Part shown: piece by piece, positions 1 through 64,000 of the stretch
Layout: every line of letters begins with the position of its first letter
Position numbering within the stretch: the first letter of the stretch is position 1
Source of the DNA: Antedon mediterranea
Lineage: Eukaryota > Echinodermata > Crinoidea > Comatulida > Antedonidae
Reading direction: 5' to 3'
DNA length: 64,000 nucleotides
Assembly: GCF_964355755.1 (NCBI RefSeq)
Contig: NC_092677.1
Span: forward strand, 10,624,601-10,688,600
The notes under the pieces: generated by a model
The model's database searches: none
Told to the model about the DNA's origin: nothing
What the model saw: only the letters and a program-made list of their open reading frames with translations
Made by a program: the position numbers and the translations under genes

Positions 1-2400
1 AAGATAAAAATTACTAATTTTTAAATTGAAGTGGCCATTTGATGACGTCCTACCATTTTGTACGTCTAATGTGTACATGAATATGTATCTACAACCCAAT
101 GGCTTCCCGAATAAGTTAAAAAAATTGGGGGTCACCTGCCATTCTGAAGAGTTATATTCATTTTAAGAAGGCCTTATTTTTCACCATTTTCAGCACTTTG
201 ATGCAATTAATTTGCGCATTTTGTTATTTTTAACCTGCTCGTATAGCGTTATTTTAAGTCGGAACTGACTCAAATTTGGTGAATGTACTAAGGATGGTGA
301 GTAGAACGCGATTTGTATAAAAAAATTGCAATTTTTACGCTTTGTAAGTATCGCGCGCGCAAAATATTTTTTTTGCGCAGTAATTTTTTGAAACACGCAA
401 ATGGCCTAATTCATGCTCAAAATTGATCAAAACTTAATTTTGATCTTTTTAAATTTTTAATGCGCGATTCCACGTGCATGACCCTACGTGTGCGCGCGTT
501 TTTACTTGCTAATATTTTTACCCTTGACCTGAAGTTTACGTGTAGTGAATTTCATAAATATGTGATAATGAATTATGGATATATGATTGATAATGTGATT
601 TCACAAAATGGCGTATACGTGACGTCACGGATGAGTGATCACGTTGAAAAGCTTATTATGGCTAAGTTAAAGTATTTGAAAGACATAGTGAAATTTTTGT
701 GATCATTGTTATTCAACTTTTTGAGATAATTGATGAACAAAAAGTGTACAGAAAGAATAATAACAACTAGACATGAAACTCGTCACTTTGACGAGTTAGT
801 TATCCGCTCGACAAACGCCACGTGCACGTCATACGTTAGAATATTGCACACAGAAAAATATTAAGGCATTATGACCTGAACTGAAGAATATGATATGTTG
901 TTATTTCTGAATTCTGTTATTTTGTGTCATATAGTATACACAGTACAATCTGTATACATATCACAAACAGTGTAAAATAGGTGAAATTACGGGACCCGTA
1001 TTTTATTGTAATTTTTAACATCTTGACGGTTTCAAAATGAAATGTAAAAGAAGAAATTTCTGAATGAAATTATCTCAGCAACAACGTATTAATGTGTAGT
1101 AGAAATTTGAATACGTGAAATATTGATGCGCGCTCTTTTAAATGTAATGAAATATAATGCAAAAGATGAAAATACGACTTTTTTTATTTAACTGGCCATA
1201 TGATGACGTCACAACATTCAATTGGCACAATTTACACATGATTTTGTATCTACAATACAATAGCTTCCTGAAAACGTTTTAATTGTGATTATCACATTTT
1301 ATTCTTACGAGGCATAACAGATTAAAATTTACTGTAAAGATGAAATTAATGACCAACGTAATTTAAATTTTTAGGCATAATGACGTTAAAAAAATTAAAA
1401 AAAATTTTAATTCATGCAAAAGATAGTTGATAGATCTAGAATATATTAAAATCGGAATGAAAATGGACAACGAATAAGTGGAGATGCGCTCTATTAAATG
1501 TGATGAGCTATGACGAAAGAGACAAAAATCCTATATTTTATATTCGCGTGGCCATACGATGACGTCACAATGTCCGGTTAGCCATATTAATGCATGATCC
1601 GATATCTACAACTCATCAACTTCCAGAATATGTAATTAAAAAAAAGTTCTCCATGTAGTTTAGAATCTATGACTGTTTAAAAATAGGCATAATTTTGACG
1701 AATTTTTGAACTTTTTCACCAAATACGCGTGCAAATTATCTAATTCGACGTGCTCGTATGGCGTAATTTTAAGTCGAAATTGTTTAAAATTTGGTAACAT
1801 TACTAGAAAAGGCTGAAAAAACATAAATCAAGCGAAAAAAATATGTTTTTAACGCTACGTGTGCACCGCGTGCGTAAAAATGTTCGCGCGCGTGGGAATT
1901 TTTGACATGCTCAAAATGACATGAAACGCATAGAAAGTTGATTAGAAGTTTATATTTCGCACGTTAAAATTTTAAACGCGCGTGCGCGCGTAACTTTTTG
2001 TGAAACATGCTATTTTTAATCCATAGAAAGTTTGCGCTTGATATGACTTAAATTTTCACAAAGTTTCAAAACAAAATTATGTTTGGTTTTTAGTCTATGA
2101 TCAATCATTGAAATTCATAAAATCGCACGTAAGTCACGTTGCGCAACTCTGACGTCATTCAAAAATAGGAGGTGCACAAGTTCACGTAAATGTCGATATG
2201 TTGACAAAGTTACGATATGTTCTGTCTACACGTTTTAGAGAAACGCGACGCACAAAAATGACAGAAAGAAAGAAGTATAATACAGAAAAAAAATTTGATG
2301 AAACAGGACGATTACAAGGAGTTATCCGCTACTAAGCGGATAACTAATAATAAAGATTTTGTACAATAACAATAGGTGATCATTTTATTCTAAATGATCA
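1..2400. repeat. Degenerate repetitive block with CRE-like palindromes
   Basis: No gene is visible in this stretch; the short ORFs are low-complexity and lack homology that I recognise. A segment reading roughly ggccatatgatgacgtca followed by 'tatctacaa...aatagcttcc' recurs near 30, 1190 and 1545, so this is a diverged repeat. Several copies contain TGACGTCA or a near match (about 619, 1203, 1560, 2149). Near the right edge, 2315-2343, is a perfect 10-bp hairpin, GTTATCCGCT-act-AAGCGGATAAC, followed by TAAT; a related GAGTTAGTTATCCGCT occurs near 793. Element class unknown. Confidence 0.55.
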
Positions 2401-4057
2401 CCTAATTAATAAAGTTTTCAGAGTAGCAGCATTGGCCTTTATCAGCTGTGCATGTTATAAATATTTTCTATCCGCATGACATGATTGATGGCAGCACACC
2501 AAGACTATCGGCATGGTTGAACGTGCATAAAATTCATCATTTCTTATCGACAAGGTCAAGCACCCGAGTAAATCCATGGTTTCATAGGAAATTCGACCGT
2601 GCATCTTAATTCTATTTTTCTTATCTGTGCATTTCTTTCTAGATGCATGGTTGACTGTGCTGATAGAAAACATTACATTAGAGAGAGGCTCTGTCAGTCA
2701 TGCCGATAAAAAATAACAACTTATTATTATAGTCATTTTCTTATACTATAGCCTTATGTGGCCCTAACTACAGTAATAAAATATTACTATTTTTTATTTA
2801 TTTATTACACCTTATTTACAGAGGGTGACCCTAAACAGCGTATGCTGACAATTAATCAATAATAAAATAATACTAATAATCAATCAATAATAAAATAATA
2901 CTAATAAATTGATTAATTATTTTGTATAGTACATTTGGGAACTTTTCAACATTTTTGTGAAGATAACTGTGTACTGTTAACACTTGCAGAACATGCTGTT
3001 AATCCCAGGTCTTTAATTAATCAAATCATTCATGCAAACAATAATAAACAAAATCCCTTCCCATGTAATGTGTGCTCTGAACATGTGTGTTTGGCCTTTC
3101 ATGCATCAGTGCACCTCATTAGCATACTTATATCACGATGTTAAATTCTATGTGAACGCTCTTCACTGAGCTCATATCCATTAAATCCTAATTGGTTAAT
3201 TGCCAGTAACATGAATTCACACCTTTTTACTGTATTTTAGCATATTTTAGCATAATATTATGCAATCAAAAGCAGGAATATTACTGCAAAGTAATTATAA
3301 TATTTTTTAAACCTGTTGAATATACGCTATTCTTTATAAAATAATCTATGCCAACCTATGAAATACATGCAATATTCAAGCTGTTTAAACCATTTTGTTG
3401 TTAACAAGACCTATTTTATGAAAAGGCGGAATTGTATGTACAGTAAGATAAATAATAATAAATATGGCTATAAATCCAACATAAAATATTAATATTAAAA
3501 TTATTCATTGTATGTTACCATATGCTGACTCATAAATAATTATTATTTGTATTTTAGTATTCAAAACGCTCTAATCACCTTACCTACCAGTAACTTCCTC
3601 GGTCGTCTGTTTTAAAATAAACAGTCCACAGTCAGGAGATTTTATCTTATTATGTAACATTTAATAATAACCATTGTACATGTAACAATTATGTTTTCTA
3701 CACTATCAGGTACAGTAGTAATACATTATGTTTGTTTATTTAATTAATTTTTTTGTTTTTATCTACTGCTACAGGTACCTACCAGGTTGGGTTAAAATTA
3801 ATCTTAGCCAATAATACAACAGTATTTTATATTTGTAAACTTATTTAGTGTAAGCATGGAGGAACCCCTATGGTGTAAAGCTCTGTCTACACTAGTTTGA
3901 CAATAAAGTGTGCCCGAATATGGTAGTGATATGCCCAAATATAGTAGTGATATGACATTATGTCCATATATGGGCACATCACATAAAGTTTTATAGTGTA
4001 TACAGAGCTTAATCGGTGTAAATATACAGTACTGCATATCATATTTTTGTTTCAAAG
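2401..4057. other. Intergenic or 5' region upstream of the first visible MROH1 exon
   Basis: No supported coding exon. It holds a short minus-strand LINE 3'-end fragment (about 2790-2850), AT-rich simple sequence with repeated 'caataataaaataatacta' at 2855-2905, and one MITE copy (3878-4010) just before the first recognised exon. A short 5' exon carrying the true start of MROH1 may lie here or beyond the window, but I could not identify it. Confidence 0.4.
3878..4010. mobile_element. MITE family A, copy 1
   Basis: Palindromic element with ends AAGCTCTGTCTACACTA and TATAGTGTATACAGAGCTT. It carries a perfect CCATATATGG CArG box at 3964. It lies just upstream of the first visible MROH1 exon. 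Confidence 0.85.
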
Positions 4058-4059
4058 CC

Positions 4060-7000
4060 ATGGTGACGGCGTTGGTGGATGCGGCATATGACAAGAAGCC
4101 GGAAGTACGCAACATAATTAGTTCATCATTAGTGGACATTGGGAAACAAAAACCTGGAATGGTGTTGAGTTCTTGTCATGTCTACCTTAAAAAACACAGC
4201 AAGGTAAGATCATCGCAAATCAAGAGCATCCTACTTATAAAAATTGTCAGTCCTATATTTGTTAACAGTTCTGTCATTAAATTTCGACTCATCTCTACCT
4301 GCCTAATATTCTCCAAAAGATGGTTGTGGCATAAACCTCTGTAGTTCGACAAAAAAAGTGTGATGTGCCTAAATATGGTGATGATGTGCCCAAATATGGA
4401 AGTGATATGACATCATCATATCCATATATGGGCACATCACATTTGTTGTCACTTGAATTTTGATAGTGTAGACAAAGACCCAAAATGGCCCTCCAATGTC
4501 CTTGGGCGTTTTTAGCCTTTTTTGACTTATTTTAATGCCTTTTTATTCCTCCTGGTCCTCATAAGCTTCGGGGCCCTGGGATTTGCCAATAGCGCTTGTA
4601 GCCATTACGCCATTGATGGCCTAACCTAACTTTACTAGTGTTTATTCGCTATGCAAAACTTTAAACAACAATGTTTATATTATCTTTTATATAGCTTCAA
4701 AAAGATCATCGAGTTGTCATATTGCAGACAATGGAGAAGGTTATACATGAAACTCTGAGCGCAATCAAATCAGGTTTAGCTGCAGAACTAGTACAGTTAG
4801 CAGCTGAAGAAATGACTGCCACAAAGGTGAGATGATATTAGTTATTTATGATTTTTGTAGAACTTGTCGGATTTCCTCAACCAAAAACTTAGAAATATCA
4901 TCATCATTGATTACTAAAGTCTCATATATTATTATGCAATGGTGGATACAAGATTTTGAAATAATGGGGCTTAAAAATGGCAAATTTTAGGTGCCGAACT
5001 GAAATTAGTGTCCTATCTTTTTTGTCCTAAATTTATGTATGTGGGGATACATGCCCATATATGGACACGATGACATATTACTACCATATTTGGGGACATC
5101 ACACTTGATCTAAATAATATTAATTTGATAGTGTAGACTGAGCTTTATTTTAGTATTATTAATTAATTATCTCCATCTTTTACTCACAGAGAGCAGCGTC
5201 TTTCTATACGATGATAGGAGTATCAACCAATACTGTAAATTGCAGTTATACTTTATAAAAAAAACATGTGCTTAAAAGTCTTTAAAAATATAGCCTTTCA
5301 GGTTTTGCCAAAATCATCATACTTTATGATCTATTTTGTAAATACTACTAATACTATCTGGAACAGCCAAACACTGTCTCCTTTTATTTTGTATTTTTAG
5401 ACATAGTATTAAATTTACTTCTAAACTGCATTGCTTAAAGTTTTTTTTTTTTTTAGGTGAATAACTATGATACATTACTGTTCTGGTAATTTGCTTTGCT
5501 ATCATTAGGGTGTTGGACATTTTCTGTGCATTTGGCAGTTTCTGTGCGTTTAATCAGTGTGTATTTCTCTTTAAAAATAACATGATAGATAACATAACAT
5601 TTTGTCTTTTGCTTTGCATTGCAGTCAGACAATATTTATGCAGACTTATTGTGCATAATAAATCTTTTTTAAATTTTTCATGAAGGAAGTGGACCCCCAA
5701 TGGCAGACAGCAGCAAGTGGCGTGTTGGTGGCGCTTGGCAAAAAATATTGTAATGAAGTGATGGAAGAGATATTGAAGCGTTTCCAACCAGGAACTCTGC
5801 CACACTTCTTCACAGTTCAAACAATGGCAAACCTGTCCACTGGAAACCGTATGTATAAATATCATATTTTTGGCATTTTCCGTTGAAAGCTCTGACTACA
5901 CTATCAAACTAGTTTGACAAAAAAGTGTGATGTGCCCAAATATGGTAGTAATAATATGTTCAAATATGTTAGTGATATGACATCATTGTGTCCTTATATG
6001 GGCACATCACATTTCTTTGTTACATAAAGTTAAATAGTGTAGACAGAGGTTCAGGCCAAGGCAATCAAACAACAGGATATTGAGCTCGCCTTGCCAAGAT
6101 AGGAACTAGAAACAATCCTTTGATCATATGTCTGACGGCGACAAATACCAACAACAGTGGTCTGTTAAGGGGTGTGGAACTGATTGTTTCGCAGCCACAG
6201 ATAAACCCTTTTAATATAGTAGAACCCCTCCTTCGAAACCCTTTATTCTGAGTACACTCCTCAGGATTTGTTTTGCTAACAAGAGAGAATGACACAGCCA
6301 ACCACTATTACGGGACTATTGTCTTTATTGGTTCTTGTATATTATTTAGCAATGTTTATGTTTACTTTTGTTTTCTTTCAGCATTTAGCTTTGTGCCATT
6401 TTTAACAGCTGTGCTGGGTACAATGTTGCCTATGCTGGGACTTGCTAAACATGATAACATGAAATGGGTTTTTAGTTATGGTAAGAAAATTACATGAATT
6501 ATCGATAACAGTTTTTTTTCTTTTTTTTTGACCATTTGTCAGACAAAAATTAAAGATCTATTTCATGTCAAACTTTGTGTACACGGCAGAAGACAAATTT
6601 TGAATGCGCATGCCTATGTATTATAGCAGAACAACTTAGCCCTGTTTACACTATAAACATGATGATGTCATACCACTACCATATTTGTACATATCACTAT
6701 CATATTTAGACACATCACACTCTTTTTTCTTTATAGCTTTAGCCAGATTCTGTGAGAGTATTCTACATTATGTTGCAAACATAGAAGATGCCCCGGATCA
6801 GTCAGTCCGTAAAGAACTCTATTCCTCACAGATTTTCTCAGCTTATGAAATTGTCTACAATATGTGGCTACAGTCCAAAGAGGCAAAGGTATTGTAAAAA
6901 ATGTATTAATCAGTGGCATAACGGCTCATGAGCGCTCACTGGCTAAACCCAGGGCACGGGGCTTATGGCGGCCCCTGACCAGTGCCCAGAGAAAAAAGCA

Positions 7001-10000
7001 GTCGAAAAAGTACAAAAATGCCCGGCCTCCAGCGTTGAAGGACCATTTAGAGTTCATAAACAAGGGGCCTCAGTTAATATACAGTTAATTAAGAGGATTT
7101 TCTATAGTAACTTGAATAATCTGGGACTGTTTACCAGTCTGTTAGTGGTGATGACTCGCTGTTGGTGTGGAGAATTGAAATATTTTTACAGACAAGCAAT
7201 TAAAAGGATTCTCACATACCTGTTCTTAAATGCTCCCTACTTATAGAATGTTGCATTTTCTAGTTACGTTTAATGGTGGTAGAGGCTCTTGGCTACATGT
7301 CCAACATCCTAGCAGAAGATCGTCTTGAAGAGCAGCTCCCTCGTTTGTTACCAGGAATCCTAAATTTGTACAAGAAGCACCCAGAACCATTCCATATTAC
7401 ACAGGTAAGAACACCCCTCAGAAATAATGGAATAATCTGTTTTTAATGACATTGGCATAGTAAATTGAAAACTGTTTTTTGATTTCTTACAGGGTTTCTG
7501 TATGGTGCTTGATGCTGCTGTGCAAGAGGGCAGCTTGATACTTGAACCTCAACTAGATATGATTGTGAACACACTACATCCTCAGGTATTGAATCAAAAT
7601 TGCATTTAAATTTGCGATACTCTAGTCTATAAATTAGTGGTATTGTTACCAAATTTTGATTGTAGAGTTGCGGCACAACCTGTACAACTATGCAGTAGCA
7701 CCATGAAGGAAAGAACGTTGGTGCATATGTAGGATCTCATATAAAATCTACACGATAAAAACTTTCTACTTTCTATTACACTTATAACATACTGGGCTAG
7801 TGTTTTAACCACAGTTGTCATACAATTACTAGCAAATACCCGCTCCAGGGTGTTTTAAATGTAGTACAATTATGATCATTTTATGCTCTGTAAGTCTATA
7901 ACTTGTGTACAAATTGCTTCTTCTTCGGGAGTTTTTTTTTAGAAATACAGTAAAGTTTCAAAAATATCATTGTCAAATATACCCGCCCCATAATGGATTT
8001 TAAATGTAGTTTATAACTAAATCGGACAGACATGCAGAGATTTAAAACAAAAACGGACAGACATGTTTGGTAGATTATAGTAAGATGCTATTATCAACTG
8101 TCTCTACTATCTACTATTGTAGGTGTGTATTTTACCTGATTATAGTAGTCCTCCATCTGTCAAGAATCATAATGAACTTCTACGGTGTTTCTCTGTGATA
8201 GCCAAGTCCTTCTCAGACCGCATCATATCATATTTACTTCAAAAACTAGAAATGAACAACGAAAAGATTAAATTAGGAACTCTTGCTGTCTTCAAACAAC
8301 TGATCAATTCTGGTGGCAAGTATTTTATTGTGTAGTAGTTTTTTCTAGTATAAAGATAAGGATGGCACGGGACGAAACTGGCCACCCTACCACATAATGC
8401 CAAGGCTTAGTACAATGAGATTTTAACACCTCATTCATACAAAACTTGCCTAGTTACCTTTTACTACAGTGGAGCTGTAGCTTGGTGGTTAACATGCTTG
8501 CATTCCAATCCCAAGGTCCTGGGTTCAATCCTGACCTAGTGCCAGTGTTACTCACAACTGTTTCCACTCCACTCACTAAACCTCAAATGACACTTAGTTT
8601 ATAAGCATGATAAATTATAAAATAGATTATAGTAATGGGCGTGATGCTTGGTGTTGGATGCTTATGATAAAACACATTTTTTGTAGGGTTTCATTTATTT
8701 TCTGGTATAAAAATAACAGTTTGATACATTTATATTTTTTTAGGTGTACACATGGAAGATAAAAAACCACTGATAGTATCTGGTTTAAAGATAATGTTAT
8801 CAGACACAAACAATAAGGTACGCTATCTGAAAAATCAAGTTCTGGGGCCAAACTAACTTTTTAGATAATCTCTTAAATTCTAAAAATAACATATATAATA
8901 ATAAACACATTTAACATTACTAATGCAATATGTTTACCCTTCTTATTTGGTTTGGAATAACTTTTTATCTAAATTAAATAATTTTAACATTTTTTTAAAG
9001 GTCAAAAGGTTATTTGCACAGGTGATAATCGCTATGGCGCCCCATGGTTACTTGGAGTTGGAAGGTGGTCATTTGATGGTTGAGTTTATTGTTAAACTTT
9101 GCACATATCAGGAGCAAGTGCCTGTGAGATTACATTTTTACATATTTTATTAATTATTATAACAATTATTTAAAAAGTCTTTTTCCTATCTAATACCCTA
9201 ATGTTTGTATCATTTTTTGGAAGGTTTTTTATTTAAACAAATTTAAATCATTGTGTTTTGAAGGTTTTAAATTCACATTTTAACTATTTGATGAAAAACA
9301 TCTCCCCAAAATTCAAAAGATAGTAAATGTGATTTAATAAGTAAAGCACTATATTCCACAATATTTAGCACTGATTTCAAAATCCTAGATTCATTCTGCA
9401 TGTATTATAACAAAATCATTTTCAGGTGAAGAAACCTGATCCAGATTACGTTTCAAACGCTTCGTTGCGACAGATGTGTGAGAACGTACTTCACCTGATA
9501 TCAACCACCATCGAATGCATGGAAGTGGTAAGTAATAGATATCAAGATATACCCAGTGACGTAATGGTTATGTGCGCTCACTGGGTAAACCCAGGGTCCC
9601 CGGAGCTTATAGGGGCCCTGAGTAGTGCTCAAAGGACAGGCATTAAGATATGTTGAATAGGCTAAACAATGCCAGAGGCCTCCAGTGTTGGAGGGCCACT
9701 TAGGGTTCCTAAACCTCAGGCCTCTACATTTCGCCACTGGAGATAATATAAACGTATTATAAAAACTAGATAATTAAATCCAATGTAACAGCTCAAAAAC
9801 TTAGTCACGATTGTGTGGGATCAACCAATAAGGCTGTAGCAATTGGCTATCAGTTTGAAATCAAGAGATATTGTAAACTACCTATAAGCCTCATTCACAC
9901 AGTGAGATGTCAGCTTTTAATTCCTCATACTATTTCACCTTTAAGCTCTATTCACACTGGGCAATGTCAGCCTTCAATTCCTCATACTATTTCCCATTAA

Positions 10001-13000
10001 CAGAACTGCCTTCTGTTCCATGAATATAGAATTTAGAAAGATATCTATATAAGAGAACAGAGTTTCAGAATGATTACCCTTCTCATTAAAAGAGTGCTAT
10101 TTAAGACAATCCAATATATACACTATATTGACAACATAATCCTGACCAAAATAGCATTTGATTATAACATTATACTTATTTTTATACCAGTTATTTCAAA
10201 ACTGCGTCATACTGTATAGATTGAAACATTTTTTCACAGGTTCTTTGGCCGTATCTCCTTGAGTTCTTAATACCTGTTCAGTACACAACTGCACTTGGTC
10301 CAATCTGTCGCAACCTTGCTTCCTTGACGGCTAAGAAACGTGAAGAGCAGTCGGAAGACTACATGATAGATTTTGATATTGCCACAAATATTCCAAAGGC
10401 ACCAGAAATAGTTGCACGACTTGTGGCAAGTACCGAATTGAGTATTCTTTTGTGTGTCAAATATGTTTGTTCCATTTCTGGCCTATGACTCCATCTGATT
10501 CAGATTGAAATATACCTAGATATTTTTATATTGGTCTGTATATAAATAAGCCAACATTTAAAAAAATACAATATCATATCACTATATTAATTTAAACAAA
10601 TGTTATGTTTTCTTTGCTTTACTGATATAGGTACTAGCTGGCAGGCCAGAAGTGTCAAATCGTGGAATTTATGTTCTAAAGTTATTGCAGGCGCTTTCAC
10701 CGAACATAGAATCCTCCCTTATTGACTTGTGGGATACGATTATTCCTAAACTTATACAATTTCTTGAAGGTACATCAACATTTCAATTTAGTTAAAAGTA
10801 TGGATGTAATTGTGGTGGTTGGTGGGGGACAGCTGTATTTTAATTTCTTCCATCTAGCCTAAAGCATATTTTAAAGCCTGAAATCTTTGTAAGCACTCTT
10901 ACATTTTTGACAAGCACCTTTCTAGCTACATCCCTGTAAAAACTACATAGCTTTTATTAACTTCTGAATATCTTTGCGTAAAAATGGAAATATTATCATC
11001 TAATGAAAGATAGATAAATATGCTTTTTACTGATTAAATTATATTATAATTTAGATAACTTAAACAATGATGAAAAGTGGTCTCAGAAAGCTTGGGAAGA
11101 TCTTCTATTAAAGGTAGCTAGTTTTTTGTTCTTTAAAGCACTGTCTACACTATCAAACTAGTTTCACTAATTCCTGTGGTTAGCGGAAAACTACTGATGC
11201 ACACACTTCATATATATGTACGTATGTGTGTGTATAGTTCTGGATCCAATTTATATTTGTAAAGGTGAACATTTATTAATGTGGGATTGATGTCATGATT
11301 TATCTTTTTAAAATAGCTTTTGTCAAAAACTCTTGATGAAGTAGAAGATGAGGAGTGGGTATGTAACTTAGGAGTAGAATTTGGCAAGCAGGTTTCTCTT
11401 TACCAAGACAGTCCAAATGAAAAGGTAATAGTAGCTTTCATTCAGTTTGTTATTTTTCATCTTTCCTTTAATATTTTATAGTAGTGGAGCTGTAGCTTTG
11501 TGGTTAATACGGTTGTCTTCCAATCCCATGGACACATCCAGGGTTCAATCCTGACCTAGTGCCAGGGTTGTAACTCACGACTCTTTTAACTCCACTCCCT
11601 AAGCCTCAAATGAGTTAGTTTATAAGTAGTTAGTTAAATTTCTTTTGAATAAACACCTGTTTCTCTCTCTCTCTGATTTTTTTTTCTTTTTATCCTTGTT
11701 ACATTGTTGGCATACTGTATTTTTGTATATATATATATATTTATTTTTTATATCTTTGTTAATTTTGTGTTTTTATAGTTTATTTTGTATTTACTGTTTG
11801 TATTGTTTGAGGGTCCCTAATGATCAGCTGATGCTGGATGGACCACCCTCATAAAATATTGTTGAAATAAAAAAAATAAAATAAATTATTCATCTTGCTG
11901 TTGGATGCATATTAAATAAAAAATAAAAATGATTCATCTTCGCTATTGATGATCATATTCAATAATTCATTCTAATTTTAGGATAAATTTTAATGAAATT
12001 TTCATTAAGTTTTAAATGTGTTTCCATCTTTGTATATAAATAAAAAATATCAGTATAGATTCTTTCATTTTCAGAACTTCCTTTACAAATGTCTTGGCGT
12101 TATAATGCGGAAAGTAACAAAGAAAGATTTTGTGAAGCAGCATCTGAATATATTGTTCTCAACTGTAAAACACACAAATCAAGTTGAACGAGAGGTAAAC
12201 AAACAACATATTTAATTCTGCATTTCTAATACTGTATGTTAATTCTCTTTTTAATCAAAAAGTTTTTGTTCTTGAGGCATTATTTTTCCCAGAAAATATT
12301 GACAATTATGAATTATAATTATTCATTCATTCATTCAAGTTCACATTTATTTAAGCTGTATGGACCTTACACAAGAAAAAAAGGGCATTTTCTCTATTAG
12401 TAAAAGTCTCTTTACAATAATGAAGACGACAACATTTTAAAGAAAACAAATATTAAGACCTTAGTGAGCTGAATAGTTGGTATTCAGCTTTTTATTTAAT
12501 AGACCAGGGTTTGTTTGATATTATTTAGTGTAAGGTTAGCTATCATGCAATTCTGTAGCATAGATTCTTGATTTCTACCTCAACATGTTGCGGAAATATA
12601 ATGTAACATGGATGAACATCAAGATAGATACCACTGGTACATCAAGATAGATACCACTGGTTTATCTTAACCATTTTACGTCAATTTTAATATTTTTTTT
12701 TACAATTGTTTCTTGTAGGGGTGTGCCATAGGCCTTGGATTCTGTGCTTCCTCTCATTTGGATGAGGCCTTGAGCAAACTGGAGACCGTTGCAAAACAAG
12801 ACATGTCTAGAAAATCAAGTGGATTTCTAGGGCTAATGAAGGTAAACTATGAAACTGTTCAATACAATAATGCATTCTTTAAAAAATAACTACAGAAAAA
12901 CGGTCACCATATGAATTAAATTGGCTTGGAAGGCCACAGTCAGTAGACATAGCCACACAAGATGAACGTATACACTAAAACACCTCATTAAGCTATTTCC

Positions 13001-16000
13001 TCTGAAATTTATTTATTTATGTTTTAGGACAAAACAGAAGCAGATGTTGAAAGGATTAAAAGCACATTAATGTTGTGCTATGGTTACCTGGCGTTGTACG
13101 CACCTCATGACCTAATTACATCAAGACTTGAAGCCAACATACTAAGGAACGTCAAACCACACTTTAGTAATATTAAGGTTAGTACAGTCAACTCTCGCAA
13201 TACCGGACACCTTTGGGCAGTTCCAAATATGTCTGGTTTTCTGAAAAGTCTGGTATTCGGAATGCATTTTTAATGGTAAAAATGAATTTATAACTTCAAG
13301 AAAAGTCTGGTATTGGGAGAGTTTACGGTTTTTAGGGAGTCTGGTATTGGAGAGTTGACTGTATAGCTCGGAGAAATATTGGACTTTTTTAGAAATAAGA
13401 AATTACTGATCTACATACTTACAAAAGCTAGTCATAATTAGTCCATAGTCAAAATTTTAATACAATAATATTCCTTTGTCTATTTTATAAACTATTACTT
13501 TTGTTTTGATATATTTAGGACACGGCAGTAAAACAGAATTTAATACGAGCCGTTGACTTGATTGGAAAAGCAGTTCAACCTGGACACTTGAGGGTGTCCT
13601 ACATATTTAGCCGTAAAGTGGAGTTAATGGATCACATGCAGATATTTATGAAGCAGGAGAGTACAAAGGAACTGGCGACCAACACCCGAGCACTGGCCAT
13701 GCAAGCCTGTGCTACATTAGTGTATCCTTTAAGCCGATTTTCCACTAGGCGAATTTGTTTGCGCGAATCGAAAGCGTCAGTTTATACACATACGTAGAGA
13801 GGTATTTGGAAGATGCAAACATGAATACGCATGCGTATAAGCTGACGCTATCGATTCGTGCGAATAAATTCGCCTAGTGGAAAACCAGCTTTACAAGCTC
13901 TACAAAGTAGTCAAGTTACAATTCAGCTAAAAAAAAAACCAGATCTCAAGAAAGGAGATCTTACAACTGTCCACACATTCTAAACTTAGTGAGATTTACC
14001 AGTCGCAAGAAACAAATTGTCCAATGCGAACTTGGCTTTAAGCCGAATTGAAACCGTCAGCTTATACGCATGTGTAGAGAGGGATATGGAAGATGGAAAC
14101 ATGAATACTCATGCTTATAAGCTGACGCTTTTGATTCCCGTGAACAAATTTGCCTAATGGAAAATCAGTTTTAGGAATATTTGACATTTAGTACTGGAGT
14201 AAAACATTCTTAGATAGATAAACAAATGTTTCTTTAACAGTTTCACAGTAAAGTTGATCCAGTGCTAAAAGAAGCTGAGACCTTTGACCTAATTAAAACA
14301 AGTACAGACTGTGTATTTAAACTACCAAACTGTATTTATCCTGTGAAAGGAAAAGAAGATCTGACAACAGAACAAATAAAAGAGAGTGATGAATTCCTAG
14401 ATAGCGTCAAAGATTCATTAGTTAGTTTACTGCAGGAAATTCTCAACAAAAATCTGTCACCACAGGGTTTACAAGAAATATATAAGGTTTGTACTTTTCA
14501 TTTATCAGCATTTTGTAGTCAGGATAGATCAAACTATGGGCACGTGTAGAATGTAATATATTACATGCACGCAAGACCTATACAAGGTGCTTTATTAATT
14601 TATTAATAATAATATGGATTTATAAAGCGCTGTGTCGTGATACTCCATAATGCAGGTAGTAATCAGCGCAGCGTTCTGTCTTGACCTTACCAGGTACCCA
14701 TTTGTAAACCTAGTTGGAGAAAGGGAAGTGTCTTGCCTAAGGATACAGGGAATGCAACAAGCGCATTGGATTTGAACACATGATCGGTGGTCCAACACCC
14801 AACATACCGTGCCACACGCATATTGTCCCACCAAATTTTCAAAAGAAATATGTTTTGGTTGGTTTTGATTGATATATTTTATATTACATAGTTTCTTTTT
14901 CTTGATTTCAATAGCATCTACAGCCGTGGATTATATCACTAGAGAACCATGAAAGACAAAGATCAATGAGAACCCTGCTTCGTCTTCTACAATTCCATTA
15001 TGAGAAACTTGCTACACAGGACTCGGTAAATTTTTATTTAATTATTACAATTATAAATCATAAATTAAACATAGTTATTATCATTTGACATACAGATTAA
15101 GAACTTACTGTTTACTGTCAGATATATCACACGTAATTGAATTGAAAAAAAAAAGAATTCATTTTTAAGAATTGTTAAAAGATAAAATAATAATGCTGAG
15201 TTAGAATTACTGGCTCTGGTAAAAATGTGTTTGAATTCAATGAAAACAATGATTTAAATTCTGGTGTTTTTTTATTAACCAAATCTAAAGCGTGGTTCCC
15301 ACTAGCGACGCAACGCAAGGACGTAACGCAACGCAAGTGAATTGACCAATCACAAGCGATGGCTTATTCGCTTGTGATTGCTAACTGTCTATAACTTCGC
15401 TTGCCATTGGTTAAAACGCTTGCGTTGCGTTTACATCTTTGCGTTACGTTCTAGTGGGAACCAAGCTTAAACCAAGTTGCCAACTACCTGTTAATTTTTT
15501 TCTTTGCTATAGTATTTTTATGATTTATGTTTAATTTCTTTTTCTTTCTTCTATAATATTTATTTTTGTTTTCAGAGTGGAATAGTATTTTTCAACCTCG
15601 GTTCACTACTTGGTAGTATTGTTCCCAGGTGCTCTGATCCTAATCTGATGGTCAGAGAAGATGCTATTGAAAGCATTCAAATTATACTAAGGATTTCACT
15701 TCGATATGATGGTAAGTTGACTGTAATAAAAATCTAAGAATATATAATAAACTAGTTTTTAAGGACTTGATGTGTATAAGAGCTATATGAGCGTATTCAA
15801 ATGATATCTAGAAAGTCATGATATTATGATTGTGATAATTTATTGATTTTGGTTTAAATAATATTTATAGGTCAACCACCTGAATATAAAGACCCTATGG
15901 TTGAAGCGTTGTCCACGCTGCGAGATCGTGTTTCCCAAGGTGATGCACAAGTATTGTTTAGTGTTGTGAATGACATATCAAAGGTTAGTACATCTCTTTT

Positions 16001-19000
16001 TAAATTATTTTATGCTATTAGTATTAGTAGTTAGTAGTACACCATGTGTTTCTGAAAAGGAAGTAAAGTAATGTTGTGAATAGAGTAATGAAATACAGTT
16101 CTAAAAATAGTTTTGCATCTAACGTTTTTAGACGTAAATGCAAGTCATGCACTGAAAATAAGTTAATTTTGATTCATCTCTTCTCAGGCTTTAGCAAAGA
16201 AGATGCCATCTGAGCAGTTGAATGACTTCTTAGCTAATTTGTATAATGGTTTACTGGACAGTCAGAGTCACTGTTCCAGCGGTGCTTGTGTTGTTATTAA
16301 CACTATCATGAAGACAAGAGGTCCAGAACTACTGGCCGAGGTACAGTTATGATTTTAATGTGGTCATTGTATTTAGGTCTTTGTACTTGGTAAGGTGATC
16401 TTTTTGCAGCTCAAACAAAGTTGTACTGGGGTTGTATGCAGAAGAAGTGTCAGATGCACAAACACACATGTACAACTTAACTAATCCAAATATGGTAGTG
16501 TATATAGATATTTCCTCTGATCAAGGCGGGCACTGGACGAGAGAAGCCCTTGATAGGATGATGAAGTAAGGTGCTAGTTTCAACCATCATTCAGATGAAT
16601 ATAAGACTATATTGATATTGTTGTTTGCGACAGGCATTGGTCATGAAATAAATCATTATAAATATAAGGCCCACTAACTTGTAAACAGTTATTATTCTTG
16701 GATGGTTTATGGTATAAAAATTCTTCTTTCAACTATTGTTTTAGGTTGGTAACATAATCAATGCCTTACACACAAATCTCCGAGCCATCACCTACCCACA
16801 GACAAGATCTGGCGTATTCCGAGCTATAAGAACGCTGGCTTCCAATCATCTTACTCCAGTCTTTGATAGACTTTTGAATTTTCCACTTCCATATGATGAG
16901 TAAGTGACTATCTACCTCAAAATGTGCCCTAATTATAATACACCAAAGAGATTTTCTAAACACTAACCCAATTATGGATATCTTAGCCAACTTGTGAAAA
17001 TGCTTTATTGTTTTATTATGTACAACGATTTCTTGTTAATTCTGGAAGATTTGATTGATGTTTCTGTTTCTTTGCTGTTTAAGGATATTTGTATTTATTA
17101 TTTGAGGCGCCTTGAAGCTAAGGTGGCTTCACCTTGTGAGGTCTCCTATCGGAACTGAAATGTTCTGTGCCATTCTTTGAAAATTGCATCTTCAGCAAAA
17201 ATGTAGTGGTCAATGTCTATTCATTAATAACTGACTATCATGTTGTAGGCACATTACAGATTGTTGGCGGACATTAGCTGTAGATCCTGTTTTAGCCCAA
17301 GCAATCTTTGATCAGGTTATTGATATGCTAAACCGTCAGGTTCACTACGATGAAAAACGTGACCAGAAGACGCAAAAGGTTCTACTGAAGGTTGCCACAA
17401 TACCAACACTATCAGTAAGTGTGCACAATTTACTAGGAGCGTGATATGTATGATAAATATATCATGCGATTTATAACATAATCAGGGATGTTGCTAAAGA
17501 AGAATAGGGATGGGTGTCAAAAACTTAATGGTTGGGGGGAAAAAATAAGAGTACTTTTAGGTAGTTTCTTGGATGTGTGCTATAAATATAAAAGGGGGAA
17601 TAACCTGCGACTTGCAACCTACTGGGCTAAATTGCACACAGGTGTTGACGACGCATACCACAACTTTCAACTCCCCTAAGAGTCCCGACCTTAATGTTGA
17701 GAGCTGCCACCAAATTAAACAGTGCCCGTTTGTCTATCCACAATTACAGGGGCTGAATGGACCAATACACCAGATGTGTGCAAAGGACCTCCAGTTTTAA
17801 GTCTTTATCTGATTGTATAGCTATGTTGAAGTCAGGTTTGGTGGAAGACATTAACTTTAGGATTGGTGGGCTTAAAATTCCTGCTGACCTCTACTTGCCA
17901 CAAAATACACCCGTGAATTATAGTATAAATTGAGGTCATATCTTGTTTTTTAGGCAGTCTGTGCTCTGACAGAAGTGCTACGAGTTCCTGAGACAGAAGC
18001 AAAGGTTGTAGAGAACTTTCATAGGCTGTTTTCTGTTCTGATTGTCTACACTGGTTCATGCATCGATGTCAAACCAGCCAAATTGTCCGATGTAGCAGAC
18101 GGGAAAATATCAAAGGAGAAAAAAGCACAAATGAAATTACTTGCTTCTCTAAATCCTTCCAGGTTTGTATATAGAGTAGAATCTCTCCTTAGGGAGAAAC
18201 ATATTCCATTGAAACTCCTATTAAGGGGACACTTCCTGTGAAATGGAGAAGGGCCAGGTATGTGTCTATTTAAAGGGGACACTTTGTTGGTTCTTGAAGG
18301 TGTAGCCTTAATAGGTTATTTACTGTATTTAATACAACAATGTATATATGTGTCATCTGGCTGCACTTGGCTATCATACTTACTTAGTCCGGGACATGTA
18401 TTTCACTATGAAGCCATTCATTGTTTTTTTTTTAAATAGTGTTGCAATAGAAGCTGTGAGAGTACTCCTTGAACGAGCAAATTGCCAGAAAGTTCTTGAA
18501 GCAATTGAAGAGGAAGATATGATAAATAACCTAAAAGAACTTGACAAGCTACCTGATGGAATAACTGCCATTGCTAAGTAAGTTTTAATGACTTAAGACC
18601 TGAACACCCCTTAATAAAAATAAAATGATCCATTCAAAAAAAGAAATCTCTTTGATGAGACAAACTTAAACTGTGCTTTGGATATGATATATGAATTATT
18701 TGGAAATAATTTCTTTATATTTAATTTTTCTTTATTTTTTTTGTAGGGAATTGGTAGAATATAACCCAGAGTATGTTGGTAAGATAATGGCCTGTCTTAA
18801 CCCATCTCTTGCCAGCCTTTATGAAAGCCAAAGAATTGTGGTTGTGGCATTCTTTGCGGAGGTAAGTAGTCTCAGGATGACTAGCTATTAACTGCTGACA
18901 TCATGTAAAGCTAACTAAAAGTGTGACGTGCCCAAATATGGTAGTGATATGATGTCATCGTGTCACATATAAAGTTTGATAGTGTAGACAGAGCTTAAGC

Positions 19001-22000
19001 TTTGTATTTATTTCTGATTGGTCCCATGGAACACCACTCCATATGCTGTTGGATCGTTTCTAATGAAATTTGAAGACCAGAAACACTGTCCAGTTTTATA
19101 TCATTTAAAATGTTTGTGCTCCCTATTTTAGCTCATAAATCAGAAATGTGGAGGTGACATGTCAATGGTGGAAATGATAGTAAACAATCTGTTAGGACGT
19201 CTGGTTGATGCAAACCACATTGTCAGGATGCTCTGTATCAGGGGTCTTGGTAACATTGCCAGTGCTGGAGAGGATCAAGTAAGTTGCTTTAGTATTGGCC
19301 TAGACCCATGGAGAAATAAGTTAGGACTTAACTTATTTCTCCATGCCTAGACATTCTAGTCCTCACTTATCATCCTCATCCATCAATATTGTTGTCATCG
19401 GAGATCTTAGAGTGAAGCTGTAGTGTGGTGGTTTAGATGTTTGGCTAATAATAATTCCCAGGATTTGTTTTTTTTTTATGACGGAACTCCACTCTCAAAG
19501 ACTTTAAAAAACTTGAAATGAGATGTGATTGTCTCCCGGTGTGCACCTGATATTTGGTCATATGAATATGATCTGTATTTTATTGTTAACCGTTTTTGAT
19601 GTTGTATTGTTTTATGTTTCAAACCTGTTAGTGGCGGTATTTATCGCTGTTGGTTTTGATTGAATAAAATAAAATAAAATAAAATGATTCATTTTCACTC
19701 TTTCTAAACCACAGGTGCAGAAATACTGTACAACAGTTTTGTCTGCCATGATGGCAGGAATGGATGACAAAGAAGACCCTGAAGATAACATTACACTAGA
19801 GTCGATGTCAGGCCTGTCGCGTATACTAACACAGATAGATGAAAGCAGTATACGCCCAATCCTTGTGAACATTACCCTTAGGATACGACCATGCTTTGAA
19901 AAGGTAAGGGTAATTTATACAGTCAATCCCTATTCAAGGGACACTTTATTGAGCCCCCAAATAGGGGTTCAACTGTAAAAGCTATGTTTACACTATCAAA
20001 CTTTATGTGACGAAAAATGTGATGGGCCATACATGGACATGATGATATGGCATATCACTACCATATTTTAGCACATTACAATTTTTTTTGGTCAAATTAG
20101 TTAGACAGAGCTTTACTTTAAATGCTATAATACTTCTGCAAGAATTTATAAATCTGTTAATGTTATATAAATTTGTTGTCTTTAATTTTGCATAGCAACG
20201 AGCATCTGTACGAGCAGCAGCATTTATGTTATTTGGTAACTTGAGTCACTTTGGCGACGGACCTTCTCGTGCACCTTTCCTGGAGCAAATACATACCAAC
20301 TTTGTCAGTGTATTGTTGCATCTCAATGATGAGGATGTGGAAGTCAGAAAGGTAATAAATGTATTAAACTATAGTGCCATAAAAATGGCCACTAGGTGGA
20401 TGTACCTATTTGACAGTTAATGTTATGTTGTATCCCGTAGGTTGATATAATTATGGTTTTTGATGCCCCTGTGTTGACCAATCTACACACTTTATAATGT
20501 GATTATATTCTTGAAAGAATTTCATTTAATTAAAAATTATTATTATTATTATTATTATTATTTTTTACAGTCATGCAAGCATGCATTGCGTCAGTTTGGA
20601 CCATTGCTAGGGTCTACAAGTATTAATGAAATGTTCCAAAAACATCTAATTGTTGATGGCAATTTAAACTATGGCGAGTTTATGTATGATCTTACGAAAG
20701 TCATTGTGAGTTTGGTTTCACTTCTCTTTTAAGCTCTGTCTACACTTTCAAACTTATGTAACAACAAATGTAATGTGCCCATATATGGACATGATGATGT
20801 CATATCACTACCATATTGGGCACATCAAACTAGTTTGATAGTGTAGACAGAGTATTGTGTTGATAAAATAAAGTTTATGTTTTACTGGGAAACACAGGAA
20901 TTAAGTGGTTAATGAAACTGAAACCAATTTATATTAAATAGTCATAAACTTGTTCATTTAGGACATCCCTTATAAAGCAACATTTCGTGTGTAAGGGGTC
21001 TTTCACACCTGTTCCGGCACGGTTCCGGTACAGCGCCGGAAAATCCAATCGAACGTCGATGTTTCGTTTTCACGCGGCTACGCGCATATCAATTGGCTCA
21101 TAGCCGCGTGGAGCGTCATGACAAAGAAACATTGATGTTCGATTCGCTGGACCGGAAGCGTGCCGGAACATGTGTGAAAGAGCCTTAAGGAATGAGGGAA
21201 AATATATATTTTAATACTATGGTGACACTTTTTTATTGGGTTTCGAAAGTGTCACTGTAATAGGGGTTATTATTACACAAAGGTATTACACATTTATTAT
21301 CTAATTTGGAAAAAAAAAGTACTGTATATGCTGATTTCTGTTACTTCAATCTCTTAGATTGCTGATTTTATCCAGAAGATTAACTTCTTCGTAATGGGTA
21401 ACGTATCGTTCTTCCGAAGTACCTGGCCTGAAATCCGTAGCAACGCAGCAATATTTGTAGGCTTTTTACTTGGCAATTTGCCAAAGGCTCAACATAGTTT
21501 AATTACAAAGGATCATGTATGTGGAGGTAAGGCTACTTTATAATTAATTTATTTATTTTTCAGGAATATCATGTTTCAATGTGTGGCAATAAATAGCTGA
21601 TTCTTGGTACTGTACCTATAGTATATCCATATATTATAGGCAAATAGGTCGCCTATATATCACATGTAACCACCTGTATCATAGGCCATAAGCTAACATG
21701 ATACAGGTGGCACGTTTGATACATATGTGACATTTGCCTATGATAGTGGTCAGGTAATGCCATGTACGGAGATACAGTACACAGAATCGGGTGCAATAGA
21801 GGTATACAAGAATCACAGCCAACATGAAATATTCCATCAATATGTAATTTTTGTTTTTGCATCCAATTTTTTTTCATTGTGTTTTAATTTTCATGTCAAT
21901 ATTGAACAATAGCTAATGACATTTGGAATAAGTAATAATACCTTTTAGCTTTAGATTTATATTGTTTTTTACCCATATGTATTTATATGTTATGTATCCT

Positions 22001-22258
22001 TGTCATACATTTTTATACTTGTCTGTTCTTTTTGTTCATTTTATACCATGTAAAATTCAATTTCTGTTTACTTCGATTGCAATAAAGATTATTTGAATTG
22101 AATTGGATACTCACAGTTTGAATATACTGAGATTTGTTTTCTTGTTTTAATGTTGAATGTTTATTTTGTCCACAGCTTTAACATTACTGTTAAAAGACCC
22201 AGTGCCATCTGTAAGAATAAAAGCAGCTGAAGCAATGAGTCTACTGTTTGAGTATTAA
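4060..22258 (+). CDS. MROH1: Maestro heat-like repeat family member 1 (MROH1)
   Basis: Large HEAT-repeat protein. Human MROH1 has been linked to lysosome/endosome membranes; here only homology is seen. Coding exons: 4058-4203, 4695-4826, 5686-5848, 6382-6480, 6737-6888, 7264-7404, 7493-7585, 8123-8315, 8744-8817, 9001-9123, 9426-9527, 10240-10425, 10631-10769, 11055-11113, 11317-11424, 12075-12194, 12719-12841, 13028-13177, 13519-13719, 14241-14486, 14915-15025, 15576-15711, 15871-15983, 16188-16340, 16745-16899, 17249-17414, 17954-18162, 18440-18577, 18747-18861, 19132-19278, 19715-19903, 20196-20351, 20571-20705, 21358-21526, 22176-22258. All phases join in frame to 1,640 residues from Met at 4060 (human about 1,641). 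Diagnostic matches to human include VMEEIL-K-FQPG-LPH, VLGTMLPMLG, IFSAY and AIRIRPFF (here TLRIRPCF). The first exon begins with CC before ATG, so a short upstream exon with the real start is likely missing. Two introns have GC donors (after 8315 and 10425). Ends TTTGAGTAT-TAA, with a MITE starting at the next base. Very sure of family; exact exon edges inferred. Confidence 0.93.
4333..4478. mobile_element. MITE family A, copy 2
   Basis: Diverged left end, intact right end (TTTTGATAGTGTAGACAAAG). Perfect CArG boxes CCAAATATGG (4390) and CCATATATGG (4422). In an MROH1 intron. Confidence 0.8.
4484..4640 (-). repeat. Dispersed repeat H (inverted copy)
   Basis: Matches in reverse the repeats at 6914-7082 and 9534-9745: shared blocks are a 'ccagtg(a/g)cgtaa' head, 'gg(g)gcttataggggcccctga', and 'cctccagtgttggagggccac'. 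Non-coding, about 150-200 bp, class unknown. Confidence 0.6.
5050..5153. mobile_element. MITE family A, copy 3
   Basis: Left end truncated; right end AATTTGATAGTGTAGACTGAGC. CArG boxes CCATATATGG (5055) and CCATATTTGG (5084). MROH1 intron. Confidence 0.75.
5887..6051. mobile_element. MITE family A, copy 4
   Basis: Near full length, 165 bp, with both ends (AAGCTCTGACTACACTATCA and AATAGTGTAGACAGAGGTT). CArG boxes CCAAATATGG (5936) and CCTTATATGG (5992). MROH1 intron, abutting repeat E. Confidence 0.85.
6052..6275. mobile_element. Repeat E, copy 1 (DNA-transposon-like)
   Basis: Shares long blocks with 25856-26080: 'aacaacaggat', 'gagctcgcc', 'ccaagata(g)gaact', 'tcctttgatc(t/a)tatgtctg', 'cgacaaataccaacag'. 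The other copy has inverted ends, so this looks like a non-autonomous DNA transposon. MROH1 intron. Confidence 0.65.
6636..6736. mobile_element. MITE family A, copy 5, forming a splice acceptor
   Basis: Left end CCTGTTTACACTATAAAC and MITE body with 'accactaccatatttgtacatatcactatc', then 'acacatcacactcttttttctttatag', which runs straight into MROH1 exon 6737. The MITE T-tract (normally followed by gtcaaactagtttga) appears to serve as the polypyrimidine tract. Confidence 0.7.
6914..7082 (+). repeat. Dispersed repeat H, copy 2
   Basis: Begins cagtggcataacggctcatg and contains 'gcgctcactgg(g/c)taaacccaggg', shared with the copy at 9534. It starts 25 bp after the exon ending at 6888. The ORFs reading through it are repeat-derived. 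Confidence 0.65.
8467..8620 (+). mobile_element. tRNA-derived SINE, family S1, copy 1
   Basis: Head AGTGGAGCTGTAGCTTGGTGG resembles an A box, and GGTTCAATCC matches the B box of an RNA polymerase III promoter. The body 'tgacctagtgccag...tccactccactcactaaacctcaaatga' is shared with 11484 and, in part, with 19417 and 46145. Inserted in an MROH1 intron, sense. Confidence 0.8.
9534..9745 (+). repeat. Dispersed repeat H, copy 3
   Basis: Starts just after the MROH1 donor at 9527 with 'cccagtgacgtaatggttatgtgcgctcactgggtaa' and ends 'cctccagtgttggagggccactta...cctctacatttcgccactgg'. The ends ccagtg/cactgg are inverted, which suggests a TIR element. Confidence 0.65.
11136..11168. mobile_element. MITE family A fragment, copy 6
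   Basis: Only the left terminal part remains: AAGCACTGTCTACACTATCA followed by 'aactagttt'. MROH1 intron. Confidence 0.7.
11484..11890 (+). mobile_element. tRNA-derived SINE S1, copy 2 (longest)
   Basis: Head TAGTGGAGCTGTAGCTTTGT, B box GGTTCAATCC at 11541, then the shared body. The 3' part 'gggtccctaatgatcagctgatgctggatgga' also occurs at 46170-46215 in reverse, and the copy ends in an A-rich AAATA tail. About 400 bp, interrupted by T-rich and (TA)n sequence. Probably the fullest copy here. Confidence 0.75.
13182..13364. mobile_element. pogo/Tigger-like MITE
   Basis: Ends TACAGTCAACTCTCGCAATA and its inverse 'tattggagagttgactgta', about 183 bp. TA flanks and a CAGTC-type terminus are typical of Tc1/mariner-pogo derivatives. 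It begins 5 bp after the MROH1 exon ending at 13177, so the MITE starts inside the donor region. Confidence 0.75.
13729..13893. mobile_element. MITE family C, copy 1
   Basis: Inverted ends 'taa(a)gccgattttccactaggcga' and 'tcgcctagtggaaaaccagcttta', with internal inverted 'gcgtcag(c/t)ttatac'. It starts 9 bp after the MROH1 exon ending at 13719. Confidence 0.8.
14037..14174. mobile_element. MITE family C, copy 2
   Basis: Related to the copy 300 bp upstream: 'gtcagcttatacgcatgtgtagagaggga' and 'ataagctgacgc' are shared; the ends are more diverged. Same intron as copy 1. Confidence 0.75.
14590..14834 (-). mobile_element. SINE with AAT tail, family S2, copy 1 (antisense)
   Basis: Read on the minus strand: tRNA-like head with 'gttcaaatcc' (B box-like), then 'ggcaagacacttccc', 'taccaggt', 'gcgctttataaatcc' and a (TATT)n tail. 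The 'cataatgcaggtagtaatcagcg' and 'aagcgct' blocks recur at 62440-62770. MROH1 intron. Confidence 0.7.
15288..15468. mobile_element. MITE family B, copy 1 (181 bp)
   Basis: Ends AAGCGTGGTTCCCACTAG and CTAGTGGGAACCAAGCTT. The interior is palindromic (cacaagcga...tcgcttgtg) and rich in acgcaacgcaag. Same length as the copy at 46529 and about 96% identical by eye, so recently active. MROH1 intron. Confidence 0.88.
18176..18306. repeat. Repeat G (GGGGACACTT) copy 1
   Basis: Contains 'ctattaaggggacacttcctgtgaaatgg' and a second 'aaaggggacactttg'. Related copies lie at 19918, 27150 and 60530. Short non-autonomous element, probably pogo-like (one copy is flanked by TACAGTCAA). Just after the MROH1 donor at 18162. 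Confidence 0.6.
18906..18999. mobile_element. MITE family A, copy 7
   Basis: Internally deleted; right end AAGTTTGATAGTGTAGACAG. CArG box CCAAATATGG at 18932. MROH1 intron. Confidence 0.78.
19417..19686 (+). mobile_element. tRNA-derived SINE S1, diverged copy 3
   Basis: Head 'agtgaagctgtagtgtggtggtt' matches S1; 'ggaactccactctcaaagac' and 'cttgaaatgag' follow; ends in (AAATA)n at 19665-19685. The B box is poorly conserved. The tail ends about 30 bp before the MROH1 exon at 19715. Confidence 0.6.
19918..19977. repeat. Repeat G copy 2, short
   Basis: TACAGTCAATCCCTATTCAA with inverted 'aataggggttcaactgta': a 60-bp element with TA flanks and a pogo-like terminus. It follows the MROH1 donor at 19903 and abuts MITE A copy 8. 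Confidence 0.65.
19977..20115. mobile_element. MITE family A, copy 8
   Basis: Ends AAAAGCTATGTTTACACTAT and 'ttagacagagcttta'. The central CArG-like motifs are mutated (CCATACATGG). MROH1 intron. Confidence 0.8.
20731..20853. mobile_element. MITE family A, copy 9
   Basis: Ends TTAAGCTCTGTCTACACTTT and TTTGATAGTGTAGACAGAG. CArG box CCATATATGG at 20779. MROH1 intron. Confidence 0.85.
20993..21186. mobile_element. MITE family D
   Basis: About 194-bp near-perfect palindrome: AAGGGGTCTTTCACACCTGT and its inverse 'acatgtgtgaaagagcctt', with inner arms 'ttccggcacg'/'cgtgccggaa' and 'acgcggcta'/'tagccgcgt'. GC-rich against AT-rich surroundings. MROH1 intron. Confidence 0.82.
21640..21745. repeat. 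Imperfect palindrome
   Basis: Arms CCACCTGTATCAT (about 21670) and ATGATACAGGTGG (about 21698), with outer arms 'cctatatatcacatgt' and 'acatatgtgacatttgcctat'. Likely another short MITE. In the last MROH1 intron. Confidence 0.6.
21930..22110 (+). mobile_element. Possible LINE 3' end
   Basis: T-rich 3'-UTR-like sequence with 'gcaataaagattatttgaattgaattg', ending in GAATT repeats like the LINE tail at 48553-48580. No coding part seen. In the last MROH1 intron. Confidence 0.4.
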
Positions 22259-22388
22259 TGCCCAAATATGGATTGATGTGCCCAAATATGGTATTGATAT
22301 GCCCAAATATGGTAGTGATATGACATCATCTTGTCCATATATGGGCACATCACATTTTTTGTCACATAATGTTTTATAGTGTAGACTA
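22259..22388. mobile_element. MITE family A, copy 10, at the MROH1 stop codon
   Basis: Starts immediately after TAA (22256-22258). Left end lost; right end TTTTATAGTGTAGAC. Four CArG boxes: CCAAATATGG at 22262, 22282 and 22303, and CCATATATGG at 22335. It forms the first part of the MROH1 3' UTR. AATAAA signals lie near 22449-22460. Confidence 0.8.
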
Positions 22389-24101
22389 AATATAGTGTAA
22401 ATATATTAACATCAAAACACAAAGGTAATCAAACATGGTGAAATATTATAATAAATAATAAACATTGCATTGGTGCTAACAAAGCTCATATAATGGAATC
22501 AATTGTACTGTAGTTACTGCAGTAAATATATTTTCTACTGTAGTTACTGTTTTGTTTCCACTTTAACCTGTTTATCCAAATATTTAGCAAGATTTTGAGG
22601 ATAATCATACACACTGTAGTATCTGCTTCTTAAACTTCTAAATTTAAACAAACGATATGTTATTGCAGTAAACAATGTAATTACTGCAGTAATTGTGCTA
22701 AAATGTGACAAATCAGAATTTATCCATCTTTATAATTTTGAATCATTTAGATGATAATGATAAGCAACTCCCAAATTTGATATTAAGCCCATTCTACTAA
22801 TAGACTTGTTCTGAAAGTTCACCCAATATTTGAAGAAAAAATTTGCATACAGAAAGTGAATAATGATCATCATCTTCCTATACTGCACAGAACCTCACTT
22901 GAGTATAGTCGCACATAAATATCCATCCTTTACTTAATAATTGTAAAAACAGGCTGGGGAAAATCCGAATAATATTATTATTAATTAATATAATATAAAT
23001 AATATAATTATAAACTTAATAATGTGCTAAATATGTACCTCAATGTAAGTTTGAGGTTGTAAAGCTCTGTCTACACTATTAAACTAGTTTGACAAAAAAA
23101 GTGTGATATGCCATCATCATGTCTTAATGGGCACATCACATTTTTTTATCACATAAAGTTTGATAGTGTAGACATAGCTTATGGTTTGCCATATACACAT
23201 CCTTGAAAATAAAAACATGAAGCATGGCAAGCATATTGGTGACCCCATCAACGGAATTAAATGCTGTTGATATTATAATATAAAATTAATACTGTGTATT
23301 ATAAAGTACTATATTAGCAACATTTATTAACGATTTTCTTTTATTAATTTTTATTTATATGCTAGCATATTGGGGATATGATTAAGCAATATTTGTTTTA
23401 ATTTGTATAATGTAAAAATTACAATCAGTTCTCATTAATTCATAGCAATAACATAAATTAAATTATATTTTTATGATTGTCTTTTCTTACTACTACTACT
23501 ACTACTACAGTGGTAATAATTTGTTTATTGAAAATGTAATTTACGTTATATGAGATGTATATCATTTTCTTGGAAAGTGTATGCCTTATACCTTACTTAA
23601 CCAAAAAAGAGTTTATAATGAATGAAAAAGAGAATATGGTTTAAAAAAATATTTTCATTCATTTTCTTCGTCTTCCTTTTTTAAAAAAAATATTAAAATT
23701 TATTACTGGTCTGTATATATTTTAAGAAATATGTTAAGAATGATTTTTGTGAAGAATATATTAAAATTAATTATATTAATAATACTGAATAATAAAGATA
23801 TGTTTATGGATTGATATTTTCCCAAATTTATATGATAAAAAAAACACTATTATTTAATCTCAATAGTACTACTGTACAAGCCTTTGTTTTAATTTGCATA
23901 TTGTTAATTTGTATCATAGGTGACCGGTGTAAAAATATTGCTTCAAAGATATTAAATTTGCAAAGAAAAAGTTATGGTGTTTGAATACTTTGATTTCAAA
24001 AGATTTGTGTTTTTAAATGCACATTGCTTACATTAAAAATAGGCCTATAATACAATACATTTGCCTGAAAAGTTACGATTTTTCCAATGACCCAAGTTTT
24101 G
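22389..24101. other. AT-rich convergent intergenic region
   Basis: Lies between the 3' ends of MROH1 (+) and the C18orf63 orthologue (-). Besides the MITE at 23059-23180 and a short (CTA)n at 23490-23510, I see no gene or repeat of known type. Confidence 0.5.
23059..23180. mobile_element. MITE family A, copy 11
   Basis: Both ends are clear: AAAGCTCTGTCTACACTATT and AGTTTGATAGTGTAGACATA. The centre is shortened and has no intact CArG box. Confidence 0.83.
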
Positions 24102-27100
24102 TTATTCTTCCTTCGTTTTAATATAGTTGATGGCCTTTGTAATCAGGTCTACTTTCTTATCTTTACTCTTCACCACAACCCCTTTCTGCTTAAGCCACAC
24201 AGTCAGTGTCAGAGCATTCACTTTACTTAGCTGCAAAAAAAAACAAATGTTTTACATAATTTTTTTTGGTTAATTGCCCGAGTCTATTTCAGAATTAAAA
24301 ATAATGTCTGATATCTTTAAATATAATTGATATTAGATTATTTTCAAACCTTATTTTCCAATGCAAGTTTCTGTATGTCCACATTTTCTTGCAACTTCGG
24401 TTTCTCTCTTGGTTTCTTTGGAGCTGGGCTGTTATCACCAACCTGGTTTCAATATAAATAAATGTAGAGAAAATAACACTCAATAATATTGTAGCCTATA
24501 GCCATTCACACCAGGCTTCCCAATCTTCTGAATAAATATATTATATATATATATTACTAATAATTGTTCTTTTCTGGAAATAGAGCAAGCAATGAAATGA
24601 TTCATAATATCTTCATACCTGTAGCTTTTTTCTCTTAACAGTTTTACTTGAGATCACCTCTCGATTGCTCTTGGCAGCATTACTGCTGCTAACATTTGGT
24701 GTCTGTAGAGGAGGTGGTCTGGCTTGCAGTCTGTCATTAGATATTTTATGAAATGATGGCGCGACTCGATTAAGTGCTTGCACAAGAGGTGGTCTGGCTT
24801 GCGGCCTGTCATTAGACATTCTATGAAATGATGGCACGACTCGGTGAGGTGCCTGCACAAGAGATGTATGTGAATCTGAGTTGAGCTTGTTTCTTTGAAA
24901 TGATGGAAAACTTTTAGTAGAGTTGGTCATTGACAAAGATGCTCTGTTCACCAGTGTTGACTGTTGCGGAGTCGCTGATGTCGAAAACTGTGTGGAAGAT
25001 TGTATTGCAGAGTGTTTCACTGTAGCATGGTTTTTCTGAGCTCTTTGTAGTGTATCCGATATGGCAGATCGTTTAGCTGGTTTAAATGTAGGAGCAATAG
25101 GTGTTCTTGTGTTTATCATGCTCTTTACTGATCCATTCTTTTCTTGATTTACTCTTTCTACATTGTATATTGATTGTCTAAACATGGGTATGACCTTCCG
25201 TACTTGTTCACAGGTTGCAGGTCCTGTAACTTCCTGTATCACGTTGCTGTTCATCTGCTGTGAAATTGTCTTATCATATGCATTGTGGCCATTCATACTT
25301 CTATTTTGGTGAGCTGTAACTTCATTGTTTCGTTTCATGGATGGTGGCACATCGCAAGACAAGGTCATAGTACGAGGAGGAGCAACCGGAGTTGTGGACA
25401 GATTTGCGGTTGTAGGTTCAAAGTTCTGTTAAATATAAAATTTGAAAGAAAAGAATGTTTGTGTACAATTTTCATCGGTTTACAATTAAATTTGAAAAAG
25501 TATTCTCACCTGTGAGCTGACTTCTTGTAATCGTTTTACTGGATATCTAGGTTTTGTGGCCAGCTCTATCGGACACCCACACATTGACGCAACCTTCTTC
25601 TGAAAATCCATCACAAACGTCTTCAAAACTACTTCATAATTAACACGTGGCAAGTAATTCACATCAAACTTTCGCACACACCAATGTGGATACCTTTATA
25701 TAGCTAAGAAATTTTTTGCAATTGTGAGGGAATAGAGTAACAATGATGTTTCAATGATTTAAAATCATTTTTATATGTGGTTAGTAGGAAAAGAGATAAC
25801 TATTATGTGGTCTTTGAAAATTAATATTTTGTCATAATATCTGATCCAGATGTTGTAGTAGCACTAAGGCAAGCCAACAGGACACTGAGCTCGCCAAGAT
25901 AAGAACTCGTAATTAACAGTCCTTTGATCTTATGTCTGGCTGCGACAAATACCAACAGTACTGTACTATGTACATATTCTCTGTGGTTTCTGATGTCTGT
26001 TAAGGGATGTGTCGCAGTCACAGGTAAACTCTTTGATCTCCGGAGCTCAGCATCCTGTTGTTAGACTGCCTGTGTCATCCAGCCTTTTTACAAAAGGATA
26101 CGTAAAGAGTATTGGACCAATGCCAGGAAAGTGAATGTTGCAGTATACTGTTTTGGCTTCATCTTCTGGCAAACGATATCCATACTAAATAAAAAAAATA
26201 TATATTCTGAAATGCTATACTCACTGACTGCAATGGAAAAGGTAAAAGTTATTTATTTACTTATTAAAACTTACGGTGTTCTTCCAGTATCTTTTTATAT
26301 CTTTAAAGGACTTGAATGGACTTGTTTCTGGTATATAGCGCGATATATTCACAAGTTTGCCTTTCTTCATACTAAACATGCATGCAAGATAACAACTAAT
26401 TTTTATGTCATTTTATAATAGTATTGGTAACAATACCATTTTCATGTAATACTCTTTATATAAACAAAGGCCATTCTCACCAATAAAGTTTGTCACAAGG
26501 CCCATCCATTGATTAATTAATAAAATCATCTCTTTCTATAATCCCAAATGAATATTAAAATGGATCTAAAAAGTGGTAATGGCTGACAGAAAGCTATGAC
26601 TACCTATGGCTTTTAAGCTCTGTCTACACTATTAAACTTTATGTGACAAATCACTACCATATTTGGGCATATTACCACCATATTTGTACACATCACACTT
26701 TTTTTTATCAAACTAGTTTGATAGTGTAGACAGAGCTTAAGTATAGTTAAGAATAATGGAAATAATAATAATAATAATAATAAACAATATTTATATAGCG
26801 CCTAATGGATCAATGACCCCTCTAGGTGCTTTACATTAGACCCTAACTAATGGTAATAAACTATCCCCCGCCGGACACCATTCCAGTATTTCTTAGTCGA
26901 AGTAAACTGCAGAATACCTTGGTAGTACATGACACCATTTATCATCAATTGAGAATTCTTGAATCACGTAATCCTTAGAATTCCAAAAATGGTTTAACAC
27001 TGGTGGGCAAATTTCAAAATCCTGCAGCTTTAAAATAAAACAAATCCATTTTTATCATTGGCTTTATCATTCTGCTACAGTATATGGAGGGATATATAAA

Positions 27101-30100
27101 GAACAGAAAATCCTTCAATGAAACGTTTGATAATTATATATAATACAATTTTTTATATACCTTAGAACGCCTCCTTTAGACAACCCTATTAAGGGGATAT
27201 TTTCCTGTGATTTGAACAGGGGCAATATATGTTTGAATACTAAAGCCAACCCCCATTCAGGGGACATATTTCGTAGTCCCAACAGTGTCCCCTAAATTGT
27301 GGTTCTATTGTAACATTAAATTGCGTTGTAAAATTTGAAAACCTTTTTTAAGCTTTGATAACCAGATTTGAATTCTGTAATAGTTTACAACCAGATTTGA
27401 ATTCTGTAATAGTTTACAACCAGAGTTGAATTCTGTAATAGTTTATAAACAGAGTTGAATTCTGTAATAGTTTACATCCAGAGTTGAATTCTGTAATAGT
27501 TTATAACCAGTGTTTAATTCTGTAATAGTTTATAAACATAGTTGAATTCTGTAATAGTTTATAACCAGAGTTGAATTCTGTAATAGTTTATAACCAGTGT
27601 TTAATTCTGTAATAGTTTATAACCAGAGTTGAATTCTGTAATAGTTTATAACCAGTGTTTAATTCTGTAATAGTTTATAACCAAAGTTGAATTCTGTAAT
27701 AGTTTATAACCAGTGTTTAATTCTGTAATAGTTTATAACCAAAGTTGAATTCTGTAATAGTTTATAACCAGTGTTTAATTCTGTAATAGTTTATAAACAA
27801 AGTTGAATTCTGTAATAGTTTATAACCAGTGTTTAATTCTGTAATAGTTTATAAACAGAGTTGAATTCTGTAATAGTTTATAACCAGTGTTTAATTCTGT
27901 AATAGTTTATAACCAGTGTTGAATTCTGTAATAGTTTATAACCAAAGTTGAATTCTGTAATAGTTTATAACCAGTGTTTAATTCTGTAATAGTTTATAAA
28001 CAAAGTTGAATTCTGTAATAGTTTATAACCAGTGTTTAATTCTGTAATAGTTTATAAACAGAGTTGAATTCTGTAATAGTTTATAACCAGTGTTTAATTC
28101 TGTAATAGTTTATAACCAGTGTTGAATTCTGTAATAGTTTATAACCAGTGTTTAATTCTGTAATAGTTTATAACCAAAGTTGAATTCTGTAATAGTTTAT
28201 AACCAAAGTTGAATTCTGTAATAGTTTATAACCAAAGTTGAATTCTGTAATAGTTTATAACCAAAGTTGAATTCTGTAATAGTTTATAACCAGTGTTGAA
28301 TTCTGTAATAGTTTATAACCAGTGTTTAATTCTGTAATAGTTTATAACCAGTGTTGAATTCTGTAATAGTTTATAACCAAAGTTGAATTCTGTAATAGTT
28401 TATAACCAGTGTTTAATTCTGTAATAGTTTATAAACAAAGTTGAATTCTGTAATAGTTTATAACCAGTGTTTAATTCTGTAATAGTTTATAAACAGAGTT
28501 GAATTCTGTAATAGTTTATAACCAGTGTTTAATTCTGTAATAGTTTATAACCAGTGTTGAATTCTGTAATAGTTTATAACCAGTGTTTAATTCTGTAATA
28601 GTTTATAACCAAAGTTGAATTCTGTAATAGTTTATAACCAAAGTTGAATTCTGTAATAGTTTATAACCAAAGTTGAATTCTGTAATAGTTTATAACCAGT
28701 GTTGAATTCTGTAATAGTTTATAACCAGTGTTTAATTCTGTAATAGTTTATAACCAGTGTTGAATTCTGTAATAGTTTATAACCAAAGTTGAATTCTGTA
28801 ATAGTTTATAACCAGTGTTTAATTCTGTAATAGTTTATAAACAAAGTTGAATTCTGTAATAGTTTATAACCAGTGTTTAATTCTGTAATAGTTTATAAAC
28901 AGAGTTGAATTCTGTAATAGTTTATAACCAGTGTTTAATTCTGTAATAGTTTATAACCAGTGTTGAATTCTGTAATAGTTTATAACCAGTGTTTAATTCT
29001 GTAATAGTTTATAACCAGTGTTGAATTCTGTAATAGTTTATAACCAGTGTTTAATTCTGTAATAGTTTATAACCAGTGTTTAATTCTGTAATAGTTTATA
29101 ACCAAAGTTGAATTCTGTAATAGTTTATAACCAAAGTTGAATTCTGTAATAGTTTATAACCAAAGTTGAATTCTGTAATAGTTTATAACCAAAGTTGAAT
29201 TCTGTAATAGTTTATAACCAGTGTTGAATTCTGTAATAGTTTATAACCAGTGTTTAATTCTGTAATAGTTTATAACCAGTGTTGAATTCTGTAATAGTTT
29301 ATAACCAAAGTTGAATTCTGTAATAGTTTATAACCAGTGTTTAATTCTGTAATAGTTTATAAACAAAGTTGAATTCTGTAATAGTTTATAACCAGTGTTT
29401 AATTCTGTAATAGTTTATAAACAGAGTTGAATTCTGTAATAGTTTATAACCAGTGTTTAATTCTGTAATAGTTTATAACCAGTGTTGAATTCTGTAATAG
29501 TTTATAACCAGTGTTTAATTCTGTAATAGTTTATAACCAGTGTTTAATTCTGTAATAGTTTATAACCAGTGTTGAATTCTGTAATAGTTTATAACCAAAG
29601 TTGAATTCTGTAATAGTTTATAACCAGTGTTTAATTCTGTAATAGTTTATAACCAGTGTTTAATTCTGTAATAGTTTATAACCAGTGTTGAATTCTGTAA
29701 TAGTTTATAACCAAAGTTGAATTCTGTAATAGTTTATAACCAGTGTTTAATTCTGTAATAGTTTATAAACAAAGTTGAATTCTGTAATAGTTTATAACCA
29801 GTGTTTAATTCTGTAATAGTTTATAAACAGAGTTGAATTCTGTAATAGTTTATAACCAGTGTTTAATTCTGTAATAGTTTATAACCAGTGTTGAATTCTG
29901 TAATAGTTTATAACCAGTGTTTAATTCTGTAATAGTTTATAACCAGTGTTTAATTCTGTAATAGTTTATAACCAAAGTTGAATTCTGTAATAGTTTATAA
30001 CCAAAGTTGAATTCTGTAATAGTTTATAACCAGTGTTGAATTCTGTAATAGTTTATAACCAGTGTTTAATTCTGTAATAGTTTATAACCAGTGTTTAATT

Positions 30101-33100
30101 CTGTAATAGTTTATAACCAAAGTTGAATTCTGTAACTACCATTACAATTGTGTTTACAGTTCTTATTTATTTGTAAGTTAATATGTATGTAAGTTAATAT
30201 GTATGTAAGTTAATATGTATGTAAGTTAATATGTATGTAAGTTAATATGTATGTAAGTTAATATGTATGTAAGTTAATATGTATGTAAGTTAATATGTAT
30301 GTAAGTTAATATGTATGTAAGTTAATATGTATGTAAGTTAATATGTATGTAAGTTAATATGTATGTAAGTTAATATGTATGTAAGTTAATATGTATGTAA
30401 GTTAATATGTATGTAAGTTAATATGTATGTAAGTTAATATGTATGTAAGTTAATATGTATGTAAGTTAATATGTATGTAAGTTAATATGTATGTAAGTTA
30501 ATATGTATGTAAGTTAATATGTATGTAAGTTAATATGTATGTAAGTTAATATGTATGTAAGTTAATATGTATGTAAGTTAATATGTATGTAAGTTAATAT
30601 GTATGTAAGTTAATATGTATGTAAGTTAATATGTATGTAAGTTAATATGTATGTAAGTTAATATGTATGTAAGTTAATATGTATGTAAGTTAATATGTAT
30701 GTAAGTTAATATGTATGTAAGTAAATATGTATGTAAGTTAATATGTATGTAAGTTAATATGTATGTAAGTTAATATGTATGTAAGTTAATATGTATGTAA
30801 GTTAATATGTATGTAAGTTAATATGTATGTAAGTTAATATGTATGTAAGTTAATATGTATGTAAGTTAATATGTATGTAAGTTAATATGTATGTAAGTTA
30901 ATATGTATGTAAGTTAATATGTATGTAAGTTAATATGTATGTAAGTTAATATGTATGTAAGTAAATATGTATGTAAGTTAATATGTATGTAAGTAAATAT
31001 GTATGTAAGTTAATATGTATGTAAGTTAATATGTATGTAAGTAAATATGTATGTAAGTTAATATGTATGTAAGTTAATATGTATGTAAGTTAATATGTAT
31101 GTAAGTTAATATGTATGTAAGTTAATATGTATGTAAGTTAATATGTATGTAAGTTAATATGTATGTAAGTTAATATGTATGTAAGTTAATATGTATGTAA
31201 GTTAATATGTATGTAAGTTAATATGTATGTAAGTTAATATGTATGTAAGTTAATATGTATGTAAGTTAATATGTATGTAAGTTAATATGTATGTAAGTTA
31301 ATATGTATGTAAGTTAATATGTATGTAAGTTAATATGTATGTAAGTTAATATGTATGTAAGTTAATATGTATGTAAGTTAATATGTATGTAAGTTAATAT
31401 GTATGTAAGTTAATATGTATGTAAGTTAATATGTATGTAAGTTAATATGTATGTAAGTTAATATGTATGTAAGTTAATATGTATGTAAGTTAATATGTAT
31501 GTAAGTAAATATGTATGTAAGTTAATATGTATGTAAGTAAATATGTATGTAAGTTAATATGTATGTAAGTTAATATGTATGTAAGTTAATATGTATGTAA
31601 GTAAATATGTATGTAAGTTAATATGTATGTAAGTTAATATGTATGTAAGTTAATATGTATGTAAGTAAATATGTATGTAAGTTAATATGTATGTAAGTAA
31701 ATATGTATGTAAGTTAATATGTATGTAAGTAAATATGTATGTAAGTTAATATCTATGTAAGTTAATATGTATGTAAGTAAATATGTATGTAAGTTAATAT
31801 GTATGTAAGTAAATATGTATGTAAGTTAATATGTATGTAAGTTAATATGTATGTAAGTTAATATGTATGTAAGTTAATATGTATGTAAGTTAATATGTAT
31901 GTAAGTTATATTTTCTGCTATTACTAACCTTAAATGTTGGCATTCTTACACCTACAGGTGTCACAGCTAAACAAATCTCACATTTACTGACAGTCAGTTC
32001 AAGTTCTATAAGAATACAATAAAATCATTAAAGTTTACTTGTTTTATTAAAAGTCATAATGAATTATTTCTTAACCTATATTGCTATAATAAGTATGATA
32101 GAATAAGACAGGTTAAATCCAAAATAGAGAGACAGAACACATTAAGAAATTTATTTTATCTGAATTTTATCTATCGTCGTTGATCGTTAACAGTTCAACG
32201 ACGATCGTTTGAAAACGATCAAGTTGAAATGATGACAATAGCGAGTACCTTTTCCTGTAAATCGTTATCATTTCAATGTTTACGTAGAAGATCGCTGATT
32301 ATTGTTAGTAATAGCGTCGACTAACGTCGACAGGAAAACAGGCTTAAATCTCTTCTTGTTCAAATAGATTTTTATTCTTATAGTTCTGTGAGAAAGTTCA
32401 GGGCCCTTTATAAATGCTTAGTATTATTATTGATCACTTTATTTTAGAATAAAAATTCCATATATAGACAATTTTTTACTATTAATAGCACTCCCCTGTT
32501 ACACAAACCTCAGATCTGCCTCTAATTTTCAGAACTTACTTATGGCATTACACCTTGTGGAAGATGACAGAAAGTCCCTGCCTTGAATGTAGATGTCCCT
32601 ACATTTATTCCATAATGGTGCTATCTTTGCTCGTAGAGTGTATGCTAAACACGCTTGTAACACTGCATTTGTTACTGGAACTGGATTACTATGCTATAAA
32701 AACAATAATAATAATAATAATAGTCGATCTTATATGATGCTTGCTGCACAAAGCCTCTAAGCGCTTCACATTATTACCCCAGGCATTTTTTCTGAAAACA
32801 TACTCTCATAATGTTGCAGCCAGTAATAAGTGAATTTGTGTTGTGTTTGTACACCTGGGTGAAGAGAGGCATAATAACATTCTTTTTGTAGTGGCTTGAA
32901 TATTTCAAAGGCTGGTGTAAACTGCTCTGATCGTAAGAAAACGCCAACATTTATAATAGTGTACAGAATTACTTTAGTCCCACGATACTTACTTTCAGTC
33001 CCATTTTCTTAAAGCGTTCTTGTAATTTTCCAGTGTTCCAAAAGCCTTGATGCATTACGACAAATATGAAACCATCCTCCATTAAACATGGTGAGGCAAT

Positions 33101-33595
33101 CACTAAAGGCTCAGTAAAAATTAGCTCTCTGTAGTAAATATAAAATACTTTAATTACCCTGCTTTTTGAGCATTTATTGGTATAACCCACTCTAATTTTT
33201 TTGTAATATGGTGAATTTTATTTCATGGACAAAAGTTGTATAGAATGAACTGCTATTTGATACATGACTCGACTATAGAAAACTAAAAATTACAAACAAA
33301 ATTATAGTATAGTACTGTAGTAGGCCTAGGCCTTGACTTACAGAAATAGAGGTTAGCATGTTATATTTGATATTAATTTTACAATGATGTTTGTTGTTAG
33401 TATGTTTTACCATGGTTTTACATTTCTCATGTTATCTACACTATACCTGCATTTCATAATCTGTGGTCTCATTTTCTGAAAGGCTTCTGGTGAGTTTTGT
33501 TGATTTTCTATTTTTGCTTCAACTGACAAAAGCTTTTCTGCATTGCCAAGGTTTGCAAAAAACAGACATTGGGCTCTACTTGTTTGTGAATACAT
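24102..33595 (-). CDS. C18orf63: C18orf63 orthologue (DUF4708 protein) with SAP-like C terminus
   Basis: Protein of unknown function. Coding exons in order: 33595-33447, 33128-32993, 32693-32540, 32005-31929, 27027-26918, 26371-26275, 26184-26102, 25693-25510, 25425-24619, 24442-24350, 24230-24102. All phases join, giving 672 residues (human 685). Matches to human C18orf63: FIFVVMHQGFWNTGKLQ (human IWVVMAIPFFKAGKLN), LQACLAYTLRAKIAPLWN, the YGYRLPED block, and LPRVNYEVVLKTF followed by a CGCPIELATKP block. The start Met at 33595 is chosen because it aligns with the human N terminus; a 5' UTR exon may lie near 34000. The long exon 25425-24619 is a Ser/Thr/Gln-rich low-complexity tail with an internal duplication (two 'RPQARPPLVQA'-like units). 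The last 42 residues (SKVNALTLTVWLKQKG...KKVDLI) look like a SAP helix-turn-helix, which I do not recall in human. Tail-to-tail with MROH1. Confidence 0.88.
25856..26080. mobile_element. Repeat E, copy 2 with inverted ends
   Basis: Left 'aggcaagccaacaggacactgagctc', right (reverse complement) 'aggcagtctaacaacaggatgctgagctc': about 29-bp imperfect TIRs around 225 bp. Sits 22 bp from the donor of the exon at 26184-26102. Same family as 6052-6275. Confidence 0.72.
26615..26738. mobile_element. MITE family A, copy 12
   Basis: TTAAGCTCTGTCTACACTAT to AGTGTAGACAGAGCTTAA, with TTAA at both sides. CArG box CCATATTTGG at 26657. Intron of the C18orf63 orthologue. Confidence 0.88.
26758..26880 (-). mobile_element. 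SINE S2 tail fragment
   Basis: (AAT)n at 26761-26783, then 'caatatttatatagcgccta...ctaggtgctttaca', the typical tRNA-SINE 3' end 'agcgc-tatataaat-(ATT)n' read in reverse. Intronic; similar to 32700 and 62430. Confidence 0.6.
27150..27315. repeat. Repeat G copy 3
   Basis: 'agaacgcctcctttag...ccctattaaggggatattttcctgtgatttg' and 'gccaacccccattcaggggacat...gtgtcccctaaattgtggttct'. Related to 18176 and 60530. Confidence 0.6.
27355..30137. repeat. 29-bp minisatellite, ~96 copies, with higher-order structure
   Basis: Unit ttgaattctgtaatagttta plus a 9-base variable part; each unit has an EcoRI site. Copies differ mainly in the variable segment (ccagtgttt, ccagtgttg, ccaaagttg, aacaaagttg, aacagagttg). 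These variants recur in a fixed order, forming a 14-18-unit (about 406-520 bp) higher-order repeat. The first few units are most diverged. Entirely inside one intron (27028-31928) of the minus-strand C18orf63 orthologue. Confidence 0.97.
30173..31908. repeat. 16-bp minisatellite, ~108 copies
   Basis: Unit GTAAGTTAATATGTAT, nearly invariant. The main variant has GTAAGTAAATATGTAT, rare before 30960 and frequent between 31500 and 31810. One unit carries 'atctatg' near 31751. Same intron as the 29-bp array, 36 bp apart, 20 bp from the donor of the exon 32005-31929. Confidence 0.97.
32165..32345. mobile_element. Palindromic element, possible MITE
   Basis: Rich in inverted 'gttaacagttcaacgacgatcg', 'aacgatcaagttgaaatgatga', 'cgttatcatttcaatg', and ends 'gtcgacaggaaaacaggct'. 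Higher CpG than its surroundings. Single copy here; class uncertain. Confidence 0.45.
32700..32870 (-). mobile_element. SINE S2 tail fragment
   Basis: (AAT)n at 32701-32720, then 'gatcttatatgatgcttgctgcacaaagcctctaagcgcttcacattattacccc...gtacacctgggtgaagaga', related to 14604 and 62430. It abuts the acceptor of the exon starting at 32693. Confidence 0.55.
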
Positions 33596-33659
33596 TTTTG
33601 TTGTTGACGTTAAACTGTTGACATCAAACACATTCCATTTCCTAATAGTAATACTAAAA

Positions 33660-33870
33660 ATGACAAAACATAATAGATTTAGGCCTAGCCTCTAGGCCTG
33701 CCCCCAGACAGGGCCTACGCCACAGAATCTTTTTTAGCCATCAACAAGGTCTCTTGCTGGTTGATGGGGCCTATCTATAGGCTAGTAATACTAGGCCTAG
33801 CCTAGTACTAGCCTAGTAGTAGTAGCCTAGGCCTAGCTAGGCCAAGGCTAGCCTAGCCTAGGCTAGACTG
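33660..33870. repeat. Degenerate CCTAGG-rich low-complexity tract
   Basis: Repeated 'taggcctag', 'gcctagcctag' and 'agtagtag' motifs. In the 5' region of the C18orf63 orthologue. Similar short tracts occur near 37640 and 38390. Confidence 0.7.
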
Positions 33871-34928
33871 TATTATTGAAATAAAAGTATAGAAATTATA
33901 ACGCCTATTCCTACAAACTATATAGGTCTATAATATCCTTACAAGAAAGTATTAAATTAAGTTCAATATATTTAAGTTTTTAATTTATAATCTTACTTTG
34001 AAATAAAGTGATCTGAAAACAAGTGCAATCGTCCGCCCTTTAAATTTCCATGCCGCGCCGCCGGGAACCATCAGTTGTAAAAGTTTATGTATGGGCAGCA
34101 AATTGAGTCAAATAATGTTCAGTTTCAATTTAAAGAATTCTTTTTTTTGGAAATCCTTTAAATAAATGCTATTTTTTAAATTGTTGATTTTCTAAATTTT
34201 TATATCTGTTTATTAATTCTAAGTTTTAATTTATATTACTTTCACTACTATTTTTATATCAAGATGGTTCTAATTAAAAACAATTCAGAGGTAGTGATAT
34301 GCTCTGTGGTATTTAATTGCTGTGTCTTCAGTTGGAAATGAAAATATTTGAACAATAGACTACATACCGGTACATAAGATTTTATTTTTTTTCTTATACA
34401 GTACATAAATTCACTATGTATCTTAAAATTAATATTTAACCATGATATTTAAAACAAATCATCATTACTAATCCTTGGTATAATGATGATGATCATTCCT
34501 GATGATGATCAAATAAAGATTGAAAAGTTGAATCATGGATTGCCTCTCATTATTTTGAGTCACTTTTATACTATGGTATGTATGATGACTAATAAAAAAT
34601 ATTATTTCAGCAGTATTAAATTAAATTTACTGGAACATTATTATTACTACTTATGCTTCACAGAATTTTGCAACAACTAGAAGAAAAACATGAGATGTCA
34701 CAATCCTGACCAGTGCTGAATTACCATATTTGCATATTCCTTTAATTCTAGACGTTGCAAATTCAAATTGATTGTAGTATACATCCTTTAATGCGAGCCC
34801 ATCAGGAATACAAAAACTATAATACTTTCTAATATAAAGCTTTATATAACCCACAATGTTCATTTGGTCTTCTGTATCTGTAACCAAGTGATAGTTCAAC
34901 TTTGACCTCTGATCTGTGACCTGTTGCC

Positions 34929-37866
34929 TTATGTCATGCTATAAAGTAAGAAGAAAAGAACATCATCAATCAGGTAATAATTAGAAAATTTGCTCAATAG
35001 CTCAAAATTCTTAATCTCAAAAATGCATTCTGCAACCAAACTTCTCTGATACATCTGACGTTTTGAGACTGCCAAACGGGATTCAGCTTTAGGCCTGTCA
35101 AACGAGATTCAGTTTTAGGCCTGGAAAAGGCACTTCAGTTTTTGGGCTGCGTATGGGGTTCAGAGACTGTAAATGGGGTTTCAGTTTTTAATTATAAGTA
35201 AAAAGCAATAGCATTTTTTTTCTCTAAAGCTTTGTCTTCACTATCAAACTTTATGTGACAAAAAAATGACATCATATCACTCCCATATTTGGGCACATCA
35301 CATTTGTCAAACTAGTTTGATAGTGTAGACAAAGCTTTAGATTTCAAGAGTTGGACCCAAAAATTTTTAATGCATATGAAGACTACAACCACAATTAGTA
35401 ACTTGGTTCTTACCTGTCAATAAGAGATTCTCTCATTGGTGCAGCAATTCCCGATGCCTTAGAATCACCTAATTTAAATATGCCCTCAACCACCGACAGT
35501 TCTATACTTGTGGTATCTAGACCACAGAATGCACACCAATCGTTCACCACCATACCGGCACCGATGACATCACAACCACGGTTCACAGTACCAGCCTAGG
35601 GAAAGTAACAAGTAAATTCTATCATTGCAATCAGCTTGGCTAAAATTACTTTGCATAAAATTATAAAGCTCTGTCTACTCTATCCAATTTTATGACAACA
35701 AAATGTGATGTTCCCATATATGGACACGATGATTTCATATCACTATTACCATTACTTTTTTTGTCACTAGTTTGATAGGGTAGGCAGAGCTTAAGAGAAT
35801 TCTATTTATGGTGACAAACCTTTAACGAGAAAGACAATTTGAATTGTCTATTTTTTCGCTGATACTGTACATGTATATTCACTAAAAATACAACTCATTC
35901 TACGAAATATAACAATGAATAATACTACATTGTTTTGAAATTTACAGCAGGAACTGAAATTTATTTATTATTTACTACTTCTCAAAGGTTTGAATCATAC
36001 CAAAAAAAATATCAATGAAACAAATATCTTACCGCTAAAGGCACTTGCAAAAGGGATGACAGTTCATTTTGATCTTCAATTTTTGTTTTCGGGTGAACCT
36101 ATAAATAAATAACAGTATGTCAGCAACTGATAATAACATTATAGTAATAATTATAACCATTTATTCAAAAATATTGTGGTTGCAGCACCTGAATTACAAC
36201 AATATTTACAATAATATAAAAATACAGATAAGAAATATCAAAAATTATTATTAAAATATACAAATAGAAAATGGCAAAAACCAAATGTGGAGACAAAGTA
36301 ACACAAAAATTGTGCAAGATGAAAACAGGAATCATTTATCAGTAAGAAGTTTGGCGAATGGAATAGCACTATTGACATATCGTTTGGTTTGAACTCAGGA
36401 GATAAGGAATTCATTGGATTTTCTAAAGCTCTGTCTACACTATCAAATTCTATGTGATGTGCCCATATATGGACTTGATGATGTCATATCAATACCATAT
36501 TTGGACACATCACATTTGTTTTGTCAAACTAGTTCGATAGTGTAGAGAGAGCTTTAGAACCATACTGTGAGTATGATAAGTAATAGGGAACAAATCCATG
36601 TATGTATTGGATGGAACTGACGCATCGCTGTGCAAATTCTTTACATAATCTTATGATGAATCTATTTTCCATCACTTACTAGTGCACCTTGGTTGCTGAG
36701 TGCACAATAACTTCCTACAAGGACATTATCAGCAACTGTTTGTCTAAACACGTCAACTTTTAAAACATCTGCTATAATTTCTTCTGTTTCCTGCAAAAAG
36801 AAATGCATAAAATGTTTTAAACACTTTTTTGACTATAATAAATAACCAAGGTAAATAAATTAATAATAATTTGATGATGCAAAAAGTATCCAGCAAAAAT
36901 AAAAGCAGTTGCACAGAATAGAAATGAATGGATAAATCTTGTGATGTGTATTTCCAAGGCAGCCCAAATGAAGAAGTACTTGGACCTCTCCGCGACGAGG
37001 CTGTAAAGTAAGTAGTAGTAAGTAAAAAGGACAATATATCAAGCCACCTTTCATCAATTTACCTTGTCAATATCAGTGTGCGCTAATGCTACGTAATCGT
37101 TACATGCGATAACATTTCCGAGAGCTGAAAGTCTCTCTTCTACTCGCTGAATTTTAACGGAATCTGGTAGTGAGTTACGAATATGTTGAAGTTCTTGATC
37201 AGTTGTATTACTTGGAACTAGAAGACCATGCCGGTTACCTAAAAAGAATTATTTATTGTAATTTATTATGCAAGTTTTGTTTAAAGTCTTCTTTTTTTTC
37301 ACTTACACTATATTATCATATCTAGTAAAAAACATAATGAAAATTTGTGAAAAATAAAATGAGATAATAATAACTAACCAACTGTTAGGCGTCCAACTAT
37401 TCTACAGTCAGCAATTGAACAACGTACAACTGGGATAACATCAGACAATTCACCCTCAAATACACTAAATTAAATATTGAAAAAAACGTCATAACCAAAT
37501 TTTACACAATTTTAAAAATTATGGTTTTTTTTTAACATTTATTAATTATCAAATTATTTTAACTTTACCTAAATTATTATTTATTCGTTAACAAATGATA
37601 AAAAAAACCAAACAGACTTATAAAAGGTTTTAGAGCTAGGCCTAGCTAGGCTCACTTTACGTCCAGTGGGCCATTGGGTGAAGCAGGCGGCCAACCACCT
37701 GAGTACGGACAGACGCGAGAGAGAAGAAGAAGGGCTTTCTATTAATTAGCCAAGCCTACCTGTAGAAATTTTCGGATCCTCCGATTGCTACTAAAGCATA
37801 CGAATTTGTAAGTTTTGAAAATACACCAATTTCATTATTGTTTTCAAAAGACGCACGAAGAGCCAT
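34929..37866 (-). CDS. EIF6: Eukaryotic translation initiation factor 6
   Basis: eIF6 binds the 60S ribosomal subunit, is needed for its maturation, and keeps it apart from 40S. Seven coding exons: 37866-37760, 37464-37379, 37238-37063, 36790-36680, 36098-36033, 35595-35414, 34938-34929. They sum to 245 residues, exactly the human length. N terminus [20 protein letters not shown] matches human [47 protein letters not shown] and the terminal LIDSMT (human LIDSLT) are also clear. The last coding exon has only ten bases (C-ATG-ACA-TAA after AG). The protein is highly conserved and complete. Divergent partner of CFAP418; upstream in tandem with the C18orf63 orthologue on the same strand. An 82-codon ORF at 34651-34899 lies downstream in the 3' UTR and is probably chance. 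Confidence 0.97.
35227..35339. mobile_element. MITE family A, copy 13
   Basis: TAAAGCTTTGTCTTCACTAT to ATAGTGTAGACAAAGCTTTA, TA at both flanks. CArG box CCATATTTGG at 35283. Last EIF6 intron. Confidence 0.88.
35665..35793. mobile_element. MITE family A, copy 14
   Basis: AAAGCTCTGTCTACTCTATC to GATAGGGTAGGCAGAGCTTA. CArG box CCATATATGG at 35714. EIF6 intron. Confidence 0.86.
36425..36555. mobile_element. MITE family A, copy 15
   Basis: TTCTAAAGCTCTGTC at left and GAGAGAGCTTTAGAA at right, so flanks are symmetrical. CArG boxes CCATATATGG (about 36464) and CCATATTTGG (about 36496, followed by ACAC). EIF6 intron. Confidence 0.87.
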
Positions 37867-38277
37867 CTTGACAAAACTAACAATAATACTTGAATAAAAG
37901 TGTAATTTTCTGTCACTTCCTTAGACCAGAACACAACACGTTGTTTCGGTCTGCTTGTGCAATTTTTATTTTATGACGTAATCTTGCTTCATAACATTTG
38001 TCTAAAGACAATTAAAATTAAATAAATGATGCAGTAATGATTTAAAATATATTTAGCTACAAGAATAATTTTGGTAATAATATAAACAATTGAAAATATT
38101 ATAAATACTATCTTTTTTACCAAATAATATATTGTAAATGAATAGGTCAACTTTTATTAGGTCACAGTTAGTATGGCAACGTTTTGTCGCCAATAAACAA
38201 CTGAACAGAGAATAAGCATTCTACATTATTAATTCTGTGTTAATTCCTTATTAATTAAAGATATATTATTATAGATC
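37867..38277. promoter_or_regulatory. Bidirectional promoter region EIF6 / CFAP418
   Basis: Only 411 bp separate the two divergent start codons. I see no canonical TATA box placed convincingly and no CpG island; a 'tatgacgtaatc' CRE-like site is at 37973. That the segment promotes both genes is inferred from geometry. Confidence 0.5.
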
Positions 38278-40361
38278 ATGGCAGATGATCTTGATGACTT
38301 ATTAGATGAAGTAGAAGGCAAGTTCTGCAAGAAACCGTCATCTAAAGCCCCTGTAAAGTATACTCAAAGGTAGGCTAGCTCTAGTAGTAGACTGTAGTAC
38401 TAGGCCTAGTTAGTAGGCCATGACATGAATGAAACACCAGTGAAATGACTGCCAGGTCACTCCCTATCCCTTCCTACTCGGGAATCCTAGTTGATTCTGC
38501 AGCTTGTGGAAAAGTGGTACAAAAGCCATTATTTCTACCTAGGTCTTGAGACACATAGTATCAATCATGATCGAGCCAAGCTTGATATAAATAAATAATT
38601 GAAGACAGGAGAGGTTCAATAATTTGTTTTTTAAGTAGTAATATAAATACTGATGTAATTTTTTATTTTACAGGTCAAAAAATAAAACTGATCTTGATGA
38701 AGATATAAGTGCAATTATTGATGATGTTGATGAAGAAGAACCATCAAATTCCACAATTGTAAAGCTTTTTTAATTAAGAATAGTGTAGTAATACTCTAAT
38801 AATAATTTAAATATTCATGATTTACATTTGCAACACAACACAGCAAGTTACATGTCGTATAAATAATAGATATTTCCATTTACATTATCAACCACATTTT
38901 ACATTCAAGTTATAACATGCTGCGACATTACTGTAGCGATATTACAGTAATTTTATAATTTTTTCTATTTTCTGAGGAATCATCCTTATTTTTTTCATTT
39001 CCATTATTATTTACACGTGTATTAAACTTATGTTTTCTCTCGACTTTTTTTCTTGTAGGCAAATTTCCCAACAACAACAAATGGCAATGAAAATAAAAGT
39101 AGTAAATGTTCGTCATCATTTCGCAAGTGCTTCCCTGTTTACCTTGGTGGCAGTTCTAGTAAAATGGGCGCTAGTTCTTCAATAACACAAAAGTTAGTTG
39201 TATTTTCTATTTTGTAAAACCAAAAAAATAAAAACCTGACCTAGCTTGGTCATTGGTCATCTTAACAAATTGAAAGCTTCCTATTATTTATATTATAAAA
39301 TAAATTTATAACACTTTTTTTATAGGTCATGTGACCAGCTTCGTTGCACATCATGTGATTTCAAAGTTGTATTTTTCGATGATTATGTCTGGCACAGTAC
39401 CTGTGATTACTTGTTCCTTAGAAATAATGTTCCAGATTTTCAAAAATTGAAATCAAAACTAAAAAAAGAAAAAGGTAGAGTATCTTAAAATCATCTCAAT
39501 CCTGTCTCCTGGCGTTTGACTGTCATGTTATTCCAGTCTGCCCTCTGGCATTTGGCTGTCATGTTATTCCAGTCTGCCCTCTAGCATTTGGCTGTCATGT
39601 TATTCCAGTCTGCCCTCCAGCATTTGGCTGTCATGTTATTCCAGCCTACCCTCTAGCATTTGGCTGTTATGTTATTCCAGTCTGCCCTCTAGCATTTGGC
39701 TGTCATGTTATTCCAGCCTACCCTCTAGCATTTGGCTGTCATGTTATTCCAGTCTGCCCTCTAGCATTTGGCTGTCATGTTATTCCAGTCTGCCCTCTAG
39801 CATTTGGCTGTCATGTTATTCCAGTCTGCCCTCTAGCATTTGGCTGTCATGTTATTCCAGTCTGCCCTCTAGCATTTGACTGTTATGTTATTCCAGTCTG
39901 CCCTCTAGCATTTGGCTGTTATGTTATTCCAGTCTGCCCTCTAGCATTTGACTGTCATGTTATTCCAGTCTGCCCTCTAGCATTTGACTGTCATGTTATT
40001 CCAGTCTGCCCTCTAGCATTTGGCTGTTATGTTATTCCAGCCTACCCTCTAGCATTTGGCTAGTTAATTATTCCACTTCTAGTTGGTTATTATTTATTGA
40101 TTTAAATTCATTTTGAAAATGTGCCTAAACATTTTTAATAATATAAGTCAAACAAAATTGACCTAATTATTAGTCTTTCTGTACTTAAAAATGGTTTAAA
40201 TATTATATTCATATTTTATTAATTATAATAATGACATTATTTTTTTTATTGTAGGTACCAGAGCATATGCTTGTCAATGTAAATGGAAGTCAATCAAGCA
40301 CCAATTGGAATTGAGCATAGATCATGAATTAAATTGGGTATGTGGTAAACACACTACATAA
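38278..40361 (+). CDS. CFAP418: Cilia- and flagella-associated protein 418 (C8orf37)
   Basis: Ciliary/photoreceptor protein; human mutations cause retinal dystrophy and Bardet-Biedl-type disease. Five coding exons: 38278-38369, 38674-38758, 39059-39192, 39326-39474, 40255-40361; phases join to 188 residues (human 207). N terminus [17 protein letters not shown] matches human MAEDLDELLDEVESKFC. The Cys-rich C-terminal RMP domain is intact: [43 protein letters not shown] and WVCGKH, where human ends; here two extra residues (TT) precede TAA. The acidic linker ([18 protein letters not shown]) corresponds to the variable region in human. A 36-bp minisatellite fills much of intron 4. The start is fixed by homology and by the first ATG after a 5' TAA-rich leader. 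Confidence 0.96.
39498..40070. repeat. 36-bp minisatellite, ~15-16 copies, in CFAP418 intron 4
   Basis: Unit TCTGCCCTCTAGCATTTGGC followed by tgtcatgttattccag; variants tctg/ccta, ggct/gact, gtca/gtta. The edges are degenerate (first copy 'cctgtctcctggcgtttgac', last copy 'ctagttaattattcca'). Confidence 0.96.
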
Positions 40362-42131
40362 TTGTAAATTTTAAATTAAGTTCGTGGTCAGTAAATTTAT
40401 TATAAACATTCCAAGAAATCCTGCCAGTTTTTGTTGGTCAGTGTTAGTATTTTGTAAAATTAATTTTAATTAAGTAATTTGAAATAATACTAGTAGTATT
40501 TTGATTAGCTAAACATCTTTGTAGTTCACTTTTTTGTAATTAAATTATTACTTATGTAATACTTTTTAAATACTAAGCCTAGTAGTAGTAGTCAATACAA
40601 TATAAGTAATATTAATTAATATTTTGTATTAATTAATATTAATATACAATTATAATTAATTACAAGTCTATAACCTCATCATTCAATTATTTAATTTACT
40701 AATTATTAATTAATAACTTATAACAAGTTCCTCTAATAGCGTTTTATTTATTTATTTATTCACATTATAATGGATAATAACAATTGAATGATAATAGTAA
40801 TCGATGATGGTCGATAGTAATCGATGGTAATCGATTAGAGTTTATTAAGTGCAGTATATCTATTTTTTATTATTTTAGGCAATTTATAATTTAAACGTGT
40901 CTGTCCATAATTGCTATTAAAACTTACTGTATTTTATGTTTAACAGTTAAATAAATTTTTGCGCTCTTTTAATGTTCGCGCTCCTTTAATGTTCGCGCTT
41001 GTTGATTGTAATAATTGTACAGTACTAATTACGTGCACTAAAAAAGAAGAGTTCTGCTAATATGATAACATTATTTGGAGCTCGAAAGAAGTATTCTATT
41101 ATTTATTCTATCAAGCAACAGCGAGACTAGGATGAGGCTATCGGCATGTCATCCGTGCGTGTAATTTAAGTTTTCAATTGGAACAGTCGACCATGATATC
41201 TCTGATCTTGTTTGTGATGACACCAACAATTCTACGCAGTTTACTGAAGTACAGATATTTTGTTGTCGATGTTTTTTACTTATATATCACTGTTGTACTT
41301 GTAGTTGTTTATTATTGTTATAAGTTTCATTTTATGGTTCTACTCTAAAATATTTAAAATCGTTATGTTATTCATTCATCAGTGTTTGTTAGTAGGTATA
41401 CTAATCTTAAATTGATTTTATATATGTGGTCAACTGGACCACGACGGTTTCACGACCGATCCAGGTCGTATCATCAAACCGAATGATTTGACCAATTTAC
41501 CAGGTTTATCGTTCTATCCTACCTGGATGAATGACAATAACCATACTCATCTTATTTATCATCAATATGTATGTAAATACAGTATATATTTTCTATAAAT
41601 GTTGAATCTGTTTATTATGCAATACTTAGCACTTACTACCTATCACCTTGAGCTAAAATAAAATGAAGGGTTACACCTAAATAGTCAAGTCTGTCGTCGT
41701 TATGGTTTTTTGTGTCCGCAATCTCGATCACAACACTCTCCAACACTTCGTGAGCAATTGTATTTATATTTTGAAGAATGTGCAAACTTATCACGAAACA
41801 TTTAATACTGAAAATTGTCTTGAAAATCACTTTTTCGGCTATTATAAAAAAAATACAAACTATTTATACATACATTATCCAGGTTTATGTTATATCCTGG
41901 CTTAATCTCTATCTTAAGAACGTAAACGAACCGCAAGCGTGTTGACCAATGACAAGCGACAGTTCGAATAATCCATCACTTGTGATTGGTCAACTCACTT
42001 ATGTTGCGTTACGTACTTGTGTTGCGTCTCTAGTGGGAACCAAGCATTAACGAAAAGATAATATTAAGATTAATACGTTTCTATTACGTCATGATATTAG
42101 TTATATTTAGTTACAAGAAGGTACTTGTCCT
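40362..42131. other. Convergent intergenic region, AT-rich
   Basis: Lies between CFAP418 (+) and the FGF-like gene (-). Holds AT-rich sequence, an 'atggtcgatagtaatcgatggtaatcga' short repeat near 40800, a duplicated 'cttttaatgttcgcgctcctttaatgttcgcgct' at 40965-41000, and MITE B copy 2. The opposing ORFs at 41636-41905 have no homology that I recognise. Confidence 0.45.
41920..42046. mobile_element. MITE family B, copy 2 (partial)
   Basis: 'gaacgtaaacgaaccgcaagcgtgttgaccaatgacaagcga' through 'tgcgtctctagtgggaaccaagca'; matches the right part of the 181-bp element. Confidence 0.75.
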
Positions 42132-42348
42132 CTAATTATATTTCTGTAGAAAGCTATTACTCCTTCTTGCTGTGGGGTATAATTTTATGAGAAGTTTGTA
42201 CACGTCTTGATCAGGACGTTTTAAGTTCGTTAACACTTTAAAAGCACAGATGACCGCTTGTGAATTATATAAACTAATAATAATCGGTACTTCTTGATAC
42301 GTCTGACCGTCGGGGATGTCATGAAGCATATGACGTATTTGTGTGACC
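42132..42348 (-). other. Possible extra 3' exon of the FGF-like gene
   Basis: After a good acceptor (ttaattttcag at 42349-42360, minus strand) an open frame of about 71 residues runs to a stop: VTQIRHMLHDIPDGQTYQEV and on to SFLQKYN. Its frame needs two leftover bases, which neither obvious donor of the previous exon supplies. A 13-base micro-exon between acceptor and donor near 42432-42450 would restore phase. Speculative; it could be a separate gene or chance. Confidence 0.25.
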
Positions 42349-42673
42349 CTGAAAATTAAATAAAGAAAATAATCATTTGCATTGTGAACCAAATAAAGAT
42401 AGCATAACGATGGAGGCAAAAATAATTTTTTACCTCCATGGCATACCTAGCATGGCATTAACACAAACACAACAAACCACCCTGTCCTAAACAGAAACAA
42501 AATCTGGAAGGCGTATGTTGAAAGAAAACGTTATAATTCTAGAAAAAAATATTAAAATTAAGCTGGTGGTGTGACGTTTTAGAAAAAGAGGATATATAGG
42601 CCTACACATGGTTGTCTCATTACATCGTTTTATTGTGCATCGGAAACGCATACAATGATCAGTAAGGCAGGCA

Positions 42674-45600
42674 TCAATAATTAGTATAAAAAGCATAACA
42701 GGTACCTACCACAAGAACGACTTTGAAATGGCCCTGTGTCCCGTCCCCAGACGATCTCATACTTTGTACTGATTGCATGTCTGAGTTACCGCTATATTTC
42801 CTGTGAACTGATATGAAACGGTTAGGATTGTGTACGGACTCAAACTTGACGTACATACCATCAACGAAGTGTACTTTAAAGCGGCATTTTGGATCTCCTT
42901 TACCCTGTAAGAAAATAGTAACGAATAAAGTAGACATAACATTCCTACTTGTATACGAATTTAAGACAAACCAGAGACAAAAATATACCCCTCCTTGACC
43001 CTCAACCACCGGCTAAAGAGGAGGGATTCCGCCTCTGCCGCGCCAACGGAAAACTATGTTCACCTGTTTTGGAACTGAGAACGCGCACCCCACTTCCTAA
43101 CCAGCGTACACCTTAAAAACACTGCCATCATCACATTTATTGTCGTCACCGCCATAGGGCTTCTGTTCGAAAAGAAGCCCACTTAAGAGTACTAAAAAAC
43201 GAATAAGCCCATGCGCTTCTTTTCGAGGTTTTACGGTATCTTTGTCAATCGTATCATCCCTTTGATGTCAGTACGCAAATAGTAGACTGAACATCATGTT
43301 TTGTTAGACCTACTTACATCAGCATAAAGTGTACCACTGCGTAGGACTAATATGTGCAGAGGATTTGCAACAGATCTTAAGGTCACGTGCTCATCAAATA
43401 TCTGTACAACAAATTGAGCTGCAAGAAACAATACAAGATAATTATCCAAAAAGTATTGGAAAAATGCTGATCAAAACACAGAAATGTATACGTAAACAAC
43501 ATGATTTGAAAATAGTGATTATAGGCTAACTATTTGCAGCAGCATTCATAACCACCAACCAACACCGTGTAGGCCTAATTGTTTACCTGATTTACACGAA
43601 TAAACTATAGCATACCATTTTTGTAATTTCAAAAATAAGAAAATAAGCAAAAAGTAAAAAGAAAATCGCACTAAATAACCGAGATGAGTTGAACACGGAC
43701 ACTTGCGTGATCTGACTATACCGAGTTTGAACAAATCAAGTATATGGTATCAAAGTGAAATGTGTCCAAGTAATACAAGGATACTCAGTATATATATTAA
43801 AAAGGCGCACGTCATGTTGAATACAATTCACCACTATTAATTGAACTGCATTACTCTGATTAAATGTCCATAATGGATTTGAGAGGACACAACTTTGATG
43901 TAGGCTAGGCCTAAACCACTATTTCTGCATTGTAACTAAACAGTTAACTAACACACTATTGATGTTTAACTTAATTGAGATGACATCATTTTGATGTAAA
44001 CCAGTTCAGTAAAGCACAGTTGGCAACCAATGTGTTTTGTCAACTAATGACCAAATAAATCATTAAAAACTTAATTAGGTAATTTAGTGATACACCGCCG
44101 CAGCTGAAAAATGTTATTAAATAAATTTAACGTCTTATTAATTGCTCAAATAGGAAATACAACATATTGAAATGATCAAGTCATTTATCGTCATAGCGAC
44201 GTCTGCTGAAGATGTGCAGTAGTTCTCAAAAGCGTGATCACGGATGACCCAAATACAAGAGCAAAATTATTGTAATCAATGCAATTGATGTTTTTCACGA
44301 AAAGGACAGCGCAGAAATCGTAAGGTAAAACAAGGAGACAATGCACGAAATTTAGACAAGAAAGTGTAATAAGTGCAGGAAAATGAATTTATCATTTAAG
44401 GATAAACCTCAAGACCACTTAATGTCCAATAAGAACTGACCGTACTGTTAAAACATAATTATATACTACCCATTTGTTCATTTCATGGGGAAATAGTCCC
44501 CTTTTTAGTGGTAGTGTTGTCCAATGAATAGGGACAATTGAATGAGAAACAGTATAACGGATCCGTAACAAATACATCACGCAAACGTTTCATCTCTACT
44601 TACATTGCTTTCCGTAAATCCCGTTAAAGTCTATTTTCCCTGTCAATGCGTTCACTCGTAAAAGACCCCCTGTCGTTCGAGACTCCAGTTGAATAATGTT
44701 ACCACTGTGAAATTCGGTTGCCTGGTAATAGTAAACAAGATCATAATTTTTTGTAATGTATGTCTAGGCGTATTAGAATAATGTAAAATTATGTGTTTGC
44801 AACACTGAAGTTACAAAGTCCAAAAACTCAACTGATATTAATGGTGTAGGAACAACATAATGATTCAAAATGTATACTTTTATTCTACAATTGGCTACGA
44901 CTCGACTCTATAGTTGTCAGTTGAATTGTACGATCCAAAACATAGGCAGGTCTCCCTCCAATTAAAGACCACTTTGGGGACCCAAGTTTGTGTGGTCTAT
45001 ATAGCGTTTGTCTCTAATTAGAATCCTTATTATTTATTTCTTATTTATTCAATTTTCTGCCATATACAATACAAAGAAGACAAAACAAATATAAAAGGCA
45101 AGGAAAGACCAACTAAAGGAGTCTTTAATTGGAAGGAGACCTGTACAGCAAAATGTAAAACTTACCATAACGCCAACAGCATGGAGGTTGAACCCACTAC
45201 TATGAACATACGAACCCTAAAGGAAATCAACGTTTAAACATTAATAAAAAAACACATTACTAAATCAATCTCAGTCGGCTCATCACAACCGGTTTGCTCG
45301 ACTACTAGTTCCAAACTAATTACTGTGTGTGAGTGCGAATAGATCTTTATATTGTGTGCAAGGTATCGATGGCAATAAACTCGGTAAATAGATGCTTCGT
45401 CATGCATTAGATCAAAGCAACGACTTAGTATAATTACTCTATTTACATAGAAAAGTACTGTTTTTGTTATAAGCCTTAGAGAAATGTACTTGGGTTTCAA
45501 ATATCGCACCCGAGGGTATCTCAGACCAGGCATAACTACAATATTAATGTAATTGCCTAAGGTAAAAGGAGCGACACTAGACCTACTAATAAAGGAAGAG

Positions 45601-46891
45601 GTGAGAGATGGAGTTAGTAAACATAAAAACGAATGTTAAGAGACGTTCAGGCCAAATAAAACGAAATTTGACCAATACCAGCGATATCTTTTCTCAGACA
45701 TATCAGAGCTAAACAACGGCATTGAAAAATGCATTTTCTCTGTCAAATAATTACTTGGACTTGGAGTCTGATTGTTACGTTATACGTTGTTTGTACGCGT
45801 ACGTACGTCAACTCTGGTTATACCACAATATGATATTGAATCTAGATACCATAACGATTATTCTAAAATCATATTGCAGATAAGAGAGGGCTTTAGTGGT
45901 GTACCCAATTATTCTGTATCGTGAATATGTGATACGTTACCATTATGTATCTTAGTAACCTAAGTCTATTATTTGTTTAGTTGAGTTTCGTGTTTATTCT
46001 TTTGTACGCCTAATAATACTATGTTCGTACATCATATAATCGTGTTGCTATGATATTTACAATTGCTGTTAACCTTCGTACAGATAGTAGGCCTAGACTC
46101 ATAATAGAGACGTGCACCTCTAAGACCAACAAAGTTATGTAGTTGTTATAAAAAGCTCTGTCATATTTATTGAAGGTGATCCATCCAGCAATTGCTGATC
46201 ATTAGGGAACCTCAGAGGAGGCTCACAAGACATATACACAGGATGATCTACATAAACAAAGTCTTATTACAAGTCTTTGGGAGTGGAGTCCTTAGAAAAG
46301 ATCCTGGGACTTGAACCCAGGACCACTGGAGTGGTAGCCAAGCATCATAATCATCAAGCCACAACTCCACTAAATAATTGTTGCTAGATGCTGAAACCCG
46401 GGAATGAACCAGGGACAATGAAATTGCAATGTTATGGAAACAGACATATACACTTGTCCTCAACCAATGAAATCTTTTTGCTTTTACTTAATTCTCAACT
46501 TGAGTACAATATTAGCCTTGCTGGTTATAAAGCGTGGTTCCCACTAGCGACGCAGCACAGGGACGTAACGCAACGCAAGTGAATTGACCAATCACAAGCG
46601 ATGGCTTATTCGCTTGTGATTGCTAACTGTCTATAACTTCGCTTGTCATTGGTTAAAACGCTTGCGTTGCGTTTACGTCCTTGCGTTACGTTCTAGTGGG
46701 AACCAAGCTAACGTATTCACATACGGTTACCTTAATGTTCTTTGCCTGCATTGTCGATGGTGCCCATCCGTACAGTGTATCCATCCATAACTACAAAACA
46801 AACATTTTAAAAATAAATAAGGTCATCAAAGTTATCAATCAATACAAATAAAAATGTGTTTTTTTTCATATTAACTTACATCAAACTCCAT
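42674..46891 (-). CDS. FGF-like beta-trefoil protein
   Basis: Exons: 46891-46880, 46790-46731, 45216-45166, 44721-44604, 43418-43318, then 42904 to a stop at 42674 if unspliced, or a donor after 42710. This gives about 190 residues. The core reads as a beta-trefoil of the FGF/IL-1 fold: IIQLESRTTGGLLRVN, then VTLRSVANPLHILVLRSGTL, then CRF-KVHFVDGMYVKFESV, FISVHRKYSGN and GDGTQGHFKVVL. Against the PROSITE FGF signature, G-x-L-x-A, then six residues, x-C-x-F, and Tyr at the right spacing are present; the acidic residue before Cys is Lys and the E/Q is Val. The start MEFD is preceded by an in-frame TAA; I see no N-terminal signal peptide, as in FGF1/2 or intracellular FGFs. Named subfamily not assignable. 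An untranslated first exon with a donor near 48117 is possible. Confidence 0.62.
46145..46380 (-). mobile_element. tRNA-derived SINE S1, copy 4 (antisense)
   Basis: Reverse of the S1 body: 'ggacttgaacccaggacc' is the complement of the B box, 'agccacaactccact' the complement of the head, and 'gcaattgctgatcattagggaacct' the complement of the 3' part seen at 11815-11850. Intron of the FGF-like gene. Confidence 0.75.
46529..46709. mobile_element. MITE family B, copy 3 (181 bp)
   Basis: AAGCGTGGTTCCCACTAGCG to CTAGTGGGAACCAAGCTA. Same length as copy 1 at 15288, with only a handful of differences. Lies about 20 bp from the donor of the FGF-like exon 46790-46731. Confidence 0.88.
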
Positions 46892-46899
46892 TTTTTAAG

Positions 46900-48550
46900 T
46901 AGTGCCGTGAAACTATCTTGAAGAGAAATAAATGATATCAAAATTGATCTCACAGCTTACGCATTTGGAACCTATAGCAAAGACAAAATACAAAATCATT
47001 AATCTCGATTGATCAATAGGCCTACATTAAGAAGTTCCCATTTCTGTCCTGATCAAATAATGTTAGTTAAAAAAACTTCAAAATAAATAACATGCATACT
47101 ACAGCAGTACTTGTTGCTTTCATGAGCACGTTCTTTATTGTGTTAATGTTTTCTCTAGTTATGTAAACGTTTAATGTATTGAATCGCACAGTAGTATCAT
47201 ACCTATGCATGTTATGAGAGTTGATCAAAAGGGCAAACTTAATGAATATAATCATACACTTGACCCTAGAACTGTAGAATCATTAACTATCCATAAACTA
47301 TACTATATTAATCTTTGATAAGAACCATAAACTTGTATAACTATTATTGGTCTAGGTCTTATGTAGAACCAGAAGAAGTTTTTTTTTTCGGAATTTGAAC
47401 AGAAATAAAATATGCATCATAAAGGAAGAATGCATTCCAACGTAGTAGCACTAATCGTCCATGGTTTTGTTAATTTAGACCTACTAATCAAGGACCTAAA
47501 TTAGAGTCATGTTTGTTTGTAATATTTATTGCTATCCATAATATACACATTAATATATAAATTTGAAATTAACAAAACCATACAGAAACTAAATAATAAT
47601 ACATGTATGGTATAGCAGAGGATAACCCTTTAAGCTGGGAAGCTTGTGCTATATTATAATTATAAGTGCAGATACACTGCTGATGAAATAAACACTGGCA
47701 TCGTAAACTATGTACCATAAAAATGAACCACGATTTATATTTGTAACATTATAATACTCATGGCACTATCTGGGACGCATTGCGTCCGGAGACTTTGGTA
47801 GGTGATATTAACATATTCTAAATATTAATTATGTGGGGAGTAATTTTATGTAATTGTATGTTCTATACTACTATAGGCCTAATGTTCCAAATACTAACAT
47901 TATCTTACCACCAGGTAGTGAAGCTCGTAGGGTTTTTATAACAACAAAACATACCTCCCGCATTGCGTTCTAGACCCTCTCCTAGCAACGAGGTGCAAAG
48001 GCGGAACCAGAAACCAAAATGCATAATATAAAAATGTCGGAATATTGAATGTTTAAACTCAATAGTGATAACACTAAGTTACACTTTGACAAAAGTAAAT
48101 TAAGATGAAAATAACTTACCACTCCTAAGAAATATTTATTTGGTGTTCAAAGTAAATTCAACTCTCTTCTTACAAGTGATAATATACATCGATCAATGAC
48201 TACTGTCCTTGTGTTGATCACATCAGCAGGCAAGCCTCTATTGTTGTGTACTACAACTAGGATATGTTTTTGTTTGCTTGCAAACAATGCACATGGTAGC
48301 GGGATTGTGTTTCGGACAATGATGTGCCAATTCAAAGGGTCAGTTCAATTATACTGACCACTAGATATATAACGATTATCAGCGGGTAATGATATAGAGA
48401 TAAGAACTGTTGACCCTGGTTCTTGATGTCTATCTCTAGTGACAGATTGTTACGTATGCAGTGTGTTCCTAGAAAGGGGAGGGGTTGGAAAAGGGGACGA
48501 GGGCTTGTTTTAAAATAACATATACCATACATCTTTTAAATGTAACCCTG
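46900..48550. other. Upstream region of the FGF-like gene
   Basis: AT-rich, no supported coding exon. A good minus-strand donor (GTAAGT) at about 48117 could end a 5' UTR exon. A (CAATT)n run begins near 48557. Confidence 0.35.
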
Positions 48551-48552
48551 GG

Positions 48553-50400
48553 TTATTCAATTCAATTCAATTCACATTTATTTACTCATCGTTTATAAAT
48601 ACAGTTTCATAGCATAAATGATGGCAAGGATCCTGCATAGAGAAGTTTACACTTCTGTTTTCGCAGGACCCTTTTACATAAAAAACATTAAACAATAAAC
48701 ACAACATAATAGATACAAAATAAGTGTTTTTCTAACATGATTATTTATACATTTTTTCTTAAAAAAGAAGATATTCAGTTTATTACTTCCAGTGGATTCT
48801 TTCTATATATATTATAGCAAAAGTATGAATACATATAAAATAAAACAGGCTATGTGTGTATACTCGCACACACCAACACAACGCATAATATATTCATATA
48901 TATTTTATGAGTGAAGCATTTTAGGTTCTGTAATTCGATAAAATGTCTCTTTTTACATATTTTTTTAGTATTTTATAATTTTTGTTAACAATAAGTGATT
49001 TCTACAGAGCTCATTCCATAGTTTCGGTCCGTGTATACTGATAAAATGTTGACCAGACGTTAACCTAGAGTATGATTGTTTTACGCTACAAATATTTCGA
49101 AGATTATGGGTAGTATTTTCGTTTCTTTTGAATATCATTTGGATTCGTCTGCAGGCCCGTAGCCAGGGGGGGTTTTTATGGTTCGGGCGAACCCCCCCTT
49201 TACAGCGAACCCCCCTTAACCGACTGCGAACCCCCATCCCCGACATGCCCAATACCTCACCCTCATCTCCAAAAATCCTCCAAATACGTGCCCCACAGTA
49301 CAAAAAGTTGTTTGTAAATTGAAAAATTCGTAAACTTGTTCGTGAACCTTCTTCTCTGTATGAGCGTCAACTAGCGATACGTGTCTGTAAATTTCTAAAA
49401 GCTGCAAATGAATTGCCGATTTTAACCTGAAAAATAAATGTTTGGTTCCTGCATGTAACATGATATAGACGCGTCTCATAGCGAACTGGGGCACGAACGA
49501 TTCGTACAAAGGACACCGCCAGACAACTGCGTACCTATAATTGTTTAGATCACTGGCAGTCAGGCAGCATGCATAAAGTAGCCTTCCGACGTACATCAGT
49601 ATTTTATGTGTGACTATGAAGTATAATGTATCATAGAGGATTATAGTGAATATTAATATTTTACACTATAATATCTATGGTATCAAGTACTGTAGTTCAC
49701 ATTATGGCATCCGATTATTTTTTTCTAGACCACCAGCCGATACGTACTAAAATGTATCAATATCACCTATTTAAATATTTATATTCCTCAACAAATTGCT
49801 GTAAATAAATATTATAGATAGAGCTAGCAAATAGCATTTGCCTTCAACCAGTGTGCTTTTTTCGGGGCTGCTCCTAGATGTACGTTCGCATTGAACTTGA
49901 ACGCAAAACAAAATACGGAGTAAATGATCAAACAATCGGCGGTTCCGCACAGAGCACGCGCATCTAACATACGGCAACAAATAGTTATCGTCCTTTAAAT
50001 TATCGACGTGTTTGAGAAGGAGGAAAAAAGTACGATCTTTTTACTCATTGGTAGCATGCTGCACGAGATTGTCATTTCCGGCCATCTAGGGGTGTCATTT
50101 AACAAAATTCGCTTCGCATCAGGCCCCACCCCCAGGGGGTTGACCCAAATATTTAGTGTCCGAACCCCCCCTTGACAGATCCTGGCTACGGCCCTGGTCT
50201 GGGTAAAACATTACTTTTAATCTGGGCCATGAAACATAGGACGGTAACTCTGTTGATATCTTGTATGTTAAGTATATTTAATTGCTTAAACAGTGGCTCA
50301 GAATATTGCCATGGCTTTTTAAATAAAATAATTCTAGCAGCCTTTTTCTGAAGTTTAAGAAGGGATTCTATTATCCTTTGATTGTTTTTTAGGGTGGGTT
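48553..50400 (-). pseudogene. 5'-truncated non-LTR (LINE) retrotransposon, split by a DNA element
   Basis: Minus strand. The right part (50400-50197) encodes the end of a reverse-transcriptase ORF (LQKKAARIILFKKP, EPLFKQLNILNIQDINRV). The left part (49151-48960) continues it (IQMIFKRNENTTHNLR, HFISIHGPKLWNELCRN) to a stop, followed by a 3' UTR and a (GAATT)n tail at 48553-48580. The typical C-terminal motif G-x-x-LWN is present. The two halves are interrupted by the element 49152-50196. Confidence 0.82.
49152..50196. mobile_element. 1.05-kb TIR DNA transposon (hAT-like), 5-bp TSD
   Basis: Ends CAGGCCCGTAGCCAGG and CCTGGCTACGGCCCTG (one mismatch), followed inside by C/G runs (gaaccccccc). Flanks GTCTG/GTCTG are identical. 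Removing the element plus one GTCTG rejoins the LINE frame exactly, which proves the boundaries. Termini CAGGG-type and a 5-bp TSD fit the hAT5 group. It contains a 126-codon minus-strand ORF (49216-49596) without a transposase motif I recognise, so it is non-autonomous. Confidence 0.88.
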
Positions 50401-50755
50401 ACTATTAGAAGGGGTTACTATTAGAGTAGTAGGTTACTATTACTAATCTTAAATTATAGGCACCTGAAAATAGTAACCCACCCAAATTTTCCGGTCAGCA
50501 ACTCATAGTAAAATAATAAAACAGTACGGGTACGAATAAACAAATTTTATAAACTCAAAAACACTTAATCCTCCCCCACTCCCGAGATCAACATGATTAT
50601 CTCTTTATTTTCAAAAAACGTCAAAAGTTTTTGTGACATAATAACACTATTTGTTCTAGACTTAGTGAGTTATTATTATAGATTGACTTATAAGGTGGGT
50701 TACTATTTGAAGTGGATTACTATTAGAATGTGGGTTATTTCCGTATTGTCTCTAC

Positions 50756-50918
50756 GACTTGGTCCCTATGGGGGCAACGCGGGACGTAAACTAAACGAGT
50801 AATTTAACCAATAACCGAATAGCTTGTGTGATTGGTCAACTCACTTGCGTTGCGCCAAAGAAAGAACTGTGTTATAAGTTCTTTGGTTGCGCTCACACCC
50901 TCGTGGGAAAACCAAGCT
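50756..50918. mobile_element. MITE family B, copy 4 (diverged)
   Basis: 'gacttggtccctatgggggcaacgcgggacgtaaac' to 'ctcgtgggaaaaccaagct', with inner 'ttgtgtgattggtcaactcacttgcgttgcg'. Confidence 0.7.
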
Positions 50919-50919
50919 A

Positions 50920-51734
50920 TAATGAATAGTCGGAATAACTATGCTATGGTGTAAATGATTTGTAAAGAAACTTGCAACATACATATGTAGGCAAAGGGTA
51001 TGCGTTGTTATTTCCATCACATGGCTTAAAAGTCTTTAGGGCACAATATTGTTTTACAACCGAGCATTACAGTGTACTGGAGCATTTGGAATATAAACGA
51101 CATTAATTAAACATAGCATATAATTATGATCTTTTTTCTAAAAAATACTTTAATTCCACAATTTACAAATAAATAAAAGTACTGTACGGTCAAAACATAT
51201 GGCACAGCGACTCATTTACACAATTCTTTTAAAATAACACAAAAACACAAATGTAAAATGTACCCAATTTAAAGTCAACAGTATATTCACAAAAACGTAA
51301 GTACAAATACTATTATACCTAATTTTCATAGAATTATACAGTACACCTAAAGCACCTACAAATTACAAGAACACAAATATGGACTACTTTTTTAAAATAT
51401 GCCGAATTCGTTTTTATAATGTCAATAAAACTATAAAAACTAACAAACAAATGTTATGGACATATAACTACAGTTTTCTGCAGTTATTCGATTTTATATT
51501 GTATAAAATGCTAAAATTATCTTTTATGTAACTATTTTAAGACTAATGTTAAAATATGCATGAACAATTTGTTATAACATTAATATTTATATATATGGTT
51601 ATTGTAATTGTTCTAAAAATCTTATTTATTTTAAAATATGCCTACACTATTCAATTTGTATACATTTCATTAAAAAGTACAGAATCTGAATTATTATTTA
51701 AAAAAATTGTTTTTCTCTCTTAACAGCACACATT
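50920..51734. other. AT-rich region, 3' flank of the zinc-finger membrane gene
   Basis: No gene seen. Contains minus-strand AATAAA-type signals (for example near 51625) that could end the transcript of the gene at 51963-55461. Confidence 0.35.
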
Positions 51735-51962
51735 TGATTTTGGATCTGTTACTGGGGCGCACTTTTATCAACTCTGCCTAGATCCTATTTATTGGATCTG
51801 TTGGAGCGCTCTTTTATAAACTCCTCCTAGATCCTATTTATTGAATCTATTACTGGGGCGCCGTTTTAAAAACTCCTCCTAGACCCTCTTATTGAATCTG
51901 TTACTAGGGCGCCGTTTTATTAACTCTTCCTAGATCCTATTTATTGGATCTGCTACAGCTTG
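51735..51962. repeat. ~51-bp tandem repeat, 4 copies, adjoining a stop codon
   Basis: Unit 'ggatctgttactggggcgc' then 'cttttat(c/a)aactc(t/c)(g/t)cctagatcctatttatt', starting near 51742, 51794, 51843, 51893 and partly 51945. It begins directly after the TGA (51963-51965) of the minus-strand gene, so it would be the first part of its 3' UTR. Confidence 0.8.
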
Positions 51963-54900
51963 TCATCTCCTAGGCCCTATTGAAGTGTATCTATTGCGTA
52001 TTTCAGATCCCATAGGAGCAGTATAACGTTGACGGCTTTTTTTCTCAGAAAATTCATCGTTGTCTTTTATAAAAGATTCATCGGTGCTGGAACGAAAAGA
52101 ACATTTATCAACAAAATATTTTTAACAGAAAAAGAATACTACCTAATACTCTGATACTAATTTGTGAAAATGATAATGATGATCACACTTATTAAATTAT
52201 GATGATATAACACAAAAGTAATATGATGATAATTTAGCTAAGGAGTTGCTTTGGGTCAGGCAACTAAGTTAATTGGTCAGAGATGTTTTGCCCTACTCTG
52301 TCAGTCTGCTTAGAACACTGTGCCAAAAAAGCCACTTTACTGGCATTCATTCCTTTAAACCATTCTTGCTAGGATTAGATTTAAGTCCTAGGAAGCAGGA
52401 AAGTTTTCTCAGTGTACTGAGCATAATGACGTTAGAATAACATGTACTACTTACAAGAAATGGATAATAGCCACTGTATAATAAAGCACCAAAGCTGTGC
52501 CTAGCACGACAATTAAAATGATATAAACAGAGCTGCTGTATATAGATTCCTGAAAAGAAAATTAATTCATGTATGGACGTACAAACACTGGCTTAGTACT
52601 TATATTAGTACATTCACTCTTAAGCTCTTTCTACACTATCAATTTATGAGACCAAAAAAATGTGATGTGCCTATATATGGACATGATGATGTCACATCAC
52701 TATCATATTTGGGAATATCACTACCATTATTTGGGCACATCACACTTTTTTTTGTTTAACTAGTTTGATAGTGTAGACAGAGCTTAAGGCTGGCAGAAAA
52801 TATTTGGATTTATATGCAGATCCAGATATACCTTGACCCTTACTCATTGAAAAGTGGTAACTAAAAATTCAATTCATTAATTCTATTATTCTACACTTGG
52901 AAATTTGTTTGGTCGTGATATACAAATATCAATAAAATGTTAAAATACACAAGCGGTTACAAAAAGCAATAATTATATGCTGGTAAGCTCTGGACGATGG
53001 AGGCATCTGTACCAGTATTTTAAGGGCTATAATGTATATATAACTTACCTCTTGGTTATCAGCATCATAAAACTTGTCACACGTCAACGAAGAACAAGTA
53101 CTGTCAATTAGTTTAGCTACAAAGTGAACAAGAAAACTTACACGTGTTATATTCAGTAAGCAGAGAGTTATTATTATTATTTTCACATATTTACTTTATT
53201 AAATTTATTTAATTCATACATATTTAAAAAGAAAATGAATAAATATGATGGTGATGAAAAAAACAACTTACAAATAAAATCGAACCTTTCATTTTCTTTT
53301 ATTTGATCAGGACAACAACTTGTTACTTGTTTCTGAAATAAAACATACAACTGTGTCATAAAAATCAGTACCATATTTGGGTATATCAAACTTTTTTGTC
53401 AAACTAGTTTGATAGTGTAACTTAAGACTAATAGATTATGCAGTTTTCTAGTTTTACTGAATGACTGTAAAGCTCTGTCTACACTAACAAACTATGTGAC
53501 AAAAAATGTGATGTGTCCATATATGGACATGATGTTGTCATCACTACCATATTTGGGAACATCACACTTTTTTTGTCAAACTAGTTTGATAGTGTAGACA
53601 GAGCTTAGACTCAATAACTGTGAGTCCAATTGTGTGTCATGAAAACAAAAGGTCAATCATTTTTGTATATCATATTTTTGTGTATCATAATAAATCATAA
53701 TCTTAAATCATAACATAAATCAGTAGCCTACCTCACACGTCTCCATGAGCTGTTTCAGTCGCGCTTCATTGCACAAAGCTTCGTCCCAGTAACTTGTCCT
53801 TTTGTCACCTGATAAAATATCACATCGGAGAATGTCACAGGAATCAGCTAAGCATATTGGATCACTTGGCTATAAAAGTATTTTAATATTAGATGGTTGT
53901 GAATCAAAATGGAAGTTAAAAATCAAATGGTGAGTTTACACGCCTTATATATGATTGGATCATTTGCATGATACATCTAGTTACTTTATGGCTCAGGGTG
54001 GGATTAAATACGAGGACCAACTGGATTATCTTGCATGAAAATCAAGTGGTTTAGTTTACACGCCTTATATATGATTGGATCATTTGCATGATACATCTAG
54101 TGAAATTATGGCTCAGGGTGGGATTATATATGAGGACCACTATTTTGCACAACAAATTACTACTTAAAATCTAGTGATGAGTTTATGCCCCAGGGTGGGA
54201 TTATATACGAGGACCACTTGGATTATTTTGGATGACAATTACTACTAAATACCTAGTGGTGGGTTTATGCCCAGGGTGGGATTATATACGAGGACCACTT
54301 GGATTATTTTGGATGACAATTACTACTAAATACCTAGTGGTGAGTTCATGCCACAGGGTGGGATTATATTCGAGCAAGTATAAAATGAATAAAAACAGGC
54401 TTTAGTACATTCAACAGATGATCTTGGTGTCTGTTTGTCATGTGTAAATCTATATGATACTCTGACACAAATATCTTGCCACAAATATTGCACACCCATC
54501 GGCCTAATTCATCAGTTTCTTTGTTCTGCTCCTGCATCAAATAAATATCATGTTTCAGATTCCACTGGCACTTGTCTGGAACTGTATAGCCGTGTGTTTG
54601 GAATGTAGGAAAGAAATTCTAGAAAAAAGAATATTTACAAAATTTAACTACGCCTATTATTGAGTACCTTTTTGTCAACAATTATAATTAAATTTGATAT
54701 TTGTAACACAAACATTTCTTAAAATAATAACTTTAAATAAATTTGTATTTGTTTTTATATTTTAAATAATTATATTAAATAATTTATTTTTAAATAATCT
54801 CATTCAGTGAGGATTTTAATCATTGTCGTTTAAGAAATTTAAAAAATGTAAAAATGTGAAACCTTTTCTAAAGTTTTTCTTGCTGTTCTAGATTTGTGTC

Positions 54901-55461
54901 TTGAGCATTGTTCAGATCCAGTGACTTCGTAGGTTACTACAACCTTAAATTAATTTAAATAATTGTTTATATTTATTTATAATAGCCAGGCCCAACAAGA
55001 TGGCCCAGCCAGTACAGAGTAATAGTATCGGCCTAATGGGCCTATAACACAGATTGTTAAACAATATTATAATAAACATTTAAATTTTTCTTGTCTTTGA
55101 ATAAAAAGAGTCTTGTATTCGTGAAAAATAACTGACGCTATACCTACACAAATCAAAATAGCTAGGCCTGCAAAATGGAATAATTAGACGGGTCAAAACA
55201 AAAATCTACCGGGTCGGTTTCCGGGAGGATGAAGGTAGCTGGAACGGTAAGCAGGCCTACGTGAAACAACATAGATGTCAGAACAATAAAAACTGACTCG
55301 GTATCTACAGATTTATTTTTACTAATTTTCAAAATACTTACAAGTGAAAAAACTAAAAATTGTAATGTGTTTGAGGAGAGAAAATGGTAACAAAACATTC
55401 TGTTGACATTTTTCGGCAGGTCTGACTGACGAACAATACCAGGAGAGAGGGCGCCAGACAT
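51963..55461 (-). CDS. Predicted type I membrane protein with a lumenal C2H2 zinc finger
   Basis: Exons 55461-55342, 54943-54863, 54618-54397 (or 54409), 53869-53732, 53332-53272, 53116-53049, 52549-52455, 52086-51963; phases join to 302 residues. Order: hydrophobic N-terminal segment (after Met22, MFCYHFLSSNTLQFLVFSLV, likely a signal peptide, so the real start may be 55398); basic SRHKSRTARK; a single C2H2 finger at residues 110-131 (CNICGKIF...HMTNRH, spacing C-x2-C-x12-H-x4-H); a Cys-rich stretch (CLADSCDILRCD, SCCPDQ, TCSSLTCDKF); one transmembrane helix about 238-262 (VYIILIVVLGTALVLYYTVA); and a basic, Ser/Tyr-rich cytosolic tail ending GPRR. I do not recognise the family. A C2H2 finger outside the cytosol is unusual. 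Exon phases and conserved-looking Cys pairs support a real gene. Confidence 0.72.
52622..52786. mobile_element. MITE family A, copy 16
   Basis: TTAAGCTCTTTCTACACTAT to GTGTAGACAGAGCTTAA, 165 bp, TTAA at both ends. The CArG motifs are off by one base in length (CCTATATATGG, CCATTATTTGG). Intronic. Confidence 0.87.
53352..53424. mobile_element. MITE family A, partial copy 17
   Basis: Right half only: CCATATTTGG CArG box at 53371, then 'ttttgtcaaactagtttgatagtgta'. It is 20 bp from the acceptor of the exon 53332-53272. Confidence 0.75.
53470..53607. mobile_element. MITE family A, copy 18
   Basis: AAAGCTCTGTCTACACTAAC to TTTGATAGTGTAGACAGAGC. CArG boxes CCATATATGG (about 53518) and a CCATATTTGG (about 53547). 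Intronic. Confidence 0.87.
53930..54375. repeat. Irregular tandem duplications in an intron
   Basis: Two copies of 'gtttacacgccttatatatgattggatcatttgcatg...tctagt' 118 bp apart, and four or five copies of 'cagggtgggattatatacgaggaccact' with 80-120-bp spacing. Fills the intron between exons 54618-54397 and 53869-53732. Confidence 0.85.
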
Positions 55462-56009
55462 ATAAATATTTACAATTAATCGAAATTTGGTTTAGCCTAT
55501 ATTATCTGTTCAGTTACTAGTCATTTCGGCATTAAAAGTTGCAGCAATGTAGACATATTCAGTAACTAAACATTAGGCTATATCAGCATCAGGGCGCAAA
55601 GTTAATATTTTGCTGGTTTTTGTGTCAAGAAATTCGGAGGTATATTCAGAGGGTCATTTCGACGATCAAGCATTCTCTACTTCTACGGAGCGCCATTTAT
55701 GCCTTTATTTACTTCCGAAATAGAAATATACTACGGTAATTAACAACAGAGTAGCACAGTGATATAAAATAGAAATAAGTCACTAATTTTAATATCTTTT
55801 CGTATGTTAATACACTGTGCTCAAGTGGACCCAACTTGGAGCCAGTGGAGCACAGTGATATAAAATAGAAATAAGTCACTGAATTTTAATGTATTTTCGT
55901 ATTAAGCATATTTGAATACCTACCGGTATGGTACCATACATATTCGACAATACAGTGTCACATATCTCTATTAAAAAAAAAAAAACAATATTAAAAAAAA
56001 AAAATATCT

Positions 56010-56093
56010 GTCGAGGTTCGAACCCCAGCCGATGGCACTCAAAATTGAGCATTACCCGTTACGCCACCAAGTACATGACTGAAAAGCTGATAA
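56010..56093 (-). other. tRNA-like pol III unit (SINE head?)
   Basis: On the minus strand: TGGCGTAACGGGTAATG resembles an A box and GGTTCGAACC is a perfect B box core, followed by a T-run (poly-A on plus at 55970-56008) that would terminate polymerase III. The cloverleaf is not convincing, so a tRNA-derived SINE or tRNA pseudogene is more likely than a functional tRNA. Confidence 0.5.
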
Positions 56094-56168
56094 TAGTCTA
56101 TTTATACGTGCATTACGTAATTGATCATTACGTCATAAATATCCTATTAACCTTGCTAAAATCAAAAT

Positions 56169-56241
56169 GATCAGTTAGCTCAGTCGTCTGAGCGTCGTGT
56201 TAACAACACGTATGTCATGGGTTCGATTCCCACGCTGGTCG
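56169..56241 (+). tRNA. tRNA-Val(AAC)-like head of a SINE
   Basis: 73 nt that fold as a cloverleaf: acceptor GATCAGT/GCTGGTC (with G-U pairs), D arm GCTC/GAGC, anticodon loop TTAACAA (anticodon AAC), T arm TGGG/CCCA with TTCGATT loop. Weak points are a T-T mismatch at 27-43 and A-C at 49-65. Because a shared-looking SINE body and T-run follow, it is probably a SINE head, not a working tRNA gene. Confidence 0.6.
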
Positions 56242-56429
56242 GTGGAATAGAGTTAAGGCTATGCGAGCCACTGTGTTTGGGGTTCACAGATCATACGTCC
56301 CCCTTTCCACCACACATCATGAGGCGACAACATCAATGCATCTGGTGATGTGGTGGAAACGACCCCAAAAGGCTGTGGCAGGGCCTTAGTGCTGAGGCAG
56401 GGAGAGCACATTTACCATCTTTTTTTTTT
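56169..56429 (+). mobile_element. tRNA-derived SINE with hairpin body
   Basis: The tRNA-like head is followed by about 180 bp containing a strong hairpin (TTTCCACCACACATCA near 56304; TGATGTGGTGGAAA near 56346) and a T-run at 56419-56429, a pol III terminator. Inserted within the nested TIR element. Confidence 0.65.
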
Positions 56430-57704
56430 GGCTCTCGCTAACTGCTTTGGTGGTTTAAATTTATGTTTAGCGCCCTCAATTTATTTTAATGTAAAAAAAG
56501 GGAATTAATTCTCTTCGTTACGTGTTAAGAGAATTAATTTTATCTCATCGTAGTTTGGTATGCCGTGCGTTTGTTATGCAAATGAGTGTGCACATGTGCT
56601 GTGGGAAAGATGGTATTGTTAGTCATTCGCGATCAACACACAACACTGTTCAATTTTTATTTTTTAATCTTTTACATTAGAATTGTAATTCTACCGTTAC
56701 ACATTATAGTGTACTTTTAAATATCCGTTTCATGCAAGATATTGTATTGTAGGCCTACTAATATGTTGTGAATAACAGTTTATGGTAGAATAAATAAATA
56801 AATATGTTTTAAGCAGATCTTCGAAATTGAAGCATATATGAAGTTAAGTTTTTTTTAAACCCAACCTAAAATTCGCATCTGGATAGTTGAAATTTAACGT
56901 TATAATTATCAAAGGTGATATGATAAATCTAATTGTTTTCTAAATTATAGAAATATTAAAATTAGTAAGTAGGCTTTTGTGTGCTAGCTCAGCCCCAAGC
57001 ATGGTGGGGTACTGAAGATTCTTCTGCATGTTGTTTGAAAACATATTAGATGTCATTTTTGGGTACCTTGTAGCTCTATTTTAAACAGTTTGGTATGTGC
57101 GTGCGTTGTTATGCAAATGAGTCTGTGCAGGTGTATTATGTTAAAGATGGTACATAGTATGTTAGTCATTCGCGGTCAACACACCACACTGTTAAATTTT
57201 GATGCTGTTAATTATTTACATTAGAAGATTTTTCAAATCATGTAAATAAAATATTTTCCGGGCGGGAAGCTAGCAGTTCCCCTCGTTTAGTTTGCAAAAG
57301 TAATCTCGAAAGGAACTCCATGTGGAAAAGAAGCCCACCCATGAGTACTAAAAATGAAGAAGCACTTCTTTTCGAGGTTTTATGGCAGTCTATTTAATGG
57401 AAAATAATGCCATGCAACTTTGTTTCTGATTTAAAAAAAGTTCCACTTGACATTTACAATCCTAAAAATATCTCTCTTTCAAAATAAAAGAAAAACAATA
57501 TTCATTATTTTCCATTAAAAAAAATCCACTGGCGCCAAATTGGGTCCACTTGAGCACAGTGTATTAAAATACGAAAAGATTGAAACTTGAGTGACTTTAT
57601 TTTTATTTTATATCACGGCTCCCCTGGTACCAAATTGTGTCCACTTGAGCACAGTGTTTTATACGAAAATTTATTAAAATTTAGTGACTTTATTTCTATT
57701 TTAT

Positions 57705-58486
57705 TTTTTTTATTAAACCTTATTTTGTGAGGGTGACCCTAAACAGCATATGCAGACAGTCAAAAACATATATGAAAAAACGGATGAACTATGTTCAAAA
57801 AATATAAAAATATATAATATATATGTACTTAAATACTAAAATATAGCCTACAATACTATACAAAACGTTGATTTTTTTCTTTTGGGATTAAATATTTTTT
57901 TAGAGTAGACTTAAAATTATTTATTGTTACCGCATTTCTTAGTTTGGTGGGTAGCAAATTCAAGTATGTTCTGGTGCTCAATATGAAGACAAATTTCCTC
58001 TCACTGACACTTTGGGTACATCGACGATTTGGAATTCTGGCAAGACGCAGGGCAAGGTATTCTGGAGCAAGTCATTTGCAGACCTGTAGGCAAGGCAGCC
58101 CAGTTGTAGATGCATGCGATCTTGGACTGTATGAAGATTTAAGGTGTTGTAAATGTTAGTTCGTGGTGTGAGAGGATGAGCTTTAAGGATAATGCGAAGT
58201 GCTCTATTTTGAATGGTCTGTATTCGGTCAATATTCGATCTGATACCCCAAACACTACATCAATAGTCAATGTGTGGGAGGATTATAGTGTTATAGAGGA
58301 GTATGGATGTGTGTTTATTAATGAAATGACCGAGCACGCGATAAGATGGAGATGGACAAGCCCAGTTTGGAACGGAGTTTATTTACATGAAAAGAAAAAG
58401 ATAAATTTGAATCAATGTGAATGCGAAGATGTTTCTGTTTGTCAGTTTGTGGTATGGGTATATACGAAACGATATTAAAGGTAGTG
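57705..58486 (-). pseudogene. LINE fragment, 3' part (second family)
   Basis: On the minus strand it encodes the C-terminal end of a non-LTR reverse transcriptase (LPHIDY, IQNRALRIILKAHPLTPRTN, LNLHTVQDRMHLQLGC), with frameshifts and a stop. The 3' end is 'gcatatgctgtttagggtcaccctcacaaaataaggtttaataaa', also found at 2790-2850. Flanks 'agtgactttatttctat' (57685) and 'agtgacttttatttctat' (58484) may be its target duplication. Confidence 0.75.
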
Positions 58487-59125
58487 ACTTTTATTTCTAT
58501 ATCACTGTGCTACCCTGGTGCGAAATTGGGTCCACTTGAGCAGTTACCGTAGTACTATTTCTATTATTGAAGTTAATAAAGGCATAAATGGCGCTCCGTA
58601 GAGAAGTAGAGAATGCTCCAGTCGTCAGAATGACGCTCTGAATATACCTCGAAATTCGAGAGAAATTCATGAATGAGTGTTTTTTCGGTCTGCCGCCCTC
58701 TTTCGGATTCTACCACATTCTTTTCCTATCTTTCAGAAATTCAGAATTCCGAAGTATGGCGAAAGACAGTGATCTGGTAATGTTTTTTTCGTGAATTGTT
58801 TTGATTATAAATCAACTTTTCAGAGACACTGACATATTTTGTTTTGAACTATGAACCATTCAAATATAAACAGTGTAATAATGAACGTAATTTTTAACTG
58901 TTTTCATGGCTAATTTCTACCAGAAAGATCACGATTTTGTTAAGTTCATTCTTAAAGACTGAACGAGTCATTGAGCAGTGTCTGTTGAAGAATTTATGAC
59001 CGTCTGAATGCGGTTTTAGAACCTGTTTAATTTATTTACATTCAGAATGCATTGGCTAAGTAGGAGTGGTAGTGTATATAAGATAGATGCACTAGAATTA
59101 AGCATAGGATCAATGCTGAGCCACA

Positions 59126-62100
59126 ATGGAGTATAGCAGTGACTTTCGCAAACAGTTGTGTACTGCCTCGGAGCAGGGTGACTTATCAGCGGTACAAACA
59201 TTACTACAACACAATGACATCAAAGTTGATTGCGTTGACGGAGAATCCGGTATCACACCTCTCCAGTTAGCAGCAGCTAACGGACACGAGGATGTCGTCC
59301 GCCAACTTATCATGGGCGGAGCGGCACTTGACTGCAAGAACTTTTATGGTTGGACAGCCTTGATGCAGGCTGCTAGTTACGGTCACGATAAAGTTGTCGC
59401 ATTATTATTGCAAAATAAAGCAGATTTTAAATTAAAGAACAACCTTGGCGCGTCGGCCTTAACTGTAGCGGCGCGCTTTGGACATACCGCGGTTGTTAAA
59501 AGGTTACTTGACACAGGGATTGATGTTAATGATGGCACAAGTAATATCAACCAAGGATTTTACTCAAAAGGGATTGGTGCGACTCCGTTGATAGTAGCTT
59601 CTCAATTTGGACATGACGCCATAATGAGAGCGCTATTAGATCGCGGTTCAAATCCAAAACATAAGAACGAAACAACAGGGTGGAATGCGCTCATGTTTGC
59701 TGCTCTGAATGGACATATGACATCAGCGCAGATTCTAGTCGATCGAGGCTGTGATCCAAACGAGACTAATTACATCGGTAAAACTGCTTACGAGGTTGCA
59801 ATGTGTGCTGGTAAGCGAGAAGCTGCAGGCTATTTAGATAGGAAAACAACAACAAGACCAAAAATAGGTAGGATAATTATCAGTACATTTTTATAACTAT
59901 CATGGGGAGCACTAACTATAATATTAATTTTAGTCTGCAAAAAATATATAAAAGGAGTTTATAATGTAATTTTAGCTATCAAAATTTATTGAAGTTTTGT
60001 TAACAAAACTAATTTTGTACTGCATTGTTTCTGACATGGCTATAACAATATGTTGTTTATTTTATATATAAAATTCATATAATACTAAATAAATCTTATG
60101 CTTAATTTGAGATGTAAGCAGCGCAGTTTAAAATTGCGCAATTTGAAGTGTATGCAGCTCAGTTTTTTTGCGCATTTATTACATTTCTTGGTCACCACAG
60201 CTGGTAAATAAGTTTATTTCACCAAGGCAAATTCTAGTGCGAACGAGGCGTAAGTATATTTGAATGCTGCCATCTGTTGAGCCTGTGGAGTGTGGGATTG
60301 ACTAGCAGAAAGCAACATCTGTTGTATTACTGCTAATAAACTACATGCTTGATTAACCTTACTATTGTCTACTTTTGTGTATTCGCAATCGTATCAATAT
60401 TATAAGAAGTTCAACAGTCTCAAGCATATATTTGTTGTTTGAATATATTTTTAGTTTACAGGTGTTGTATAGTATTTAGAAATTCAGTGCCAACTTTAAA
60501 AAAACTCAATTTTCTTTTTTGGTGCAGTGCATCACCCCTATTTAGGGGATAACCTTCTTAAAAGAACTTTGCAAAATTCCTGTGAAAACGAATAGGGGTA
60601 AATGTGGTACTAGATGTTTAACATGCTACAGCCAACCCCAATTCAGGAGACACCTCTATTAAGGGGACACTTTGTAGTGTCCAGAATGTTTCCCCCTAAA
60701 AGGGGTTGATTCTACTAAATTCTAACCGAAAGAAACTGTTTAAGAAATGTTAAAAGATAGTATAGATATTTTATTGAAATTATTAAATGCTACTGTCGAC
60801 ACTATCAAACATTATGTGACAAAAAAAAATGATGGACATGATGATGTCATATCACTAACATATTTGGGCACATCACTACCATATTAGGGCACATCACTAC
60901 CATATTAGGGCACATCACTACCATATTAGGGCACATCACTACCATATTAGGGTACATCACTACCATATTAGGGCACATCACTACCATATTAGGGCACATC
61001 ACTACCATATTAGGGCACATCACACTAGTTTGATAGTGTATTTTAGTGCTAGTATGTATTTACGCTCTGTATAGTAAATTGCAATCAGATCTTTGAGTTT
61101 GTTGTATAGTATAGTCATTGTATTCTTCTTTGTTATGATATAAAAGGTGTACAAAGGAATTCATTTTCTTGCATTGTTTGTTAATAATCTTAAGATCCCA
61201 TGTATAGACTCGCTTAAAAAATAAACAATATACTCTTTATGCTGAAGTACTACAATATATATTCAAAGTATGGATTTCTATTGTTGGCTTGGTTCAGATA
61301 AGAGAGATCAAGGCCTATCTCTATTATCTGATATCTGAGAGTGTATTGTGTTTATTTATTTAAGCACAGACGAATTAGTTTTACCAATTCCTCCATGATT
61401 TAAGAAAATAATGTATTGTAAAAAGAGACTTTTTTTCTGATAATGTAAGGAACTTAGGAAGTCTATATAGTATAAAAAATAACATAATAAATATTCAAAT
61501 TAAACTAAAAATCCATTGGCTGACAGCTTTAAATTACAGTTTTTCAGGTAAATAAATTTTGTTCCTAAGATCCAATTTTTATTCAAAATGGATAACTATT
61601 ATGTGACAATAAAATGGCTTATTTGACAACAAAACTTGTAAAAATTATTTTTTAGGGGACAATACATCTTTGAACGTTTTACACAAATATTAATACACAA
61701 ATGAGGCGATTGTACAAGGCAACTACTAACGAATCTGTAATCACAGATTGTATGCTACAGATGCTTGATTTCTCAACATCTTTAAGATACAGTGATTATT
61801 TTAAGCATGTACAGTATTGTTAATTTCCTGCATATATATACAACTTGCAACACATAACAAAATGAATATACTTAACAGAATATAAATTTAAACAAAGCTG
61901 AAATATGCTACCACAATACAATTAGTTCTACTGAAGACCTATTCATTTGTTGATGATGTCTTATATGAAGTACCTAACGGCACTGAAATAGGCCTACTAT
62001 TGGAACGCAGCAATTTAGGGTGGGAAAATCATAAGTCATTTTATAGACATTTACAAATCATTCAAGTTTTGTTTTGTTTGTTTCTTTTATTCTTGATACA

Positions 62101-64000
62101 GTGCCAACAACATCAAAACCAAAGATCATTGAAGCAGCAGAAACTGGTGACCTCAGACTGATAACACAGATCTTAGATGAAGACCCCACACAGGTCGATA
62201 CTGTGTCACCAGAGGGGGCAACGTCGCTTATGATAGCAGCTATGCTTGGGAGGATTGATATAGCTAAGATGTTACTACATCGTGGAGCAGATATTAACAA
62301 ACAGGATTCTAAGAATGGTTGGACTTCTCTTATGCAAGCCACATTTTTTAGGTAATTATATTACATAATATAAAATAATCATGAAGGTTTGAGTTTGGAG
62401 GAATGGATTGTAAATTTGTAATCAAATAATAATAATATCCCGGATTTATAAAGCGCCTGATGTTGCGAAACCTAAGCGCTGTACATATTACCCTGGACAT
62501 TTTTGGATCAAACGTGTATGGAAACATAGTCATACTCCATAATGCAGGTAGTAATCAGCGCAAACGTGTGTCTTGATCTAACCAGGTACCTATTTGTACA
62601 CTTGGGTGGAGAGAAGCAGCTTAGTAATCAGTGCAAACGTGTGTCTTGATCTAACCAGGTACCTATTTACACTTGGGTGGAGAGAAGCAGGTAGTAATCA
62701 GTGCAAACGTGTGTCTTGATCTAACCAGGTACCTATTTGTACACTTGGGTGGAGAGAAGCAAACATAAATAAAGTATCTTGCCCAAAGATACAAGCAATG
62801 CAACAGGAGTTTGATTCGAACCACACACCTTTACAATGATACAAAATCTTTTAAGCTACCTTACATTTTAATTAAAGGCACACAGAGTTTGTAAAATTTC
62901 TCTTGAATCAAAATGCCGATGCCAGCCTCAAGGCCCAAGATCGATGTACAGCCCTTGATCTGGTTATATGTTTGCGTAAGTATCTTATTGTTTTGTACAT
63001 GTTATTTTTTCCTCTGGTTAAACAGACATAGGGAACATACGCAAGGCCGTAATGAGAGGTTAAAAACAGACAAGGCAAATTTGCTTTAAATATAATAATC
63101 AATTATATAATATGATGATCTGTGCTGGAGAATTGGTGGTAAAAATTGAAAATGTCAGACTAGGCAAGCGCTTTGTGTGCATCATGCTAGCTACGGCCCT
63201 GATACAGTAACCTATAACCACATAACTATTCTCCAGCTTTTATATTGTATTCCTACGAAATGTTTAAATATAACTTGTTGTTTTTTTTCAGCTGATTCAG
63301 ACACTGAATTGACACGGATGTTGGCATCTGCAGCAATGCCTGTCCAGGGTTCTGCTGCCTCATCACGCTCTCCAAAAAACAACACTGGTTCGGGAACATG
63401 GCTTACAAAATCTGACAAGCCACTACCAGATGAGAAGCCAAAAGGAGGATTGAAGGTAGGCCTATTAGTTTTATGTTATCTAGTTTTCTAAGACCACCAT
63501 TTAATTATACCAGTATTTTATCCTTCAGATGAAATGTTAAGGAGATGGTGATGTGTAGCACATGATCAATGTGTAAACAAATTGGTGTCACACCAAAATA
63601 CTTTAATTTAACAAAATTGAGCATTACAGTTTGCAATTTCTATTCTTTTTTATTTTAATTTTTAGCCCATTAGTAATCTTTAAGCCTGCTTAATTATCTA
63701 TCTCATTAACATAAAATCAACAAAAAAAATTGTAAAATTCGGAATGACCCTGTTTAACAATTAATGTTAGGCTTTGTCAAAATTTAAACAAATATTATTT
63801 TCGTTTTGTTCTCAATCTAGGCATGGTGGAATCGGTTATCAAATCGTTTCCAAAATCTGAAGTTGTCTCGGACGTTAATGTCTGGCATGACAACCACTAA
63901 ACTCACTCCATTCCATGATGAAAACAACGTGACTGATTCCGCTGTATCCATCGACAAAGAGAAGTCCGATGCAAGCATACAAAGAAACGGAAAAAAGAAA
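59126..64000 (+). CDS. ANKS6: Ankyrin repeat and SAM domain protein 6 (ANKS6), 5' part
   Basis: ANKS6 acts at the inversin compartment of the primary cilium with NEK8, INVS and NPHP3, and with BICC1; loss causes cystic kidney disease in vertebrates. Exons: 59126-59867, 62102-62351, 62878-62975, 63292-63455, 63821 past the window end; 478 residues so far, all in frame. Exon 1 alone encodes six or so ankyrin repeats; key matches to human are YGWTALMQAA.YGH, LGASALTVAARFGH, GWNALMFAALNGH and DYLDPLTTVRPK (here GYLDRKTTTRPKI). Then DGATPLMLAA-like, NGWTSLMQAT, FVKFLLNQNADASLKA, DSDTELTRMLAS and KGGLKAWWNRLSNRFQNLKL (human [20 protein letters not shown]). The C-terminal SAM domain lies outside. 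Start MEYSSDFRKQLCTASEQGD aligns with the human start region. Confidence 0.95.
60530..60716. repeat. Repeat G copy 4
   Basis: 'cacccctatttaggggat...' , 'agccaaccccaattcaggagaca', 'ctattaaggggacactttgtagtgtcc', 'ccctaaaaggggttgattctact'. In ANKS6 intron 1. Confidence 0.62.
60791..61040. mobile_element. MITE family A, copy 19, with seven-fold CArG array
   Basis: Left end TACTGTCGACACTATCAAAC, right end CACTAGTTTGATAGTGTA. The centre is expanded: unit CCATATTAGGGCACATCACT plus A (21 bp) repeated seven times, with CCATATTAGG starting at 60879, 60900, 60921, 60942, 60963, 60984 and 61005. Located in ANKS6 intron 1, about 1 kb from each flanking exon. Confidence 0.92.
62425..62850 (-). mobile_element. 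SINE S2 copy with internal triplication
   Basis: Begins 'aataataatatcccggatttataaagcgcctgatg', then 'tccataatgcaggtagtaatcagcgcaaacgtgtgtcttgatctaaccaggtacctatttgtacacttgggtggagagaagca' occurs three times in tandem (starts near 62545, 62620 and 62690), then 'cttgcccaaagata...gattcgaacc' (inverse B box). ANKS6 intron 2. Confidence 0.72.

Follow-up and report, generated by a model that had tools for sequence, protein, structure and literature searches.

Seven CArG boxes at an exact 21-bp step in an ANKS6 intron of Antedon mediterranea, probably a tandem expansion within a common MITE

How does a run of seven identical CArG boxes at one exact spacing come to lie in an intron of a crinoid gene, and is it likely to control that gene? 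Exact matching in the window, by which we mean the whole 64-kb stretch of DNA analysed here, confirmed what a sequence-only reading had reported, namely seven copies of the c-fos-type core CCATATTAGG starting at 60879, 60900, 60921, 60942, 60963, 60984 and 61005, all on the + strand and each 21 bp from the next. The array spans 60879-61014 (C8:10685479-10685614 in contig coordinates), and every box fits the CC(A/T)6GG core of a CArG box exactly. No further copy of CCATATTAGG was found in the rest of the 64-kb window; shuffling the window gives an expectation of 0.10 copies, and seven were reached in 0 of 100 shuffles. TRF describes the repeat as a 21-bp period with 8.2 units at 60851-61023 and 97% matching. 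Six of the seven CArG-bearing units are identical, the remaining one, at 60935, differs by a single linker base (GGGTAC), and the unit that precedes them all, unit 1 (60851), has the core ACATATTTGG and no CArG box. The array is flanked by two ankyrin-repeat exons, one ending near 59865 and the other starting near 62101, and the SAM domain encoded downstream finds its best solved relative in ANKS6 (4NL9 chain C, E 1.2e-8). Because of this match we assign the array to ANKS6 intron 1, barring an upstream non-coding exon, so that the location first proposed for it holds with the same proviso (Table 1).

Table 1 The array, the MITE copy around it, a comparison copy and the neighbouring exons (window positions)
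Feature	Position	Strand	Basis or remark
More complete copy of this MITE family (TIR, two inner units)	52616..52790	+	comparison copy
ANKS6 first coding exon (ankyrin repeats)	59129..59865	+	end approximate
MITE copy with array	60793..61040	+	outer ends degenerate, left inner CArG-type core lost; alignment to family consensus and inverted arms
Left terminal inverted repeat CTGTCGACACTATCAAAC	60793..60810	+	inverted arms and consensus alignment
First 21-bp unit	60851..60871	+	core ACATATTTGG: family's T at the variable place; one base breaks the CArG box
Seven 21-bp units ATCACTACCATATTAGGG(C/T)AC, one CCATATTAGG apiece	60872..61018	+	exact match, TRF, unit alignment
Right terminal inverted repeat GTTTGATAGTGTA	61028..61040	+	consensus end unrecognisable beyond
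ANKS6 second coding exon (ankyrin repeats)	62101..62355	+	ends approximate

Perfect 12-bp inverted arms, ACACTATCAAAC at 60799-60810 and GTTTGATAGTGT at 61028-61039, frame the array, and together with alignment to a family consensus they support the earlier suggestion that the boxes multiplied in tandem within a MITE. The consensus of this family is about 160 bp long, non-coding and present in many copies, with a TIR of about 23 bp, ends that favour T-W-A-A (those of the copy with the array are degenerate), a CArG-type core closing each long inverted arm on its inner side, and an inner part made up of one or two tandem 21-bp units, ATCACTACCATATTTGGGCAY, with the core CCATATTTGG. Genome-wide counts were taken over the 354-Mb assembly, with the reversed motif as control unless stated otherwise; the TIR word occurs 16,523 times against 0 for its control. 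About 19 copies lie within the 64 kb of the window compared with 5 in 100 kb sampled as ten 10-kb stretches of other parts of the genome, indicating that the region is MITE-rich, with a density several times higher. Copies diverge by 14.2% in their cores, 17.9% in the remainder and 6.3% in the outer TIR, and 26 of the 43 copies that could be read have a broken inner core, values that give no clear sign of selection on the CArG columns. Special conservation of these columns was considered and rejected, because the outer two cores are part of inverted arms that are themselves conserved and the inner core is so often broken. The MITE terminal word GTCTACACTATCAAAC also recurs at multiples of 42 and 92 bp (C1:410772-412383 and C1:1405829-1410612), and pieces of the element therefore seem to have been turned into satellites. 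The window has long tandem repeats of other kinds, a 29-bp unit repeated 96 times at 27358-30135 beside a 16-bp unit repeated 109 times at 30172-31908, neither of which has a CArG box.

The step of two helical turns had been read as a special geometry, an interpretation that does not survive comparison with the genome. CArG pairs exactly 21 bp apart number 5,186, against 35 for the reversed motif, and 21 bp is the unit length of the MITE family, so the spacing is inherited and not tuned at ANKS6. The family core CCATATTTGG occurs 23,460 times (514 reversed). By itself the c-fos spelling is not a genome-wide favourite, and we rejected that idea: CCATATTAGG is unenriched, with 1,098 copies genome-wide against 1,038 reversed. 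Pairs of CCATATTAGG at 21 bp nevertheless number 65 against 0 reversed and fall at 11 loci, five of them MITE by their linker. The largest CCATATTAGG expansion, again a MITE copy, has 21 boxes in succession (C2:4848469-4848898); the window array is one of several such expansions and not the largest.

We consider it likely, with a probability of about 0.82, that the array is a tandem expansion in a dead copy of this very abundant short MITE and has little or no effect on ANKS6. In outline, a dead MITE copy sits in ANKS6 intron 1, and within it a unit with the CCATATTAGG spelling would recently have multiplied to seven, with unequal exchange or replication slippage as the simplest candidate cause; any effect on ANKS6 would be slight or absent, and weak SRF binding might occur in open chromatin. 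That the boxes are spelled alike and follow one another at exactly 21 bp is therefore attributed to copying and not to selection at ANKS6. The array units are almost identical whereas inner columns differ by 14-18% among MITE copies, which points to a young expansion, far younger than the insertion. A natural control lies about 13 kb downstream, beyond ANKS6, where a sister MITE (L045:9500-9790) carries the 21-bp unit about 11 times over, with the non-CArG cores CTATATTTGG or CTAAATTTGG; expansion thus proceeds without a CArG box. What may count against plain MITE copying as the whole story is that CArG boxes are over-represented in non-MITE 21-bp repeats too.

Non-MITE CArG arrays with unrelated linkers are found, for example, at L035, L037 (both arrays), L039, L044, L047, L048, L056, L058, L059 and L060. 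SRF binding, duplication bias and common descent are candidate causes of their excess. In one broader account, tandem repeats in this animal would have formed again and again around CArG boxes, or have kept them by selection. Duplication of the site would be promoted by SRF, or by a different CArG-binding protein, sitting on a single side of the double helix, or by some feature of the CArG sequence itself, for instance hairpin formation; alternatively, such arrays would have been favoured repeatedly. The MITE would have inherited or exploited the same property, and the window array would be one case among others. We regard this account as unlikely, although several counts point towards it. Pairs of CCTTWWWWGG at 21 bp, with unrelated linkers, number 308 against 3 reversed and 1 for the one-base mutant GCTTWWWWGG, many of the 308 coming from a single huge array (C6:29904698 onward). 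CCATATTTGG pairs with a linker other than the MITE's number 22 against 0, and CCTTATATGG pairs at 15-45 bp number 96 against 0, at about 19 loci. Cores of the non-MITE arrays nearly all take the SRF-preferred form CCWTATWWGG, and CCTTAT is present in 12 of 13 non-MITE CCTTWWWWGG loci among the matches listed (p 4e-8 against hexamer frequencies), a preference that fits the SRF matrix consensus GCCCWTATAWGG (PMC3390389). The step is exactly 21 bp in 11 of 33 non-MITE loci (any step of 15-45 bp), with 3 more mixing 20 and 21, compared with exactly 21 bp in 4 of 46 unselected arrays (p 0.009 and 0.0008). Finally, a strand of the c-fos SRE is reported to fold into a hairpin in vitro (PMC11613138), which by analogy could provide a non-protein reason for duplication.

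Other observations weigh against a duplication-promoting role. The non-MITE CArG loci were all found through a search for the core, which in part builds in the core that they share; the controls are scaled by motif frequencies taken from no more than 174 kb (9 CCTTW4GG against 2, 4 and 4 for control motifs), and counted per locus the excess comes closer to several-fold than to hundred-fold. The sister MITE expanded with a non-CArG core, reversed CCATATTAGG yields 141 pairs at other steps, demonstrating that arrays of an arbitrary word exist, and a CArG box is present in 0 of 61 unselected non-MITE arrays. Within arrays, off-consensus positions make up 4.8% of cores and 6.9% of linkers, a small and ascertained difference. 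No clear signal of SRF flank preference was seen in the array linkers. Phasing at three or four helical turns was also considered and is unsupported once steps of 20-22 bp are excluded (Rayleigh p 0.49), and background arrays are phased as well.

Several of these loci are unusual in their own right. A very long 21-bp array unrelated to the MITE, with the core CCTTATTTGG and the linker CATCATTCATA, runs from C6:29904698 (start in L057) to at least 29906764. L037 (C9:23360356-23363620) has a pair of CArG arrays, at 757-912 and 3619-4021, that differ in linker (TGATCACCTTG and TGATCATACAA), are separated by about 3 kb and apparently lie inside one gene. At 238-630 of L049 (C5:25754037-25754429) a CCATATTAGG array with the G/C-rich linker GGGCTCTCC has a 19-bp step, which is not two helical turns.

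Common descent of the non-MITE repeats from a single ancestral repeat of 21 bp, which might be the MITE unit, with linkers that have since drifted, appears about as doubtful as a duplication-promoting role. Period and core are shared among these repeats, and the L046 linker matches the MITE linker at 9 of 11 positions in inverse orientation. The linkers also resemble one another slightly more than shuffled linkers do (p 0.01), so shared descent of some arrays is possible. Most linkers, however, have no alignable similarity, unconstrained drift should erase the core as quickly as the linker, and at several loci the period is not 21 bp (19, 23, 25, 29, 31, 33 and 38 bp).

Regulation of ANKS6 by the array has less in its favour. 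SRF is encoded at C10:16109449-16109958 (L007/L008), with a MADS region that matches human SRF nearly residue for residue (E 2.9e-51); a first candidate, L006, proved from its sequence to be what we take to be a MEF2-like protein. With so nearly invariant a DNA-binding domain the protein is expected to be capable of binding boxes of this type, and SRF binding to the boxes of the array is predicted to be possible. From there to a functional SRF-dependent ANKS6 enhancer, with seven dimers bound co-operatively on one face of the helix, is a step that we judge very improbable. Consensus CArG boxes, an exact two-turn step and an encoded SRF almost identical to the human protein in its MADS region are all consistent with an enhancer, as is the fact that known SRF targets often have paired or clustered CArG sites (PMC6467476). 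Against this, the step is simply the MITE unit length, the nearby sister MITE expanded with a non-CArG core, and the array has no Ets/TCF motif (GGAA/GGAT) on either strand and no CRE, E-box, AP-1 or TEAD site. The core, CCATATTAGG, has the c-fos spelling, but the absence of GGAA/GGAT within the array means that it is not a full c-fos-type SRE. Motif presence is moreover a poor predictor of binding, as in mouse 3,106,586 CArG boxes are reported against 6,759 SRF sites (PMC4524680), an excess of hundreds-fold. This excess, and the array's lack of partner sites, make an effect on ANKS6 appear unlikely a priori. A role as an SRF sponge, also proposed for the array, is not credible at this locus given the 23,460 CCATATTTGG sites elsewhere; the array supplies 7 of about 24,558 CCATATTWGG sites genome-wide. 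An assembly artefact, in which the unit count is wrong or the array is missing from other individuals, is a concern since near-identical tandem units tend to collapse or expand during assembly and the basis here is a single assembly, but it is hardly credible when bigger arrays of like kind assemble elsewhere (21 boxes, L034) and one unit of the array has a private base.

Tandem expansion in a common MITE thus leaves the finding at the ANKS6 locus true but ordinary. Its wider lesson is that simple tandem copying of a transposon unit can build a textbook array of transcription-factor sites without any selection being required, which calls for caution before perfect homotypic clusters are read as enhancers. 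The part that deserves specialist follow-up is the apparent excess, across the genome, of SRF-type cores in 21-bp repeats that are otherwise unrelated. If the CArG excess holds per independent locus, the places where tandem repeats originate or survive would be tied to a protein that recognises a particular DNA sequence. We found no paper on CArG or SRF minisatellites in the open literature.

Jeffreys-type minisatellites have a common core, a variable linker and a tendency to cluster toward chromosome ends. The non-MITE CArG arrays resemble them in having a common core and variable linkers and in their location, with 22 of 31 loci within 15% of a chromosome end, and differ in having a CArG box, centred on A/T, as the core and a period of mostly 21 bp. 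With the c-fos SRE and actin-type CArG boxes the window array shares the 10-bp core CCATATTAGG, and other arrays share SRF-preferred cores; unlike the c-fos SRE, it has no adjoining Ets/TCF site, lies outside a promoter and is tandem at 21 bp. The spread of MADS-box sites by transposons is already known in plants. In Arabidopsis, CArG-like motifs bound by PHERES1 lie on RC/Helitrons, with binding and an effect on genes shown by ChIP-seq and expression (PMC6914339). There, as here, a DNA transposon family spreads CArG boxes in a genome that encodes a MADS-box protein able to bind them; the present case concerns animal SRF, as a predicted binder, and a MITE, not a Helitron. MITEs that breed tandem repeats are likewise known, and Xmix/Xstir and miDNA4 in Xenopus and Pearl/CvA in bivalves bear tandem repeats and yield satellite DNA (reviewed in PMC9659126). 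The Antedon family resembles these in architecture: it too is short and non-autonomous, has inverted ends and contains a tandem unit that has expanded in individual copies. It differs from them in that its unit holds a perfect CArG box.
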